This document shows positions 1 to 64,000 of a DNA stretch of 64,000 nucleotides, piece after piece. Each line of letters starts with the position of its first letter. The stretch's first letter is position 1. The stretch comes from Allobosea sp. 117 (GTDB lineage Bacteria; Pseudomonadota; Alphaproteobacteria; Rhizobiales; Xanthobacteraceae): NCBI RefSeq assembly GCF_000702305.1, contig NZ_JNLC01000016.1, forward strand, positions 124,001 to 188,000, read 5' to 3'. Made by a program: the position numbers and the translations under genes. The notes beneath the pieces were generated by a model. That model saw only the letters and a program-made list of their open reading frames with translations, made no database searches and had not been told where the DNA came from.

Positions 1-1538
1 TCGAGCACGTCCTCGTCGCGGGTGATGAGGGCGGCGCATTTCTCCGGATCGCCGGCGAGCTCCTGCGCCTCGGCATCGGTGATGATACCCGCCTGCACGC
101 AGTGGGCGAGCGCGCTCGCGACCGCCTCCTCCTCCGTCTCCTCGACGAAGACGGTGCCGTCCGGCCCGTACCAGGCCGGGATCTGGTGACCCCACCAGAG
201 CTGGCGCGAGATGCACCAGGGCTGGATGTTCTCCAGCCACTCGAAATAGGTCTTCTCCCAGTTCTTCGGGACGAAGGTCGTCCGCCCCTCCCGCACGGCG
301 GCGAGCGCCGGCTGGGCGAGCGTGTGGGCGTCGACATACCACTGGTCGGTCAGCCAGGGCTCGATCACCGCGTTGGAGCGGTCGCCATGCGGCACCATAT
401 TGATGTGCGGCTCGATCCTGTCGAGCAGGCCACGCTCCTCCATCAGGGCAATGACCGCCTTGCGTGCCGCCTCGCGGCTCTGGCCGTCGAGCGCCAGCAC
501 CTGATCCAGATCGATGCCGGGCACCGCGCCGTCGAGGAAATCGCCATTCTCCATCAGCGAGAGACGCGCCTCGGCGTCGAGCACGTTGATCATCGGCAGG
601 TCGTGGCGGCGGCCGACCTCGAAATCGTTGAAATCGTGCGCCGGGGTGATCTTCACCGCGCCAGTGCCCTTGGTCGGGTCGGAATACTCGTCGGCGACGA
701 TCGGGATCAGCCGGCCGACCAGCGGCAGCTTCACCTTCGCCCCGGCAGCCACCAGCCCCTGATAGCGCGGGTCGTCCGGATGCACCGCAACCGCCGTGTC
801 GCCGAGCATGGTCTCGGGCCGGGTGGTGGCGACGACGATGTAGTCGCGGGTCTCGAACTCGACCGGCTGGTCGTGCTCGTCGAACACGATGGGGTGCTGA
901 TAGGTGACGCCGTCCGCCAGCGGATAGCGGAAATGCCAAAGGTGGCCCTTCACCTCGACCTGCACCACCTCAAGATCGGAGATGGCGGACTGGAACTTGG
1001 GGTCCCAGTTGACGAGGCGCTTGTCCTTGTAGATCAGCCCTTCCTTGTAGAGCTGGACGAACACCTTCACCACGGCGCGGGACAGCCCCTCATCCATGGT
1101 GAAGCGCTCGCGCGACCAGTCGCAGGAAGCGCCGAGGCGCTTGAGCTGCTGGATGATGGTGCCGCCCGATTCCTCCTTCCACGCCCAGACGCGCTCGACG
1201 AAGGCCTCGCGACCCATCTCGCGGCGGCCGGGCTGCTGGCGTTCGGCGAGCTGGCGCTCGACCACCATCTGCGTCGCGATGCCGGCATGGTCGGTGCCGA
1301 CCTGCCAGAGCACGTCGCGCCCGCGCATGCGCTCCAGCCGGCAGAGGATGTCCTGCAGCGTGTTGTTGAGCGCGTGGCCCATATGCAGCGAGCCGGTGAC
1401 GTTCGGCGGCGGGATCACGATGCTGTAGGGCTTCGCCCCCACGCGGTCGGCGCGCCCGGCCTTGAAGGCGTCGGCCGCCACCCATGCCTCATAGATGCGG
1501 CCTTCGACGGCGGCGGGATCGAACCTGTTATCGAGCAT
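1..1538 (-). CDS. valS: Valyl-tRNA synthetase, N-terminal part (gene runs off the left edge)
   Basis: Charges tRNA-Val with valine in the cytoplasm (class I aminoacyl-tRNA synthetase). The start is ATG at 1538, followed by a typical ValS opening ([19 protein letters not shown]). The class I HIGH signature appears as HMGH at residues 52-55, directly after PPPNVTGSL. About 512 codons are present, which covers the N-terminal Rossmann half and the CP1 editing insertion. The window ends in the conserved ITRDEDVLD stretch, so the KMSKS motif and anticodon-binding domain lie outside. Reading is open to the edge, so this is a window truncation and not a broken gene. popZ lies upstream on the same strand. 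Identity is secure from the motifs. Confidence 0.96.
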
Positions 1539-1729
1539 GACGGCTCCGGCACCTCGCATGTCCGACGCCGGCGTGTGGACACGCGTTCTGGAAGGAAAGC
1601 GTGTCCGAACCGCTGGAAAGCGGTCCGGCAGCGCTCATGTGGCGTGGTGGGACAGAAAGCGGAGGCGGTGAGCCGAGTCAATCGGCCTCACGGTATGGCC
1701 GCCCCGCGATCATCGGTGCCGGCGACGGA

Positions 1730-2620
1730 TCAGCGGCCGCCACGGGCGACGCGCTCGATCTCCGCGCGTACCAGGCGCTCGACGATGGTCGGCAGGTTCT
1801 CGTCGAGCCAGTGCCGCAGCATCGGGCGCAGCAGCTCGGCCACCATGTCGTCGAGCGAGCGGCTGTTGCTGGTCATGATGGTGCGGGCCAGCGTGCCGAA
1901 GGAGGCCGCGACCGCGCTGTCGGTCGGCGGCGAAACCAGCCGTTCGGCATCGGCCGGCGCCGCAGACCGCCGCTGGCTGTCGGCGAAGGAGGATTCCGGG
2001 CGGCGCGGAGAATAGGCGGACGCCGTGCTGCCACCCGCGGGCGTCGCGGCAGGCCGGTAGGCGGACGACAGCGACGGGCGCACCGTCGCCGTGGCAGACG
2101 CTGCCGGCGTTGCCGCAAGCGTTGGGACCGGTCGCGCCGGTGCAGCGGTGATCGGTTCCGCCGCGGGTGCCGGGGCCGGACGCTGATCCGCGGGCTGAGC
2201 GAGTGCGTCGCTAGCCGGCGGCGGCGGTGACGGCGGAAGCGCCGGGAGTTCGTCCATGAGCGCGTTCTTCAGCGCCTCTTCGATCTCGAACTGCACATCC
2301 TCGATGCCGAACTGACCAGGCGGGACCGGAGCGCGCTGTTCCGCCGGCATGGAGGCCAGCGGAGGCTGCGAGGTGGCAAAGCTGCGCAGCGGCTCGACGG
2401 ACGCCGGCCGAGCCGCGGACGGCGCCGTGCCCGACATACCCTGAAGCGACGCTGCCCGCGGCTGCGGAGCGGCCGCCGACGGCTGCACTTCCGCCTGGGG
2501 GGTTGCTGCGGCTGCCGACCGGGCGGCCGAACGCCGCGTGCCGTCGTCGGCGATGATGCGGCGGATGGACGCCAGAATGTCTTCCATCGACGTGTCGGAC
2601 GTCCTGGCGGTCACGGACAT
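1730..2620 (-). CDS. popZ: PopZ-family polar organising protein (DUF2497)
   Basis: A 296-residue protein with the architecture of alphaproteobacterial PopZ. A short N-terminal helix (SMEDILASIRRIIADD, residues 11-26) is followed by a long low-complexity linker rich in Ala, Pro and Ser, then a conserved C-terminal helical module (from LDDMVAELLRPMLRHWL to IERVAR, about residues 255-292). In Caulobacter and relatives PopZ self-assembles into a polar matrix that anchors the ParB/parS centromere and recruits cell-cycle proteins: the C-terminal helices oligomerise and the N-terminal helix binds clients. Location upstream of valS on the same strand is common in this group. The linker is about 230 residues here, longer than in Caulobacter. 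The family call rests on the two end modules; function is inferred from the family. Confidence 0.9.
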   Translation of the reverse strand: MSVTARTSDTSMEDILASIRRIIADDGTRRSAARSAAAATPQAEVQPSAAAPQPRAASLQGMSGTAPSAARPASVEPLRSFATSQPPLASMPAEQRAPVPPGQFGIEDVQFEIEEALKNALMDELPALPPSPPPPASDALAQPADQRPAPAPAAEPITAAPARPVPTLAATPAASATATVRPSLSSAYRPAATPAGGSTASAYSPRRPESSFADSQRRSAAPADAERLVSPPTDSAVAASFGTLARTIMTSNSRSLDDMVAELLRPMLRHWLDENLPTIVERLVRAEIERVARGGR

Positions 2621-2770
2621 GCGCTAAACCCGATCATAGGAGTGCTTCAGGCCCGGCGACGCCGTCCTTCGACGAATCACCGCCAAATACCAAGGGATTA
2701 TCGCATCGGGAGCATCGCCGCGCCAAGCGGCGCGGCCGGCTTCGAATGGCCGGAAACCGGCCCGCTGGCG

Positions 2771-4177
2771 TCAGCGCCCGTCGGGCGTGCGTACGCCGAA
2801 CCAGGCGTCGCGCACCTGGTCGTAATGCACCTTCGGATTATAGGTCGCGACCTTCAGGCCGAGCGCGCCGGAGTTCAGGTCGCCGGTCGCCGATAGCAGC
2901 GCATAGGATGCCACCACCCGGTCGCGCTGCGCGATGACGAGACTGGCGCGCGCATTGAAAAGCGCGGTCTGCGCATTCAGCACATCGAGCGTGGTGCGCT
3001 GACCGACGCGCCACTCCTCGCGCACGCCCTTCAGCGCGATCTCGTTGGCGACCACGGAGGCCTGCGCGGACTCGATCGCGAGCTTGGCGGCCGCCAGCGC
3101 ACCCCAGTACTGGACGACGCTGGCGCGCACCTGCTCGCGGTTCACGTCGACCTCGATGCGCGACTGCCCGAGCAGTTCCTTCGCCTGCCGGATGGTCGCG
3201 AACTCGCCGCCGCCCTGATAGATCGGCACCGACAGGTTCAGCGTCACCGCTGCCGAGGTCTGGCGCTCGACGCTCGTGCTGGCGTTGTAGTCGGAGGACG
3301 CCTGGCCGTTCAGGCTGAGGGTGGGCGACAGCGCGCCTTCGGCCACCTTCACCTGCGCCATAGAGGCATCGACGGCGAACTGCGCCGCCTTCACCGCGGG
3401 ATGCCGCGAGAGGCCGGAATCGACCGCCTTGTCGAGGGTCTTCGGCAAGAGGCCGTCGATCGGGCGGCCGGGCGCCAGCTTGGTCGGACGTAGGCCGATG
3501 ACCTGGAAGAAGGTGGCGCGGGCGGTGTTCAGATTGGCATCGGCGAGGGCGAGCGAGCTCTCGGCATTGGCGACGCTCGCCTCGGCCTGCGCGACGTCGG
3601 TGCGCGTCACCTCGCCGACGGCGAAACGGTCGCGCGTGGCGCGCAGCTCTTCCTGGAAGGCCTCGAGGCTCTGCTTCTGCAGCTCGACGAGAGCCGCGTT
3701 CTGCAGCACGTTCATATAGGCGGTGGCGGCGTCCAGCAGCACCAGTTGCTCGGTGTTGCGCAGCAGCTCGCGCTGCCCCCTCACCTGCGATTCGGCGTTG
3801 CGGACCGAATTGGCGGTGCGCAGGCCGTCATAGATGATTTGGCTGATCTGGATGCCGAATCCGGAGGGGCTGAGCTTGCTGTTGCTCACCACGCTGCCGC
3901 CGCCGAGCGTCGTGCCAAGGCTCACGCGCGATTCGGTCCATTGCTGCCCGACATAGGCGGAGCCCGCGACCTGCGGGCGGTAGTTCGACAGCGCGATGGG
4001 CACGTATTCGTCGGTCGCGCGGGTCGCGGCGCGCTGGGAGTTCAGGGTCGGATTGTTGGCGTAGGCGGCTGCGAGCGACTGTTCGAGGGTCTGCGACCAC
4101 GCGGGCGCTGCCGTTCCAACGAGAAAAGCGATCGCCACTGACGCGACGACCCTACCCCCAGTAGGCAAATGCCACAT
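2771..4177 (-). CDS. tolC: TolC-family outer-membrane efflux channel
   Basis: Outer-membrane trimeric channel that completes tripartite efflux pumps and type I secretion systems. The start is taken as ATG at 4177, giving a signal peptide (hydrophobic core VVASVAIAFLVGTAAPAW, then the mature end beginning near QTLEQSLAAAY). An upstream in-frame GTG at 4207 would add ten residues ahead of the signal and is less likely. Two internal repeats typical of the outer membrane efflux protein domain are visible: AAYANNPTLNSQRAA near the start, and paired motifs around VNREQVRASVVQYWGALAAAK and GQRTTLDVLNAQTALF near the end. Length (468 aa) is normal. No inner-membrane pump gene is adjacent, which suggests a shared, general-purpose channel. 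The Pcm-like gene just upstream is a common neighbour in Hyphomicrobiales. Confidence 0.92.
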   Translation of the reverse strand: MWHLPTGGRVVASVAIAFLVGTAAPAWSQTLEQSLAAAYANNPTLNSQRAATRATDEYVPIALSNYRPQVAGSAYVGQQWTESRVSLGTTLGGGSVVSNSKLSPSGFGIQISQIIYDGLRTANSVRNAESQVRGQRELLRNTEQLVLLDAATAYMNVLQNAALVELQKQSLEAFQEELRATRDRFAVGEVTRTDVAQAEASVANAESSLALADANLNTARATFFQVIGLRPTKLAPGRPIDGLLPKTLDKAVDSGLSRHPAVKAAQFAVDASMAQVKVAEGALSPTLSLNGQASSDYNASTSVERQTSAAVTLNLSVPIYQGGGEFATIRQAKELLGQSRIEVDVNREQVRASVVQYWGALAAAKLAIESAQASVVANEIALKGVREEWRVGQRTTLDVLNAQTALFNARASLVIAQRDRVVASYALLSATGDLNSGALGLKVATYNPKVHYDQVRDAWFGVRTPDGR

Positions 4178-4437
4178 GGTCCAAACCCCTGCGCACGCAA
4201 GTTTCACACGGAGGCACCCTTCACGTGGGGCGCCCCTCGTCTCTGTTTGACGTCGACTCAGAATAGGTGTGCTGAATATGCCTGTGAACTGGTCGGTTTG
4301 ATCCGTTCACCGATTTCGTCGACCGCGCGGCAGAATGGCCACAGCACGGCCCGCGAGCATATCGGCGCTGCGCCACAACACCACGGCGAAAGCCGCAAAT
4401 CATTCAGCCCGAACGGCCTCAAGCGGTGTTCGGGCGA

Positions 4438-5100
4438 TCAGAAGACGAAGGTGGGTCGCGCCTCGAAGCCGGGCAGGACCGGCACCGCCGCATCGAACAC
4501 GATGCGGGAGCCGATGCCGCCGCTCGTCCTGATGTACACCGTCGCCCGACCGGCCCGCCCGCGGCCGACGACGGTCACCAGCCGCCCCTCCGGCTTGAGC
4601 TGGGCCAGCAGCGCGTCCGGTTGAATCTCGATCGCGCCATTGAGCAGGATAACGTCGTAAGGCGCTTCGCCCGGCCAGCCGGCGGTCAGCGGTCCCTGGA
4701 CGAAAGCCGCATTGAGCAGGCCGAGTTCGACGAGCACGGACGAGCCGAGTCCGGAAAGCTCGGCATCCTCCTCCAGCGCCACCACCTGGCCGGCAAGCTT
4801 CGACAGGACGGCGGTCGAATAGCCGGTGCCGGCGCCGACATCGAGCACCAGATCGCCGGCGCCCACCTCGGCCGCCTGGAGAAGCTTGGCGAGCACCATC
4901 GGCTCCATCAGATAGCGTGCCGGCGCCCCCTCCTTCACCAGGAGATCGTCGTCGATATAGGCGAAGCTGCGCAGGCTGGCCGGGACGAATCGCTCGCGCG
5001 GCGTCTCCATCATCGCGGCGACGATGCGCAAATCGGTCACATCATTGGCGCGCACCTGCGCATCCACCATGGCGCGGCGCATCTCGGCGAAATCGATCAT
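4438..5100 (-). CDS. Protein-L-isoaspartate O-methyltransferase family protein
   Basis: SAM-dependent methyltransferase of the Pcm family (220 aa), which would methylate isoaspartyl residues of damaged proteins. The N-terminal segment (FAEMRRAMVDAQVRANDVTD) and PRERFVP match the family. The SAM-binding glycine loop is VLDVGAGTGYSTAVLS, preceded by the family's YLMEPMVLAKLL, where canonical Pcm enzymes have a Q-S-P/T-Y-type active-site region. That region here reads APARYLMEP, so repair activity is less certain than the fold. The alphaproteobacterial homologue beside tolC is usually of this divergent type. ATG at 5100. A roughly 260-bp gap with AT-richer stretches separates it from tolC, which may have its own promoter there. 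Confidence 0.85.
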   Translation of the reverse strand: MIDFAEMRRAMVDAQVRANDVTDLRIVAAMMETPRERFVPASLRSFAYIDDDLLVKEGAPARYLMEPMVLAKLLQAAEVGAGDLVLDVGAGTGYSTAVLSKLAGQVVALEEDAELSGLGSSVLVELGLLNAAFVQGPLTAGWPGEAPYDVILLNGAIEIQPDALLAQLKPEGRLVTVVGRGRAGRATVYIRTSGGIGSRIVFDAAVPVLPGFEARPTFVF

Positions 5101-5330
5101 TCGGGCAACCTCGAAGGGCCTTGGAGCCGGGCTGGCATTTCACGCGCAGGATTGCGGCAGGCGCCGGCGCTTTGCAAGTCCTTACCGTTGCTTCACCACG
5201 TCGCGATCCGCAGGGTGGCGCGTATGCCACGGACGGGAATTGAAGCGACCAGCGCGTTGCCGTTCCCCCTACGCTCTGTTATGAGGCCGCGTGCTGCGGC
5301 GCACGCAATCGCGTCGCCGGACACCGTCTC

Positions 5331-5404
5331 GGCCACGTGGCGGAGTGGTTACGCAGCGGACTGCAAATCCGCGTACGGGGGTTCGATTCCCTCCGTGGCC
5401 TCCA
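5331..5404 (+). tRNA. tRNA-Cys (GCA)
   Basis: A full cloverleaf can be drawn. The acceptor stem GGCCACG (5331-5337) pairs with CGTGGCC (5394-5400), followed by discriminator T and an encoded CCA. The anticodon loop CTGCAAA carries anticodon GCA. The T-arm has GTTCGATTC in the loop region. Length is 74 nt including CCA. A strong hairpin follows six bases later. Confidence 0.95.
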
Positions 5405-5409
5405 ATCAC

Positions 5410-5450
5410 GCGGGCGCCGCCCTCGGACAGTTCCGATGGGTGGCGCCCGC
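5410..5450 (+). terminator. Long hairpin just after tRNA-Cys, probable terminator
   Basis: A 13-bp GC-rich outer stem (5410-5422 with 5438-5450, one G-T pair) continues into an inner stem TCGGA/TCCGA around loop CAGT. There is no strong T-tract (GCCTTGGCTT follows), so termination efficiency is uncertain. Its position immediately behind the tRNA suggests processing or termination of that transcript. Confidence 0.55.
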
Positions 5451-5612
5451 GCCTTGGCTTCACCGCCGAATGCCGGACGGAAGGCTGCGGTTTGACATCA
5501 AAGTGCGATCGCGGTTCATGAAAGTTCGAAAGGTCGCCTGACCACCCTGGCGCCGAGTGCCGGCGCCACGACGGTGAACAGCCGTGTCGGGGGCGGGTCG
5601 AAGGAAGAATTG

Positions 5613-7415
5613 ATGCTGCCAAAGAAACTGCAGGCCTATTTCGTCAACTTCGTCAGCCCGGAAACGCGCCAGACGGTGATGCGTCTGTTCCTGACGGACG
5701 GCGTCCGGCACTGGAGGGGCTATGCCCTGTCCTTCGTGTTCATGGGCATCATGGCGGCGACGACGTCCGGCCTCGCCTACATCATGGGCGACGTGATCAA
5801 CCGCATCTTCGTCGACCAGAACTCGAACGCGATCTGGATTCTCTCCGGCACGGTGGTGCTGCTGAGCGTGGTGAAGGGCTTCTCCGCCTACGGGCAGGCG
5901 GTGACGCTGGCGCGCGTCGGCAACCGTATCGTCGCCGACAACCAGAAGCGCGTGCTCGACCGGCTGTTCCTGCAGGACGTCGCCTATTTCGCCGCCAACC
6001 ACACGGCGGAAATCTCCTTCCGCTTCAATCAGGGCGCGCAGGCGGCACGCAACGTGCTCAACCTGATCATCACCAGCTTCGGCCGCGACCTGATGTCGGT
6101 GATCGGCCTCACCACCGTGATGGTCATCCAGGACCCGGTCATGGCGGGCATCGGACTGATCGTGATGCCGATCGCGGTGGCCGGCGTCCGCAGTCTGATC
6201 CGCAAGGTGCGGCGCATCTTCGAGCGCGAGTTCCACAGCGCCGTGAAGATCATGTCGGACTCGATCGAGACCTTCCAGGGCATCCGCACGGTGAAGTCCT
6301 TCAACATGGAGGACGCGCTGCGCCAGCGCATGTTCGGCCGCATCGACCAGCTCGAGAAGGCGCAGAACCGCATGGTGCGGGCGCAGTCGCAGTCCGGCCC
6401 GCTGATGGAGGCGCTCGCCGGCGTCGCCATCGGCCTCGTCATCATGTATGCGGGCTGGAGCGTGCTGCATGGCGGGCGAACACCCGGCGAGTTCTTCTCG
6501 GTGATCACGGCGCTGCTGCTCAGCTACGAGCCGGCGAAGCGGCTGGCGCGCCTCAACATCGATCTCGCGGCCCAATTGATGGGCGCGCGGCTGCTGTTCG
6601 AGGTGCTGGACCGCGTGCCGAAGGAGCTGGAGCCTGAGGGCATGCCGGAGCTGCATGTGAGCCGCGGCCGGATCGAGTTCGACGACGTACATTTCAGCTA
6701 CCGCAGGGGCGAGCCCGTGCTGCGCGGCCTCAGCTTCGTGGCCGAGCCCGGCCAGACCACAGCGCTGGTCGGTCCTTCCGGCGGCGGCAAGACGACGGTG
6801 ATGAACCTCATCGAGCGGTTCTACGACATCGATACGGGCGCCATCCGCGTCGACGGCCAGTCGATCGAGGCGGTGAGCCGCCATTCGGTGCGTGCGTCGG
6901 TCGCCTATGTGAGCCAGGACGTGTTCCTGTTCTCCGGCACCATCCGCGAGAACATCGCCTTCGGCCGTCCCGGCGCCACCAATGAGGAGATCGAGGCTGC
7001 CGCCCGCGCCGCCAACGCCCACAACTTCATCATGAGCTTCCCGCAGGGCTATGAGCATGTGGTGGGCGAGCACGCCACTGAGCTCTCGGGCGGGCAGCGC
7101 CAGCGCCTCGCCATCGCCCGCGCCTTCCTGAAGGACGCGCCGATCCTCCTGCTCGACGAGGCGACCGCCGCCCTCGACAGCGAATCGGAGGCGGAGGTCC
7201 AGAGGGCGCTCGGCGAGCTCCAGCTCCACCGCACCACGCTGGTCATCGCCCACCGCCTGCAGACCGTGGTGAACGCCGACCGCATCTGCGTGATCGACGA
7301 GGGCCGCGTGGTCGAGAGCGGCCGTCACGACGAGCTCCTGGCCCGGCGCGGACGCTATTTCAGCTTCCACCAGTTGCAATTTGCCGACCAGCGCCAGCAG
7401 TTGCTGGCCGGCTGA
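5613..7415 (+). CDS. ABC exporter, fused permease-ATPase (MsbA/lipid A flippase-like)
   Basis: A half-transporter of the type 1 exporter class (600 aa from ATG at 5613, which has GGAAGAA a few bases upstream; a 13-residue in-frame extension exists but lacks such a site). The N-terminal half is a six-helix ABC transmembrane domain (first helix about YALSFVFMGIMAATTSGLAYI) with the coupling-helix region FNMEDALRQRMF. The C-terminal nucleotide-binding domain has Walker A GPSGGGKTT (residues 387-395), Q-loop SQDVF, signature LSGGQ (491-495), Walker B ILLLDEA (511-517) and switch histidine H547. It would act as a homodimer in the inner membrane. Resemblance to MsbA and related exporters is general; the substrate cannot be read from the sequence. 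It stands alone between two tRNA genes. Confidence 0.88.
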   Translation: MLPKKLQAYFVNFVSPETRQTVMRLFLTDGVRHWRGYALSFVFMGIMAATTSGLAYIMGDVINRIFVDQNSNAIWILSGTVVLLSVVKGFSAYGQAVTLARVGNRIVADNQKRVLDRLFLQDVAYFAANHTAEISFRFNQGAQAARNVLNLIITSFGRDLMSVIGLTTVMVIQDPVMAGIGLIVMPIAVAGVRSLIRKVRRIFEREFHSAVKIMSDSIETFQGIRTVKSFNMEDALRQRMFGRIDQLEKAQNRMVRAQSQSGPLMEALAGVAIGLVIMYAGWSVLHGGRTPGEFFSVITALLLSYEPAKRLARLNIDLAAQLMGARLLFEVLDRVPKELEPEGMPELHVSRGRIEFDDVHFSYRRGEPVLRGLSFVAEPGQTTALVGPSGGGKTTVMNLIERFYDIDTGAIRVDGQSIEAVSRHSVRASVAYVSQDVFLFSGTIRENIAFGRPGATNEEIEAAARAANAHNFIMSFPQGYEHVVGEHATELSGGQRQRLAIARAFLKDAPILLLDEATAALDSESEAEVQRALGELQLHRTTLVIAHRLQTVVNADRICVIDEGRVVESGRHDELLARRGRYFSFHQLQFADQRQQLLAG

Positions 7416-7498
7416 TCATCAAAATCGCCGGAGCCGGCTTCACAAACCGGCCCCGCATTGCTAATAGACCGGCCCCGAACGCGGCGCAGCCGCCCCGT

Positions 7499-7574
7499 TC
7501 CCTGATAGCTCAGTTGGTAGAGCGTTCGACTGTTAATCGAATGGTCGCAGGTTCGAGTCCTGCTCAGGGAGCCA
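7499..7574 (+). tRNA. tRNA-Asn (GTT)
   Basis: Acceptor stem TCCCTGA (7499-7505) pairs with TCAGGGA (7564-7570), followed by discriminator G and an encoded CCA. The D-arm contains AGCTCAGTTGGTAGAGC, the anticodon loop CTGTTAA carries GTT, and the T-loop reads GTTCGAGTC. Length is 76 nt with CCA. It lies just upstream of the helicase/CRISPR region; tRNA genes are frequent island insertion points, but no second copy of its 3' end was found in the window. Confidence 0.96.
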
Positions 7575-7938
7575 TTCCTCCTTCGTGGACGATTGCCGAT
7601 ATCCCCAGGCGCTGAACAGCGGACTTCCGCTGATCCGGCGTCGCGCCATCGGCAGAGATCCGGAATACCGCGGTTCCCTAAACCCCGCTGGAAGTGCCCG
7701 TGAAGGGCGGCATCAGCCACTTCGATCGCGGTATAGCTATGCGCTGAGCCGCCCCGGCGGACGAACCATCGCTCGGCCCGGTGTCCGATGCGCGCGGACC
7801 ACAGCACTGGACGGGCAAGCGAGCCGCAAGGCCGTCTCCCGTCGGAGGCGAATGATGGCCCCGCTCAATATTGATTGCAAATTCGTAACACACAACCAAT
7901 GGTAATATCCGGCTGGGTTTCTGTGGCTGGGGTTGACC
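7575..7938 (+). other. Intergenic stretch between tRNA-Asn and the helicase operon
   Basis: 364 bp without a convincing gene. Most of it is GC-rich and featureless. The last 75 bp turn AT-richer (about 7865-7915, containing AATATTGATTGCAAATTC), which is the likely promoter zone for the helicase operon. No repeat of the tRNA end was seen here. Confidence 0.5.
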
Positions 7939-10900
7939 ATGGATTGGGACATTGGCGGCGCGCCGCTCGCGGGCGACGGGGTCGAAGCGCGCGCGGTCGA
8001 GATCCGGGCGGATATGGCGGCGAGCTTCACCTTTGCCTCGTTCCAGAACGCCGTGCCGGTGTTGCGGTCGATCGCCATCGCCAACCCGACCGACCGGCAC
8101 CTCGAATCCTGCCGGCTTGAGCTCGTCGCGAATCCCGCATTCCTGCGGCCGAAGGTCTGGGCCGTCGACCGCATCGTGCCGGGCGACACCCTCAATCTGG
8201 CGGACCGGCGGGTCGACCTCGATGCCGCCTATCTCGCCGGGCTGGATGAGGCCGAGCGCGGCGAGGTCACGCTGAGGCTCACGGCCAAGGATGCCGTCGT
8301 CGCCGAGCGCCACATGTCGGTCCGGCTGCTCGCGCGCGATGAATGGGGCGGAGTCGGCGACATGGCGCAGTTGCTGCCGGCCTTCGTCATGCCGAACGAT
8401 CCGGCGGTCGCCGGCCTGCTGCGCGCCGCGGCCGAACGCCTTGCGGCCCATGGCCATCCCTCCGGCATGGACGGCTACCAGAGCAACAGCCCGCAGCGTG
8501 CCTTCCTGCTGGCGGCGTCGCTTTATTCGGCGGTCGCGGGGCTCGGGCTGCATTATGCGGAGCCGCCGGCGAGCTTCGAGCAGCGCGGGCAGAAGGTGCG
8601 GCGCCCGTCGGTCGTCGCCGGCGACCGGCTGGCAACATGCCTCGACGGCGCCGTGCTGTTCGCGGCGGCCCTGGAAGCCGCCGGCCTCCATCCCGTTCTG
8701 CTGCTGTTCCGCGGCCACGCGGCCGCCGGTGTCTGGCTCACGCCCCGCAGCTTCTCCAATGCGATCGAGACCGATCTGATGGAGGTGCGCAAGGCGCTCG
8801 CGTCGCGGGAGCTGATCGTCTTCGAGACGACCGGCGTGACACATCGCCCGCCGATCGTCTTCGACCATGCGCAGTCCCTGCTCTCTCCACGATTGGAAGA
8901 CGCGGAAGCGCATAATTTCGTCGCGGCGGTCGACGTGCGCCGGGCGCGCGGCAGCGGTATCACGCCGCTTGCCTCACATGAGGCTCTGCGGACGGGCACG
9001 ATGGCCGAAGCGGACGGCGACGGTCCTGTCGATCTGCCTCTGCCGCCCGCGCCGCACCTCTCAGAGATGCCGGCGGCATTGACGGAGGTGAAGCCCACCA
9101 CGGCGGCGGGCCGGATCGACCGCTGGCAGAAGAAGCTGCTCGATCTCACCCTGCGCAACCGGCTGCTGAATTTCCCGGAATCGAAGAAGACCATTCCCTT
9201 CCTGTGCACCGCCGTCGCCTTTCTCGAGGATCGGCTCTCGGACGGTGCCGCCGTGCGGCTGATCTCCCTGCCCGAGCAGAACCCGCTCGGCGAGCGCGAC
9301 GCGAGCCTCTACCGCGAGACGCGCGGGCGGGACCTCGATCGCGGCTTCGCGGCCGAGGCGCTGGCGCGTGACGAGCTGCCCTCCACGCTCGACGCGAAGA
9401 AGCTGGAAGCCCGCCTCGTCGAGCTGCACCGGCAGGTGCGCAACGACATGGCGGAAGGTGGCGCCAACACGCTGTTCCTCGCAGTCGGCTTCCTGCGCTG
9501 GAAGAAGGCGCCGACCGACGAGCGCAGCTATCGGGCGCCGCTCCTGCTGGCGCCGGTGAAGCTGGACCGGCGCAGCGCCACCTCGCAATTCTTCCTGCGC
9601 TTCCACGAGGACGAGCCGCGCTTCAACGCGACGCTCCTGCAGTTCCTCGAACGCGACTTCGCTCTCGCCCTGCCGCAATTCGCAGGAGAGTTGCCGCGCG
9701 ACGAGAACGGCGTCGACGTGCAGCGCCTGATCGGCGCGATGCGCCATGCGGTGCGCGACGTGCCGGGCATGGAGGTACTGGACGAGACCGCACTCTCCAC
9801 CTTCTCCTTCGCCAAGTTCCTGATGTGGAAGGACCTCACCGAGCGCACAGACGCTCTGCGCGAGAACCGAGTCGTGCGGCACCTGATCGATACACCCGAG
9901 CAGGCCTTCGAGACGGATCATGCCGCCGTTACGGAGGAATGCGAGATCGACCGGCGCTTCGCGCCCGCCGATATCATCTCGCTGCTGCCAGCCGATTCCT
10001 CGCAGATCGCCGCCAGCATGGCGGCCGCCTCGGGTTGCGATTTCGTCATCGTCGGACCGCCCGGCACCGGCAAGAGCCAGACCATCGCCAACATGATCGC
10101 GAACTGCCTGGCGGTCGGCAAAACCGTGCTGTTCGTCGCCGAGAAGACAGCGGCGCTCAACGTCGTCTATCGCCGCCTGCGCGAGCACGGGCTTGGCGAT
10201 CACTGCCTGGAGCTTCACTCAAACAAGGCCGACCGGAAGCATTTCCTCACCCAGCTCAAGCGCTCCTGGGAGCATGGCGGCCAGCGCTCCGCCTCGGATT
10301 GGGTGCTGGTCAACGAGAAGCTCAGGATCCGTCGCGATGCGCTGAACGCCTATGTCGAAGCGCTGCACCGTCGCCATCGCAACGGCCTCACCGCCTATGA
10401 GGCGATGGGCATGGCGGCGCAGGGCGAAGGGCGGCATGCGCCGGCGCTCTCCTGGACAAGCCTCGATGCGCATGACGGCGCCGCCCGCCAGGGGCTCGAG
10501 GAGATGGCGGCTACGATCGGCCGCGCCTTCGCGGCCACCGAGCGGCGCCCGGCGCTGCATCTAGTCACCGCGCCGGAATGGAGCTCGGCCTGGCAGGAGC
10601 GCCTCCTCGCGGCGGCGAATGACGTACGCGGCCACGCCGTCGGGCTGGGCAAGGCGCTCGCGACCTTTCTCGGCCGCATCGGCCTGCCGCCGGCCGCCGA
10701 CGCGCCGCTGCCGGAGATGGAGCGCCTCGCGGTCCTGGCGGAGTCCCTGTGCTCCACCGCCGGCCGCGACCACCGCATCACCTTCGATCCAGAATTCGGC
10801 CGGCTGCGCGAGGCGCTCAGCCAGCTCGATCGAGCCATCGTCGCCTACCGCACGGCTGAGTCCCGTCTTACCGCGCGGTTCGCGCGCGACACTGTTCCAC

Positions 10901-13900
10901 GGGTTCCCGTCGAGCAGCTTGAACAGGACTGGCGCGAGGCCACCGCGGCGATCTGGCCGAAGAGCTGGCTCGCTAGGCGGCGGGTGCGCAAACTGCTCCA
11001 GAGCCACGCCACGTCGGGCATGCCCGACCCCGAAACGGACCTGCCGCTGCTGCGGACCATGCAGGAAAGCCGCTCGGCGGTGGAGGCGAGCAGCCTGGCT
11101 GGCAAGCCCATCGGCTTCTCCGGCCTCGACACCGACGTCGCGGCGGTCAGCGAGCATATCTCCAGCGCCGCCAGCCTGCGCGAAAGCCTGCTCCATCTCG
11201 GCTGCGCCGCCGATGAGCTCAGGTCGGTCGTCGCGGCGATCGCACCCATCCTGGCTGAAGGTGGGTCGAACGACCCGGTCCGGCAGGCCGCCCGCGACTA
11301 TCTCGCCGCCCTGCGGACGTTCCGCGCGGGCGCGGGGCTGTTCGCCGAGATCGCCGGCAGCGATCCCCTCGCCTCGACCGCCGCGCGCCCGCTGACCGAT
11401 CTCGCCTCCGCAGCAGCCGAGCTCGTCGAAGCGCGCGGCCTGCTGCGCGGCTGGACTGATTGGTGCGGCACCCGGCAGACAGCCGAGGCGCATGGACTTG
11501 GGGCCCTGATCGCCGATCTCGAAAGCGGCGCCGTCCGCCCGGATGGGGCCGAGGCGGCCTTCCGTCTCGCCTATGCCCGCTGGTGGCTGCCGCCGACGCT
11601 CGACGCCGAACCGGTGTTGCGCGACTTCCAGCGCTTCCGGCACGAGCACGCCATCCGCGAGTTCCGCGAGATCGACGATCTCGTGCGGACACAGGCGACG
11701 CAGCGCGTGATCGCCGCCATCGCGCACGGCCTGCCGGGGGTGCAGAGCGTGCCGCGCAATTCCGAGCTCGGCCTGCTGCGCCATCAGATGGAACTGCAGC
11801 GGCCCAGCCGCTCGATCCGCGAGATGATCGGCACCCTACCCGGCAGCTTCGCCAAGCTCGCGCCCTGCATGCTGATGTCGCCGCTCTCCATCGCGCAATA
11901 TCTGCCGCCGAACCAGGCACTGTTCGACGTCGTCATTTTCGACGAGGCCTCGCAGATCACCACCTGGGACGCGGTCGGCGCCATCGCGCGCGGGCGGCAG
12001 ACGGTCATCGTCGGCGATCCGAAGCAGCTCCCGCCAACCAATTTCTTCGGTCGCAACGAAGAGGACGAGGCGATCGAGGAGCACGAGCGCGATCTCGAAA
12101 GCATCCTCGACGAGGCCAAGGCCGCCGGCATTCCGGTGCGCGACCTGCGCTGGCACTATCGCAGCCGCAACGAGTCGCTGATCGCCTTCTCGAACGCGCA
12201 TTACTACCAGAACCGGCTGATCACCTTCCCCTCGCCCGCCGTCGAGGACCGCGCCGTGCGCCTGCGCCACGTGCCGGACGGCATCTATGACCGCGGCAAG
12301 AGCCGGACGAACCGCATCGAGGCCGGCAAGGTGGCGGAAGAGACGGCCGCGCGGCTGCGCGGCTGGCTCAAGCTGAAGGAGAACGAGCGGCCGACGCTGG
12401 GCATCATCACCTTCAACGACCAGCAGCGCTCGCTTATCCAGGATCTGCTCGACGAGGCGCGGCGGGCAGAGCCCGCGCTGGAATGGTTCTTCGCCGAGGA
12501 GCGGATCGAGCCGCTGATCGTCAAGAACCTCGAGAACGTGCAGGGCGACGAGCGCGACGTCGTTCTGTTCTCCACCACCTTCGCGGCGGACGCGGCCGGC
12601 AAGCGCTCCATGGATTTCGGCGCGCTCAACCGCGAAGGCGGCGAGCGCCGGCTCAACGTCGCGGTGACGCGGGCGCGGCAGGAACTCGTCGTGTTCTCCG
12701 GCTTCACCGCCGATCTCATCGACACCGACCGCACCAAGGCAGTCGGCGTGCAACATCTGAAGACGTTCCTCGATTTCGCCGAGCGCGGCGCGATCGCCCT
12801 GCCCGCGCAGGACGAAGGATCGGTCGGCGCGCCGGACTCGCCCTTCGAGGAGGCGGTGATCGCCGCGCTCGACCGCCTCGGCTGGCAGACCGTGTCGCAG
12901 GTGGGCATTTCCGGCTTCCGGGTCGATATCGGCGTGAAGCATCCGGACCGTGCCGGCGCCTATCTCGCCGGCGTCGAATGCGACGGCGCGACCTATCACC
13001 GGGCCGCCACCGCCCGCGACCGCGACAAGGTGCGCGAGCAGGTGCTGCGGGGGCTCGGCTGGAACATCGTACGTGTGTGGTCGACCGACTGGTGGTTCGA
13101 TTCCCAAGGTGCCACGCGGCGCCTGCATCAGGCGCTGGACGATCTGCTGGCGGCGAGCCGGCAGCAAACGGCGGACGAATCCGAAACGGCACCCGCGCAT
13201 TGGGACATGGGGCACCAGGTCGAGCCGGCGGACGAAACGCTGGCGGCCGAGGCCGATGCCGACGATAGCTCCGGCTCGCCGCCGATGGCTGGTCTGCCGG
13301 AAGATGTGGTGCCGCTCGAACCCGCCTTGCCCGAACGCATTGCCTCGCTCGGCGCTCGGTCAGCCCCACCCCACATCGTCGCGCCCCAATCCCCGCTCGG
13401 CCACTCCATCGCGTCCAGCGAGGTGATCGGGAACGCAGGCGAGGCAACGGGCGCATCCGTCGACGGTCTTGGCTATCGCATGACCGACCTTTCCGGCATC
13501 CGCGCCGAGCCGGAGCGCTTCTTCGACATCGCCTATCACGGCACGCTGAGCGCCATGGTCGAGGCGATCATCGATTGCGAGGCGCCGCTGCGCGAGGACC
13601 TCCTGCTGCAGAAGATCGCCCGCGCCCATGGCTGGCTCAGGACCGGCGGCCGAATCCGCGAGCGCATCATGCTGCATCTGAAGAACGTCGACCGCACCCA
13701 GGAATCGAGCGGCGTCTTCCTGTGGAAGCGCGGCACCGTGGCGGAGATCATCGCCTACCGTGCGCCGTCCGACAGCGAGGCGCGCCGGCAGATAGCCGAG
13801 ATTCCGCTCGCCGAGCTCGCGCAGATCGTCATGCAGAACCGGCACTTTCTGGACTGGGATGACCCGCCTCTCGCTTTCGCCCGGCTGCTCGGTGTCGAGC

Positions 13901-13974
13901 GGCTCGCAGCCTCCTCGCGCGAGCGGCTCGCCGAGGCGGTCGCGCGTGCCGTGCAGCACGCCTCAGCCGTTTGA
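7939..13974 (+). CDS. Giant SF1 helicase with fused Vsr/MTES_1575-like nuclease (DUF4011/DUF3320)
   Basis: A 2011-residue protein. The start is taken as ATG at 7939 (a TTG two codons earlier is the alternative). Domains in order: an N-terminal beta-rich and transglutaminase-like region (about 1-320); a DUF4011 segment with WQKKLLDLTLRNRLLNFP near 396-413; a split superfamily 1 helicase with Walker A GPPGTGKS (706-713), Walker B DEAS (1335-1338), motif III GDPKQLPP (from 1359), LENVQGDERDVVLFS, and motif VI NVAVTRAR (1573-1580); a PD-(D/E)xK-type nuclease like REase_MTES_1575 (FEEAVIAAL at 1636, FRVDIGV with D1663, GVECDGATYH with E1680, then VRVWSTDWW); and a C-terminal DUF3320 module (about 1866-1920). 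A long charged insert separates helicase lobes 1A and 2A. Proteins of this build occur in defence islands and some carry anti-phage annotations. It is first gene of an operon with two SbcD/SbcC-like genes. Fold and motifs are seen; the defence role is inferred. Confidence 0.9.
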   Translation: MDWDIGGAPLAGDGVEARAVEIRADMAASFTFASFQNAVPVLRSIAIANPTDRHLESCRLELVANPAFLRPKVWAVDRIVPGDTLNLADRRVDLDAAYLAGLDEAERGEVTLRLTAKDAVVAERHMSVRLLARDEWGGVGDMAQLLPAFVMPNDPAVAGLLRAAAERLAAHGHPSGMDGYQSNSPQRAFLLAASLYSAVAGLGLHYAEPPASFEQRGQKVRRPSVVAGDRLATCLDGAVLFAAALEAAGLHPVLLLFRGHAAAGVWLTPRSFSNAIETDLMEVRKALASRELIVFETTGVTHRPPIVFDHAQSLLSPRLEDAEAHNFVAAVDVRRARGSGITPLASHEALRTGTMAEADGDGPVDLPLPPAPHLSEMPAALTEVKPTTAAGRIDRWQKKLLDLTLRNRLLNFPESKKTIPFLCTAVAFLEDRLSDGAAVRLISLPEQNPLGERDASLYRETRGRDLDRGFAAEALARDELPSTLDAKKLEARLVELHRQVRNDMAEGGANTLFLAVGFLRWKKAPTDERSYRAPLLLAPVKLDRRSATSQFFLRFHEDEPRFNATLLQFLERDFALALPQFAGELPRDENGVDVQRLIGAMRHAVRDVPGMEVLDETALSTFSFAKFLMWKDLTERTDALRENRVVRHLIDTPEQAFETDHAAVTEECEIDRRFAPADIISLLPADSSQIAASMAAASGCDFVIVGPPGTGKSQTIANMIANCLAVGKTVLFVAEKTAALNVVYRRLREHGLGDHCLELHSNKADRKHFLTQLKRSWEHGGQRSASDWVLVNEKLRIRRDALNAYVEALHRRHRNGLTAYEAMGMAAQGEGRHAPALSWTSLDAHDGAARQGLEEMAATIGRAFAATERRPALHLVTAPEWSSAWQERLLAAANDVRGHAVGLGKALATFLGRIGLPPAADAPLPEMERLAVLAESLCSTAGRDHRITFDPEFGRLREALSQLDRAIVAYRTAESRLTARFARDTVPRVPVEQLEQDWREATAAIWPKSWLARRRVRKLLQSHATSGMPDPETDLPLLRTMQESRSAVEASSLAGKPIGFSGLDTDVAAVSEHISSAASLRESLLHLGCAADELRSVVAAIAPILAEGGSNDPVRQAARDYLAALRTFRAGAGLFAEIAGSDPLASTAARPLTDLASAAAELVEARGLLRGWTDWCGTRQTAEAHGLGALIADLESGAVRPDGAEAAFRLAYARWWLPPTLDAEPVLRDFQRFRHEHAIREFREIDDLVRTQATQRVIAAIAHGLPGVQSVPRNSELGLLRHQMELQRPSRSIREMIGTLPGSFAKLAPCMLMSPLSIAQYLPPNQALFDVVIFDEASQITTWDAVGAIARGRQTVIVGDPKQLPPTNFFGRNEEDEAIEEHERDLESILDEAKAAGIPVRDLRWHYRSRNESLIAFSNAHYYQNRLITFPSPAVEDRAVRLRHVPDGIYDRGKSRTNRIEAGKVAEETAARLRGWLKLKENERPTLGIITFNDQQRSLIQDLLDEARRAEPALEWFFAEERIEPLIVKNLENVQGDERDVVLFSTTFAADAAGKRSMDFGALNREGGERRLNVAVTRARQELVVFSGFTADLIDTDRTKAVGVQHLKTFLDFAERGAIALPAQDEGSVGAPDSPFEEAVIAALDRLGWQTVSQVGISGFRVDIGVKHPDRAGAYLAGVECDGATYHRAATARDRDKVREQVLRGLGWNIVRVWSTDWWFDSQGATRRLHQALDDLLAASRQQTADESETAPAHWDMGHQVEPADETLAAEADADDSSGSPPMAGLPEDVVPLEPALPERIASLGARSAPPHIVAPQSPLGHSIASSEVIGNAGEATGASVDGLGYRMTDLSGIRAEPERFFDIAYHGTLSAMVEAIIDCEAPLREDLLLQKIARAHGWLRTGGRIRERIMLHLKNVDRTQESSGVFLWKRGTVAEIIAYRAPSDSEARRQIAEIPLAELAQIVMQNRHFLDWDDPPLAFARLLGVERLAASSRERLAEAVARAVQHASAV

Positions 13975-14026
13975 GGTAAAGCTGATCGACGTCCCCGAGT
14001 CGCCACGAGCCCCACCGAACAGGACC

Positions 14027-15145
14027 ATGTTCCGCTTCGTCCACAGCTCCGACCTCCATATCGGCAAGCGCTTCGGCAACATGCCGGAGGAACTGCGGGG
14101 CCGGCTGCGCGAGGCGCGGCACATGGCGCTGGAGCGGCTGGCGCGGGAAGCGCGCGCGACGGGCGCGGGCACCATATTGCTCGCCGGCGACAGCTTCGAC
14201 ACCGAGACCCCGAGCCCGGCCATGCTGCGGCAGGCGCTCTCGGCCATGGCCGGCGCCCCATTGCGCTGGATCGTCCTGCCCGGCAACCACGACTCCCTAC
14301 TGGCCGACGATCTCTGGGCCGCGGCGCAGGGCGCGCTGCCGGACAATGTCCATCTCGCGCTGACGCCGGAGCCGCTCCTGTTCGACGGCGCGGCGATCCT
14401 GTCCGCTCCCTGCACGACGCGCCGGCCCGGACGCGACCTGACCGAATGGATGGACGACGCGGCGACGGCGGACGGCGTCATCCGCATCGGCCTCGCGCAT
14501 GGCCCGGTTCAGAGCTTCTCCGAGGACGGGGTCGGCGCCGACGTGATCGCGCCAAACCGGCCGGCGCGCGCCGGCCTCGACTATCTGGCGCTCGGCGACT
14601 GGCACGGTCAGATGCGCATCGGCGAACGCTGCTGGTACAGCGGCGCGCCGGAGCCCGACCGCTTCAAGCATGACCAGCCCGGCCGCGCGCTCCTCGTCTC
14701 GATCGCCGCGCCCGGCGCGCCGGCTGACGTCGCACCGATCGAGACCGGCAGCTTCGACTGGCGCACGGTGCCGCTCGATCTTCTTTCCGGCGACGACGCG
14801 GTGGCCGCCCTCGCGCGCGCATTGCCCGCTGCCGCGATGCGGCGGCATGCGCTGCTGCGCATCAGCGCCAGCGGCCGCACGAGCCCCGCCATGCGCTCGG
14901 CGCTGGAGCAGGCGGTGGCACGCGAGGCCCCGGAATTCGGTCTGCTCGAGCTCGACATGGACGGCCTCGCCACCGACTGCGAGGCCGGCGATCTCGATGC
15001 CATCGACCGCGCCGGCGCGCTGCGGCAGGCGGCGGAAGCGCTGCTGGCCGAGAGCAATGACGAGGCTCGTTCCTCCGCCGAACGGGAGGTGGCGAGCAGC
15101 GCCTTGCTGCGCCTGTTCTCCTATTGCGAGGCTCTGCGGGCATGA
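14027..15145 (+). CDS. DNA repair exonuclease, SbcD/YhaO-like metallophosphoesterase
   Basis: A 372-aa calcineurin-like phosphoesterase related to the Mre11/SbcD nuclease family. ATG at 14027 opens MFRFVHSSDLHIGKRF, giving metal-site motif DxH (D9, H11). GDSFD follows with the metal ligand D55, then GNHD (86-89). Later ligands fall in GLAHG and in GDWHG. The C-terminal 150 residues form a capping domain of the kind that binds the partner ATPase. It begins 52 bp after the helicase gene, and its stop overlaps the next start in an ATGA, which implies translational coupling. The pair resembles the Firmicutes YhaO/YhaN set more than E. coli SbcD/SbcC. Expected activity is Mn-dependent DNA nuclease; this is inferred from the family. 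Confidence 0.88.
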   Translation: MFRFVHSSDLHIGKRFGNMPEELRGRLREARHMALERLAREARATGAGTILLAGDSFDTETPSPAMLRQALSAMAGAPLRWIVLPGNHDSLLADDLWAAAQGALPDNVHLALTPEPLLFDGAAILSAPCTTRRPGRDLTEWMDDAATADGVIRIGLAHGPVQSFSEDGVGADVIAPNRPARAGLDYLALGDWHGQMRIGERCWYSGAPEPDRFKHDQPGRALLVSIAAPGAPADVAPIETGSFDWRTVPLDLLSGDDAVAALARALPAAAMRRHALLRISASGRTSPAMRSALEQAVAREAPEFGLLELDMDGLATDCEAGDLDAIDRAGALRQAAEALLAESNDEARSSAEREVASSALLRLFSYCEALRA

Positions 15146-17763
15146 GGCTGACCGCGCTGCGCCTCCACAATGTCCGGCGCTTCGCCGGTAGCGGCATCGC
15201 CGTCGAGGGCATCGGCGATGGCGTGAACGTGCTGTGCGCGGCGAACGAATACGGCAAATCGACCTGCTTCGACGCGCTGCATGCGCTGTTCTTCCAGCCG
15301 CACACCGGCACGGCCAGCCCGATCCAGTCACTCCGGCCGTATAGCGGCGGCAGCCCTCTGGTCGAGGCTGATATCGCCACGGCCGACGGTCGCTTCAGGA
15401 TCAGCAAGCAGTTCTACGCCGGTCGTCGCGCCACGGTGACCGACCTCGGCTCCGGCCGCCTCGTCGCGCAGGCCGACGAGGCGGAGCGCTTCATCGCCGC
15501 GCTGGTGCGCGGCGGCACGGCGGGACCGGCCGGGCTGCTCTGGGTGCGGCAGGGCAATACCGGCCTCGACAAGCGCTCGAAGGGCGAGGACGACGAGACA
15601 CGCGCCCGCGAAAGCATCCTCTCCTCCGTGCAGGGCGAGGTCGAGGCGATCACCGGCGGGCGGCGCATGGAGACGGTGCGCGCCCGCTGCGAGGAGGAGC
15701 TGGGCAAGCTCGTCACCGCAACCGGACGCCCCAAGGCCGGCGGTCCCTATCTCGCCGCCATGGAGGAGCGCGACCGGCTCGCCGTCGAGGAACAGCGCCT
15801 TGCCGAGGAGGTCCGGCGGCTGCGCGCCGCTCTCGACCGCCGCCGTGCGGCGCGCGCCCGGCTGACCGAGATCGACAGGCCGGAGGAGACCGCGGAGCGG
15901 CTGAGCGCGCTGAAGGCCGCCGAGGCCGAGCTGGCGCAGGCGAAAGCCCGGCAGGACGCGCTGCGCGCTGCCCGCGCCGAGGCGGAGCTTGCCGCCCGGC
16001 ATGCAGACGCCGCACGTTCGACACTCGACGCCTTCGCCGCCGCCGCCGACCGTCTCGCCGGCCTGTCCCCTCGCCTCGCGGCCGGCAACGCCCAGCGCGA
16101 CGCGGCGCGTGAGCAGCAGCGCGTCGCGATCGCCGCCGGCGAGGAGGCCGCCCGCGTGGTGGAGGCCGCCGAGCGCGAGGAACGCGAGGCGCGGGAGCTG
16201 CTGGGGCGGCTCGACAAGGCCCTGCGCGCCCGCGAAGCGGCCGAGCGCCTCGCCGCCCAGCGCCAGACGCTGGAGGCGGCCGAGGCTGCGCGCGCCGAGA
16301 TCGAGCGCATCGAGGCCGCACTCAAGGCGCTCAGCCTGCCGGACGATGCGGTGAAGCGGATCGAAGCTATGGAGGCCGACATCGCGGCGCGGCGTGCCGC
16401 GATGTCGGCGCGGGCACCGGTGCTGCGGATGCGCTACCGCGACGGCGCGACCGGCGCCGTGCGGCTCGACGGCACGCCGCTGCCGGAGGGCGAGCGCGCG
16501 CTCGCCGGAAGCGTCGATCTCGACATCGACGGCATCGGCACGCTCACCCTGCGCGTGCCGCGCGAGGAGGCGGGCGCGGCGGAGCTCGCCACGGCCGAGG
16601 CGAAGCATCGCGCCCTGCTGGCCTCGCTCGGTCTCGAGAGCCTGGCGGAGGCCTATCAGCGCCAAGAGGCGCTTCGCCAGCACGCGACGGACCTCGCCCT
16701 GGCACGCCAGCGCCTCGCGCTTCTCGTGCCGAACGGACTTGCGGCCTTGCGCGAGGAGATTACGCGCCTTGCCGGCGAGAACGCCGAAAAGCTCGAACTC
16801 AAGGGCGACCCCGTGGCCGCGCGGCTCGCGCTCGACGCGGCCGGGCTTCGCGTCGAGGCCGCCCGCATTGCCGCCCGCGAGCAGCAGCCGCGTCGGATGC
16901 AGGCCGATAGCCGGCTCATCGAATCCGAGGCCACCCTGCACGCGCTCCAATCCGAGCGCGAGGCGCTGATCGCAACGCTCGGCCCCGAACCGGAGCGCGA
17001 GGCCCGGCACGCCGCACTGCGCGATACGTTCACGCAAGCCCAGCGCCGGGCGGGCGATACCCAGCAGCACGTCGAGGAATTGACGGGTGGAATCGAGCTT
17101 ACGGACGCCGAGGCGCGCGTCCTGCGGCTGCGCTCCATCGTGGACGCCGCGCGCGAGGAAGCCGGCCGGCTGCGGGTGGAACTCGCCGCGCTGAACAGCG
17201 AAATCGGCATTCGAGCGGACGAGGCGGTCGAGGAGGCCTGGGCGGAGGTGCGCGAGGCGCTGGAGGCGGCGCAGGCACGCGTCGAGCGCTTCACCCGCGA
17301 GGTCGCGACGCTCACACGCCTCGACGCCGCGCTGGAGGCCGCCCGCTCGGCCGCGCACGAACATTACTTCAAGCCGGTGATGCGCGAGCTTCAGCCGCTG
17401 CTCGGCCTGTTGTTCGAGGATGCCACCGTCACCTTCGACGAGGCGACGCTGACGCCGCGCTCGGTGCGCCGGAACGGGCTCGACGAGCGTGTCGACGTGC
17501 TCAGCGGCGGCATGCGCGAGCAGCTCGCCGTGCTGACCCGTCTCGCTTTCGCGCGGCTGCTCGCGGAGAATGGCGAGCCGGCGCCGGTCATCCTCGACGA
17601 CGCGCTGGTCTATTCCGACGACGACCGCATCGAGCGCATGTTCGACGCGCTGCACCGGCAGGCCCGCCAGCAGCAGATCATCGTGTTCTCCTGCCGCCAG
17701 CGCGCCTTCCAGCGCCTCGGCGGCCACGCGCTGCAACCGATCCCGTGGGCGCCGGAGCGCTGA
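15142..17763 (+). CDS. SMC-like AAA ATPase, SbcC/YhaN type without zinc hook
   Basis: An 873-aa Rad50/SbcC-family ATPase. The ATG at 15142 overlaps the exonuclease stop. N-terminal lobe: MRLTALRLHNVRRF and Walker A ANEYGKST (34-41). Two long Ala/Glu/Arg coiled-coil arms follow (about 190-400 and 490-740). C-terminal lobe: signature LSGGMREQ (from 787), Walker B VILDDAL (D819, D820) and an IVFSCRQR switch region. The middle, where SbcC and Rad50 carry the CxxC zinc hook, has no such motif. Instead about residues 426-480 form a predicted beta-rich insert (VLRMRYRDG to GIGTLTLRVP), as in YhaN-like proteins. It should pair with the exonuclease upstream to form an ATP-gated nuclease on DNA ends. 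Transcription from the operon runs on towards the CRISPR array 11 bp beyond the stop. Confidence 0.87.
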   Translation: MRLTALRLHNVRRFAGSGIAVEGIGDGVNVLCAANEYGKSTCFDALHALFFQPHTGTASPIQSLRPYSGGSPLVEADIATADGRFRISKQFYAGRRATVTDLGSGRLVAQADEAERFIAALVRGGTAGPAGLLWVRQGNTGLDKRSKGEDDETRARESILSSVQGEVEAITGGRRMETVRARCEEELGKLVTATGRPKAGGPYLAAMEERDRLAVEEQRLAEEVRRLRAALDRRRAARARLTEIDRPEETAERLSALKAAEAELAQAKARQDALRAARAEAELAARHADAARSTLDAFAAAADRLAGLSPRLAAGNAQRDAAREQQRVAIAAGEEAARVVEAAEREEREARELLGRLDKALRAREAAERLAAQRQTLEAAEAARAEIERIEAALKALSLPDDAVKRIEAMEADIAARRAAMSARAPVLRMRYRDGATGAVRLDGTPLPEGERALAGSVDLDIDGIGTLTLRVPREEAGAAELATAEAKHRALLASLGLESLAEAYQRQEALRQHATDLALARQRLALLVPNGLAALREEITRLAGENAEKLELKGDPVAARLALDAAGLRVEAARIAAREQQPRRMQADSRLIESEATLHALQSEREALIATLGPEPEREARHAALRDTFTQAQRRAGDTQQHVEELTGGIELTDAEARVLRLRSIVDAAREEAGRLRVELAALNSEIGIRADEAVEEAWAEVREALEAAQARVERFTREVATLTRLDAALEAARSAAHEHYFKPVMRELQPLLGLLFEDATVTFDEATLTPRSVRRNGLDERVDVLSGGMREQLAVLTRLAFARLLAENGEPAPVILDDALVYSDDDRIERMFDALHRQARQQQIIVFSCRQRAFQRLGGHALQPIPWAPER

Positions 17764-17774
17764 GCCTTCGTCTG

Positions 17775-17876
17775 CGCTTGGTTGGCCCTCGATCACCCGG
17801 CGGCTAAACTGCCTTGGCATCGTCATCGCTGGCGTAAAGGGTTGCGGTTGGCCCTCGATCACCCGGCCGCTAAACT
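17775..17876 (+). CRISPR. Minimal type II-C CRISPR array: two 36-bp repeats, one 30-bp spacer
   Basis: Repeat 1 is 17775-17810, the spacer 17811-17840 and repeat 2 17841-17876, an exact 66-bp period. The last 31 bp of the repeats (GGTTGGCCCTCGATC... to GCTAAACT) match apart from one C/G change, while the first five bases of repeat 1 diverge, as in a degenerate terminal repeat. Orientation is plus: the divergent tracrRNA (22633-22656) contains 24 nt exactly complementary to the repeat, and its lower stem pairs with the intact 5' end (GTTGCGG) of repeat 2, so the functional crRNA is spacer plus repeat 2. The 3' end of each repeat (GCTAAACT) could act as an in-repeat -10 element, as described for other II-C arrays. 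A terminator follows 12 bp later. The array is convergent with cas2. Confidence 0.88.
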
Positions 17877-17888
17877 CCAATCTCCCTC

Positions 17889-17914
17889 AAGGCCCTGTTC
17901 GCAGGGCCTTTTTT
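17889..17914 (+). terminator. Rho-independent terminator of the CRISPR array
   Basis: A perfect 9-bp stem AAGGCCCTG/CAGGGCCTT with loop TTCG runs into a T-tract on the plus strand. There is no T-tract in the minus orientation, so it ends array (and possibly helicase-operon) transcripts and not cas2. It supports plus-strand transcription of the array. Confidence 0.88.
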
Positions 17915-17948
17915 CTTTCCCCGGCGTGCCAGAAGCGGGCGTTCGCGC

Positions 17949-18305
17949 CTAGAACAGCGCGAGCTGTTCGGGATTTTTCGGCCCCTGTTCACGGTTTCGT
18001 CCCCGATAGGTGCGGATGTTCTCGTACTGCTTGTCGGTGATCGCGATGATGTGGACTTTGCCGGCGGCGGGCATCGCCTGCTCAATCCTGCGCTGAAAGG
18101 CCTCGGCCTGCTCCTTGCCGGCGCAGAAGCGCAGATAGACGGAAAACTGCGTCATCTCGAAGCCGAGATCGAGCAGCTTCAGCCGAAAGCCGGCCGCCGC
18201 CTTGCGCTCCTTGCGCGTGCCGACCGGCAGATCGAACAGCACGATCAGCCACATGATGCGGTATCCGGAAAGCGCCGGCGGCGCGCCATGCGTCAACGTC
18301 CCCAT
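17949..18305 (-). CDS. cas2: CRISPR-associated protein Cas2 (type II)
   Basis: A 118-aa Cas2, the homodimer that bridges two Cas1 dimers in the spacer-integration complex. The ferredoxin-like core begins MWLIVLFDLPVGTRKERKAA with the conserved D of strand 1, followed by FEMTQFSVYLRFC and VHIIAITDKQYENI. The start is ATG at 18305, two bases after the cas1 stop; an internal Met 17 residues later (MWLIVLF) is the alternative and would give the more usual 101 aa. The reading frame is intact. It is last gene of the cas9-cas1-cas2 set and is convergent with the array. Confidence 0.93.
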   Translation of the reverse strand: MGTLTHGAPPALSGYRIMWLIVLFDLPVGTRKERKAAAGFRLKLLDLGFEMTQFSVYLRFCAGKEQAEAFQRRIEQAMPAAGKVHIIAITDKQYENIRTYRGRNREQGPKNPEQLALF

Positions 18306-18307
18306 CG

Positions 18308-19207
18308 CTAGAAGCCGAGCGGCAGGCCGGGCTCCGGCAAGGCGAGGCGCTCGCCGCTTCCGGCGAAGGCGCGGGCGAGCGAGCCGGCAAGACGCTCGGC
18401 GCAGGTCGCGACCGGGCTCAGCCTCTCCGCGGTCGGCAGGTCGACGATCATGATCCGCGCGAGCGCCGCCTTGGCCTCGCCGGTCACCTCGCCCACGCCC
18501 TGGCCGACGAGACGGTGCACCTCACGGTCGACGACCGGCCGGAACGGCTCCATCAGATCGTCGACCAGAACCATGGGATTGCCGCGATTGGCGTGCTTGA
18601 GCCCGAGGCTCGGGTGCAGCCCCGCTCCCATGACGCTACGCGCGACGCCGGCGCGCAGCACGGCATAACCGTAGTTCAGTAACCCGTTGACGCCGCCGCC
18701 ATCGGTATCGCGCCGGAAACCGGACCCGAGCAGCAGCGGCCAGTAACGCCGGGCTGCCTCCGCCTCGACATTGTCCGGGTCGCCGGCGCTCACCTTCCGC
18801 GCGAGCAGGCGGAAGCCGCCCGCCTCGGCGCCGGTCGCCGCCAGCGCCGCGCCCTGGGCGAGGATTTTGGCCTGCACGATCTGCTGCCAGAGCCGCTTCT
18901 TGAGCGGCAGGGAGGCCGCGGCCTGATCCATGATGCGGCCGGCCTGCTCATGGTGGCCGTCGACCGGCCAGACGATCGCCTCGGGCCGATGGTGCGGCCC
19001 GCACAGAACCACCGGCGTGCCCCGCCGCGCCAGGGCGACGAGAACGTTGTTGGTGTGGGTGAGGCCGTGCGCGTTCATGACCACGGCAGTGATGTCGTCG
19101 ATCGGTACGCGGCCGATCTCGGCGCCGCGCTCGGCGATGGTCAGGAAGCCGCGATCGAGCGCGATATGCCGCCCGTCCGTCGCGATCTCCACCACGCGCC
19201 CGACCAT
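18308..19207 (-). CDS. cas1: CRISPR-associated endonuclease Cas1 (type II)
   Basis: Metal-dependent integrase that inserts new spacers (299 aa from ATG at 19207, which has a GAGG ribosome site; a GTG nine codons upstream is possible). The family start MVGRVVEIATDGRHIALDRG is clear. The catalytic region is intact: VEAEAARRYW holds the conserved Glu, followed by GLHPSLGLKH with the conserved His and VDDLMEPFRP with the acidic residue. The N-terminal beta domain contains IDDITAVVMN. It lies 66 bp downstream of cas9. Absence of csn2 and cas4 makes this subtype II-C. With Cas2 also intact, adaptation genes look undamaged, unlike cas9. Confidence 0.94.
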   Translation of the reverse strand: MVGRVVEIATDGRHIALDRGFLTIAERGAEIGRVPIDDITAVVMNAHGLTHTNNVLVALARRGTPVVLCGPHHRPEAIVWPVDGHHEQAGRIMDQAAASLPLKKRLWQQIVQAKILAQGAALAATGAEAGGFRLLARKVSAGDPDNVEAEAARRYWPLLLGSGFRRDTDGGGVNGLLNYGYAVLRAGVARSVMGAGLHPSLGLKHANRGNPMVLVDDLMEPFRPVVDREVHRLVGQGVGEVTGEAKAALARIMIVDLPTAERLSPVATCAERLAGSLARAFAGSGERLALPEPGLPLGF

Positions 19208-19273
19208 CGCCGCCTCGACCGCATCCCGTTGCACCCTATAGCGGAATGATATTCAAGGTTGCACCAATGACAA

Positions 19274-22200
19274 TCATTTCGTTTTGCGTGCATCGTCCGG
19301 GGTGATCGGCCACACGCGTCCGATCTCGTCCACCCGCACCCGGCCGGCATTCATCCGCTTCAGCGTGCCATAGGAGGCCATCAGCCAGCGGAACGGATCG
19401 ATCGCCGTGTCGGTGGCGTGGCGGCGGTCGAGATTGCCGGTCTCGTTGTGCGGAGCGAGCTTGAAGCGGCCGGCCGATGCATCGAGCCGGTAGACTACCC
19501 AGATCTTGGGGCCCGTGCCGTCGTCGAGCTGCAGGAGATCGCCCTTGTGCACGCGCATGATCAGGCGCGCATCCGGGAATTCGTGCTGCCAGCGCGGCCG
19601 GTACCCCGGCTGATTGGCGTCGAAGCGGCGGATCGCCTCGCCCTGCCAGCGGCCGTCGCCGGCATCGTAGATCTCGACGCAGAAATTCTCGCCGGCCGAA
19701 TAGGCCTTGTACAGCGTGCCGTCGGCACCCGCGACGGGCACGAGATATTCCGGCTTCTCGACCTTCAGCAGGCGGATGCGATGGACGCCGTGCCTGGTGT
19801 GCGGATCGCCTTCCGACGATTTGACGAAGTCGGCCAGCGCGCCTTTCAGGTCCATGCCGGCGGCCCTGGCCGCATAGACGTGGTCCCGCACCCGCTCGCG
19901 CAGGCGGATGTCGCGGGTGAGCTCGATCTCGTTCTCCGTGAGCGAAGCCAGGTCCTTGCGGCGGACGAGATTGCCGGCCTCCTTTTCCGGCTCCTTCACC
20001 AGCCCATAGGCGGTGTCCTCATGGAGCCTGCCGCCCTTGCCGTGGTCGGGCTTGTGCGAGACCACCATGGCGTCGAGCCGCGCCTTGAGCTCGTCACGAA
20101 GGCCTTCCCACGGCTCGGGGATGTCGACCTTCTCGCGCTCCTCGTCATAGCGGCTGGCGATGCGCTGCAGCAGCGAACGGTCGGTGAGCGCGGCGACGAA
20201 GGCATCGATGGCGTGATGGCGATGGTCGGCGCGGTTTTTGATACCGGAGAATTCGAGGTCATCGGTCGCCGCGCGGAAGGTCTCGTCGCGCTCCTGCACG
20301 CCAGGATAGTTGTGGTCCGGCAGCAGGCTGTTGAGGCCCCATCGGGCACGGATCATCGCGGTTAGCCGTCCGGGGATCACCCAGATGGAATAGGGATCGC
20401 AGACCGCGCCGAGATATTGCCTGGCGACGCGCGCCAGCCAGCCGGTCTCCATGAGCTGGCGCGCGAGGAAGCCGCCCATCTCCTTGTAGCGGTCGAGCGC
20501 ATCCGGACCGAAGCGCCAGTTCTTGTTGCGCGGCAGGTTGGCGGCGCGCTGGCTGATCTCGTCCCAATTGTAGGTGACGGTCCCGATGGCCGGGCTGGAG
20601 CCGAAAGCCTCGAAGGGCGTGCGCTTCCTCTTGTGCCGGTTGGCCTCGCGGAAACAGATGATCTTATTGGCCGGGCTGTCGTCGAGGCCCACCGTATAGG
20701 GGATGAGATGGTCGATATCGACCTCGGCGGACATGAGCTGCGCGAGGCTGATATTGTCGCCCGTATAGGGGAATTTTCGGTCCAGCGGGTCACGCGGGTT
20801 CAGTTCCTCCCACAGCCGCATCTTGAGCAGGTCGCGCGGCGTTGGGTCGTAGTCCCGATAGCCCGGTAGGCGCTTGATCTCGGCGACCCGACGCTCGTTC
20901 TTCTCCTGATTGCGTCTCTGCTCGGTCTGGACCTGCCGCTTCTCCTCGGGCGAAAGCTTCAGCGAACGGGTAAACTCGACGACGATCTCCTCCGGGGCAC
21001 CGAGCTCCTCGATCAGGGTGTTGACCAGCCGGCGAAGCTGCCCGAGCCCGATATGCACTGTCGGGTTGGGAAAGCGGCCGAACCGCTTCTCCTTCACGTC
21101 GCGCGGATCGCCGGAGCCGACCACGGCGTTGGGAAGCCAGCGGCCGTAATAGGGCAGCCGGTCGAGGATCTCGCCGGTCGGCGCGTTGGCATGGTCATAG
21201 CCGGCCTCGCGGGCGGCGTCGGGATAGTTCAGACCCTTGTCGTTCATCAGCGGGAACAGCTTGCGGATAGCCCGCAGTCCCAGCCGCGCGTAGCCCTCCG
21301 GCAGCGGCGTATCGGCGATGCGGGCGGCGGTCTCGACATCGAGATCGCATTCGCGCCTCAACCAGGCGACGAGCTTCGTCTCGTCCTCCTCATTCATCAG
21401 GCGGTCGACGATCGCGGCCTGGCGGTCGAGCGAAAAGCCCCGCCAAGCCTTGCCGAAACGGGTCTTGTGGGAGAGCCGCTCGGCGGTCTCGTCCCCCTTC
21501 AGCTCGGCGCGCCGCTCGCTTTCGAGATTGAAGCGCTGGTCCGCCGGCAGCTTGAGGATGCCCCTCATCTTGTCGAAGGAGACCTTGTTGCTCTGCAGGA
21601 GCGCCAGCACGATGGCGTCGCCCTCCTCCTTCGCCAGCTTGCGCGGCGAGTACCCGACGGGGCCGACGGCGAGGTTCCTCACCTCCTGCAGGATGCGGAA
21701 GCGCTGGGCGAGCGGATGCGCCCAGGCGACGCGGTACCCCTCCGGGTCCTGCTCGAAGGGGACGCCGGCCGGCTTGAGCGTGCATTTGCCGACCGGCGGC
21801 TTTTTCAGGGGACGCTGGAAGAAGATGGCGTCGTGGATCGCCTCCCGCGCCTCGGCCGTCATCGAGGGATGATGCGGCGACTGCTTCGCCCAGATGGCGT
21901 CGAACTCGTCCTCCACCAGCCGGCGCGTCGGATAAAAGTCGTAGGTGACCTTGGTGCCGGCGACCTTGCCGCGCGCACGCACGCCGCTGCGCTCCTTCTG
22001 GCGGCTCCACAGATACTGGCCGAGCGTGCCGGCTCCGATCTTCTCCATCTCCTCGGCGAGCTTGCGCTCGCCTTCCCGGATCGCGCCCTTGTCGTCGCCC
22101 TTGTTGCCGGCCTTGCGGTTGGAGAGGAAACCGCGCCGCTAGTTGAGGTGGAACAGGGCGCGCCCGACATGATGCGCCGGCAACGGCCCGTCGATCGCGG

Positions 22201-22540
22201 CGGCGCGGAGCTCGTAAGGGTCGAGCGCCTCCAGCGCCTTGCGCGCCGCGACATCCCCAGGCATCAGCCCGGCGGCGACGAGCGCTTCCATGAGCGTCTT
22301 CTGCCGATCGACAAAGCGATCGCGCCGGCGGCGCATGCCACGTGCGAGGCGGCGGTCGGCGGCATTGGAGGCACCCGATTGCGGGTCGCGCCCGTCAGAA
22401 TAGACCCGCACGCCTCCGGGGCCGGTACCCTTCGGGCGCCATTTGTCGCCGTCCCGCTCCAGCCAGACGATGAACCAGCCGATCGAATTGGAACCGATGT
22501 CGAGACCGAGACGATAGGGCCCGAAGCGTTTTTCCAGCAT
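19274..22540 (-). pseudogene. cas9: Type II-C Cas9 interrupted by an in-frame amber codon (codon 134)
   Basis: RNA-guided DNA nuclease, 1088 codons if read through, a normal II-C length. It begins at ATG 22540 with RuvC-I GLDIGSNSIGW (D14), then an Arg-rich bridge helix (LARGMRRRRDRF). At 22139-22141 the codon is TAG, sitting between LFHLN and RRGFLSNRK. In Cas9 proteins this conserved string is normally HLNQRRGF, so the change is CAG to TAG by one transition. The frame continues without any other stop. RuvC-II (IVVEFTRS, E522), the HNH core (DIDHLIPY, H611, with N in the following helix) and RuvC-III (HHAIDA, H775, D779) are all intact. Without suppression the products are a 133-aa fragment and, if re-initiated at ATG 22048, a 924-aa piece lacking RuvC-I and the bridge helix. 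No other decay is visible, so the lesion is recent or a sequence error, or the codon is read through. Confidence 0.9.
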
Positions 22541-22579
22541 CTGAACCGAACTGCGGCTAACCCTTGATCTGATAGAAAA

Positions 22580-22608
22580 ATTGTACCGTGCTACCCTTGG
22601 TGTACAAA
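22580..22608. promoter_or_regulatory. Overlapping back-to-back promoters for cas9 and tracrRNA
   Basis: Plus strand: -35-like TTGTAC (22581-22586), 16-bp spacer, -10-like TACAAA (22603-22608), pointing to the tracrRNA. Minus strand: TTGTAC (22607-22602), 16-bp spacer, TACAAT (22585-22580), pointing to cas9 with a leader of about 33 nt. Both use the same palindromic pair of hexamers, so polymerase could occupy only one direction at a time. Promoter assignment is by eye and unproven; alphaproteobacterial consensus is looser than this. Confidence 0.55.
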
Positions 22609-22614
22609 GCCAGT

Positions 22615-22719
22615 TCGGAACGACTTACCAGGGTTTAGCGGCCGGGTGATCGAGGGTCCTCCGTTAACAAGCTGAAAAGCACCAAATGGGGTAGCCTGCG
22701 GGCTACCCCTTCCATTTTT
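22615..22719 (+). ncRNA. tracrRNA of the type II-C CRISPR-Cas locus
   Basis: Trans-activating crRNA encoded divergently from cas9. The anti-repeat (22633-22656) is 24 nt exactly complementary to repeat 2 of the array, and pairing continues with a G-U and a bulge through CCGTTAAC against the repeat's GTTGCGG end. Behind it is a small nexus-type hairpin GCT-GAAA-AGC (22671-22680), then a terminator hairpin GGGGTAGCC/GGCTACCCC (22688-22709) followed by TTCCATTTTT. The 5' end is set from the putative -10 and is approximate. The RNA looks fully functional, in contrast with the amber codon in cas9. Confidence 0.85.
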
Positions 22720-22734
22720 GGCGCCACGCCTCGC

Positions 22735-23142
22735 TCAGCCGCCCGCCGAGAGTTCGATCTGCGGCAGGGCGCAGTGTTCGAGCGTGAGCGTGATCGGCTT
22801 TCCGGCCGCGATCTGCCCGGCGGTGAGAACAGCGGCGATGTCGCCGCCGCGTATCCGGACGCCGTTCGCACCCGTCACCACGCAGTCGACCACCCTGGGA
22901 GTGGCGCACGCCCCCTCGCAGGCTCGGATGATCGTCTCCCAACGTCCGATGAAGCTGCCGGTCAATATCCGCTGAAGCTGCAGGCCGCGCACATTCCCGG
23001 CCGCCGGCCCTTCCGGAGGCGGAGGAGGCTTGGGACGCGGCGGCGGGATATCGGCACGCGCGATGCCGCCGACATTCGCCGCAAGGATGATGAGAAGGGC
23101 ACGGAAGGGTACGGCACGGCGTCCCGAACGGTGGCGTATCAT
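22735..23142 (-). CDS. Small exported protein of unknown function
   Basis: 135 residues that I do not recognise. The N-terminus has a basic start and a hydrophobic segment (FRALLIILAANVGGIARA), likely a cleaved signal peptide. A proline-rich linker (PPPRPKPPPPPEG) and a domain with four cysteines (RACEGACATP, VVDCVV, LEHCAL) follow, which could form disulfides in the periplasm. The gene is convergent with the tracrRNA, ending 15 bp past its terminator, and divergent from the small membrane protein downstream. Another frame is also open over this region but has no protein-like character. Support for it being a gene is the signal peptide and the plausible ATG at 23142. Confidence 0.55.
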   Translation of the reverse strand: MIRHRSGRRAVPFRALLIILAANVGGIARADIPPPRPKPPPPPEGPAAGNVRGLQLQRILTGSFIGRWETIIRACEGACATPRVVDCVVTGANGVRIRGGDIAAVLTAGQIAAGKPITLTLEHCALPQIELSAGG

Positions 23143-23204
23143 GGCGCTCCTCGCTGAAGCGGCTTAAGGTTGCAGGGAAAGGCGAACGAGAACGGTGGAC
23201 GGGC

Positions 23205-23546
23205 ATGAACGAGCTTCAGGCCATGCTGCTGTCGGTCGCCATCGAGGGGCCGGTCGCCTATGCGCTGGTCGTGATCGCCGACTGGCCGAGCCGCGGCGCC
23301 GGCCATGTCGCGCTGGCGACGGCGCTGGCCACCGCCGCTACCCATCCTCAGCTCTGGTTCGCCGTCGAGCATTTCGCCGCGCTCCATGACTATGTGGCGG
23401 TGGTGCTTGCGGCGGAGGCGGTGGTGGTGGTCGTGGAAGCGGCCATCATCGGATGGGCGGGCGGACTCGCGGCACGGCACGCCTTCGCCGTATCGCTCGC
23501 CGCCAACGTCGCTTCCGGCGCGCTCGGCATGCTGATGGTCGCCTGA
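23205..23546 (+). CDS. Small integral membrane protein, unknown function
   Basis: 113 aa with three or four hydrophobic segments (MLLSVAIEGPVAYALVVIADW, HVALATALATAATH, YVAVVLAAEAVVVVVEAAIIGW, AFAVSLAANVASGALGMLMVA) and almost no loops. The ATG at 23205 follows GAACGGTGGACGGGC, with a weak ribosome site. Its 3' end overlaps, tail to tail, 157 bp of the larger membrane-protein gene on the other strand. The consistent transmembrane pattern favours a real gene, possibly functionally linked to that neighbour. No family was recognised. Confidence 0.55.
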   Translation: MNELQAMLLSVAIEGPVAYALVVIADWPSRGAGHVALATALATAATHPQLWFAVEHFAALHDYVAVVLAAEAVVVVVEAAIIGWAGGLAARHAFAVSLAANVASGALGMLMVA

Positions 23547-24568
23547 GAGCGCGCCGTCAGCGCTATGATGATCAAGGGAATTTCGATCCAGGCATGCACC
23601 GAGGCGGCAAGGCTATAGAGCGCGCGCGCCGGCACGAAGCCGGTCGTGAAACGATAGAGAACGAAGGCGGAAACGCCCGCCACCATCAGCGCGAAGACGC
23701 CGCCGCGCGGCCAGGGCACGAGCCCCCTCGCCTGCGGATCGCGCCGCGCCAAAAGCATGGGAAGCACAAGGATCACAGCGGCATAATGGGCGCACTGGGC
23801 GACGACCGAGGCGGAAAACAGGTCGACCGCCGAGGCGCCGCCGAGCAGCGGGCGCGGCACATAGACATAGAGGTGATCCTCGAGCGTCCCCGCGCCGATG
23901 GGGTCGAGGCCGGGTCCGGACAGACCCGCGGCCTGCAGCGCAAGTCTCGGCAGACCGCTGGCGACCAGCAGCGGCAGGCCGAGAAAGGCCAGCAACGCCA
24001 GCGGCATGACCCGCCGGCGCGCCGGCGCCGGGGTGATCTCCCAGATGAGCGCCAGCGGCGTCAGGTTGTGCAGGATGGAGAGCGACACCGCCGTGTCGAA
24101 CGGAGCGAAGGCGGTCGCGAGGCCGAGACCACCGGCGATGGCGAGCGCCAGAGCCCGCTGGGCGACTCCGCCGGCAGCCGCCGAAAGCGCCAGTGCGACG
24201 ACGCATGACAGCTCCAGCATCAAAGCCTTGGCCGGATCGACCAGCCCGAACAGGCCGCTCGCCCGTGCTGCCACCGCACCGGCGAGGAAAAGCGCCATCA
24301 GCACGATCTGCCGAACAGGCAGGCGGCGGCCGAAACGGCGGTCGACATAGCGCAGCTCGGAGAGCACATGGGCCGCTCCGAAGGTCGCCAGTGTCACCGA
24401 ATAAACCATCAGCGGCGCGGCGACGATCAGTGCGGTGAGACCGCCGGTCAATGCGATCAGGAAGATAGGAGCGATGCTGCCGGCATGCGGCACAAGGCGC
24501 GCCGCTCCATCGGGGAGCGGCGCGACGACGTCAGGTACCGGCTCACGGGCAGAACGCATCGGCGGCAT
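23390..24568 (-). CDS. Polytopic membrane protein, unknown function
   Basis: 392 aa with about nine to ten predicted transmembrane helices (for example IAPIFLIALTGGLTALIVAA, IVLMALFLAGAVAARASGLF, LMLELSCVVALALSAAAGG, AAVILVLPMLLARR). I do not recognise a family. Conserved-looking polar spots inside the membrane region are AAHVLSELRYVDRRF and LHNLTPLALIWE; the His/Glu pairs are of the sort that bind metals or cofactors, which is only a suggestion. The last roughly 50 residues are low-complexity (Ala/Ser/Thr) and lie antisense to the small membrane gene, so the functional protein may end before them. It starts at ATG 24568. Confidence 0.6.
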   Translation of the reverse strand: MPPMRSAREPVPDVVAPLPDGAARLVPHAGSIAPIFLIALTGGLTALIVAAPLMVYSVTLATFGAAHVLSELRYVDRRFGRRLPVRQIVLMALFLAGAVAARASGLFGLVDPAKALMLELSCVVALALSAAAGGVAQRALALAIAGGLGLATAFAPFDTAVSLSILHNLTPLALIWEITPAPARRRVMPLALLAFLGLPLLVASGLPRLALQAAGLSGPGLDPIGAGTLEDHLYVYVPRPLLGGASAVDLFSASVVAQCAHYAAVILVLPMLLARRDPQARGLVPWPRGGVFALMVAGVSAFVLYRFTTGFVPARALYSLAASVHAWIEIPLIIIALTARSQATISMPSAPEATLAASDTAKACRAASPPAHPMMAASTTTTTASAASTTAT

Positions 24569-24708
24569 CCGTCCTACACTGACCTTCCTCGCAGACCCCG
24601 GCCCGATGGGCAGAGGTCCCGGCGGACGGTACTATAGCGCAGGTTGGCCGATCTGCCGCGCCCGCCCGGACATGCCGAGCGAGACGATCGCCGGGCGACC
24701 GCCCCGGC

Positions 24709-25512
24709 TCACTGCCGGTAGCGCTCGGCCGGGTGGTTGCGCGAGAGGTTCGGCACCAGCGCGAGGCGGTCCGCGCTCACGCGCGCGAAATCGCCGGCGT
24801 CGGGCAGCGAGGGGATGGTGATGAGCTCGCCCTGATCGAGCCCCGCCAGCGCCGCGTCGACCAGTTCCTCGACCGACATCACCATCTCCTGCGGATAGCT
24901 GTCGAGCGCGAGGCCGGCACGGTCGAAGAACTCGGTGCGGGTCAACCCCGGCAGCACCGCCTGGATACGCACCGGGCTGCCCTGCAGTTCGTTCTGCAGC
25001 GACTGGGTGAAGGCGAGCACGAAGGCCTTGGTGCCCGCATAGGCGCCGAGCAGCACCTCCGGCATCAGCGCCACCACCGAGGCGATATTGACGAGCGTGC
25101 CGCCGCCCCGCGCGGAGAACGCGTTGACCGCCGTCACTGCGAGGCGGGTCAGCGCGACGACGTTGAGCTGCACCATCGCCTCGACGCGATCGATGTCGGT
25201 GCCGAGCACGGGCCCCTCGGTGCCCGCCCCAGCATTGTTGACGAGGAGCGTTACCGCGCGATCGCCGGCGACGCGATCGGCGACACGCCGGATGTCGGCC
25301 GGCTTTTCCAGATCGGCCTGGAGCACGTCCACGCTCCTGCCGGTGGCGGAGCGGATAGTGGCGGCAAGAGCCTCCAGCCGCTCCGCGTTGCGGGCGACGA
25401 TGACGAGGTCGTAGCCGCGCGCGGCCAGCCGCTCGGCATAGATCCGTCCGATGCCGGAGGACGCGCCGGTGACGGCCGCCGTGCCCTTCCCTGCTGCGCC
25501 ATTACCACTCAT
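24709..25512 (-). CDS. Short-chain dehydrogenase/reductase (SDR family)
   Basis: A classical SDR of 267 aa. NAD(P)-binding TGASSGIG sits near residue 15, then NNAG, and the active-site set is S of IASVVA, with Y and K in YAGTK. The second strand ends in ARNAERLE, where Arg after the glycine-rich loop region favours NADP. The substrate is unknown; C-terminal PGLTRTEFFDRAG is typical of the uncharacterised DltE/YqjQ-like oxidoreductases. The gene is monocistronic and faces away from the photolyase gene. The intergenic region holds a 22-bp near-palindrome that might be an operator for it. Confidence 0.9.
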   Translation of the reverse strand: MSGNGAAGKGTAAVTGASSGIGRIYAERLAARGYDLVIVARNAERLEALAATIRSATGRSVDVLQADLEKPADIRRVADRVAGDRAVTLLVNNAGAGTEGPVLGTDIDRVEAMVQLNVVALTRLAVTAVNAFSARGGGTLVNIASVVALMPEVLLGAYAGTKAFVLAFTQSLQNELQGSPVRIQAVLPGLTRTEFFDRAGLALDSYPQEMVMSVEELVDAALAGLDQGELITIPSLPDAGDFARVSADRLALVPNLSRNHPAERYRQ

Positions 25513-25569
25513 GCGACTTCTCCGTGTTTGTGTGCGGCGTGCCCGGCACGCATCGCGACTGATCTGCTC

Positions 25570-25591
25570 TTAAATTATGATCATCATTTAA
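25570..25591. promoter_or_regulatory. AT-rich 22-bp near-perfect palindrome, candidate operator
   Basis: The arms TTAAAT and ATTTAA flank a palindromic core ATGATCAT, with a single mismatched pair. It sits 58 bp upstream of the SDR start and 109 bp upstream of the photolyase start, inside a GC-rich neighbourhood. The symmetry suggests binding of a dimeric repressor (MarR or TetR size), but no regulator gene is adjacent. Confidence 0.45.
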
Positions 25592-25700
25592 AAAGCTCAA
25601 GACGCCACGGCGCCGGGAACCGGCAAACGCGAAAGACGTTGCAGCTTGCCTGCCGGCCACGCACAAAGCACGGCACTAACCCTCGCGAACGCCGCCCCTG

Positions 25701-27149
25701 ATGAGCTCCGATCCCGACCATCGCCCTGCCCTTGTCTGGGTCCGCGACGATCAGCGCCTCGCCGACAATCCGGCGCTCGATGCGGCCGCGCAGAGCGGCC
25801 GGCTGGTGCTGCTGCTCCATGTGCTCGATGAGGAAAGCCCCGGCATCCGGCCGCTCGGCGGCGCCGCGCGCTGGTGGCTCGGCCGCTCGCTCGCGGCGCT
25901 CGGCGAGGCCGCCCGCGCGCATGGGCTTTCGCTAGTGCACCGGCGCGGCGCGGCGGCGAAGGTTCTGGACGAGGTCATCGCCGAAAGCCGGGCCGGCGCG
26001 GTCTACTGGAACCGACGCTACGGCGCCGCGGAGATCGCGCTCGACCGCGCGATCAAGGAGAGCCTGACCGCGCGGGGCACCGAGGTGCGCAGCTTCGGCG
26101 GGTCACTGCTGCACGAGCCGTGGACCGTGCTCACCGGGGCCCGGCAGCCCTTCCGTGTCTTCACACCGTTCTTCCGCGCCGCCTCGGCGCGGGAGGTCCG
26201 TCGGCCGACCCGTATGCCCGCAAGCATACCGGCCGCGGCGCCCGTCGCGAGCGAGGCGCTGGAGGCGTGGGCGCTGGAGCCGTCATGCCCGGATTGGGCG
26301 GGCGGGCTTCGCGCGAGCTGGACGCCGGGCGAGAGCGGCGCGCGGCAGCGTCTGGCGGATTTCCTCGGTGACGGCCTGCCGGGCTATGCCGACGCCCGCG
26401 ACCGCGCCGATCGCGAGGCCACCTCACGGCTCTCGCCCTTCCTGCGCTTCGGCAACGTCTCGCCGCATCAGGTGCTGGCCGCCGTGCGGAGCGCGGAGGA
26501 GCGCGGCACGGCCTCGGCGCGCGACGTCGCCAAATTCGTGAGCGAACTCTACTGGCGCGAATTTTCCTATCACCTGCTGTTCCATTTCCCCGAGCTGCCA
26601 TGGAAGAACGTCCAGCCGCGCTTCGACGCCTTTGCATGGCGCGACGACGCGGCGTTCCTGAAGGCCTGGCAGACGGGCCGCACCGGCTATCCGATCGTCG
26701 ACGCCGGGCTGCGTCAGCTCTGGGAGACGGGGTGGATGCACAACCGGGTGCGGATGGTCGCCGCGTCCTTCCTCGTCAAGCACGGGCTGATCGACTGGCG
26801 GGAGGGCGAGGCGTGGTTCTGGGACACGCTGGTCGATGCGGATGCGGCGAACAACGCCGCGAGCTGGCAGTGGGTCGCCGGTTCGGGCGCCGATGCCGCG
26901 CCTTATTTCCGCATCTTCAACCCGGTGCTGCAGGGCGAGAAGTTCGACCCCGACGGCGCCTATGTCCGCCGCTTCGTGCCAGAGCTCGCCGCCTTGCCGG
27001 CGGAGGCGATCCACAAGCCGTGGGCGGCCCACCGCGAGGTGCTGAGCCGGGCGGGCGTCGAACTCGGGGTGACCTATCCGCACCCGATCGTCGACCACGC
27101 GAGCGCGCGGGCACGAGCCCTCGCCGCCTATGATGCGGTGAAGGGGTAG
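25701..27149 (+). CDS. phrB: Deoxyribodipyrimidine photo-lyase (class I CPD photolyase)
   Basis: Light-driven repair of cyclobutane pyrimidine dimers (482 aa). The N-terminal alpha/beta antenna domain begins ALVWVRDDQRLADNPAL. The C-terminal FAD domain holds the family signature: TGYPIVDAGLRQLWETGWMH, NRVRMVAASFLVKH, then WFWDTLVDADAANNAASWQW and GADAAPYFRIFNP. These residues line the FAD pocket and the Trp triad region. The NxxxW pattern (NAASWQW) fits photolyases and not plant-type cryptochromes. The ATG at 25701 directly precedes SSDPDHRPALVW. It is followed, 132 bp on, by cysK with no obvious link. Confidence 0.94.
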   Translation: MSSDPDHRPALVWVRDDQRLADNPALDAAAQSGRLVLLLHVLDEESPGIRPLGGAARWWLGRSLAALGEAARAHGLSLVHRRGAAAKVLDEVIAESRAGAVYWNRRYGAAEIALDRAIKESLTARGTEVRSFGGSLLHEPWTVLTGARQPFRVFTPFFRAASAREVRRPTRMPASIPAAAPVASEALEAWALEPSCPDWAGGLRASWTPGESGARQRLADFLGDGLPGYADARDRADREATSRLSPFLRFGNVSPHQVLAAVRSAEERGTASARDVAKFVSELYWREFSYHLLFHFPELPWKNVQPRFDAFAWRDDAAFLKAWQTGRTGYPIVDAGLRQLWETGWMHNRVRMVAASFLVKHGLIDWREGEAWFWDTLVDADAANNAASWQWVAGSGADAAPYFRIFNPVLQGEKFDPDGAYVRRFVPELAALPAEAIHKPWAAHREVLSRAGVELGVTYPHPIVDHASARARALAAYDAVKG

Positions 27150-27281
27150 GAACGATGCCTACGGCATCCTGATAAGCGTGCGGCGTGTTTCCCGGCTTCG
27201 GAGGTTGCCCGTTCGGTAAGGCTCAACTAGTTTCGTCGGCCTTCGCCACGCGCCATTTTCGAACCCTGCACTGCGACTCCC

Positions 27282-28313
27282 ATGGACATTCGTAACGGTC
27301 TCGTCGATACGGTCGGCAATACGCCGCTGATCCGGCTGCAGCGCGCCTCCGAGGCCACCGGCTGCGACATCCTCGGCAAGGCCGAGTTCCTGAACCCCGG
27401 CCAGTCGGTCAAGGACCGCGCGGCACTCTTCATCATCAAGGATGCGGTGGCGCGCGGCACGCTTCGGCCCGGCGGCGTGATCGTCGAGGGCACCGCGGGC
27501 AATACCGGCATTGGCCTCGCTCTGGTCGGCAATGCGCTCGGCTTCCGGTCGGTGATCGTGATCCCGGACACGCAGAGCCAGGAAAAGAAGGACATGCTGC
27601 GGCTCGCCGGCGCGACGCTGGTCGAGGTGCCGGCGGTGCCCTACGCCAATCCGAACAACTATGTGAAAGTCTCAGGCCGCATCGCCGAGGCGATGGCGAA
27701 GAGCGAGCCGAACGGCGCCGTATGGGCGAACCAGTTCGACAATGTCGCCAACCGGCAGGCGCATATCGAGACCACCGGGCCGGAGATCTGGGCGCAGACC
27801 GATGGCACGGTCGACGGCTTCGTCTGCGCGGTCGGCACCGGCGGCACGCTGGCCGGCACCGGCATGGCGCTGAAGGAGCGCAATCCGGGCGTGAAGATCG
27901 GCCTCGCCGATCCGATGGGCGCCGCGCTCTACAGCTACTACACGACCGGCGTGCTGAAGGCGGAAGGCTCCTCCATCACCGAGGGCATCGGCCAGGGGCG
28001 CATCACCGCCAATCTCGAGGGCGCGCCGATCGATCTCGCCTATCAGATCCCGGATGCGGAGGCGGTGCAGATCGTGTTCGATCTGCTCGAATATGAGGGG
28101 CTCTGCCTCGGCGGTTCCTCGGGCATCAACGTCGCCGGCGCGATCCGCCTCGCCCGCGAGCTGGGGCCGGGGCACACCATCGTCACCGTGCTGTGCGACT
28201 ACGGCACGCGCTACCAGTCGAAGCTGTTCAACCCCGCCTTCCTGCGCGAGAAGGGCCTGCCGGTGCCGGCCTGGCTGGAGCGCGAGACGGCCGTGCCGAA
28301 CGTGCTCGTCTGA
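27282..28313 (+). CDS. cysK: Cysteine synthase A (O-acetylserine sulfhydrylase)
   Basis: PLP enzyme making cysteine from O-acetylserine and sulfide (343 aa). The PLP lysine lies in NPGQSVKDRAA, the substrate loop is EGTAGNTGIGLA, and the phosphate-binding loop is GTGGTLAGTG. The C-terminal region includes CLGGSSGIN. The GQSVKDR variant, in place of SSVKDR, is usual for the long alphaproteobacterial CysK group, so a related beta-synthase specificity cannot be excluded. Its stop overlaps the start of the alaX-like gene by one base (TGATG), followed closely by a sulfurtransferase, which suggests a sulfur/cysteine operon. Confidence 0.93.
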   Translation: MDIRNGLVDTVGNTPLIRLQRASEATGCDILGKAEFLNPGQSVKDRAALFIIKDAVARGTLRPGGVIVEGTAGNTGIGLALVGNALGFRSVIVIPDTQSQEKKDMLRLAGATLVEVPAVPYANPNNYVKVSGRIAEAMAKSEPNGAVWANQFDNVANRQAHIETTGPEIWAQTDGTVDGFVCAVGTGGTLAGTGMALKERNPGVKIGLADPMGAALYSYYTTGVLKAEGSSITEGIGQGRITANLEGAPIDLAYQIPDAEAVQIVFDLLEYEGLCLGGSSGINVAGAIRLARELGPGHTIVTVLCDYGTRYQSKLFNPAFLREKGLPVPAWLERETAVPNVLV

Positions 28314-29020
28314 TGACCGCGCTGCTGTTCCGCGAGGACGCCTATCGCGCCGAGACGCCGGCCACCGTGGTGGCGTTGACGCCGGAGGGCGGCATCGTGC
28401 TCGACCGCACGGTGTTCTACGCGACCGCCGGCGGCCAGCCGGGCGATTCCGGCGTGCTAGCGCACGCCGGCGGCGAGATACCGATCGCGACCGCCGTCTA
28501 TGGTCCGGAGAAGCGCGAGGTGGTGCATGTCCCCGCCCCCGGTTCGGCGCTGCCCGTGCCGGGCGAGGGGGTGACGCTGCGGCTCGACTGGACCCGCCGG
28601 CACAAGCTGATGCGCATGCACACGGCGCTGCATCTGCTTTCCGTCGCCCTGCCCTATCCGGTCACCGGAGGCTCGATCGGTGAGGAGGAGAGCCGGCTCG
28701 ACTTCGACATTCCCGATGCCGGGCTCGACAAGGACGCGATCACCGCGCAGGTCAACGGGATGATCGCGACGGGCGCGGCGGTGAGCGAGCGCTGGATCAC
28801 CGATGAGGAGCTCCTCGCCAATCCGGGCCTCGTGAAGACCATGTCGGTGAAGCCGCCGATGGGCACGGGCCGCGTGCGGCTCGTCGAGATCGCCGGGCTC
28901 GATCTGCAGCCCTGCGGCGGCACGCATGTGCGCGGCCTCGGCGAGATCGGGGCGGTGCAGGTCACCAAGATCGAGAAGAAAGGCCAGCAGAACCGCCGCG
29001 TGCGGCTCGGCTGGGCCTGA
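28313..29020 (+). CDS. AlaX-type alanyl-tRNA editing protein
   Basis: A free-standing trans-editing domain (235 aa) that hydrolyses Ser- or Gly-tRNA(Ala). The ATG at 28313 shares a base with the cysK stop. The AlaRS-like beta barrel begins LFREDAYRAET and contains FYATAGGQPGDSG. The zinc site is complete: HTALH (first two His) and CGGTH (Cys and His) near the C-terminus, followed by the VTKIEKKGQQNRRVRL segment. Pairing with cysK is found in several Hyphomicrobiales and may serve quality control of small amino acids; that link is an inference. Confidence 0.92.
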   Translation: MTALLFREDAYRAETPATVVALTPEGGIVLDRTVFYATAGGQPGDSGVLAHAGGEIPIATAVYGPEKREVVHVPAPGSALPVPGEGVTLRLDWTRRHKLMRMHTALHLLSVALPYPVTGGSIGEEESRLDFDIPDAGLDKDAITAQVNGMIATGAAVSERWITDEELLANPGLVKTMSVKPPMGTGRVRLVEIAGLDLQPCGGTHVRGLGEIGAVQVTKIEKKGQQNRRVRLGWA

Positions 29021-29050
29021 GCGTCATGCCATTCCCGCGGGAGAACGTCC

Positions 29051-29914
29051 ATGCCTGAAGCCGCCGCCTCCAGCTCCCGCTGGCTGGTCTCCACCGAATG
29101 GCTCGCCGCCAATCTCGACGCGCCGGACCTCATCGTGGTCGACGGCTCGTGGCACCTGCCTGGCGCCAACCGCGAGGGGCGCACGGAATATCTCGCGGCG
29201 CACATCCCCGGAGCGGTATTCTTCGACATCGACGCCATTGCCGACACCTCGTCCGGCCTGCCGCACATGCTGGCGAAGCCGCACGATTTCGCCGCCGCGG
29301 TCGGCGCGCTCGGCATCGGCGACGGCATGAAGATCGTCGTCTATGACGGTGCCGGCCTGTTCTCCGCCCCGCGCGTGTGGTGGACCTTCCGCGTCTTCGG
29401 CGCCAAGGACGTGTTGATCCTCGATGGCGGCTTCCCGAAATGGCAGGCGGAGGGCCGCCCGGTCGAGGAGGGCAACGGCCGCCGCCAGCCGATGCGCTTC
29501 ACGCCGCGGGTCGACGCCACCATGATCGCCGACATCGGCGAGGTGGCGCAGCGGCTGAAGGACGGCTCGGCGCAGGTGGTCGATGCGCGCCCGGCGCCGC
29601 GCTTCCGCGGCGAGGCGCCCGAGCCGCGCCCCGGCGTGCGGGCCGGCCACATGCCCGGCAGCCGCAACCTGCCCTTCGGCGAAGTGGTGAAGGACGGCCG
29701 GCTGGCTGCGCCGGAGGCCATCGACGCCGCGCTCGCGGACGCCGGTGTCGACCCTGACGAACCCGTCATCACCAGTTGCGGTTCCGGCGTCTCGGCGGCG
29801 ATCCTGTGGCTGGCGCTCGACTCCATCGGCAAGCCGCCGCGGGCGCTCTATGACGGCTCATGGGCGGAATGGGGCTCCTCCGACCAGCCGATCGAGACCG
29901 GCCCGGCGAAGTAG
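29051..29914 (+). CDS. sseA: 3-mercaptopyruvate sulfurtransferase (tandem rhodanese)
   Basis: Transfers sulfur from 3-mercaptopyruvate to thiols or cyanide. There are two rhodanese domains in 287 aa: an inactive N-terminal copy (SWHLPGANREGRTEYLAAHIPGA) and a catalytic C-terminal copy with the active loop SCGSGVSA, where C begins the CGSGV motif typical of mercaptopyruvate rather than thiosulfate sulfurtransferases. GHMPGSRNLP precedes it. It starts 30 bp after the alaX-like gene, so cysK-alaX-sseA are probably co-transcribed and together handle cysteine synthesis and sulfur transfer. Confidence 0.93.
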   Translation: MPEAAASSSRWLVSTEWLAANLDAPDLIVVDGSWHLPGANREGRTEYLAAHIPGAVFFDIDAIADTSSGLPHMLAKPHDFAAAVGALGIGDGMKIVVYDGAGLFSAPRVWWTFRVFGAKDVLILDGGFPKWQAEGRPVEEGNGRRQPMRFTPRVDATMIADIGEVAQRLKDGSAQVVDARPAPRFRGEAPEPRPGVRAGHMPGSRNLPFGEVVKDGRLAAPEAIDAALADAGVDPDEPVITSCGSGVSAAILWLALDSIGKPPRALYDGSWAEWGSSDQPIETGPAK

Positions 29915-29937
29915 CGTTCCCCTCCCCCAGCGGAGCC

Positions 29938-30045
29938 ACGTCATCCTGAGGTGCCCGACCGTAGGTCGGGCCTCGAAGGATGGGTCCTGGGCGCACGAGA
30001 CGAGCCTCCTTCGAAGCCGCCTACCGCGGCACCTCAGGATGACGT
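29938..30045. repeat. Intergenic palindromic repeat element (108 bp)
   Basis: Outer arms are an exact 18-bp inverted repeat (29938-29955 and 30028-30045, beginning ACGTCATCCTGAGG). Inside are a 7-bp hairpin CCCGACC-GTA-GGTCGGG (29954-29970) and a second nested inverted pair TCGAAGGA/TCCTTCGA (29973-29980, 30007-30014). The whole can fold into a cruciform. Elements with these arms are widespread between genes of Bradyrhizobium-like and Xanthobacteraceae-like genomes. It lies between the ends of sseA and the exported protein gene, so it may also end transcription. It encodes nothing. Only one copy occurs in this window. Confidence 0.8.
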
Positions 30046-30117
30046 TGATCTCTTGGACGAGACGCCGCGGCTGCCCGCTACGTCACAACGACCAAGCGGC
30101 CGCCGCCTGCTTCCGGC

Positions 30118-31275
30118 CTATTCGTCGGTGAACGGGCCGATCACCAGCAGCTCCAGCTTCATCCAGCTCGCGAGCTGCTGGTAGTTCAGCTTCACCGCCT
30201 TGAGGTCGTAGGTGATCTCCGAGCGGGTCGGGCCGACGCAGTCGAGGCCGCCCTCGCCGTTCTTCACGCGCTTGCAGGCGTCTTCGCTGTCCAGATAGTA
30301 GACGCGGCCATAAAGCCCCGGCTTGGTCTGGTCAGAGGCCGAGAAAAAGGCATCGGTCTGCGCTGCCGCCGTGCTCTCGTCGAAGAAATTGTCACCACTC
30401 GCCTGCTGCTCATTCCAGCGCAGATTATAATCATAGTAGCCGGTAAACTCGCGCTTCTTGCCCTTGCTATCGGTGAAGTTGCCCTCTTCCTCGACATAGC
30501 GGATCGAGCCGGTGATGCGGTCGGTGAAGCTCTTGTCGGCCAGCGTGTAGGTCATGGTCACGCCGTTCTGGTCGGTCAGCCAGTTGCCGAGCTCGTAGTC
30601 GTAGTCGAGATTGCCCGAGACGCGCGTCTCGGGCAGGAAGGAGAACGGCCCGGACGGCAGGATCAGGCGCTCGAAGCGCAGCGGGTCCGGGTTCTTCACC
30701 TGGATCGAGACGACCTTGCCGTCGACATAGCGCGAATAGACCTTGGTGGCCTCGGTCTTGGCCTTGCGGATCAGCTCGCCGACCTCCCACCAGCGCGTCA
30801 CCTGACGGCCCTGGATCGAGCCGGCGACCTTGCTGGTCACCTGGTTGCCCTTGACCACGTCGAGGCGGAGCTGGCCAGTCTCGGGCGTATAGCGGCCATT
30901 GTTGTCGATCGCCATTTCGCCGCGCAGGATGGCGACGTCGCGGGCGATCTGGCTGGGATTGCTCGGGTTGATGACGTCGTAGCGCACCGAATAGACGAGC
31001 TTGGAGCCCGGCATGCGCTGGACGGTGCCCTTCATCAGGAACATGTCGGCGACGGCGATCTCGCCGATCTCATAGACATCGGCACCGCTGTTCGAGCGTT
31101 CCGAACGCGAATTGTAGTCGACCACGATCGAGCCGGCGACCTTGGCCTTGTCGGCCGTAATTTCCTTCAGCGCCTGCGCGGACTGCGCCAGGGCGGCCGA
31201 GCCGCCGAGCGCAATGGCCGCCGTCGCCAGCAGCGCGCCCCGCAGCGCGACGCCGAGATTTCTGCGTACCGTCAT
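30118..31275 (-). CDS. Exported protein of unknown function
   Basis: 385 aa from ATG 31275, which yields a good signal peptide (RGALLATAAIALGGSAALAQ, cleavage after AQS). The frame stays open further upstream, but that part has no protein character and the signal peptide fixes the start. The mature part looks beta-rich and has two cysteines near the end (DACKRV and LDCVGP), likely a disulfide. Repeating edge strands such as KVAGSIVVDY, KVAGSIQGRQ and RITGSIRYVE suggest a barrel or lipocalin-like fold. I do not recognise the family; the cell-envelope location is inferred from the signal. It is separate from the aap genes, with 146 bp between. Confidence 0.7.
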   Translation of the reverse strand: MTVRRNLGVALRGALLATAAIALGGSAALAQSAQALKEITADKAKVAGSIVVDYNSRSERSNSGADVYEIGEIAVADMFLMKGTVQRMPGSKLVYSVRYDVINPSNPSQIARDVAILRGEMAIDNNGRYTPETGQLRLDVVKGNQVTSKVAGSIQGRQVTRWWEVGELIRKAKTEATKVYSRYVDGKVVSIQVKNPDPLRFERLILPSGPFSFLPETRVSGNLDYDYELGNWLTDQNGVTMTYTLADKSFTDRITGSIRYVEEEGNFTDSKGKKREFTGYYDYNLRWNEQQASGDNFFDESTAAAQTDAFFSASDQTKPGLYGRVYYLDSEDACKRVKNGEGGLDCVGPTRSEITYDLKAVKLNYQQLASWMKLELLVIGPFTDE

Positions 31276-31421
31276 GAGAAGCCCCCTTCCATCGGACGTT
31301 GGGGCAGCAAGATGGCACAAAACACTGCGCCGTCCAGCCGAAAGCGGCGGAACGGCGCGGTTTGCAGGTGGCGACCTTGAGACATGAACGACCGGGGCCG
31401 CTCTGCCGCGACGGGGTGCCC

Positions 31422-32219
31422 TCAATGCAGGATCTGGCTGAGGAACAGCTTGGTGCGCTCGTGCTGGGGATTGGAGAAGAATGCGTTCGGCTCGTTCATC
31501 TCGATGATCTGGCCGGCATCCATGAAGATGACGCGGTTCGCCACCTGACGGGCGAAGCCCATCTCGTGGGTCACGCACAGCATGGTCATGCCTTCCTGGG
31601 CGAGGCTCACCATGGTCTCCAGCACTTCCTTCACCATTTCCGGGTCGAGGGCGGAGGTCGGCTCGTCGAACAGCATGATCTTCGGCTTCATGCACAGCGC
31701 GCGGGCGATAGCGACGCGCTGCTGCTGGCCGCCGGAGAGTTGGCCGGGATATTTGTTCGCCTGCTCCGGAATCTTCACCTTCTTGAGGAAGTGCATCGCC
31801 AGTTCCTCGGCGTCCTTCTTGGGCATCTTGCGCACCCAGATCGGCGCCAGCGTGCAGTTCTCGAGGATGGTGAGGTGCGGGAACAGGTTGAAGTGCTGGA
31901 AGCACATGCCCACCTCGCGGCGGATCTCGTCGATGCGCTTGAGGTCGTTGGTCAGCTCGATGCCGTCGACGACGATGGTGCCCTGCTGGTGCTCCTCCAG
32001 CCGGTTGATGCAGCGGATCATGGTCGACTTGCCTGATCCCGACGGCCCGCAGATGACAATGCGCTCACCACGCAGGACCTTGAGGTTGATGTCCTTGAGC
32101 ACATGGAACTCGCCATACCATTTGTGCACGCCGACCAGCTCGACCGCGGTCTGGCGGCTCGGCGGGGTGTGAACGGCGGGGAGTTCTTCGCTCGGGACGA
32201 TCGAGGGTGCTTCGCTCAT
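31422..32219 (-). CDS. aapP: General L-amino acid ABC transporter, ATP-binding protein
   Basis: ATPase of the broad-specificity Aap importer (265 aa). The ATG at 32219 has GGAG eight to nine bases upstream; a TTG seven codons earlier overlaps the aapM stop and is less likely. Walker A is [10 protein letters not shown], the Q-loop [10 protein letters not shown], the signature QLSGGQQQR, Walker [13 protein letters not shown] and the switch CVTHEM. Sequence around [17 protein letters not shown] is typical of polar amino acid ABC ATPases. It is last gene of the aapJQMP operon and energises uptake through AapQM. Confidence 0.95.
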
Positions 32220-32236
32220 CGGGGAATCTCCGTCGT

Positions 32237-33613
32237 TCAATGGCGGTGGGAGGTGTTGAGACGCCGTTCCACGAACAGCGAGTAACGCGACATGCCGAAG
32301 CAGAACAGGAAGTAGACGATGCCGGCGAAGGCGAAGCCGGTATAGAGCGTCACCGGGCTCGCCCAGTTCGGATCGGTGAACGAGGCGCGGAGCTGGCCGA
32401 GGAAGTCGAAGATCGACACGATCAGCACCAGCGTGGTGTCCTTGAACAGGCTGATGAAGCTGTTGACGATGCCCGGGATCACCAGGGTGAGCGCCTGGGG
32501 TAGGATGATGAGACGCATCATCTGGCTCCAGGTCAGGCCCATCGCCATGGCGCCTTCATACTGGCCCTTCGGCATCGCCTGCAGGCCCCCGCGCACCACC
32601 TCCGCCATATAGGCCGCGGTGAACAGGGCGACGCCGACCAGCGCGCGCAGCAGGCCGTCCGGATTGGTGCCGGCCGGCAGGAACAGCGGCAGCATGTAGG
32701 TGGCGAAGAACAGCACGGTGATGAGCGGCACACCGCGCCAGAACTCGATGAAGATGACGCAGAGCAGCCGCACGATCGGCATGGTCGAGCGCCGGCCGAG
32801 CGCCAGCACGATGCCGAGGGGGAGCGAGGTGACGATGCCGGTCACACCGATCACCAGCGTGACCAGCAGGCCGCCCCACTGGCGGGTCTCGACATAGGGC
32901 AGGCCGAAGTCGAAATCCCAGATGAAGGTGATGATGCCGAGGGCGAGGAAGAAGTAGAGCACCGCCAGCGCCGCCGAGCGCCCGCTTGCGCCAAGCGCGC
33001 GCGTCGCGACCCAGGCGATGCCGGCGAAGAGCGCAGCGGTGAGAATGTAGTCGACCCAGAAGGTGAGGTTGATGCCCGCCACGGTGAAATCGCCGGTCAG
33101 CGGCCGGATCAGCCCGAAATGCTGGAGCAGGAAGGCGGAGAGGTCGATGTTGCCGCCGGTGAGCAGCACGAAGGCGATCACCGGATAGACGCCGAAGAAC
33201 AGGAAGGCGTTCAGCCGCTTGCCGGGCCAGGAGAGCACCAGCAGCGGCGCCAGCAGCACGGCGCCGAGCAGGAACACGATGTCGACGCGCCAGCGCTCGG
33301 AGATCGGGTAGAAGCCGTAGATGAACTGGCCGAACTTCGCCTTCACGAAGGGCCAGCAGGCGCCGACGCCGGGACCGAGGCAGGCCTCGCGGTTCTCGCC
33401 GGTCCACACCGCGTCGATCAGCAGGAAGCGGATCAGCGGCGGGAAGATCAGCGCCGCGAGCAGCACGCCGACCAGCGTGAGCACGATGTTGAGCGGGCTG
33501 GAGAACAGGTTCTCGCGCATCCAGCCGATGACGCCGACATTGCGGGTCGGCGGCGGCAGCGGCTGGGCCAGCTCGGTGCGGATGAAGCTGCCATCATCGA
33601 AGGTCATTGACAT
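32237..33613 (-). CDS. aapM: General L-amino acid ABC transporter, permease AapM
   Basis: Inner-membrane permease (458 aa), much longer than ordinary HisM-type permeases because of an N-terminal extension with extra helices ([40 protein letters not shown]), a hallmark of AapQ/AapM. The C-terminal half is the binding-protein-dependent transport domain with the EAA-type loop ([23 protein letters not shown]). The start ATG is preceded by GAGGGGGC. It ends 17 bp upstream of the aapP start and forms a heterodimer with AapQ. Confidence 0.94.
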
Positions 33614-33623
33614 GGCCGCCCCC

Positions 33624-34817
33624 TCACCGCTCGACCAGCGCGACGCGCCGGTTGTAGGCGTTCATGATGACCGAGGTGATGATCGACAGCACCAGATAGA
33701 CGCCCATGGTGATGGCGATGATCTCGATCGCCTGGCCGGTCTGGTTCAGCGTCGTGCCCGCGAACACCGCGACGAGGTCGGGATAGCCGATGCCGACCGC
33801 GAGCGAGGAGTTCTTGGTCAGGTTCAGATACTGGCTGGTCAGCGGCGGGATGATCACCCGCATCGCCTGCGGGATGACGACGAGGCGCAGCGTCTGCGGC
33901 TGGCGCAGGCCGAGCGAATGCGCCGCCTCGGTCTGGCCGTGGCTCACCGACTGGATGCCGGCGCGCACGTTCTCGGCGATGAAGGCGGCGGTGTAGGTCG
34001 ACAGCGCGATGGTCAGCGCGACGAATTCCGGGATCACCCGCAGGCCGCCGACGAAGTTGAAGCCCTTCAGCTCTGGCCGCTCGAAGGTGATCGGGAAGCC
34101 AGTGATGATCATGGCGATCAGCGGCAGGCCGATGATGAGCGCCGGGCCAATCCAGACCATCGGCAGGCCGCGGCCGGTCTCCTCGCGCCGCGTGGCCGAC
34201 CACGAGGAGGCGAGCACCGTGGCGAGGATGGCGAAGCCGGTGGTCCACAAAACGAGGCCGGTGCCCTCGCCGAACAGCGGACGCGGAACGATCATGCCGC
34301 GGTTGGAGATGAACGCCTCGCCGAAGATGCTGATGCTGTTGCGCGGGTTGGGCATGGCACTCAGCACGGCGAGGTACCAGAACAGGATCTGGAACAGCGG
34401 CGGCAGGTTGCGCAGCACCTCGACATAGACAGTCGACAGCAGGCGCACGACGAAGTTCTTCGACAGGCGCCCGATGCCGACCAGGAAGCCGATGATGGTG
34501 GCGAGGATGATGCCGACCACCGCGACCAGGATGGTGTTCAGCAGGCCAACCAGAAAGGCGCGACCATAGGTCGATGTCTCGGAATAGGGGATGAGGGTCT
34601 GGCTGATGCCGAAGCCGGCGGTATTGTCGAAAAAGCCGAAGCCGGTCGCGATCTTCTGCGCGGCAAGGTTCTCGCGGGCGTTGTCGACGAACATCCAGCC
34701 GAGAACGATAACGAGTATCAGCGCGATGATCTGCAGCCCGATGCTGCGGACCTTCGGGTCATTGATCAGCGAGCCCTTGGAGGGCTTCACGCCTGCGGAT
34801 GCTACCAGATCTGTCAT
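33624..34817 (-). CDS. aapQ: General L-amino acid ABC transporter, permease AapQ
   Basis: Inner-membrane permease partner of AapM (397 aa). The start is ATG 34817, with AGGGGG six bases upstream; a GTG further up overlaps that site and is rejected. The N-terminal helix is IGLQIIALILVIVLGWMFVDN. The central region has an inserted loop (SISIFGEAFISNRGMIVPRPLFGEG) typical of AapQ, and the cytoplasmic coupling loop is TEAAHSLGLRQPQTLRLVVIPQA. Ten bases separate it from aapM. A stable hairpin lies between it and aapJ upstream. Confidence 0.94.
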   Translation of the reverse strand: MTDLVASAGVKPSKGSLINDPKVRSIGLQIIALILVIVLGWMFVDNARENLAAQKIATGFGFFDNTAGFGISQTLIPYSETSTYGRAFLVGLLNTILVAVVGIILATIIGFLVGIGRLSKNFVVRLLSTVYVEVLRNLPPLFQILFWYLAVLSAMPNPRNSISIFGEAFISNRGMIVPRPLFGEGTGLVLWTTGFAILATVLASSWSATRREETGRGLPMVWIGPALIIGLPLIAMIITGFPITFERPELKGFNFVGGLRVIPEFVALTIALSTYTAAFIAENVRAGIQSVSHGQTEAAHSLGLRQPQTLRLVVIPQAMRVIIPPLTSQYLNLTKNSSLAVGIGYPDLVAVFAGTTLNQTGQAIEIIAITMGVYLVLSIITSVIMNAYNRRVALVER

Positions 34818-34898
34818 GTTCCCCCTGCCCGTCACATGGCCCGGCCGGCGGCGCGAGCGCCGCGCGGAACGGTGCCGAGATCCACAGATGCGAGGTGG

Positions 34899-34929
34899 CG
34901 GGCTCCCGGCGCGGCGGCCGGGGAGCCCG
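34899..34929 (-). other. Intercistronic hairpin between aapJ and aapQ
   Basis: A 9-bp GC-rich stem CGGGCTCCC/GGGAGCCCG starts eight bases after the aapJ stop in the transcript and has no U-tract behind it. Such hairpins after binding-protein genes usually protect the upstream mRNA or cause partial termination, giving more binding protein than permease. Confidence 0.6.
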
Positions 34930-34937
34930 TATCCCGA

Positions 34938-35975
34938 TCAGCGGATCGGCGGGGCGTATTGCAGGCCGCCCTTGTTCCACAGCGCGTTGACGCCGCGCGC
35001 CAGCTTCAGCGGGGTGTCGGGGCCGACATTGCGGTCATACATCTCGCCGTAATTGCCGACCTGCTTGACGATCTTGACGACCCAGTCGTTCGGCACGCCC
35101 ATGCCTTCGCCGAACTTGCCCTCGGTGCCGAGGATGCGCTTGATCTCGGGATTGGCCGACTTCGCCTGCTCGTCGACGTTCTTCGAGGTGATGCCGAGCT
35201 CCTCGGCGTTCAACTGCGCGAACAGCGTCCACTTCACGATGTCGAACCACTGGTCGTCGCCATGGGCGACCACCGGGCCGAGCGGCTCCTTGGAGATGAT
35301 CTCCGGCAGCACGACGTGGTCATCCGGGTTGGTGAGCTTGAGACGCTCGCCGGCGAGGCCCGAGCGGTCGGTGGTCAGCACGTCGCAGCGGCCGGCGTCG
35401 TAGGCCTTGACCACCTCGTCATTGGTGGCGAATGCGATGACCTCGTAGGTCATGTTGTTGGCACGGAAATAGTCGGCGAGGTTCTGCTCGGTGGTGGTGC
35501 CGGTCTGGGTGCAGACCGAGGCGCCCGAGAGCTCGAGGGCCGAGTTCACCTTCTTGTCCTTGCGGATCATGAAGCCCTGGCCGTCGTAATAGGTCACGCC
35601 GGTGAAGTTGAGGCCGAGCGAGGTGTCGCGCGTGATGGTCCAGGTGGTGTTGCGCGAGAGGATGTCGATGTCGCCCGACTGGAGGGCGGTGAAGCGGTCC
35701 TTCGCCGACAGGGGTGTAAACTTCACCTTGGTGGCGTCGCCGAACACAGCGGCGGCGACCGCCTTGCAGAAATCAACGTCGATGCCTGTCCAGTTGCCCT
35801 TGTCGTCGGGGGTGGAGAAGCCGGGAAGGCCCTGGCTCACGCCGCACTGAACGAAGCCCTTCGACTTGATCTGATCCAGCTTGGCGGCTTCGGCGCCGCC
35901 GGCGCAGAAGCCGAACGTGCCGGCGATGGCGAGCGTGGAGAGGAGGCGTTTCATGATGATGGCAGCCTTCTTCAT
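34938..35975 (-). CDS. aapJ: General L-amino acid ABC transporter, periplasmic binding protein
   Basis: Solute-binding protein (345 aa) delivering amino acids to AapQM. The signal peptide is LLSTLAIAGTFGFCAGGAEA, cleaved before AKLDQIKSKG. The bacterial extracellular solute-binding family 3 fold is evident (GNWTGIDVDFCKAVAAAVFGD near the start, then RFTALQSGDIDIL). C-terminal KQVGNYGEMYDRNVGPDTPL is characteristic of AapJ. Two Met starts are possible: 35975 (used) and 35954. It is first gene of the operon and lies directly downstream of a sigma-54-type promoter. Confidence 0.95.
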   Translation of the reverse strand: MKKAAIIMKRLLSTLAIAGTFGFCAGGAEAAKLDQIKSKGFVQCGVSQGLPGFSTPDDKGNWTGIDVDFCKAVAAAVFGDATKVKFTPLSAKDRFTALQSGDIDILSRNTTWTITRDTSLGLNFTGVTYYDGQGFMIRKDKKVNSALELSGASVCTQTGTTTEQNLADYFRANNMTYEVIAFATNDEVVKAYDAGRCDVLTTDRSGLAGERLKLTNPDDHVVLPEIISKEPLGPVVAHGDDQWFDIVKWTLFAQLNAEELGITSKNVDEQAKSANPEIKRILGTEGKFGEGMGVPNDWVVKIVKQVGNYGEMYDRNVGPDTPLKLARGVNALWNKGGLQYAPPIR

Positions 35976-36027
35976 AAGCTTTGAGCGAACACGGCATCCG
36001 GGTGGTAGCCGTGGGTGAGTAGGGAAG

Positions 36028-36041
36028 GCAATTTGCGTGCC
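36028..36041 (-). promoter_or_regulatory. Sigma-54 (-24/-12) promoter of the aap operon
   Basis: On the minus strand the sequence is GGCACGCAAATTGC: GG and GC separated by exactly ten bases, with the CACG and TTGC cores of the RpoN consensus. It lies about 50-75 bp before aapJ, which leaves a leader of about 40-60 nt. An Ntr-activated promoter fits an amino-acid uptake operon. No upstream activator site was confidently assigned. Confidence 0.7.
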
Positions 36042-36161
36042 GCGGGGAACGACCGACTGGCCGTTCCATCGTGCGCCTTTGGTCGATAGTCGGCGCCTCT
36101 GCTCATGGTGGCGCCTCCCCCCGGCCGACGCATCGTCATCTGAGCGCCGTATTTGAAGCCG

Positions 36162-36175
36162 GTCAAGCGCTTGAC
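36162..36175. promoter_or_regulatory. 14-bp perfect palindrome upstream of metC
   Basis: GTCAAGCGCTTGAC is an exact inverted repeat 33 bp before the cystathionine beta-lyase start, overlapping where its promoter would be. It may be an operator for a dimeric regulator; chance occurrence is possible at this length. Confidence 0.35.
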
Positions 36176-36207
36176 GGATCCGGGTCCGGCGCGGTCAATG
36201 GCGACGC

Positions 36208-37428
36208 ATGGGGCATCCGGGTACGACGGCGAGTGGCATGGCAGGGAAGGCAAAGGACGAAACGGCGCAGCATCTCGCCGTGGAAACGCAATTGGTCACC
36301 GCCGGACGCGATCCGCAAAGGTTTGACGGCTTTGTGAATACCCCGATCGTCCGCGGCTCGACCGTGCTGTCGCCGACCGTCGCCGATCTCGAAGGCCACA
36401 CCGGGCGCTACACTTATGGCCGGCGCGGCAATCCGACGGTCGAGGGGCTGGAGAACGCCGTCACCCAGCTCGAAGGTGGCGCCGGCACCGTGCTCGTCCC
36501 CTCGGGGCTGGCGGCCGTGGGTCTTGCGCTCCTTGCCGCGCTGGAGGCCGGCGATCACCTGCTGATGGTCGACACCGCCTATCAGCCGACGCGGCGTCAG
36601 TGCTCCACCGTGCTGCGCAAGTTCGGCATCGAGACGAGCTTCTACGATCCGCTGGCCGGCGGCGACATCGCCGCCCTGTTCCGGCCAAATACCCGGGCGG
36701 TGTTCATGGAGAGCCCCGGCTCGCAGTCCTTCGAGATGCAGGACGTGCCCGCCATCGTGGCGGCGGCACAGGCGCATGGCATCACCACGCTGATGGACAA
36801 TACCTGGGCGACGCCGCTCTATTTCCGTCCGCTCGCCCTCGGCGTCGACATCTCGATCCATGCCGGCACGAAATATCTCGGCGGCCATTCCGACCTGAAC
36901 CTCGGCACGATCACGGCGAATGAGCGCCTCTATCCGCGCCTGAGGGGGCTGCATGGCGACCTCGGCATGACGGTGGCGCCGGAAGACGCCTTCCTCGCCG
37001 CGCGCGGGCTGCGCACCATGGGCGTGCGGCTCGCCCGCCACTACGAATCCGGCCTCGCCATCGCGCGCTGGCTTTCGCAGCGCCCGGAGGTGCTGCGGGT
37101 GCTGCATCCCGCCCTGCCCGACCATCCCGGCCATGCCATCTGGAAGCGCGACTTCACCGGCGCGTCGGGTCTGTTCAGCATCGTGCTGAAGCCGGTACCG
37201 AAGCGCGCGGTCGACGCCTTTCTCGACACGCTCGCCTTGTTCGGGCTCGGCTATAGCTGGGGAGGCTTCGAGAGCCTCGCGATCCCCTTCGACTGCTCGG
37301 CCTATCGCACGGCGACGCAGTGGGAACCGGGCGGGCCGACGGTGCGGCTGCATATCGGCCTCGAGAACACGAAGGACCTCACCGCCGATCTCGAAAAGGG
37401 CTTCGCGGCGCTGCGCGCGGCGAGCTGA
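36208..37428 (+). CDS. metC: Cystathionine beta-lyase (Cys/Met metabolism PLP enzyme)
   Basis: Cleaves cystathionine to homocysteine, pyruvate and ammonia in methionine synthesis (406 aa). The PLP lysine is in SIHAGTKYLGGHSD, with YTYGRRGNPT near residue 70 and DNTWATPLYF before the lysine. The C-terminal GLGYSWGGFESL and VRLHIGLEN match MetC rather than cystathionine gamma-synthase. Starts at 36208 or 36238 are both possible; the latter drops ten residues outside the conserved fold. The gene is divergent from aapJ, sharing a 232-bp promoter region. Confidence 0.92.
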   Translation: MGHPGTTASGMAGKAKDETAQHLAVETQLVTAGRDPQRFDGFVNTPIVRGSTVLSPTVADLEGHTGRYTYGRRGNPTVEGLENAVTQLEGGAGTVLVPSGLAAVGLALLAALEAGDHLLMVDTAYQPTRRQCSTVLRKFGIETSFYDPLAGGDIAALFRPNTRAVFMESPGSQSFEMQDVPAIVAAAQAHGITTLMDNTWATPLYFRPLALGVDISIHAGTKYLGGHSDLNLGTITANERLYPRLRGLHGDLGMTVAPEDAFLAARGLRTMGVRLARHYESGLAIARWLSQRPEVLRVLHPALPDHPGHAIWKRDFTGASGLFSIVLKPVPKRAVDAFLDTLALFGLGYSWGGFESLAIPFDCSAYRTATQWEPGGPTVRLHIGLENTKDLTADLEKGFAALRAAS

Positions 37429-37449
37429 GAGCGACGCTCCAGGCAGGCC

Positions 37450-39213
37450 TCACGGCCGCGCGGCGTTCCGGTAGAGCGAGATGCGCACGCGGCGGCCGGC
37501 ATTGTAGCTGAAGCCGCGCACGTCCTCGCCACGCTCGATGCGCAGGCCTAGCGCCTCCGCCCGGCGCGCGAAGCGCGGCTCCTGCCGACGCTCGACGAAG
37601 GCCGCGCGGCAGCCACCCTCGGCGAGGAAATCGGCGACACCCGAGCCGTCCATGAAGCGCACCCGGCCGGGATAGAGGAACATCAGGCTCGGCTCGCTGT
37701 AGCCAGCGGAAGCAATCTCCGCCGGCGCACCGTCCGGGCAGCTCTCCTGCCGGGCAAGCTCGACCAGCCGCGGCGCGATCCAGACGCTGCCCATCTCCGG
37801 CAGGATCATCTGCATGACGCCGAAGCCGGAGACCAGCATGCCGGCGATGCCGAGCAGCGACGCCTTCTCGATCCCGTAGTCGCGCACCGACATCGCCGCG
37901 GTGACCAGCGCGAAGAAGCCGGCCAGCAGCAGCGGCCAGGCGAGGAAGCTGGTGGTGCGGTCGAACACGGCAAGGCCGAGCAGCGCGCCGACGGCGATCG
38001 CGGCGCCGACCAGCGGCCAGAACCACAGCAGCCGGGCGAGGCGCATGTTGGACAGCGCCATGGCGCCGCGCTCCATGGCCAGCGCGATCAATATGGCGAT
38101 CGCTGGAAAGGTCGGCGCCGACCATGCCGGCAGCTTGGCCGGCCAGAATTCGAGCAGCACCCAGACGGGCAGCACCCATGCCAGCAGGAAGCGCACCGAG
38201 CGCAGGCGCCGGGCCTTCCAGATAATCGGCGTGGCGAGCGCGGCGAGCGGCGCGGCCGGCCAGAACATGCCCCAGAAGGTGATGAGATACAGGCCGGGCG
38301 GCGCGCCGACGCCGTCGCGGGCCTGCGCTACCCGCCCCACCAAGCCCCGCAGCGCGGCGGCGGCGGGGTCCTCCATCGGCGATATGCGCAGATAGTACCA
38401 AAGCGCCGCCAGCGGCACGCAGGCCGCAAGCCCGGCGAGCGGCGCCAGCGGGCGCAGAAAGCGCACCGAGCGCTCGACGACGATCAGCGCCGCGATGGCG
38501 ACCACGGGATAGAGCGGCGCCATCACGCCGCGGACGAAGATGCCGCCGATGAAGGCGCCCCAGAAGATCAGCGCCAGCCGCCGGTCGACCGCCAGCGGTG
38601 CGGCTTCGGTCTCATGGGCGGCCGCGAGATAGGCACGGCCCAGCGCGCCCATCATGGCGATGACGGCGGCGAGGAAGAGCGCATCCGGCAAAGCGAGGCG
38701 GGCGCCGACGCCGAGCGCGGTGGAGGCCGCCAGGAAGATCGCCGCCAGCAGCGCGGCCGCGCGCCCGACAAAGGGCAGCGCCGCCCAAAATGTAAGCAAA
38801 ACGGCTGCAATTCCGCCGATCAGCGAGGGCAGCCGGTAGAGCCAGATGGTTTCCGCCGCGCCGTCGACACCGATCGCCTCCGCCGTGCCGACGATGGCCG
38901 CCTGCATCCAGTGCAGGCCGAAGGCGCGGGTGTGGCGCGCCTCCTCGCCGACGCGCACCTCGGTGAGGTTGCCACTCTCCACCATCTGCCGCGATATCTG
39001 CGCGAAGCGGGCTTCCGGCCGGTCCACCGGGGGAATCGAGAAGAAGCCGGGCAGGAAGGCGAGCAGGCACAGGATCACGAGAAAGATGCAGCAGCCGCGA
39101 TCGGACCGCGCGGCGGCGGCGAAGGCTGCGGCCAGATGGCCGGCGACGCCACGGCCATATTGATCGACCCGAAAGGCCCGGTTGCGATCGAGCCCCGCGT
39201 CCGTCTGCGTCAT
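37450..39213 (-). CDS. GT39/ArnT-like glycosyltransferase membrane protein
   Basis: 587 aa with about eleven to twelve transmembrane helices. The N-terminal part carries the PMT/ArnT pattern: FFSIPPVDRPEARFAQISRQM with an acidic pair after the first helix, then HTRAFGLHWMQAA. This is the active-site loop arrangement of GT-C enzymes that use a polyprenyl-phosphate sugar donor to modify lipid A or proteins. The soluble C-terminal region (from SVWIAPRLVELARQES) is periplasmic. The start is ATG 39213 (MTQTDAGLDR); open frame upstream of this lacks a signal or coding character. Acceptor and sugar are unknown. Confidence 0.82.
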   Translation of the reverse strand: MTQTDAGLDRNRAFRVDQYGRGVAGHLAAAFAAAARSDRGCCIFLVILCLLAFLPGFFSIPPVDRPEARFAQISRQMVESGNLTEVRVGEEARHTRAFGLHWMQAAIVGTAEAIGVDGAAETIWLYRLPSLIGGIAAVLLTFWAALPFVGRAAALLAAIFLAASTALGVGARLALPDALFLAAVIAMMGALGRAYLAAAHETEAAPLAVDRRLALIFWGAFIGGIFVRGVMAPLYPVVAIAALIVVERSVRFLRPLAPLAGLAACVPLAALWYYLRISPMEDPAAAALRGLVGRVAQARDGVGAPPGLYLITFWGMFWPAAPLAALATPIIWKARRLRSVRFLLAWVLPVWVLLEFWPAKLPAWSAPTFPAIAILIALAMERGAMALSNMRLARLLWFWPLVGAAIAVGALLGLAVFDRTTSFLAWPLLLAGFFALVTAAMSVRDYGIEKASLLGIAGMLVSGFGVMQMILPEMGSVWIAPRLVELARQESCPDGAPAEIASAGYSEPSLMFLYPGRVRFMDGSGVADFLAEGGCRAAFVERRQEPRFARRAEALGLRIERGEDVRGFSYNAGRRVRISLYRNAARP

Positions 39214-39364
39214 CGGCGTCCACGTCCTCGCCCAGCATGCCGTGCGGCATGCCTCAACTGAATCAGAGCACGTCTTTCCGCCGGACGGCTCCATCCGGGC
39301 GGCGAGGGCTCGAAAGCGGCGGGACCATAACAGAAACGCCGATCGCGGAAAGAGCGCGGCCGGT

Positions 39365-39556
39365 CTATTTGGTGAGGATCAGCTTGTTCTGCGCGGTGAG
39401 CCGCAGCCGATAGGATTCGCCGCGGTGGGCGATGATGATCTCCTTGGTGGCAATGAAGAGATCGCGGCTGTCGACGACATTGTCCGCCAGCGGCACCACC
39501 CGACGCACGCCGTCGGCAGAAACCTCGGCGCGGCTACGCTCGTGATCCTCGGTCAT
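39365..39556 (-). CDS. hemP: HemP-family hemin uptake protein
   Basis: A 63-aa protein whose C-terminal half matches HemP: SRDLFIATKEIIIAHRGE, then YRLRLTAQNKLILTK to the end. HemP homologues are small, iron-repressed proteins; in several alpha- and betaproteobacteria they are needed for haem uptake, possibly as activators of the haem receptor gene. Start ATG 39556; an open frame upstream lies in an AT-rich stretch (39557-39660) that is more likely the promoter. No haem receptor or transporter is adjacent, so it stands as an orphan. No clear Fur or Irr box was identified. Confidence 0.85.
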   Translation of the reverse strand: MTEDHERSRAEVSADGVRRVVPLADNVVDSRDLFIATKEIIIAHRGESYRLRLTAQNKLILTK

Positions 39557-39745
39557 CAAAATAATTCCATAATAAGATTTGCAGCACAACTTGCCAGCAA
39601 CAGGCAAAATCCACTTTTGATAAGTTTTAAACTGGAAATTACCCATCTTTGATGGAATAGGCGCAGCCGTTCCGGGTTTCAAGCGCCTTGGCGTTGCAGA
39701 TGCGAAAAGACCCCCTACCGAGCGGCGGGGTGGCGTATCGCGCCG

Positions 39746-42025
39746 TCAGCCGGCGGCGTCGGCGGCGAAGGTGAGCCCGGTCGAGCGGCCAGGCGTCCAG
39801 TTGCGCAGCAGCCAGGGCACACGCGAGGCCGGCAGCGCCTTGGAGAACAGGTAGCCCTGGGCGAAGTCGCTGCCGTTGACGCGCAGATAGGAGGCCTGGA
39901 ACACCGTCTCGACGCCCTCCGCCACCGTCTTGATGCCGAGGCTGCGGCCGAGATTGATGACCGTGCGCACGATGGCGGCATCGTCCGCATCGTGCTCCAG
40001 GTCGCGGATGAAGGAGCGGTCGATCTTGATGCGGTCGACGGGGAACTGCTTCAGATGGGTGAGCGAGGCGTAGCCGGTGCCGAAATCGTCGAGGGCGATC
40101 AGCACGCCGGCCCGGCTCAGCGTCTGCAAGGTGCTGCGCACGGCGTCGATGCCGTGGCCGAGGAAAACGCTCTCCGTCACCTCGATGCCGAACCGCTCCG
40201 GCGGCATGTCGGCGCCGTCGAGTGTGCTCAGCACCCGTTCGGCGAGATCGCCGCGGGCGAATTCGGCCGAGCTCACATTCACCGCCACGCGGCCGAAATC
40301 GTGTCCGGCGTCGCGCCAGACCTTCATGTCGCGCACCGCCATCTCCAGCACCGAAGTGCCGATGGCGAGCGCGAGATCGGGGTCGTCGAAGACCTGGCCG
40401 AACTCGCTCGGCCCGAGCAGGCCCTTGCGCGGGTGGCGCCAGCGCAGCAGCGCCTCGAAGCCGACGATGGCGCCGGTCTTCAGCGAGACGGTCGGCTGGT
40501 AGTAGGGCACGAACTCGTTGTTCTGCAGCGCGACATGCACGCGCGTCGAGAGCTGGATGCGGCTCTCCGCCGCCTCGCGCATCGCGGTGTCGTACTGCAC
40601 CGCCACGCCTCGGCCGAGCGCCTTGGCGCGGTAGAGCGCGACGTCGGCGTTCTTCAAGAGCTCGGACGGATCGGTGCCGTGGTCCGGCGCCATGGCAATG
40701 CCGATGCTGCCGCGGCATGACAGGGTGGCGCGGCGATAGCTGAAGGGCCGGCGCAGCTCGACGAGGATGCGCTCGGCGGTGACCATGCCGTCGACAGGAT
40801 TGTCGATGCGGTCGAGCAGCACGATGAACTCGTCGCCGCCGAGGCGGGCGACGGTGTCGATCTCGCGCACGCAACTGTTCAATCGCCGCGCCGCCTCGAT
40901 CAGCAGCGCGTCGCCGGCGTCATGGCCGAGCGAATCGTTCACATCCTTGAACTGGTCGAGGTCGATGAGCAGCAGCATCACATGCGCGCCGGAGCGGCGG
41001 GCGCGCCGCAGCGCGGTGTCGAGCCGGTCGCGCATCAGGCCGCGATTGGGCAGGTCGGTGAGCGCATCGTGGTTGGCCATGTGCCACATGCGCCGCTCGG
41101 CTTCCTTGTGCTCGGTGATGTCCTGCAGGATGCCGAAGATGCGGATCACGTCGTCGCCGTCGGCCTCGACGTCGCAGGTATGGCGCACGATGCGATGGTC
41201 GCCGCCGACGTTCACGAAGGGCAGCTCGACGTCGAAGGTCTCGCCGTTCTGCAGGGCGGCATCGAGCCGGCGCTGAAGCTGGGAACGGGCCTCCGGCGGG
41301 AAATGGGACAAGGCGAGGTCGAGCGAGGGGCTCTTGTTCGGGTTGAGACCGTAGATGCGATAGACGCCGTCGGACCAGGTGAGGCGCTGCGCGCCCTTGT
41401 CGAACTCCCAGCCGCCGACGCGGGCGAGACGTTCGGTCTGGCCGAGCAGGGTCTGGCGCCGCCAGAGCTCGCGGCTCTGCATCTCCAGAAGACCCTGGCT
41501 GGTGCGGCGATGCTCCAGCTCCAGCTTGGCGCGCCGCGTGGCCTCGTGCAGGCGGAACTGGTCGGAAACGATGTTCGCCAGATGGCGCACCAGATCGGCC
41601 TCGCGCGGCTTCAGCTCGCGCGGCTCGGTCCCGAAGACGCACAGCGAGCCGACGTTCAGCCCCGGCCGGACGGCGATCGGCGCGCCGACATAGAAGCGGA
41701 TATGGGGTTCGCCGGTGACATAGATGTTGGTGGCGAAACGCGGATCGACCCGGGCGTCGGGGACCACGAGCAATTCGTCGCCCATGATCGTCCAGCCGCT
41801 GAAGGAATGCTCGCGCGAGGTGCCCTCCGGCTCGAAGCCGACACGGGCCTTGAGCCACTGGCGGTCGCGGTCGACGAGGCCGACGCAGGCGAAGGGCACG
41901 CCCAGCATCTCGCAGGCGAGAGCGCAGACACCTTCCATGCCGGACGAGGGCGCGCTGTCGATGATGCCGAGCGCATGCAGGTTGGCGAGCCGCTCGGCCT
42001 CCTTTTCCGGCACGGGATAGGTCAT
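39746..42025 (-). CDS. GAF-PAS-GGDEF-EAL cyclic di-GMP signalling protein
   Basis: 759 aa from ATG 42025 (MTYPVPEKEAERLANL). In order: a GAF domain (about 15-165, with GWTIMGDELLVVPDAR), a PAS domain (about 195-315, with GGWEFDKGAQRLTWSDGVYRIYGL, and ILQDITEHKEAE closing it), a GGDEF domain (about 320-480, active site LGGDEF intact, substrate loop NHDALTDLPNR), and an EAL domain (about 495-745, with FEALLRWRHP, NVSSAEF, EVTES and DDFGTGYASL). Both catalytic centres look complete, so diguanylate cyclase and phosphodiesterase activity are each possible. No signal peptide or membrane segment is present, which implies a cytoplasmic sensor. It is a single gene, not in an operon. Confidence 0.93.
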   Translation of the reverse strand: MTYPVPEKEAERLANLHALGIIDSAPSSGMEGVCALACEMLGVPFACVGLVDRDRQWLKARVGFEPEGTSREHSFSGWTIMGDELLVVPDARVDPRFATNIYVTGEPHIRFYVGAPIAVRPGLNVGSLCVFGTEPRELKPREADLVRHLANIVSDQFRLHEATRRAKLELEHRRTSQGLLEMQSRELWRRQTLLGQTERLARVGGWEFDKGAQRLTWSDGVYRIYGLNPNKSPSLDLALSHFPPEARSQLQRRLDAALQNGETFDVELPFVNVGGDHRIVRHTCDVEADGDDVIRIFGILQDITEHKEAERRMWHMANHDALTDLPNRGLMRDRLDTALRRARRSGAHVMLLLIDLDQFKDVNDSLGHDAGDALLIEAARRLNSCVREIDTVARLGGDEFIVLLDRIDNPVDGMVTAERILVELRRPFSYRRATLSCRGSIGIAMAPDHGTDPSELLKNADVALYRAKALGRGVAVQYDTAMREAAESRIQLSTRVHVALQNNEFVPYYQPTVSLKTGAIVGFEALLRWRHPRKGLLGPSEFGQVFDDPDLALAIGTSVLEMAVRDMKVWRDAGHDFGRVAVNVSSAEFARGDLAERVLSTLDGADMPPERFGIEVTESVFLGHGIDAVRSTLQTLSRAGVLIALDDFGTGYASLTHLKQFPVDRIKIDRSFIRDLEHDADDAAIVRTVINLGRSLGIKTVAEGVETVFQASYLRVNGSDFAQGYLFSKALPASRVPWLLRNWTPGRSTGLTFAADAAG

Positions 42026-42246
42026 CGGGGGCCTCGCGCCCGTGAAGGATCCACATTGCCGGCCCACGCCGACGGCCCTGCTCCGGCGCGTGGCGCGCGT
42101 TCGCGCGCGTCCCCCGAGCCCGAGATCATGGTCCGCGTGCGGTCGGCAAGTTCCCCCATGCGCCCAACCTAGCGCGGATGGGCTTAATGCGCACTTGCCG
42201 AGGCTGGTGAACGTTCGATGAAGTCAAACGTACAAAAATGAATATA

Positions 42247-42912
42247 TCAGTGCCCGGCGGCGGCGCGTTGAAGCGCCTGGCGTTCGATTCCCGCCGGCGC
42301 GAGGCCGCCGGCCTCCTCGATGAAGCGGGCGATTTCCGCGATGCCCTGCCCTTCCCGGACATTGGCGAAGACATAAGGCCGCCGGCCGCGCATACGTTTC
42401 GAATCGCGGTCCATCACCTCCAGCGAGGCGCCGACATAGGGCGCGAGGTCGATCTTGTTGATCACCAAGAGGTCTGAGCGGGTGATGCCCGGTCCACCCT
42501 TGCGCGGGATCTTCTCGCCGGCCGAGACGTCGATGACGTAGATGGTGATGTCGGCGAGCTCCGGCGAGAAGGTCGCGGCGAGGTTGTCGCCGCCTGACTC
42601 GATGAGGATCAGGTCCATCGCCGGGAAGCGGACGCGCATCTCCGCGATCGCGGCGAGATTGGCCGAGGCGTCCTCGCGGATCGCGGTGTGCGGGCAGCCG
42701 CCGGTCTCCACCCCCATGATGCGCTCGGCCGGCAGCGCGCCGGCGCGGGTAAGGATCTCGGCGTCCTCCTTGGTGTAGATGTCGTTGGTGATGGCGCAGA
42801 GGTCGTAGCGCTCGCGGAACAGGCGGCAGAGCGCCTCCATCAGCGCCGTCTTGCCCGAGCCCACCGGCCCGCCGATGCCGACCCTGAGCGGTCCGCTCGT
42901 CTCGCTCGCCAT
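42247..42912 (-). CDS. ureG: Urease accessory GTPase UreG
   Basis: GTPase that drives nickel insertion into urease (221 aa). P-loop [12 protein letters not shown]; the nickel-binding CPH motif is in [15 protein letters not shown]3-type IESGGDN; the NKID base-recognition motif is in [10 protein letters not shown]. Length and start (ATG 42912) are normal. It is last gene of the urea operon, five bases after ureF, and works in a UreDFG complex fed by UreE. About 220 bp of non-coding sequence separates it from the GGDEF-EAL gene. Confidence 0.97.
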
Positions 42913-42917
42913 TCCCT

Positions 42918-43628
42918 TCAGCTCCTGAACAGTCGCGTATACTGGGTCTCGTGCCGCATCGAGGCGATGTCGGAGCGCAACGCAACGCCGCCGACCTCGT
43001 CGAGCGGCACGCGCTCGGCCTCGACCGCCATCGCGCGCAGCGCGCCGCTGGCGCCCGCTAGCACGCGGTTGCCATCGGTCTGGCCGAGCGGCACGAGGCG
43101 CACCGCGGCGGAAACAAGATTCGCCGCCACTGCGGTCATATAGGCACTCAGCGTCTGAGCCAGAGGCAATTTATGCCCTGCAGCGGCGACACCGACCGCC
43201 ACCGGGTAGGCGACACGCCCGTCCCACGCTGCATCGAGATGCTCGATGCCGGGATTGGGCCAGGCGACCCGGCTCGCGGCGATGAAGGCGTCGCCCTGGT
43301 TCAGCGTTTCCATCTGCCGCTCGCGCGATGGCGCGAAGGCCGCCGCGAGCTCGGCTACGTCATGCAGCGCCGCCGCGTCGCCGGTCGTCACCGCGCGCCA
43401 GGCATGGGCGAGGAACACCGCGTCGGCGAACGGGCCGCCATGGCGGACAAGATCGTCGATCCAGCCCGAGAGCGATACGGCATCGCTTATGTCGCCGGTC
43501 TCGACCGCCCATTCCAGCGCGTGGGAATAGGCGAAGGCGCCGACCGGATAGGCCGGCGAAAGCCAGACGAAGAGCGGCAGCAGATCACCGGACGATGCGC
43601 CGGCCGCCGCCGCGTGGGCCTCAGCCAT
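42918..43628 (-). CDS. ureF: Urease accessory protein UreF
   Basis: All-helical activator of UreG (236 aa). The ATG at 43628 overlaps the ureE stop by eight bases, so translation is coupled. Family motifs: [22 protein letters not shown] near the N-terminus, and ETLNQGDAF and [16 protein letters not shown] in the middle. The end [12 protein letters not shown] is conserved in UreF and needed for binding UreD and UreG. The upstream open frame runs antisense-like through the His codons of ureE and is not used. Confidence 0.95.
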
Positions 43629-44358
43629 GTCGATGGCCGTGTCCGTGCTTGTGGTCGTGATCGTGGCGCTCGTGCTCGTGCTCGTGGCCATGGTGCTCGT
43701 GACCATGGTCATGGCCGCAACCGCATTCGTGCCCATGCTCATGGGCGTGCTCGTGCTCGCCATGGACATGCATCACGTCGCGCTCTTGGGCGTGACCATG
43801 CTCGTGAGCATGGCGGTGATCATGCTCATGGCCGTGATCGTGTCCGCAGCCGCAGGCCTCGCCATGGGCATGATGATGGTGCTCGTGGTCGTGATGGGCA
43901 TGGTCGTGATGACCGTGCGCCTCGGCCGCCTCATAGGCGCCGCCTTCCGGCTCGAAGGCCGCCTCGACGACGGAAACCGTGGCGCCGAGGCCGCGCGCCA
44001 TCTCCTCCAGCACGGAATCGCGGGCGATGCGGATGCGGTCGGCGAGAAGTTCGGCCGGCACGTGGCGGTTGCCGAGATGCCAGGCGAGGCGCGCGAGGTG
44101 ATGGGCGTCCTGCGCGACGATCTCGGCCACCGGCTCCTCCGCCGCCACCACGGCCACCGTACGGCCGTCGTCGAGCTGCAGCCCGTCGCCGTCCTTCAGG
44201 CGCACTGCCTCGGGGAAGTCGAGCAGGAACACCACGTCCCCCTCCCCGCGCATGGCGATGCGGCGGCGGTGGCGCCCGTCATGGGGCAGCACCACGCGGT
44301 CGGCGGCGTGGGCGGCGTCCCAGGTGCCGGCGGGCAGAAGCGTGCGGGCGTGGATCAT
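43621..44358 (-). CDS. ureE: Urease nickel metallochaperone UreE with very long His-rich tail
   Basis: Nickel-binding chaperone that delivers Ni to the urease complex (245 aa). The N-terminal peptide-binding domain starts MIHARTLLPAGTWD, and the metal-binding domain includes AWHLGNRHVPAE with the dimer-interface His. From about residue 150 to the end the chain is an extreme His/Asp/Glu/Gly tail (HGHHDHAHHDHEHHHH and on), with two CGCGHDHGHEH modules adding cysteines. UreE tails in other species are usually shorter (about 15 residues in Klebsiella), so this one should bind many Ni ions and may serve as a nickel store. Long CAT/CAC runs make the DNA repetitive and prone to length variation. Confidence 0.95.
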   Translation of the reverse strand: MIHARTLLPAGTWDAAHAADRVVLPHDGRHRRRIAMRGEGDVVFLLDFPEAVRLKDGDGLQLDDGRTVAVVAAEEPVAEIVAQDAHHLARLAWHLGNRHVPAELLADRIRIARDSVLEEMARGLGATVSVVEAAFEPEGGAYEAAEAHGHHDHAHHDHEHHHHAHGEACGCGHDHGHEHDHRHAHEHGHAQERDVMHVHGEHEHAHEHGHECGCGHDHGHEHHGHEHEHERHDHDHKHGHGHRHG

Positions 44359-44402
44359 CGCGGTCTCCTCGGGTCGGCCCTCATATGGGGCCGGCCACAC
44401 GA

Positions 44403-46115
44403 TTAGAACAGGAAGTAGCGCTGCGCCATGGGCAGCTCGCTCGCCGGGGCGCAGGTGAGCAGCTCGCCGTCGGCCCGCACCTCGTAGGTCTCGGCGTCGA
44501 TCTCGATGTTGGGCGTGGCGCTGTTGTGGACCATCGACGCCTTGCCGATGCCGCCGCGCACGTTCTCCACCGCCACCACCGACTTCTCCAACCCCAGCCG
44601 CGCGCCGACGCCGCGCTCCACCGCCGCCTGCGAGACGAAAGTGAAGGAGGTGGCGGTGCGCGCCTTTCCGTAGGCGCCGAACATCTCGCGATAGTGAACT
44701 GGCTGCGGGGTCGGGATCGAGGCGTTGGGATCGCCCATCTGCGCGGCGACGATGGCGCCGCCCTTCAGCACCATGTCCGGCTTTGTGCCGAAGAAGGCCG
44801 GCGTCCAGATGACGAGGTCGGCAAGCTTGCCCGGCTCGACCGAGCCGATATGGCGCGAGATGCCGTGCGCGATGGCCGGGTTGATGGTGTATTTCGCCAC
44901 ATAGCGCTTGGCGCGCGCATTGTCGTTGCGCTCGCTGTCGCCCGGCAGCGGACCGCGCTGCAGCTTCATCTTGTGCGCCGTTTGCCAGGTGCGGGTGACC
45001 ACCTCGCCGAGCCGGCCCATGGCCTGGCTGTCCGAGCTCATCATCGAGATGGCGCCGATGTCGTGCAGGATGTCCTCCGCCGCGATGGTCTCCTTGCGGA
45101 TGCGGCTCTCGGCGAAGGCGAGGTCCTCGGCGATGGAGGGGTGGAGGTGGTGACACACCATGAGCATGTCGAGATGCTCATCGAGCGTGTTCACCGTGAA
45201 GGGCCGCGTCGGGTTGGTGGAGGACGGCAGCACGTTTGGCAGGCCAGCCACCTTCATGATGTCCGGCGCATGCCCTCCGCCCGCCCCCTCTGTGTGGAAC
45301 GCGTGGATGGTGCGGCCCTTGAAGGCGGCGATGGTGTCCTCGACGAAGCCGCTCTCGTTGAGCGTGTCGGTGTGGATCATCACCTGGATGTCGTAGTCGT
45401 CGGCCACCGACAGGCAGTTGTCGATCGCCGCCGGCGTGGTGCCCCAGTCCTCGTGCAGCTTCAGCGAGCAGGCGCCCGCCTCGATCATCTCGACGAGGGC
45501 GCCCGGCAGCGAGGTGTTGCCCTTGCCGGACAGGGCGAGGTTGACCGGGAAGCTGTCGAAGGCGCGCAGCATCATCTCGATGTGCCAGGCGCCGGGCGTG
45601 CAGGTGGTGGCGAGCGTGCCGTGCGCCGGGCCGGTGCCGCCGCCGAGCATGGTGGTGACGCCACTCATCAGCGCGTGCTCGATCTGCTGCGGGCAGATGA
45701 AGTGGATGTGGCTGTCGAAGCCGCCGGCAGTGACGATCTTGCCCTCGCCGGCGATGATCTCGGTGCCCGGCCCAATGACGATGTCGACGCCCGGCTGGAT
45801 GTCCGGGTTGCCGGCTTTGCCGATGGCGTGGATGCGCCCGTCGCGCAGGCCGATGTCGGCCTTGACGATGCCCCAGTGGTCGAGGATCAGCGCGTTGGTG
45901 ATGACGGTGTCGACCGCCCCCTGTGCGCGTGTCGTCTGCGCCTGGCCCATGCCGTCGCGGATGGTCTTGCCGCCACCGAACTTCACCTCCTCGCCATAGA
46001 CGGTGAGGTCCTTCTCCACCTCGATGACGAGGGCGGTGTCGGCGAGCCGGACGCGATCGCCGGCGGTGGGCCCGAACATCTCGGCATAGGCGGCACGCGA
46101 AAGCTTGATGGACAT
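44403..46115 (-). CDS. ureC: Urease alpha (catalytic) subunit
   Basis: Nickel enzyme hydrolysing urea to ammonia and carbamate (570 aa). Nickel ligands and active site are complete: [11 protein letters not shown] after the SHIHF metal motif, the carbamylated lysine in [19 protein letters not shown], the flap [15 protein letters not shown], and [20 protein letters not shown] opens the N-terminal domain. Start ATG 46115. It lies 55 bp after the fused gamma/beta subunit and 44 bp before ureE. Assembly with UreAB into the (alpha beta gamma)3 core is expected. Confidence 0.97.
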
Positions 46116-46170
46116 GGGCGATCCGTTGAGCTGGGCAATCCGTTGGGCGAGAACCGAAGGCGTCAGGCGA

Positions 46171-46791
46171 TCACAGCTTGCCCATGACCTCTTGGCGGAA
46201 GCCGTAGACCTCGCGCTTGCCGCCGAGGGCGACCAGCCTCACCTCGCGCGACTGGCCGGGCTCGAAGCGCACGGCGGTGCCGGACGGAATGGCAAGGCGC
46301 ATGCCCCGCGCCTGCTCGCGGTCGAAGGCAAGCGCCGGGTTGGTCTCGAAGAAATGGTAGTGGCTGCCGACCTGGATCGGCCGGTCGCCGGTGTTGGACA
46401 CGGTGAGCGCGATGATCTCGCGACCGGCCAGCAGCTCGACCTCGCCCTCCTCGACCAGCACCTCGCCGGGCACCACGGCGGGCGCAGCGCCACGGATCGG
46501 CTCGTGCACGGTGACAAGCTTGGTGCCATCCGGGAAGGTCGCCTCGACCTGCACGTCGTGGATCATCTCGGCGACGCCCGGCATCACCTGATCGGCGGAG
46601 AGCACGGTGGCCCCGAGCGTCATCAGCTCAGCCACCGATTTGCCGTCGCGCGCGCCCTCGACCACCACGTCGGTGATGAGCGCAACCGCCTCGGGATGGT
46701 TCAGCTTCACGCCGCGCTCAAGCCGGCGGCGTGCCACCAGCGCGGCCATGGCGACCAGCAGCTTGTCCTTCTCACGAGGGCTCAGATTCAT
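46171..46791 (-). CDS. ureAB: Fused urease gamma/beta subunit
   Basis: 206 aa from ATG 46791. Residues 1-100 are the urease gamma subunit ([45 protein letters not shown]), and residues from about 110 on are the beta subunit ([53 protein letters not shown]). In most bacteria these are two genes, ureA and ureB; here one chain links them without a gap, as in Helicobacter and some Hyphomicrobiales. A Met 10 codons upstream is rejected because the family begins at MNLSPRE. It is followed by ureC. Confidence 0.94.
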
Positions 46792-46842
46792 CAGGCTTCT
46801 CCGCAAAGGCGAGGACGGCAAGAGGCGGCAGGTCGGCTTGCA

Positions 46843-47736
46843 TCAGGAATGCCAGATGCGCGGCAGCTCGGCCACCCCCAACTGACCGATCACGGCACGA
46901 AGCGCGGTGTCGAGCACGGCGCCGTCGCGGGCGAGGAGGCGCACCGACAGCATGCCGTCCCAGGCGCTGACGCCCGCCTCGATGTTCTCAGGCAGATCGT
47001 CCGGCAGGCCGAGCGCAGCGCGCACCGCCTCCAGCCGCGTTTCCGCGTCCGGGGCAATGAGAAGCACCGTTGCGAAGGCCGGCCAGCCCTTGGCGATGGC
47101 GCGCCGGTCGAGCACCGAGCCCACCTCGCCGTCGAGGTTGAGCCCGTCGGCATAAACCAGCCGGCCGCCGCGCCGGATGCGCCAGCGGTCGGTCAGCCTC
47201 CCCCGCGCGAAGCGCTCGCCGCGCGCGGTGCGGCCGAGTACGACGGGTTCCACCAGCAGCAGCCGGGCTTGCGGCGCGACCTCGGCGGAGATCCCGCGTT
47301 CGACGCGGGCGCCGTCGAACAGGATGGTCGCCTGCGGCATCCAGTCGAGCCGCGCGCCGGCCTCGACGAGGAGACACACGTCGATGCGGGTGGAGAGGCC
47401 ATCGGAGCGATAGATCTTCTCGGCGGCCTGGGTGGTGGCGGTCAGCCGCGCTCCGCTGCGGGCGCGAAACTCGAAGGCGGCGGTGTCGCCACCCGCCATG
47501 CCGCCACCGGTGTTCAGCAGTACCGCCTCCAGCGCGCCGGAATGCCGGCCGGAGCGCGGAAAGCGGACGCGGATCGGCCCCGCCTCCTCGATGCGGCCGG
47601 GAATGGTGTGCGTGTCGGCGCCCAGCGCCTCAAACCGGAGGCGGCCATGGGCGCGCAGCGCGCCCGGAATGCGCGCGATGGAGGCGGCGTCCTCCGGCTT
47701 CTCTGCAGCGTCAGACAGCAATGCGGTTACGCACAT
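46843..47736 (-). CDS. ureD: Urease accessory protein UreD (UreH)
   Basis: 297-aa scaffold that binds apo-urease and recruits UreF and UreG. Family motifs: VLLNTGGGMAGGD, TTQAAEKIYRS and LDWMPQATILFDGA. Its start (ATG 47736) lies inside the end of urtE with 26 bp overlap, so urease synthesis is translationally tied to the urea transporter genes. It ends 51 bp before the fused gamma/beta gene. Confidence 0.94.
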   Translation of the reverse strand: MCVTALLSDAAEKPEDAASIARIPGALRAHGRLRFEALGADTHTIPGRIEEAGPIRVRFPRSGRHSGALEAVLLNTGGGMAGGDTAAFEFRARSGARLTATTQAAEKIYRSDGLSTRIDVCLLVEAGARLDWMPQATILFDGARVERGISAEVAPQARLLLVEPVVLGRTARGERFARGRLTDRWRIRRGGRLVYADGLNLDGEVGSVLDRRAIAKGWPAFATVLLIAPDAETRLEAVRAALGLPDDLPENIEAGVSAWDGMLSVRLLARDGAVLDTALRAVIGQLGVAELPRIWHS

Positions 47737-48406
47737 CCGGGTCCTCGAGCGCCTTACCGTCGCCCGACATGACGACCGCGCCGCGCTCCATGACGATGAA
47801 GTGGTCGGCCAGTTCCTTGGCGAAGTCGAAATACTGCTCGACCAGCACGATGGCCATGTCGCCCTTGGAGCGCAAGTAGCGGATGGCGTTGCCGATGTCC
47901 TTGATGATCGAGGGCTGGATGCCCTCGGTCGGCTCGTCGAGCACCAGCACCTTCGGCCGCATGGTCAGCGCGCGGCCGATGGCGAGCTGCTGCTGCTGGC
48001 CGCCGGAGAGATCGCCGCCACGCCGGCGCAGCATGGAATCGAGCACCGGGAACAGCGAGAACACGTCGTCCGGCACGTAGCGGTCGGCGCGCTTGAGCGG
48101 CGCGAAGCCGGTCTCGAGGTTTTCCGCCACGGTGAGCAGCGGGAAGATCTCGCGGCCCTGCGGCACGAAGGCGATGCCGCGCCGCGCCCTCTCGGCCGGC
48201 GGCAGGGTGGTGATGTCCTGCCCGTCGAAACGGATCGAGCCCTTGGCGATCGGCTGCTGGCCGACGATGGCGCGCATCAGGCTGGTCTTGCCGACGCCGT
48301 TGCGCCCGAGCACGCAGGTTACCTTGCCCGGCTCGGCCTTGAGCGAGACGCCGCGCAGCGCCTGGGCGGCGCCGTAGAAGAGGTTGATGTCCTGGACTTC
48401 CAGCAT
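47711..48406 (-). CDS. urtE: Urea ABC transporter, ATP-binding protein UrtE
   Basis: 231-aa ATPase of the LivF type. The N-terminus MLEVQDINLFYGAAQALRGVSL is diagnostic of UrtE. Walker A is LGRNGVGKTSL, signature DLSGGQQQQLAIGRAL, Walker B VLVLDEPTEGIQPSI. It pairs with UrtD to power UrtBC. Its 3' end is overlapped by ureD. Confidence 0.95.
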   Translation of the reverse strand: MLEVQDINLFYGAAQALRGVSLKAEPGKVTCVLGRNGVGKTSLMRAIVGQQPIAKGSIRFDGQDITTLPPAERARRGIAFVPQGREIFPLLTVAENLETGFAPLKRADRYVPDDVFSLFPVLDSMLRRRGGDLSGGQQQQLAIGRALTMRPKVLVLDEPTEGIQPSIIKDIGNAIRYLRSKGDMAIVLVEQYFDFAKELADHFIVMERGAVVMSGDGKALEDPDVRNRIAV

Positions 48407-48411
48407 CCCAA

Positions 48412-49236
48412 TCAGCGCCCCAGATAGACTTCGATGACGCGCTCATTGGCGCTGACCTGATCGAGCGTGCCCTCGGCGAGGACGGAGCCCTCGTGCAGGC
48501 ACATGACGCGCACGCCAAGGTCGCGCACGAAGGTCATGTCGTGCTCGACCACCACCACGGAATGGCCATCGGCGTTGATCTCGCGGAGTAGTTCGGCGGT
48601 CTGCGCGGTCTCAGCGTCGGTCATGCCGGCGACCGGCTCGTCAACCAGCAGGAGCTTGGGGTCCTGCGCCAGCAGCATGCCGATCTCCAGCCATTGCTTC
48701 TGACCGTGCGAGAGCGCGCCGCCGAGGCGGTCGCGATGCTCGGTCAGCTTGATGGTCTCGAAGATGGCGTCGATGCGGTCGCGCTGCTCGCCGGTCTCCT
48801 TGCGGAAGATGTTGGAGAGCGCGCTGCGCTGGCCCTTCAGCGCGAGCCGCAGATTGTCGAGCACGGTGTGGCTCTCGAACACGGTCGGCTTCTGGAACTT
48901 GCGGCCGATGCCGAGGGTGGCGATCTGCGTCTCGTCCAGCTTGGTGAGGTCGGTGGCGCCGGCGAACAGCACGTCGCCCTTGTCGGGGCGCGTCTTGCCG
49001 GTGATCACGTCCATCATCGTGGTCTTGCCGGCGCCGTTCGGGCCGATGATGGCCCGCATCTCGCCGGGATCGACGGTGAAGGAGAGCGCGTTCAGCGCGC
49101 GGAAGCCGTCGAAGGTGACGGTGACGCCGTCGAGATAGAGCAGCGCCTCGGTCAGCCGCTTGTCCGGGGCGTCCATGTCGGCGGCCGGGTTCTCCGGCGG
49201 CAGGGCGTCGGGGGCGAGGAGATGGATGTCGCTCAT
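48412..49236 (-). CDS. urtD: Urea ABC transporter, ATP-binding protein UrtD
   Basis: ATPase of the LivG type. The start is placed at ATG 49236, which has AGGAAGAGG just upstream; an ATG at 49251 overlapping the urtC stop is the alternative. Walker A is IGPNGAGKTTM, the signature region GGALSHGQKQWLEIGMLLAQ (the SHGQK variant is typical of UrtD), Walker B LLLVDEPVAGMTDAE. An unusual Pro/Asp-rich N-terminal extension of about 30 residues precedes the conserved LYLDGVTVTFDGF. urtE follows after five bases. Confidence 0.94.
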   Translation of the reverse strand: MSDIHLLAPDALPPENPAADMDAPDKRLTEALLYLDGVTVTFDGFRALNALSFTVDPGEMRAIIGPNGAGKTTMMDVITGKTRPDKGDVLFAGATDLTKLDETQIATLGIGRKFQKPTVFESHTVLDNLRLALKGQRSALSNIFRKETGEQRDRIDAIFETIKLTEHRDRLGGALSHGQKQWLEIGMLLAQDPKLLLVDEPVAGMTDAETAQTAELLREINADGHSVVVVEHDMTFVRDLGVRVMCLHEGSVLAEGTLDQVSANERVIEVYLGR

Positions 49237-49247
49237 GTCCCTCTTCC

Positions 49248-50435
49248 TCATTCCGCCGGCTTCGGCTCGCCCGCCGGCGGCAGGCTCTCGGCCTCGGGCG
49301 CGACCTGCCTGGCCTCGGTGCGGCGCGCACGCCAGTCGTAGAAGGTGCCGACAATGCCCTTGGGCAGGAACAGCGTCACCGCCACGAACAGGCCGCCCAG
49401 CATGAACAGCCAGTAGGGCGCGAGCATGCCGGAGGTGAAATAGGTCTTGGCGTAGTTCACCAGCACAGCGCCCAGCGCCGCGCCGACCAGCGTGCCGCGC
49501 CCGCCGACCGCCACCCAGACGATGATCTCGATAGAGTTGGCCGGCGAGAACTCGCTCGGATTGATGATGCCGACCTGCGGCACGTAGAGCGCACCGGCAA
49601 CACCCGCCAGCATGGCCGAGACGACGAAGGCGACCAGCTTATAGTTCTCCGCCCGGTAGCCGGTGAAGCGCACCCGCGCCTCGGCGTCGCGGATGGCGAT
49701 CAGCACCTTGCCGAAATGCGAGCGCACCAGATAGCGGCAGATCACATAGCCGCCCGCCAGCGCCAGCGCAGAGAGCGCGAACAGCACGGCGCGGGTGCCG
49801 TCGGACTGGATGTTGAAGCCGAGTATGTCCTTGAAGTCGGTGAGGCCGTTATTGCCGCCGAAGCCCATGTCGTTTCGGAAGAAGGCCAGCAGCAGCGCGA
49901 AGGTCATCGCCTGGGTGATGATCGACAGGTAGACGCCGGTGACGCGCGAGCGGAAGGCGAACCAGCCGAACACCAGTGCGAGGATGCCCGGCGCCAGCAG
50001 CACCATCAGCGCGGCGAAGGGGAACAGGTCGAAGCCGTGCCAGAACCAGGGAAGCTGCTTCCAGTTCAGGAACACCATGAAGTCCGGCAGCACGGGATCG
50101 CCATAGACCCCACGCGTGCCGATCTGGCGCATGAGGTACATGCCCATCGCGTAGCCGCCGAGCGCGAAGAAGGCACCGTGGCCGAGCGAGAGGATGCCGA
50201 CATAGCCCCAGATCAGGTCGACCGAGAGAGCGAGCAGCGCGTAGCAAAGATATTTCCCCAGCAGCGAGACGACATAGGTCGGCACGTGCAGGAAGGCATC
50301 TGGCGATGTGAGCAGGTTCAGCGCCGGCACGAGGACCGCGGCGGCGACGAGAATGGCGAGGAAGATGCGCCCGCTGGTGGTGAGCAGCGCCGGCGGCTTG
50401 GTGTCGTGTGCGCTCATGGCGGTGCGATCGCTCAT
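49248..50435 (-). CDS. urtC: Urea ABC transporter, permease UrtC
   Basis: LivM-type inner-membrane permease (395 aa). Multiple helices include GKYLCYALLALSVDLIWGYVGILSLGHGAFFALGGYAMGMYL, the family's first signature. The cytoplasmic coupling region is AIRDAEARVRFTGYRAENYK. It starts four bases inside the end of urtB (ATGA), showing coupling. The C-terminal tail is Pro/Glu-rich. It forms the channel with UrtB. Confidence 0.94.
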   Translation of the reverse strand: MSDRTAMSAHDTKPPALLTTSGRIFLAILVAAAVLVPALNLLTSPDAFLHVPTYVVSLLGKYLCYALLALSVDLIWGYVGILSLGHGAFFALGGYAMGMYLMRQIGTRGVYGDPVLPDFMVFLNWKQLPWFWHGFDLFPFAALMVLLAPGILALVFGWFAFRSRVTGVYLSIITQAMTFALLLAFFRNDMGFGGNNGLTDFKDILGFNIQSDGTRAVLFALSALALAGGYVICRYLVRSHFGKVLIAIRDAEARVRFTGYRAENYKLVAFVVSAMLAGVAGALYVPQVGIINPSEFSPANSIEIIVWVAVGGRGTLVGAALGAVLVNYAKTYFTSGMLAPYWLFMLGGLFVAVTLFLPKGIVGTFYDWRARRTEARQVAPEAESLPPAGEPKPAE

Positions 50436-52060
50436 GCCTCGATCGCCCTGCCCTTGAGCGCGAACAGGCCGCGCGGACGCTTCTGGATGAAGAGGATGAC
50501 GATGACCAGCAGCGCGATCTTGCCGAGCACGGCGCCGGCATAGGGTTCGAGTAGCTTGTTGGCGACGCCGAGCGACATGGCGCCGACCAGCGTGCCCCAG
50601 AGATTGCCCACGCCGCCGAACACCACCACCAGGAAGCTGTCGATGATGTAGCTCTGGCCGAGGTTCGGCGAGACGTTGTCGATCTGCGAGAGCGCCACCC
50701 CGGCGATGCCGGCGATGCCGGAGCCGAGGCCGAAGGTCATGGCGTCGACCCAGTTGGTGCGGATGCCCATGGAGGCGGCCATGCGCCGGTTCTGCGTCAC
50801 CGCGCGCATTTCAAGGCCGATGCGGGTGAGCCGCAGCACCGCGAGCAGCGCGGCGAAGACCAGCGTGGCGAAGATGATGATCCACAGCCGGCCATAGGTG
50901 ATCGACATCAGGCCGATGTCGAAGCTGCCCGACATCCAGCTCGGCGCGCCGACCTCGCGGTTGGTCGGGCCGAAGATGGTGCGGATTGCCTGCTGCAGGA
51001 TGAGCGAGATGCCCCAGGTGGCGAGCAGCGTCTCCAGCGCCCGGCCGTAGAGGAAGCGGATCACCGTGCGTTCGATGAGAACGCCGATCAGGCCGGTGAA
51101 GAGGAAGGCGAGCGGAATGGCGATCAGCAGCGAGGCGTCGAACAGGCCGGGCCAGGAGGTGCGGATCACCTCCTGCACCACGAAGGTGGTGTAGGCGCCG
51201 AGCATCACCATCTCGCCATGCGCCATGTTGATGACGCCCATCACCCCGAAGGTGATGGCGAGGCCGATAGCAGCGAGCAGCAGCACCGAGCCGAGCGAGA
51301 GCCCGTACCAGACGTTCTGCGCGATGCCCCACATGGCGAGGTTGCGCTCGATGCCGGCGATGGCACCGGCCGCGGCCTCCTTGACCGCCGGCGAGGCGTC
51401 GGCCGGCACGCTGCGCAGGATGGCGAGCGCATCCTGATTGCCCTCGGCGCCCACGGTCTGGATCGCGGCGATCCGCTCGGCATCGGAAATGCCGGCCTTG
51501 CCCATGACGATGGAGGCGCGCGCCAGCGTCAGCGCCGACTTCACCCTGGCGTCGGTTTCCTTCGCGAGCGCCGCTTCCAGCGCCGGCAGCGCCGCCTCGT
51601 CGCGCGAGCGGGCGACCGCGACGGCGGCATCGAGGCGCTTGGCGGGATCGGGGCTGACCAGCGAGAGCGCGCCCATCGCCGCTTCGACGGCGCGGCGGAT
51701 GCGGTTGTTGACGCGCACCGGCTTCACCGGCGGCGGGCTGGCGACCGCCTGCTGGGTCACCGGATCGACCAGCCCGGCATCGGTCTTGAGGAAGACCTGG
51801 CGCGGCGAGGTCGAGAAGACGAGCTTGCCATCGGCCAGCGCCGCGACGATGCCGGCGGCAGCCGGGCTGCCGCTCAGGGCGAGAGCGCCGAGCGCGGCCT
51901 CGGTGTCATTGTAATTGTCGGTGGCGAGCTGGGCGAGCGGGGCGCTGATGTCCTGCGCCCGCGCGCCGCCGAGCGGCAGCAGCAACGCGCAGATGGCGGT
52001 CAGGGCGAGGAGAAGCGCGCAGCCGCGGCTGCGAAGGCGGGCGTTTAAAATCATCATCAT
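50432..52060 (-). CDS. urtB: Urea ABC transporter, permease UrtB
   Basis: LivH-type permease (542 aa) with the long periplasmic N-terminal region typical of UrtB. After a signal segment (LLLALTAICALLLPLGGARAQ) about 200 residues precede the membrane core, which begins at SLGSVLLLAAIGLAITFGVMGVINMAHGE. The family loop RRMAASMGIRTNWVDAMTFG is present. Three consecutive Met codons make the start uncertain by two residues. A 140-bp spacer with a strong hairpin lies between urtA and this gene. Confidence 0.94.
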   Translation of the reverse strand: MMMILNARLRSRGCALLLALTAICALLLPLGGARAQDISAPLAQLATDNYNDTEAALGALALSGSPAAAGIVAALADGKLVFSTSPRQVFLKTDAGLVDPVTQQAVASPPPVKPVRVNNRIRRAVEAAMGALSLVSPDPAKRLDAAVAVARSRDEAALPALEAALAKETDARVKSALTLARASIVMGKAGISDAERIAAIQTVGAEGNQDALAILRSVPADASPAVKEAAAGAIAGIERNLAMWGIAQNVWYGLSLGSVLLLAAIGLAITFGVMGVINMAHGEMVMLGAYTTFVVQEVIRTSWPGLFDASLLIAIPLAFLFTGLIGVLIERTVIRFLYGRALETLLATWGISLILQQAIRTIFGPTNREVGAPSWMSGSFDIGLMSITYGRLWIIIFATLVFAALLAVLRLTRIGLEMRAVTQNRRMAASMGIRTNWVDAMTFGLGSGIAGIAGVALSQIDNVSPNLGQSYIIDSFLVVVFGGVGNLWGTLVGAMSLGVANKLLEPYAGAVLGKIALLVIVILFIQKRPRGLFALKGRAIEA

Positions 52061-52109
52061 CCGTCGATCTGGCGGGTGCGCGGATGGCCGGAGCAGCTCC
52101 GGCGGCGAC

Positions 52110-52132
52110 GGGGAGGCGGTGGCCGCCTCCCC
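52110..52132 (-). other. Intercistronic hairpin between urtA and urtB
   Basis: A perfect 10-bp stem GGGGAGGCGG/CCGCCTCCCC around a three-base loop, without a U-tract, located in the 140-bp urtA-urtB gap. It is likely an mRNA-stabilising or partial-termination element raising urtA expression over the permease genes, mirroring the hairpin behind aapJ. Confidence 0.6.
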
Positions 52133-52200
52133 TCAACTTCGCGCCGCGATCGACGCCGGCAGAAAACCGGCATCGACGCGTCAGCGTCGGCAGGCCGGCG

Positions 52201-53511
52201 TCAGTTGCCGGCGCCGCCGCACTTGCCGGTCTTCACGTTGAAGTTGCCGCACTTGAGCGGCGAGCGCCAATCGGCGATCAGGTCCTTCGAGCCTTCGAGA
52301 TAGGGCGACCACTCCTGGGCGACGATCAGGCCGGGGGTCTGCTCGACGATATCGAACTGGCCGTCGTCCTTGATCTCGCCGATCAGCACCGGCTTGGTGA
52401 TGTGGTGGTTCGGCATCATCGTCGAATAGCCGCCCGACAGGTTCGGCACCGAGACGCCGATGAGCGCGTCGATGACCGCGTCCGGATCGGTGGTGCCGGC
52501 CTTCTCGACCGCCTCGACCCACATGTTGAAGCCGATGACGGTGGCTTCCATCGGGTCGTTGGTCACGCGCTTGTCGTTCTTGATGAAGGCGCGCCACTTC
52601 TTGATGAACTCGGCGTTCTCCGGCACGTCGACCGACTGGAAGTAGTTCCAGGCGGCGAGATGGCCGACCAGCGGCTTGGTGTCGATGCCGGCGAGCTCTT
52701 CCTCACCCACAGAGAACGCCACCACCGGGATGTCGGTCGCCTTGATGCCCTGGTTGCCGAGCTCCTTGTAGAACGGCACGTTGGCGTCGCCGTTGATGGT
52801 CGAGACCACGGCGGTCTTCTTGCCGGCCGAGCCGAACTTCTTGATGTCGGCGACGATGGTCTGCCAGTCGGAATGACCGAACGGCGTGTAGTTGATCATG
52901 ATGTCTTCGGCGGGCACGCCCTTGGCCTTCAGATAGGCCTCGAGAATCTTGTTGGTGGTGCGCGGATAGACGTAGTCGGTGCCGGCCAGCACCCAGCGCT
53001 TCACACCCTCGTTCGCCATGAGGTAGTCGACCGCCGGAATCGCCTGCTGGTTCGGCGCGGCGCCGGTGTAGAACACGTTGCGCTCGCTCTCCTCGCCCTC
53101 GTACTGCACCGGGTAGAAGAGCAGGCCGTTCAGCTCCTTGAACACCGGCAGCACCGACTTGCGGGACACCGAGGTCCAGCAGCCGAACACCACCGCGACC
53201 TTCTCCTTCGCGAGGAGCTCACGCGCCTTCTCAGCGAAGAGCGGCCAGTTGGAGGCAGGATCGACGACGACCGGGGTGAGCTTCTTGCCGAGTACGCCGC
53301 CCGCGGCGTTCTGCTGGTCAATCATGAACAGCACGGTGTCCTTCAGCGTGGTTTCGCTGATGGCCATGGTGCCGGAAAGCGAATGGAGCACGCCGACCTT
53401 GATCGTTTCCTGGGCCTGCGCCGGCACTGCCGCACCCGCCAGCGCAAGCGCGGCCGCGCCCACGACAGCGCGGCCGGCCACGCGGCCCGCATGGGAGAAC
53501 AGATTCAACAT
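52201..53511 (-). CDS. urtA: Urea ABC transporter, periplasmic binding protein UrtA
   Basis: Urea receptor of the Leu/Ile/Val-binding family (436 aa). Start ATG 53511; an upstream in-frame extension is rejected because the signal peptide (VVGAAALALAGAAVPAQAQ) begins here. The mature chain starts ETIKVGVLHSLSGTMAIS, then VVDPASNWPLFAEKARELL and CWTSVSRKSVLPVF, all typical of UrtA. The C-terminal GNFNVKTGKCGG carries a Cys pair with KCG. It is first gene of a long operon ending at ureG, and sits about 60 bp behind a sigma-54 promoter. The predicted leader begins with a short hairpin (53534-53556). Confidence 0.95.
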   Translation of the reverse strand: MLNLFSHAGRVAGRAVVGAAALALAGAAVPAQAQETIKVGVLHSLSGTMAISETTLKDTVLFMIDQQNAAGGVLGKKLTPVVVDPASNWPLFAEKARELLAKEKVAVVFGCWTSVSRKSVLPVFKELNGLLFYPVQYEGEESERNVFYTGAAPNQQAIPAVDYLMANEGVKRWVLAGTDYVYPRTTNKILEAYLKAKGVPAEDIMINYTPFGHSDWQTIVADIKKFGSAGKKTAVVSTINGDANVPFYKELGNQGIKATDIPVVAFSVGEEELAGIDTKPLVGHLAAWNYFQSVDVPENAEFIKKWRAFIKNDKRVTNDPMEATVIGFNMWVEAVEKAGTTDPDAVIDALIGVSVPNLSGGYSTMMPNHHITKPVLIGEIKDDGQFDIVEQTPGLIVAQEWSPYLEGSKDLIADWRSPLKCGNFNVKTGKCGGAGN

Positions 53512-53571
53512 TTTCGTTCCCTTCTGGAGTTCACACGCAGGACCCCCGTCCGCGTGCCAAGGGGGAACGTT

Positions 53572-53587
53572 TGCAACGGCCGTGCCA
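53572..53587 (-). promoter_or_regulatory. Sigma-54 (-24/-12) promoter of the urt-ure operon
   Basis: The minus strand reads TGGCACGGCCGTTGCA, an exact match to the RpoN consensus TGGCACG-N4-TTGCW, with GG and GC ten bases apart. Transcription would start near 53560, about 50 nt before urtA. This predicts nitrogen-limitation control by NtrC of the whole urea uptake and urease cluster. Confidence 0.85.
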
Positions 53588-53689
53588 ACGCCGGCGCGGT
53601 ATTTTGAGGGGCAGGCGAAGCGCCCGGAAACAGTTCGAAACTCGAAGCAGCGCGCCTCGCGCCTATAAACTAGGCAGTAACCGCATGAT

Positions 53690-53723
53690 TGCACATCAGA
53701 TGAGCAGGCGGTGCATATTGCAC
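53690..53723. promoter_or_regulatory. Candidate NtrC enhancer half-sites
   Basis: TGCAC (53690-53694), GTGCA (53711-53715) and TGCAC (53719-53723) lie 100-135 bp upstream of the sigma-54 promoter. They resemble the TGCAC...GTGCA half-sites of NtrC boxes. The first two are 21 bp (two helical turns) centre to centre, wider than the standard spacing. The set also forms a GTGCA-TAT-TGCAC palindrome. Confidence 0.5.
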
Positions 53724-53727
53724 ACAG

Positions 53728-54900
53728 TCATGGAGCCGACACATGACGGAACGGCTCTGCCACGGCGGCAAGCCGGCTCAGGGCCGCGTCGAGCGTCGCG
53801 TCGGCCTTGGCGAAGCAGAAGCGCACCACGTTCCGCACCGGTGCCTGTGCATAGAAGGCCGACACCGGGATTGCCGCGACGCCGTGGCGCTCGACCAGCA
53901 GCCGGCAAAAGGCCTCGTCGTCGAGCCCGGTCTCCAGCGGCGCGATGTCCATGTTGATGAAATAGGTGCCGGCGGTCGGCAGCACCGGCAGGCCAAGCGC
54001 GGAGAGACCGGCCTCCAGCCGGTCGCGCGAGCGCTGGAGGCCGGCGCGCATCGCTTCGAACCAGCCGTCCTGCTTGCCAAGGCCGTAGGCCACCGCCTGC
54101 TGCAGCGACGGGGGCGTGGTGAAGGTAAGGAACTGGTGCGCCTTGGAGAGCGCCCGCATCAGCTCCGGTGCGGCGCAGACGAAGCCGACCTTCCAGCCGG
54201 TCATGCCGAAGATCTTGCCAGCCGAGCCGATCTTCACCGCGCGCCCACGCATCCCCGGCAGCGACAGCACGGAGACGTGCCGGCGCCCGTCGAACACGAC
54301 GTGCTCCCACACCTCGTCGGAGACCAGCACCGCCCCGGAGCGCCGGCAGAAATCCGCCAGCAGCTCGAGCTCGTCCGCCTCGAAGACACGACCCGTCGGG
54401 TTGTGCGGGTTGTTGAACAGCACGAGGCGGGTGCGCGGGGTGAAGGCGTCGGCCAGCGCCTCCTCGGTCAGCCACCAGTGCGGCGGCGTGAGGCGGACGA
54501 GGCGCGGCACGCCGCCGGCGCGCTGGACCAGCGGCAGATAGGCGTCGTAGAGCGGCTGGAACAGCACCACCTCGTCGCCCGGCTCGATCAGCGCCAGCAG
54601 CGCGCCGGCCAGCGCCTCGGTGGCGCCCGAGGTCACCATGATCTCCGCGTTGGGATCGAGATCGATGCCCTGCCAGTGCGCATAGTGACGGGCGACGGCG
54701 TGGCGCAGTTCTGGCGTGCCCATCATCGGCGGATACTGGTTCCAGCCGTTCAGCACCGCCTCGGCCGCCGCCGCGCGCACATCCTCCGGCCCGGGATCGT
54801 CCGGGAAACCCTGGCCGAGATTGACCGCGCCATGCTCGCGGGCGAGACGCGACATGGTCTCGAACACCGTGGTCGGCAGGTTGGCGAACACCGAATTCAT
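53728..54900 (-). CDS. PLP-dependent aminotransferase, class I/II
   Basis: 390 aa of fold type I. The PLP lysine is in SAGKIFGMTGWKVGF, preceded by the D/Y pair (VSDEVWEHVVFD) and NNPHNPTG. The N-terminus NLGQGFPDDPGPEDVR and the end VRFCFAKADATLD resemble the YbdL/kynurenine-glutamate aminotransferase group, which often acts on methionine, aromatic amino acids or their keto acids. The substrate is not fixed. Its stop lies just 4 bp from the putative NtrC sites of urtA. It is transcribed separately from DUF1513 upstream (98-bp gap). Confidence 0.9.
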   Translation of the reverse strand: MNSVFANLPTTVFETMSRLAREHGAVNLGQGFPDDPGPEDVRAAAAEAVLNGWNQYPPMMGTPELRHAVARHYAHWQGIDLDPNAEIMVTSGATEALAGALLALIEPGDEVVLFQPLYDAYLPLVQRAGGVPRLVRLTPPHWWLTEEALADAFTPRTRLVLFNNPHNPTGRVFEADELELLADFCRRSGAVLVSDEVWEHVVFDGRRHVSVLSLPGMRGRAVKIGSAGKIFGMTGWKVGFVCAAPELMRALSKAHQFLTFTTPPSLQQAVAYGLGKQDGWFEAMRAGLQRSRDRLEAGLSALGLPVLPTAGTYFINMDIAPLETGLDDEAFCRLLVERHGVAAIPVSAFYAQAPVRNVVRFCFAKADATLDAALSRLAAVAEPFRHVSAP

Positions 54901-54998
54901 TTACAGAAGGCCCGCGTGAAACGCGCAATCTGACATCGCGCGACCGTCTTTATCGATCCAGCGCGGGGAAAAAGGAAGGGGCTGGGCGGATGACGGCC

Positions 54999-56108
54999 TT
55001 AGCCCACCAGCACCGCGTGATTGTCATAGCGCGGCCCGCCGGACTTGCGGGCGACGACGCCGACGCCCTCCCCGTCCGCCGCGATTAGCACGACCTCGCC
55101 GAGGCCACTGGTGGCGAGGAAGCGGCCGGGCTCGTGCGTCGCGGCGAGGCCGCAACCGTCGACGAGCGGCACCGCGCCGAGGAAGCGCCCTTCGCGCGAC
55201 CACACGCCGATGCGGTTGCCGCGCGGCGAGGCGGCCGCCACGAAGGCGCCGGAGCGGTCGATGGCGACCGAGCCGATATAGGTGCGGAAGCCGCGCCATT
55301 CCTCGTCCGGCGCGTCGAACGCCACCAGCCGGCCCTCGGGCTCGACGCGGTAGAGCAGCGGGCGGGCGACGCCGTCGGCGAGCAGGTCCTGCGCCGCGAC
55401 GACGACCGGGCCTTCCGGAGCGCTGGCGAGATGGCGCAGCGAGAGCGAGGCGAGATCCTCGTCGAGCGCCGTGAGCGCCCGGGTCTGCCCACTCGCGGGA
55501 TCGATGAGCGCGACGCTGGCGCCAGCGACCTCGGCACCCAGCGCCTCGGGCGTGTGTGGCTCGACACCGCCATTCGCCACCACCAGCGCGTCGCCCGCCG
55601 GCAGCAGGTCGTGCGGTCCGACGCCGGAGGAGGCCCATTCGGTGACGATCCCGAAGCCGTCCGCCACCTCGCGCAGCGTCACCGTCCCCTGCCCGCTCGC
55701 GCGGTCGATCTCGACGGCGAGGAAGCGACGTCCCTGCGCGATGAAGCGTCCGTGGCCGGAGAAGACGCGCCCCTCGCCCGGCTCAAAGCTGGCGAGCACC
55801 ATGCCGGCGCGGCGGTCGAACAGCACCGCCGTGGTGCCGGGCCGGCGCGCTACCGCGACCGCCGTACGTCCGTCCGGACTCGGCTCCACCCAGTGCAGGC
55901 GCTGCACGCCCTTGCCGACCGTGGTCGGCGCGTAGTCGGCGGACAGCACCACCGGCGCGAAGCCGCCCTCGACACCGGCGGTCGCCAGCCATTCGGCGTC
56001 GAGCGCATGGTCCTGCGCGTGCGCCGCGCCGAGCATCAGCCGCGGAGCGGTGGCAAGGCCGCCGAGCCTTGCCAGCAGCGCGCGGCGGGAGAGATCGAGC
56101 ATGCCCAT
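54999..56108 (-). CDS. DUF1513 domain protein of the imelysin iron cluster
   Basis: 369 aa from ATG 56108, which has GAGGAGG upstream. The N-terminus DLSRRALLARLGG is a twin-arginine-like signal (RRALLARLG), followed by the exported domain. It appears as a beta-propeller-like repeat region (VEPSPDGRTAVAVAR, SSGVGPHDLLPAGDALVVANGG, GEGRVFSGHGRFIA). DUF1513 proteins regularly accompany imelysin and di-heme proteins and are annotated as putative iron-uptake partners; the biochemical role is unknown. It is last gene of the five-gene operon, ten bases after the second imelysin. Confidence 0.85.
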   Translation of the reverse strand: MGMLDLSRRALLARLGGLATAPRLMLGAAHAQDHALDAEWLATAGVEGGFAPVVLSADYAPTTVGKGVQRLHWVEPSPDGRTAVAVARRPGTTAVLFDRRAGMVLASFEPGEGRVFSGHGRFIAQGRRFLAVEIDRASGQGTVTLREVADGFGIVTEWASSGVGPHDLLPAGDALVVANGGVEPHTPEALGAEVAGASVALIDPASGQTRALTALDEDLASLSLRHLASAPEGPVVVAAQDLLADGVARPLLYRVEPEGRLVAFDAPDEEWRGFRTYIGSVAIDRSGAFVAAASPRGNRIGVWSREGRFLGAVPLVDGCGLAATHEPGRFLATSGLGEVVLIAADGEGVGVVARKSGGPRYDNHAVLVG

Positions 56109-56118
56109 GCGCGCCTCC

Positions 56119-57234
56119 TCAGTCGCCATCGAGCGCGTTGAAGCCGAGCGGCACGCCGAGGCCCGAGGCCAGCGGATCGGCCACCGTCTTCTGCGCCGCC
56201 TTCAGCGCCACGACGGCGGCGTCGATCACCTTGCGATCCTTCGGCTCGGCAGCAGCCGCGCCGATGTCGTCCGGCAGGCGGCCGACGGCGGCGAGCGCGT
56301 CGCGGCCGGCCTTGTCGACTATCCCCTGCGCCTTCGCGTCGAGACCGGCGGCGAGACGTTCGGTCAGCGCGCCGGCGCTCGCGACGACGGCGAGTATCGT
56401 CGCCTTGGAACGCCCGGAACGGCGCCGGTCGGCGAGCGCGGGCTTGGCGTCATCGAGGCTCTTGCCGAGCACGACGAGCAGACGCTGGTCGACGACGCGC
56501 TGATAGGCACCGGCGAGGTCCGTCACCATCTGGCTGAGCAGCGCGTTCGGGTCGGGGAAGAACACCGGGTCAGGCTTTCCGGCCAGGAGCTGGGCGAGCA
56601 GCCCCTTGGTCCGGTCGCCCCAGCCCTCGCGGATGCCGCGCGCGATTTCGTCGAGATTGTCGGCAATCGCCCGGCCAATGGCGCAGCGGCGCGTGGCTTC
56701 CGCACCCGAGACGAGCGCGGCGGAGGCGCCGTCGTCATAGAGCAGGCGCTCCAGCGCCGGCACGCCCTGCACCGCCGCGCTAAGGCGCGGGAAGCGGTCG
56801 GGCGCGAGGCGCTCCTCGGTCGGGTCGGCGATCAGCTCGGTGAGCGAGCGGGCCACCGCATTGCGCCGCTCCGGGAACAGGTTGAAGCGGTCGGCGCGCA
56901 GCGACAGCACCACCGGGCCGAAAGTGATGAACTCGACCGCCGCCCAGGCGTCGGATACGGCGCCGAAGCGCGTCCTAAGCTCGGCGATGCCGGCCTCCGA
57001 CGGCGCCTTGCAGAAGGCCTCCCACGCGGCGAGCTGCGCGGTGGTGGCGGCGGCGAGCGTGTCGTAGCGCGGCAGCAGCCAGTCCTCGACCACCTCCGGC
57101 GCCGAGACGGGCGCGGCGAAGGCACGCCCGGCGAACACCTGCGTCAGCAGCGTCGCGGCGGCGGCGATGCCGGGCACGGCCTGCCCGAGCTGCGCCGCCA
57201 GCGCGACCAGAACGGCGATGAGCGAACGGAACAT
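56119..57234 (-). CDS. Second imelysin-family periplasmic protein
   Basis: 371 aa from ATG 57234 (MFRSLIAVLVALAAQLGQ). An N-terminal signal or anchor is present, then the imelysin helical domain (VEDWLLPRYDTLAAATTAQLAAWEAFC, VEFITFGPVVLSLRADRFNLFPER). The usual GxHxxE metal motif of the IrpA/EfeO type is absent: the matching position reads VPALERLLYDD. It is therefore a divergent, probably non-metal-binding or differently binding imelysin-like component. It is fourth in the operon, 43 bases after the di-heme gene. Confidence 0.85.
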   Translation of the reverse strand: MFRSLIAVLVALAAQLGQAVPGIAAAATLLTQVFAGRAFAAPVSAPEVVEDWLLPRYDTLAAATTAQLAAWEAFCKAPSEAGIAELRTRFGAVSDAWAAVEFITFGPVVLSLRADRFNLFPERRNAVARSLTELIADPTEERLAPDRFPRLSAAVQGVPALERLLYDDGASAALVSGAEATRRCAIGRAIADNLDEIARGIREGWGDRTKGLLAQLLAGKPDPVFFPDPNALLSQMVTDLAGAYQRVVDQRLLVVLGKSLDDAKPALADRRRSGRSKATILAVVASAGALTERLAAGLDAKAQGIVDKAGRDALAAVGRLPDDIGAAAAEPKDRKVIDAAVVALKAAQKTVADPLASGLGVPLGFNALDGD

Positions 57235-57277
57235 AGGCACGACCCTCTCTTTCAGAGGCACGTCATCCACAAGGACG

Positions 57278-58501
57278 TCACAGGGCGCTCACATAGGCGA
57301 CGAGCCGGCGCCGCTCCTGCTCGCCGAGCGCGTCGAAGCGGGCGCGGGCGCGCGCTGCCTCGCCGCCGTGCCAGCGCACCGCCTCGGCGACGCCTGCGGC
57401 GCGACCGTCATGCAGCAATCCGGCGCCGCGCGCCAGCGTGTCGGAGACGCCGGCAAGCGGGGCGGTCCGCCATTCGGACGCCGCCGCGCCCGGCACGCCG
57501 ACGGGATCGGCAAGGTCCTCACCCATGTCGTGCAGCAGCACGTCGGTGAACAGAGCGACCGTGCCGCCCATTGCGGTCGGCAGGCTCGGCCGGTGACAGA
57601 CGGCGCAGCCGGTCGTGGCGAACAGCTTCGCGCCCGCCTTGTCGGCTCGGGCAGCGGGCGGATCGAGGCTGCGCAGATAGGCCACTAGCCGCGCGACGAT
57701 GGCGGCGGCGATCTCCGGCTCGCCCTCCGCGTCGCGGCCATGCGGAGCGTTGCGGCAGGCCGTCTGGGCATCCGTGCAGTCGCCCCACGGCTCGGGCCGC
57801 AGCGGCGTCGAAAGGCCGAGATCGAGCGCGAAGGCTTCGGAGGCTTGGCCGGCCAGCGTCGGGTGGCTCGCCTTCCAACCGAAGCGGCCGACCCTCGAGC
57901 CGCCTTCGGGCGCCTCGAACAGCCGGGCGCGGCCGCGCACGCCGTCGCCGTCGCGGTCCTCGGGATCGGCAAGTGCGAGGATGGCCGCGTCGCTCACCTC
58001 CTCCAGCCTGCCGCGTCCGCGCAAATCGGGCGCGGCGCGCAGCGAGAGCCTGGTCGCCGTGTCGAGCGGACCGTAGCCGGCATCGCGGATCAGCGGGAGG
58101 CGACGGCCATCGACCACCGAGACACCGATCGTCCCCTCGGCCGGCACGCCGGGCAGCGTCATGGTCTCCAGACGGTGGCCATAGACCGGATCGGGCGCGC
58201 CGTCCGGCCGCACCAGAGTGAGCACCAGCCCGAGCCCCTCCGGCGTGCCGTCGGGCGCCAGCGCGGTCGCACCCCTGCCCGCCCCGGCGGGATGGCAGGC
58301 GGCACAGGAGCGCGCATCGAACAGCGGCCCGAGCCCGTCATTGGCGCGCGTCGAGCTCGGCGCCGGCACCCATGCCCGCTTGAACAACCCCTTGCCGATA
58401 GCGGCATCGAGTCCGGCATCGTCGGCGTGCACAAGGGCCGGCGCGAGCACTCCGAGCAACAGACCTGCCACGACTGTCAGGCGCTTGCGGGAGCCCCCCA
58501 T
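57278..58501 (-). CDS. Di-heme oxidoreductase (DUF1111), c-type cytochrome
   Basis: 407 aa from ATG 58501, which shares one base with the multicopper oxidase stop. Signal peptide VVAGLLLGVLAPALVHA. The two heme-binding motifs are CAACH (about residue 67) and CAVCH (in TTGCAVCHRP), with the DUF1111 pattern RGRGRLEEVSDAAILALADPEDRDGDGVRGR around a calcium-like loop. MHLG-type Met ligands are not obvious. A periplasmic electron-transfer role is likely, oxidising or reducing iron with the imelysin proteins; this is inferred from gene order. Confidence 0.92.
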   Translation of the reverse strand: MGGSRKRLTVVAGLLLGVLAPALVHADDAGLDAAIGKGLFKRAWVPAPSSTRANDGLGPLFDARSCAACHPAGAGRGATALAPDGTPEGLGLVLTLVRPDGAPDPVYGHRLETMTLPGVPAEGTIGVSVVDGRRLPLIRDAGYGPLDTATRLSLRAAPDLRGRGRLEEVSDAAILALADPEDRDGDGVRGRARLFEAPEGGSRVGRFGWKASHPTLAGQASEAFALDLGLSTPLRPEPWGDCTDAQTACRNAPHGRDAEGEPEIAAAIVARLVAYLRSLDPPAARADKAGAKLFATTGCAVCHRPSLPTAMGGTVALFTDVLLHDMGEDLADPVGVPGAAASEWRTAPLAGVSDTLARGAGLLHDGRAAGVAEAVRWHGGEAARARARFDALGEQERRRLVAYVSAL

Positions 58502-59964
58502 CACACCACCCGGAACCAGCCCATCATGCCGGTCTCCATGTGCTCCAATATGTGGCAGTGGAACACCCAGTCGCCCGGCGCGGCGACGAAGGCGATCTCC
58601 ACCGTCTCGCCGGACTGCACCAGCACGGTATCCGCCCAATGGCGCGGCAGGCGCTTGCTGCTCGAATCGATCACCTGGAAGGCGTGGCCGTGCAGGTGGA
58701 TCGGGTGCGGGAAGCGCGTGCCGTTCTTGATCACGACGCGGTAGCTGGCGCCCGCCTTCAGTCGCGCCAGCGGCGCCGGCAGTTTGCGCTGCGCGCCGGT
58801 CGGCCAGGCCTGCTGGTCGATCGCCCAATAGGCCGTCGCGCCGACGCAAAGGCTGTCGATCAGCGCTTTGGCGAGGGGATCGTCGGGCGGAAGGCCGGCT
58901 TCCTTCACTGCCGCATCGGTCGCCTGCTGCAGGGTGAAGGTGAGCTGCTCGGCACGCTTCAGGTCGGGACGCGGCAGCCTCGCCGCCGGCAACCCTGGCG
59001 GGTGGAAGCGACGCGCCGCGCGGCGCGAGGGCTGCGCGGTGATCGTCGCGAACTCGTAAATCTCGGCGGCGCGGTAGTCGCCGATGCGCACCGTGCCGCC
59101 CTCGCCGGGCATGCGCAGCGCGACGTCGATGCGCTGGGCGGGGCCCATGCGCCAGATGCCATCCGGCAGATCGTCCATCGGGATCGGATCGAGCGCGTGA
59201 CCATCCACGGCGATCAGCGCGGCAGGCGCCCCCTCGACGCCGATGTCCATCACCCGCGTCGAATCGATATTGAGGATGCGCAGGCGCACATCGCCATTGG
59301 CCGGCGCCTCCAGCCTCTCGGCCGGTTTGCCGTTGACGGTGCGGGTCGCGCCGAAGGTGCCGGCCTTGGAGGCGCCATCGGGCTCGGACAGGGCAAGGAA
59401 GCCGCCGTCCTCGGCGAGGCGCCAGTCCTTCAGCACCAGCACGAATTCAGCGTCGAATTTCGGGTCGCGCTCATCCTCGACGATCAGCACGCCGGCAAGG
59501 CCGCGCCCGGCCTGCCCGGTCTCGTCACAATGGGGATGGAAGAAGAAGGTGCCGGGATCGTCGAGCGGCACGCGGTAGACGAAGCGCCCGCCCGGCTGCA
59601 CCAGCGGCTGGGTCAGTGTCGGAACGCCGTCATATTCGTTGGGCAGGCGGATGCCGTGCCAGTGCACGGTCGAGCCTTCGTGCATGCGGTTGTCGAAGGC
59701 GATCTCCAGCCGATCTCCCTTCTTCGCCCGAATGGTGCGGAATGGCTCGCCGTCATAGGCAAGGATGCGCGTCGGCGGCTTGTCGGGGCCGAGCAGGCGG
59801 AGCTCCGTCTCGCCGGCGGAGAGAGCGATGCTGCGGGTGATCGGCCCGACGGAGGGCACCCGCGCCTCGCTCACTCGCGAAGGCGCGAACGCGGCGGCGA
59901 CACCAAGTGCCGCCCCCGCGCCCAGGAAAGCGCGGCGCGAAAGTCTCGCGCCGGTGTGCATCAT
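58501..59964 (-). CDS. Multicopper oxidase, TAT-exported
   Basis: 487 aa, three cupredoxin domains. The twin-arginine signal is LSRRAFLGAGAALG. All copper sites are present: HWHG and HPHCDE in the first domain, and HPIHLHGH and HCHILEHMETGM in the last (type 1 axial Met). It oxidises a substrate (probably Fe(II), or Cu(I)/Mn) with reduction of O2 to water in the periplasm. A ferroxidase role is suggested by the imelysin neighbours. It is second gene of the operon, four bases after the first imelysin. Confidence 0.93.
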   Translation of the reverse strand: MMHTGARLSRRAFLGAGAALGVAAAFAPSRVSEARVPSVGPITRSIALSAGETELRLLGPDKPPTRILAYDGEPFRTIRAKKGDRLEIAFDNRMHEGSTVHWHGIRLPNEYDGVPTLTQPLVQPGGRFVYRVPLDDPGTFFFHPHCDETGQAGRGLAGVLIVEDERDPKFDAEFVLVLKDWRLAEDGGFLALSEPDGASKAGTFGATRTVNGKPAERLEAPANGDVRLRILNIDSTRVMDIGVEGAPAALIAVDGHALDPIPMDDLPDGIWRMGPAQRIDVALRMPGEGGTVRIGDYRAAEIYEFATITAQPSRRAARRFHPPGLPAARLPRPDLKRAEQLTFTLQQATDAAVKEAGLPPDDPLAKALIDSLCVGATAYWAIDQQAWPTGAQRKLPAPLARLKAGASYRVVIKNGTRFPHPIHLHGHAFQVIDSSSKRLPRHWADTVLVQSGETVEIAFVAAPGDWVFHCHILEHMETGMMGWFRVV

Positions 59965-59968
59965 GGCC

Positions 59969-61255
59969 TCACTGGGTGACCTTGGACGGATCGTCCAGGC
60001 TGTCGGAACCCTCGACCTTGATCTTCAGCTTGAGCGCGGCGACCACGCCCTCGAAGGCGCGGGTCTGAGCGACCAGGGAATCGACGCCCTTCTGCACCAG
60101 CGCGTTGCCCTCGGTGTTGCCCTCGCCGATCATCTGGTCATAGGCCTGCTTGCCGCTGTCGCCCTCGTCCTTGATCGCCTTCAGCGCGGCGAGCGCGGCG
60201 TCGACCTTGGCATCCGCCTCCTTGGCGGCGTCGGGTGCCAGCGCGGCGGCATAGGCGGCGACCGAGGCGCCTTCGACCACGCTGCCGTCCACGCGGGTGT
60301 ACTTGCCGCGATAGATCGAGGCGATGCCCAACTCGTCATAGTAATGCGAGTTGTAGGTGTTGTCCGAGAAGCAGTCGTGCTCTTCCTCCGGATCGTGGAG
60401 GATGAGGCCGAGCTTCATGCGCTCGCCGGCGAGTTCGCCATAAGAAAGCGAGCCGAGACCGGTGAGAATGACGCCGAGGCCGGCCTTGTCCTTCTTGCCG
60501 AGCATGGCCTTGCGCGCCTTGCCCTTGGCGCCCCAGGCGTTCGACATCTCGGTGAGGTCGGAAACCAGCAGGTCGGTCGCGGCCTTGAGATAGGCGGCGC
60601 GGCGCTCGCAATTGCCGCCGGTGCAGGCCTTGGTGTCGTAGTCGGTGGCAGGACGCTTGCCGGCGCCGGGACCGGTGCCGTTCAGGTCCTGACCCCACAG
60701 CAGGAACTCGATAGCGTGGTAGCCGGTGGCGACGTTCGACTCGACACCGCCAGCCTCCTGCAGGCTTTCCAGCAGCTTCGGGGTGATCTTGCTGGCGTCG
60801 ATGGTCTTCTTGCCGACGCGGATCTTGGTGTTGGCGATCACGTTGGCGGTGTAGAGCGGGTTCTCGTCGGAACTGTCGCCATAGCTCTTGTCGACATAGT
60901 CGATCAGCCCCTCGTCGAGCGGCCAGGCATTCACCTTGCCCTCCCAGTCGTCGACGATGGCGTTGCCGAAGCGGAACCCTTCGGTCTGCTGATAAGGCAC
61001 GCGCGCGGCCTTCCAGGCGTCCTTCGCCTTGGCGAGGTTGTCCTCGGTCGGCGCGGCGATGAAGGCGTTGACGGCCGTCTGCAGCGTCTTGGCGGTGGAC
61101 AGGCTGTCGCCATACATCGCCTCGGCAATGTTGGCATAGTTCACGAGGATGTCGCGCGGCTTGGGCGCCGTCTGGGCGCCCGCGGGCGCGGCAATGATGA
61201 AGGCACCGAACGCGGCAGCCAGCAGCGGCGCGGCGCTAAAGGATCGGGCTCGCAT
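59969..61255 (-). CDS. Imelysin-family iron-regulated periplasmic protein (IrpA-like)
   Basis: 428 aa from ATG 61255. Signal peptide SAAPLLAAAFGAFIIAAPAGA. Imelysin domain motifs: AEAMYGDSLSTAKTLQTAVNAFI, YQQTEGFRFGNAIVDDWEGKVNAWPLDE, and the metal motif GYHAIEFLLWG (GxHxxE). DCFSDNTYNSHYYDELGI follows. Members of this family (IrpA in cyanobacteria, related to EfeO) bind iron in the periplasm. It is first gene of the cluster. The 193 bp upstream, partly AT-rich, should hold its promoter; no sure Fur box was seen in it. Confidence 0.92.
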   Translation of the reverse strand: MRARSFSAAPLLAAAFGAFIIAAPAGAQTAPKPRDILVNYANIAEAMYGDSLSTAKTLQTAVNAFIAAPTEDNLAKAKDAWKAARVPYQQTEGFRFGNAIVDDWEGKVNAWPLDEGLIDYVDKSYGDSSDENPLYTANVIANTKIRVGKKTIDASKITPKLLESLQEAGGVESNVATGYHAIEFLLWGQDLNGTGPGAGKRPATDYDTKACTGGNCERRAAYLKAATDLLVSDLTEMSNAWGAKGKARKAMLGKKDKAGLGVILTGLGSLSYGELAGERMKLGLILHDPEEEHDCFSDNTYNSHYYDELGIASIYRGKYTRVDGSVVEGASVAAYAAALAPDAAKEADAKVDAALAALKAIKDEGDSGKQAYDQMIGEGNTEGNALVQKGVDSLVAQTRAFEGVVAALKLKIKVEGSDSLDDPSKVTQ

Positions 61256-61448
61256 GGAACAATCTCCTCCGGGCGCCGTGCGGGGCGCCGACGATGCTGC
61301 CTGTCCTACGCCAGCGCGGGAAGGAACCGCAAGTCGTGCGCAGAACATTGGAATTGTTTTATCTTTGATGTTTCCGCAGCGTCACCAGACAATTAGACGA
61401 AGGGCCGGGTTTAGACTGGAAATACTACAAACTACTAATCTGGAACGA

Positions 61449-61745
61449 CTACAATCTGGTGGCCTCGGACTGCATCAGCGGCACCAGAGCCTCGCGCAGT
61501 TCCTCGTCGGTGACGGTCGCCAGCGGCTTCATCAGTTTCGCGGCCTCGGTGCGCCGACCGGGGCGCATAACCAGCACCACCGTCTCGGCGCCGCCGCAGG
61601 CCGGATCGCCGCAGGCGATCTCGGTGATCGAGATAGTGGTGTTCTCGTCGACGCCGAGCAGCGCCCTCGCCTTGCGCGCGAGTTCCTGCGCCGCGTCGGG
61701 CGCGGCCTCGGCGTCGCGGCCGCGTCGGAAGAAGAGTCGGGCCAT
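61449..61745 (-). CDS. Small conserved protein of unknown function (CGDPAC motif)
   Basis: 98 aa from ATG 61745. Soluble, no signal; the core is DENTTISITEIACGDPACGG followed by AETVVLVMRPGRRTEAAKL. The CxxxxC pair and the following EVVLVM-like strand look like a small metal-binding or redox fold. I do not recognise a named family. An upstream in-frame extension would add a Cys/Arg-rich tail and is unlikely. It lies between the iron cluster and a Fur-like palindrome, so an iron link is possible but not shown. Confidence 0.7.
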   Translation of the reverse strand: MARLFFRRGRDAEAAPDAAQELARKARALLGVDENTTISITEIACGDPACGGAETVVLVMRPGRRTEAAKLMKPLATVTDEELREALVPLMQSEATRL

Positions 61746-62135
61746 CGCATGCTCCCTTGGCGCGCCCCTCGGCACGCTTCGCTCACGGCCGACATGCTCG
61801 CCGCGATCCGGGCATCCGTGAGGCGCCCGGCACGGTGGCGCGCATCGGCGCGGAACGCAAGCCGCGGCCACATGAGCGAGCGGCCAGCAACGATCGCTGG
61901 CTTCAAGTATTCGCGAGCACCGATAACTTAGAACTATAACAATAATCGAAGATAATCATTGTCTTCATCGCGGCATGCGCGTAACAGCGGCAGCAGACGG
62001 ACAGCGATGTCCGTCCAGGACCTGGAACCGTTCGCGAGGCCTCATTCCCGGCTGGCCTCGTGAGCTGCGCGGGGCGGCAACACGCGCTCCCTCAGTTGCC
62101 GTCCCGCGATCCCGTCCAGCCCCTCGCTTCAGGCC
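61746..62135. promoter_or_regulatory. Non-coding gap with a Fur-box-like palindrome
   Basis: 390 bp with no convincing gene. An AT-rich core (about 61905-61970) contains GAAGATAATCATTGTCTTC (61948-61966), symmetrical at most positions. Its GATAATCATTGTC part agrees with 12 of 13 positions of the second half of the Fur consensus. It stands about 200 bp upstream of the small gene at 61449-61745 and 700 bp before the imelysin operon. The rest is GC-rich and featureless. Confidence 0.45.
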
Positions 62136-63941
62136 TCAATGCCGGCGCCGCGCACGTTCCCGCGCAGTGCGGCGCTGCCCGAGGAGGCGCGCCAGCGCCG
62201 CGCCGTTGAGGATGCTCTTGTCGCGCTCCTCGACATCGTCGTCGAAGCTCAGGCCCGCCAGTGTCACCCGGTCGTCCTCGACAGCGCGCACCACCAGCGT
62301 CGCGCCGCCGAGCTGCAGGCGGTTACCGACGGCCGGGCGCTCGTCGAAGCGGTCGGCGAACAGGTCGGCGATGGTCAGGTCGCGCTCGAGCAGATCGACT
62401 GGCAGGCCGTAGAGATCGGATATGGCGGAGAGCAGAATATCGCCCCGGAACGGGAAGGCGGCGGCGAGTTCGGCGTCGGGCCTGTCCTCGCCGGCGACGA
62501 ACAGCCGGTCCAGCCGCGCGACGCGCTCGGGGGGTGATAGCAGATAGGCATAGTCGCCCTTGCGCGGCTGGCCGGCCTCGTCGGCGCTGAGGATGGAACC
62601 GTCACGCACCACTAGCAGGAGGCGCGCCCAGTTCGGCAGCGTGCCGTGGCTCAGCACCGGGCTACCGGCGGCGACCGGATAGGCGACAAGCTCATAGTCG
62701 AGCTGGCCGGGCAAATCGATCTCGAAACGCCGTGCCTCGCGGAGCGGCTCCGGCAATGCGACGCCGAGCCGCCGCGCGGCATAGGTCAGCGTCCAGCCCT
62801 GCACCACCAGCGACACCAGCACGACGGTGAAGGCGACGTTGAAATAGACCTCGGCGCTCGGCACGGAGGCGAGCGTCGGAATGGTGGCGAGGAAGATCGA
62901 GACGGCACCACGCAGTCCGACCCAGGAGATGTAGGCCGTCTCGTTGGTCTTGAAGCCGAAGGGGGCAAGGCACAACCACACCGCGGCCGGGCGGCCGATC
63001 ACGATCAGGAACACCGCGATGCCGAAGGCCGGCAGCGCATATTCCATCACCTTGGAGGGTGTCACCAGCAGCCCCAGCATGACGAACATCACGAGCTGGC
63101 AGAGCCAGGTAGCGGCGTCGTGGAAGCTGACGATGGAGGGCAGCGCGCGCACCGGCCGGTTGCCGAGCACGAGGCCCGCCAGATAGACAGCGAGGAAGCC
63201 GGAGCCGTCGGCAACCGCGGTCAGCGCATAGATCAGCAGCGCGGCGCCGACCGAGAGCAGCGCGTGCAGGCCGCTCGGCAGATCGAAGCGGTTCAGCAGC
63301 GCGGCGAGTCCGAGGCCGCCAGCGACACCGATCGCGGACCCCAGGACCGCCTGCTGCCCAACAGTGAGCAGCACCTCCCAGCCGGGCGCATGGCCTCCCG
63401 CCGCGATCAGCTCCACGAGGGTGATCGACAGCAGGATGGCGACCGGATCGTTGGTCGCCGATTCGATCTCCAGCACCGCGCCGACGCGCTTCTTGAGCTG
63501 CAGGCCGCCGGCCTTGAGCAGGAAGAACACCGCCGCCGCGTCGGTGGAGGCGACCACCGAGCCGACCAGCAGCGCCTCCAGCGGCGGCAGTCCGAGCACC
63601 AGCATGGCGAGCCCGCCGACGAGGGTGGCGGTGATCAGCACGCCGACCGTCGAGAGCATCACGGCCGGCCCCAGCGTGCCGCGGAAACTCGACATGCGGG
63701 TGCGCAGCCCGCCGTCGAACAGGATGATGGCGAGCGCCGCCGAGCCGACGATGTAGGTCGCGCGATAGTCGCTGAAATGGATCTGGCCTGGCCCGTCCTC
63801 GCCGGCCAGCATGCCGATGACGAGGAAGACGAGCAGCAGGGGGGCGCCGAAGCGCGAGGCGACGAGGCTGGAGAAGATGCCGAGCACCATCAGGGCGGCG
63901 GCGGCGAGCAGGAGGATATTGGTGAGAGTGATCGTCTCCAT
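62136..63941 (-). CDS. nhaP2: K+/H+ antiporter, CvrA/NhaP2 type
   Basis: 601 aa CPA1 monovalent cation/proton antiporter. Twelve or so transmembrane helices (first ILLLAAAALMVLGIFSSLVA) carry SVVASTDAAAVFFLL and EIESATNDPVAILL, the Asp/Asn transport region. A cytoplasmic C-terminal part (about 400-601) includes a TrkA-C-like regulatory domain (LPNWARLLLVVRDGSILS), and a CorC/HlyC-like end, as in the CvrA potassium/proton antiporters. Start ATG 63941. It is likely for K+ or pH homeostasis and not linked to the iron cluster. The last 59 bases of the window are non-coding. Confidence 0.9.
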   Translation of the reverse strand: METITLTNILLLAAAALMVLGIFSSLVASRFGAPLLLVFLVIGMLAGEDGPGQIHFSDYRATYIVGSAALAIILFDGGLRTRMSSFRGTLGPAVMLSTVGVLITATLVGGLAMLVLGLPPLEALLVGSVVASTDAAAVFFLLKAGGLQLKKRVGAVLEIESATNDPVAILLSITLVELIAAGGHAPGWEVLLTVGQQAVLGSAIGVAGGLGLAALLNRFDLPSGLHALLSVGAALLIYALTAVADGSGFLAVYLAGLVLGNRPVRALPSIVSFHDAATWLCQLVMFVMLGLLVTPSKVMEYALPAFGIAVFLIVIGRPAAVWLCLAPFGFKTNETAYISWVGLRGAVSIFLATIPTLASVPSAEVYFNVAFTVVLVSLVVQGWTLTYAARRLGVALPEPLREARRFEIDLPGQLDYELVAYPVAAGSPVLSHGTLPNWARLLLVVRDGSILSADEAGQPRKGDYAYLLSPPERVARLDRLFVAGEDRPDAELAAAFPFRGDILLSAISDLYGLPVDLLERDLTIADLFADRFDERPAVGNRLQLGGATLVVRAVEDDRVTLAGLSFDDDVEERDKSILNGAALARLLGQRRTARERARRRH

Positions 63942-64000
63942 GCCGCCTCGTGGTCTCCATCCGTCGCCCGAGTGGAAAATCTCGGGGGCGTTTCGGGCAT

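Follow-up and report, generated by a model that had tools for sequence, protein, structure and literature searches.

Inactivated type II CRISPR-Cas systems have been described in several bacterial groups. Among the mollicutes, at least 8 of 21 type II systems are predicted to be inactivated or degraded, a Cas9 of Mycoplasma arthritidis has a predicted UAG at residue 394 that was created by a frameshift, and for a stop-bearing mollicute Cas9 a self-targeting spacer is reported to be tolerated (PMC6882279). In Campylobacter, natural cas9 copies of CampyICE1 are inactivated, some of them with frameshifts and stop codons, and a short repeat region flanks the gene (PMC8743540). The locus analysed here lies in a stretch of 64,000 nucleotides (the window) from Allobosea sp. 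117. Like the mollicute systems (PMC6882279), it is a type II locus that is partly kept and in which cas9 is cut by a stop; unlike in the mollicute case, codon 134 became a stop by plain substitution, and the locus has one spacer for which no self-target was found. As in CampyICE1 (PMC8743540), cas9 is a natural, apparently inactivated copy with few repeats nearby. The CampyICE1 copies reside on an integrative conjugative element (PMC8743540); the window locus is found on a contig of 364 kb that carries tRNA genes, a comparison that refers to the contig setting alone. A paper on the window locus or its family was not found in our searches of the open-access literature. Compared with these two reports, the locus is a further case of the well-described degraded type II loci.

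The source genome is a 4.6-Mb draft in 17 contigs with 97.7% completeness, of which the window covers positions 124001-188000 of contig C15; genes and composition suggest an alphaproteobacterium. The features of the cas operon are as follows.

19274-22540, minus strand: cas9 frame of 1088 codons including one internal stop; final codon TGA
22142-22540, minus strand: cas9 codons 1-133, upstream of the amber codon, with RuvC-I and the Arg-rich bridge helix
22139-22141, minus strand: amber codon TAG, codon 134, Gln in relatives; sole internal stop in the translation
19274-22048, minus strand: open frame of 924 codons that starts at the first ATG past the amber codon, with the remainder of the helical lobe, HNH, RuvC-II, RuvC-III and the C-terminus
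18308-19234, minus strand: cas1, open, ending in TAG; TIGR03639, 217 bits (cut-off 120)
17949-18305, minus strand: cas2, open; TIGR01573, 60.9 bits (cut-off 24.5)

In the family scan, the cas9 frame matches TIGR01865 (cas_Csn1) with 524 bits at a cut-off of 100, and both Pfam HNH_4 and RuvC_III score above their cut-offs. The piece formed by codons 1-133 gives a partial match to TIGR01865 of 80.8 bits, which is below the cut-off. An alignment with relatives revealed the motifs GLDIGSNS (residues 12-19), EIVVEFTR (518-525), DHLIPYT (610-616) and HHAIDA (775-780), which we take to be RuvC-I, RuvC-II, HNH and RuvC-III, respectively. A preliminary description of this DNA had reported an amber at codon 134 of an otherwise open Cas9, and this holds: all other 1087 codons are free of stops. 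The same description counted 955 further codons past the amber; the frame is indeed open, but it contains 954 sense codons, the number 955 being reached only when the final stop is included. The copy of cas9 in the whole genome is located at the same contig site and likewise contains one TAG.

The operon (17949-22540) consists of cas9, cas1 and cas2 alone. According to the ORF list and the family scans of its genes, space for a fourth gene is absent, and neither csn2 nor cas4 was found in it. Judged by its genes, the locus is a type II-C CRISPR-Cas locus with a presumably broken effector. Owing to the TAG at codon 134 it has to be regarded as a broken type II-C locus and not as a working member. 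An in-frame TAG is also present in cas2 of the relative G631 (L119 732-397), whose cas9 is open and about 65% identical to that of the window, and whose array is cut by the contig end.

When comparing codon 134 across relatives, it becomes clear that the stop replaces a conserved residue, as had been proposed. Of 33 aligned relatives, 32 have Gln at this position, and the remaining one (L066) has an N-terminus that is not alignable. The codon is CAG in all nine relatives compared at the DNA level (the eight nearest and the congener G012). Cas9 is one continuous frame in each of the eight nearest relatives (G608, G631, G465, G448, G585, G517, G540 and G610). With the own genome counted each time, Cas9 matches were obtained at the level of the genus (4 of 30 genomes), the family (32 of 391) and the order (43 of 397). 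The closest full-length Cas9 relatives share 67% (L091) and 66% (L092) identity with the window sequence, and no Cas9 closer than 67% was found among the genus, family and order genomes, so there is no sister strain for comparison. A scan of named genomes yielded five further Cas9 loci with 24-43% identity, none of them a near relative.

Three flagged loci were checked for an amber position shared with the window, and none has it. The TAG of G074 is located at the gene end and the TAA of G418 before the start, both outside the gene proper, while the TAG of G008 lies nine codons beyond the amber of the window in a gene that is otherwise broken, too. A TAG was also flagged in G423 and G471. The single TAA flagged in L093, L094, L095 and L098 was taken as the normal gene end, because the alignments of those genes to query residue 1081 are stop-free.

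The CRISPR array is located next to cas2, and the tracrRNA just upstream of cas9.

17775-17810, plus strand: CRISPR repeat 1, outer end, with a degenerate 5' end and one base change relative to repeat 2
17811-17840, plus strand: sole spacer, 30 nt, with boundaries set by comparison with relatives
17841-17876, plus strand: CRISPR repeat 2, proximal to cas2; 28 bases pair with the anti-repeat
17889-17910, plus strand: terminator-like hairpin 3' of the array; a similar element occurs in L118, L119, L120 and L124 and is absent in L121
22630-22720, plus strand, ends approximate: tracrRNA, with the anti-repeat at about 22630-22658, a stem, and the terminator hairpin at 22688-22709

Set against the 36-nt repeats of relatives, the array unit is a 36-nt repeat plus a 30-nt spacer, giving a period of 66. 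The eight nearest relatives have the same kind of repeat with the 66-base period beside cas2, and cas9, cas1 and cas2 were matched in all eight. In the preliminary description the array had been called intact, and in this point it has to be corrected: the array comprises only two repeats and one spacer, compared with about 19-33 repeats in relatives, and no further repeat copies within 3 mismatches were found elsewhere in the genome. Six relatives with arrays uncut by a contig end have 20 (L118), 33 (L121), about 19 (L123), 23 (L124), about 22 (L126) and 21 repeats (L120); the range of about 19-33 refers to the main arrays of these six, and equally to those of the five uncut among the eight nearest relatives. 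Contig ends truncate the arrays of L119 (5 repeats), L122 (2) and L125 (2), and in L127 and L128 no array was found in about 17 kb each. The 21-repeat array of L120 is accompanied by a second one of about 12 repeats; the two nearby arrays (10792-13227, G465) run in opposite directions and have near-identical repeats. The near type II-C relatives have a continuous Cas9 in all eight cases and long main arrays in the five uncut ones, whereas the window combines an amber Cas9 with one spacer. The array appears to have shrunk through deletion between repeats instead of never having grown, but a one-spacer array can also fit a young or idle array.

Other parts of the preliminary description, namely that the catalytic motifs, cas1, cas2 and the tracrRNA are intact, agree with our analysis, as the motifs are present, the frames are open, and the tracrRNA pairs with the repeats. 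The duplex energies of the anti-repeat are -61.2 kcal/mol (repeat 2) and -55.9 kcal/mol (repeat 1), the repeats having been placed six bases off in this calculation. Anti-repeat, stem and terminator align with L120, L121, L122 and L125 among the eight near relatives compared; in the other four, the sequence upstream of cas9 is unaligned with the tracrRNA stretch of the window. Because of the anti-repeat pairing and the alignment with four relatives, the single crRNA unit looks usable in principle.

In the own genome and 29 congeners, the sole spacer matches only its own array within 3 mismatches. We therefore dismissed self-targeting as the cause of the loss, since no other match within 3 mismatches was found in any of these 30 genomes. 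Nor did searches for phage, plasmid and viral targets give a convincing match. Among the best 8 of 72 phage records the lowest E-value was 8, among the best 8 of 151 plasmid records it was 0.1, and two 20-mers of the spacer gave no exact matches in viral contigs. As neither a self-target nor a convincing phage, plasmid or viral target was found, tolerance of a self-targeting spacer lacks support at the window locus.

The age of the stop can be bounded from the frame that follows it. If transitions are weighted above transversions and GC to AT changes are given double weight, as assumed here, 67% of the one-step stops in cas9 are TAG and 22% are CAG to TAG, so that TAG is the likeliest one-step stop at this cas9. 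With the same weights, 3.1% of substitutions past the amber would make another stop. As the 954 codons that follow contain no further lesion, the neutral drift after inactivation is bounded at about 0.8-3.3% of sites (95% bounds: 3.3% without indels, 1.3% with 0.05 indels per substitution, 0.8% with 0.1). The dN/dS ratio of the window cas9 is 0.26 against both L118 and L119 and 0.39 against L120, with dS of 0.8-1.1 being near saturation, and for the part after the stop it is 0.27-0.41. Five pairs of relatives gave 0.28, 0.18, 0.14, 0.11 and 0.10, which places the window toward the high side. These ratios suggest that purifying selection acted along the long branch of the window.

The window Cas9 differs at 19 of 180 columns conserved to at least 90%, the second highest value of 30 rows, and at 3 of 97 columns conserved to 97%; L065, L066, L069 and L070, which are partial sequences or have an N-terminus that is absent or cannot be aligned, are not part of this count. 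It also departs from 31 of 351 columns that are invariant in nine relatives, the stop included, while the same test on four of the nine gave 2/353, 1/352, 4/355 and 13/364 departures. Divergence of this kind is expected in part, because within the set the window forms a lone outer branch, and it may reflect lineage; the column counts also leave room for relaxed selection on cas9 before the stop. Unique changes of the window relative to L118 amount to 100 versus 26 in cas9, 24 versus 9 in cas1 and 2 versus 4 in cas2. A relative-rate test on these was dropped as invalid, since the window itself is the outer branch of the relatives used. Plain identities between the window and L118, as opposed to those between L118 and L121, are 66.3% versus 72.2% for cas9, 73.4% versus 79.5% for cas1 and 78.8% versus 75.4% for cas2. 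By this measure cas9 is unremarkable beside cas1, and cas2 goes in the opposite direction.

Within the genus, the congener G012 has an open Cas9 and about 22 repeats. The Cas9 of the window is 44% identical to that of G012 and 67% to that of G608. A second Cas9 lineage of the genus, that of G012, is represented in G008 (L127 11387-8257; 63-78% identity), where Cas9 has the TAG and frame breaks, cas2 is broken, and neither a cas1 match nor an array was found; G007 has a remnant of a G012-lineage Cas9. By sequence comparison, the window Cas9 belongs to a lineage separate from that of G012, G008 and G007. As the window Cas9 is broken and the other lineage is broken in G008 and G007, loss is seen in both Cas9 lineages of the genus.

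The locus is bordered at 13859-17763 by two genes that we take to be sbcD-like and sbcC-like (the latter at 15124-17763), whose end is separated from the outer CRISPR repeat by 11 bases. A homologue of the sbcC-like gene is present in 20 congeners, and in these no cas1 or cas2 was found within up to 1.5 kb beside it (in L150 the contig ends about 290 bases from the homologue), and the site is therefore peculiar to the species of the window among those compared. Elsewhere in the window, positions 45674-45963 match the Rfam 5' ureB sRNA with 138 bits, antisense to an ORF of 570 codons (44403-46115); perhaps this match is merely conserved coding sequence read in reverse.

Taken together, we consider it likely that the TAG is genuine and that this nonsense mutation arose fairly recently in the cas9 of a shrunken type II-C locus. 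The lone stop, the conserved Gln, the short array, the Cas9 decay in congeners and the purifying selection speak for a recent loss; the dN/dS toward the high side, the departures at conserved columns and the failure to find a self-target as driver of the loss speak against it. Of the three readings offered previously, a system that has just been switched off is the best supported, while amber suppression is not supported, since no CTA tRNA was found and RF1 is intact. The locus looks like an ordinary loss of an immune system, neither a recoded nor a suppressed gene. We infer a real base, a recent loss and the absence of full-length Cas9.

A sequencing or assembly error, with Cas9 intact in the living strain, is improbable, although the genome is a draft in 17 contigs, the nearest Cas9 is only 67% identical, and the lesion is a single one in an otherwise open gene. 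Because only about 3% of cas9 substitutions give a stop, an error of exactly this kind is unlikely beforehand. Moreover, of the three congeners with any Cas9, two (G008 and G007) have a decayed one, and the one-spacer array is an independent sign of an idle locus.

Amber suppression or natural read-through, in which a near-cognate tRNA-Gln inserts the conserved residue and yields enough full-length Cas9, is very unlikely. The conserved residue is indeed Gln, which is commonly inserted at UAG by near-cognate reading in E. coli; the codon context is TAG C, and the frame past the amber is without further lesion. However, none of the 43 tRNA genes found in the genome has a CTA anticodon; every anticodon is a sense one, and Gln-CTG and Gln-TTG are represented by a single gene each. 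Missing from the set are tRNA-Ile-GAT and tRNA-Ala-TGC, whose genes are usually located in rRNA operons, so the assembly is incomplete for tRNAs and a missed tRNA gene is possible. The release factor 1 gene prfA is intact and stop-free (478.7 bits at a cut-off of 423.25). TAG ends 5 of 38 window ORFs, including cas1, besides 31 with TGA and 2 with TAA; these ORFs were chosen by length and codon-position GC, the cas9 piece after the amber is one of them, and one of the five TAG-ending ORFs overlaps another and may be no gene. An amber-suppressing or amber-recoding genome is thus not supported. We give just as little credence to the amber as a throttle, whereby traces of full-length Cas9 from Gln read-through would keep the frame under selection and provide a muted, reversible one-guide immunity.

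Least probable of all is a separate use of the pieces, the 133-residue N-terminal part and a product from the ATG at 22048 forming a split or truncated Cas9, e.g. a guide-binding regulator: both pieces are open and the TAG of G008 is only nine codons further on, but the purine run abuts the ATG without normal spacing, cas9 is continuous in all eight nearest relatives, and the G008 gene is otherwise broken, with more frame breaks and no array or cas1 match found, so the nearness of its TAG is best taken as chance.

If the TAG is a real nonsense mutation, as we favour, this one change would remove the effector of a type II-C locus. Translation would end after 133 residues with RuvC-I and the bridge helix only, and since it would halt there, the guided nuclease would not be made. 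The uptake of spacers in type II systems requires Cas9 as well, so growth of the array should have ceased. The tracrRNA and the single crRNA unit could seemingly still be made, with their full-length partner missing. The case would gain weight if sister strains revealed the order of events, i.e. whether array or Cas9 went first, or if read-through proved true. It provides a clean example of early CRISPR loss, in which the effector is off, the adaptation genes and the tracrRNA are kept, and the memory is down to one spacer.
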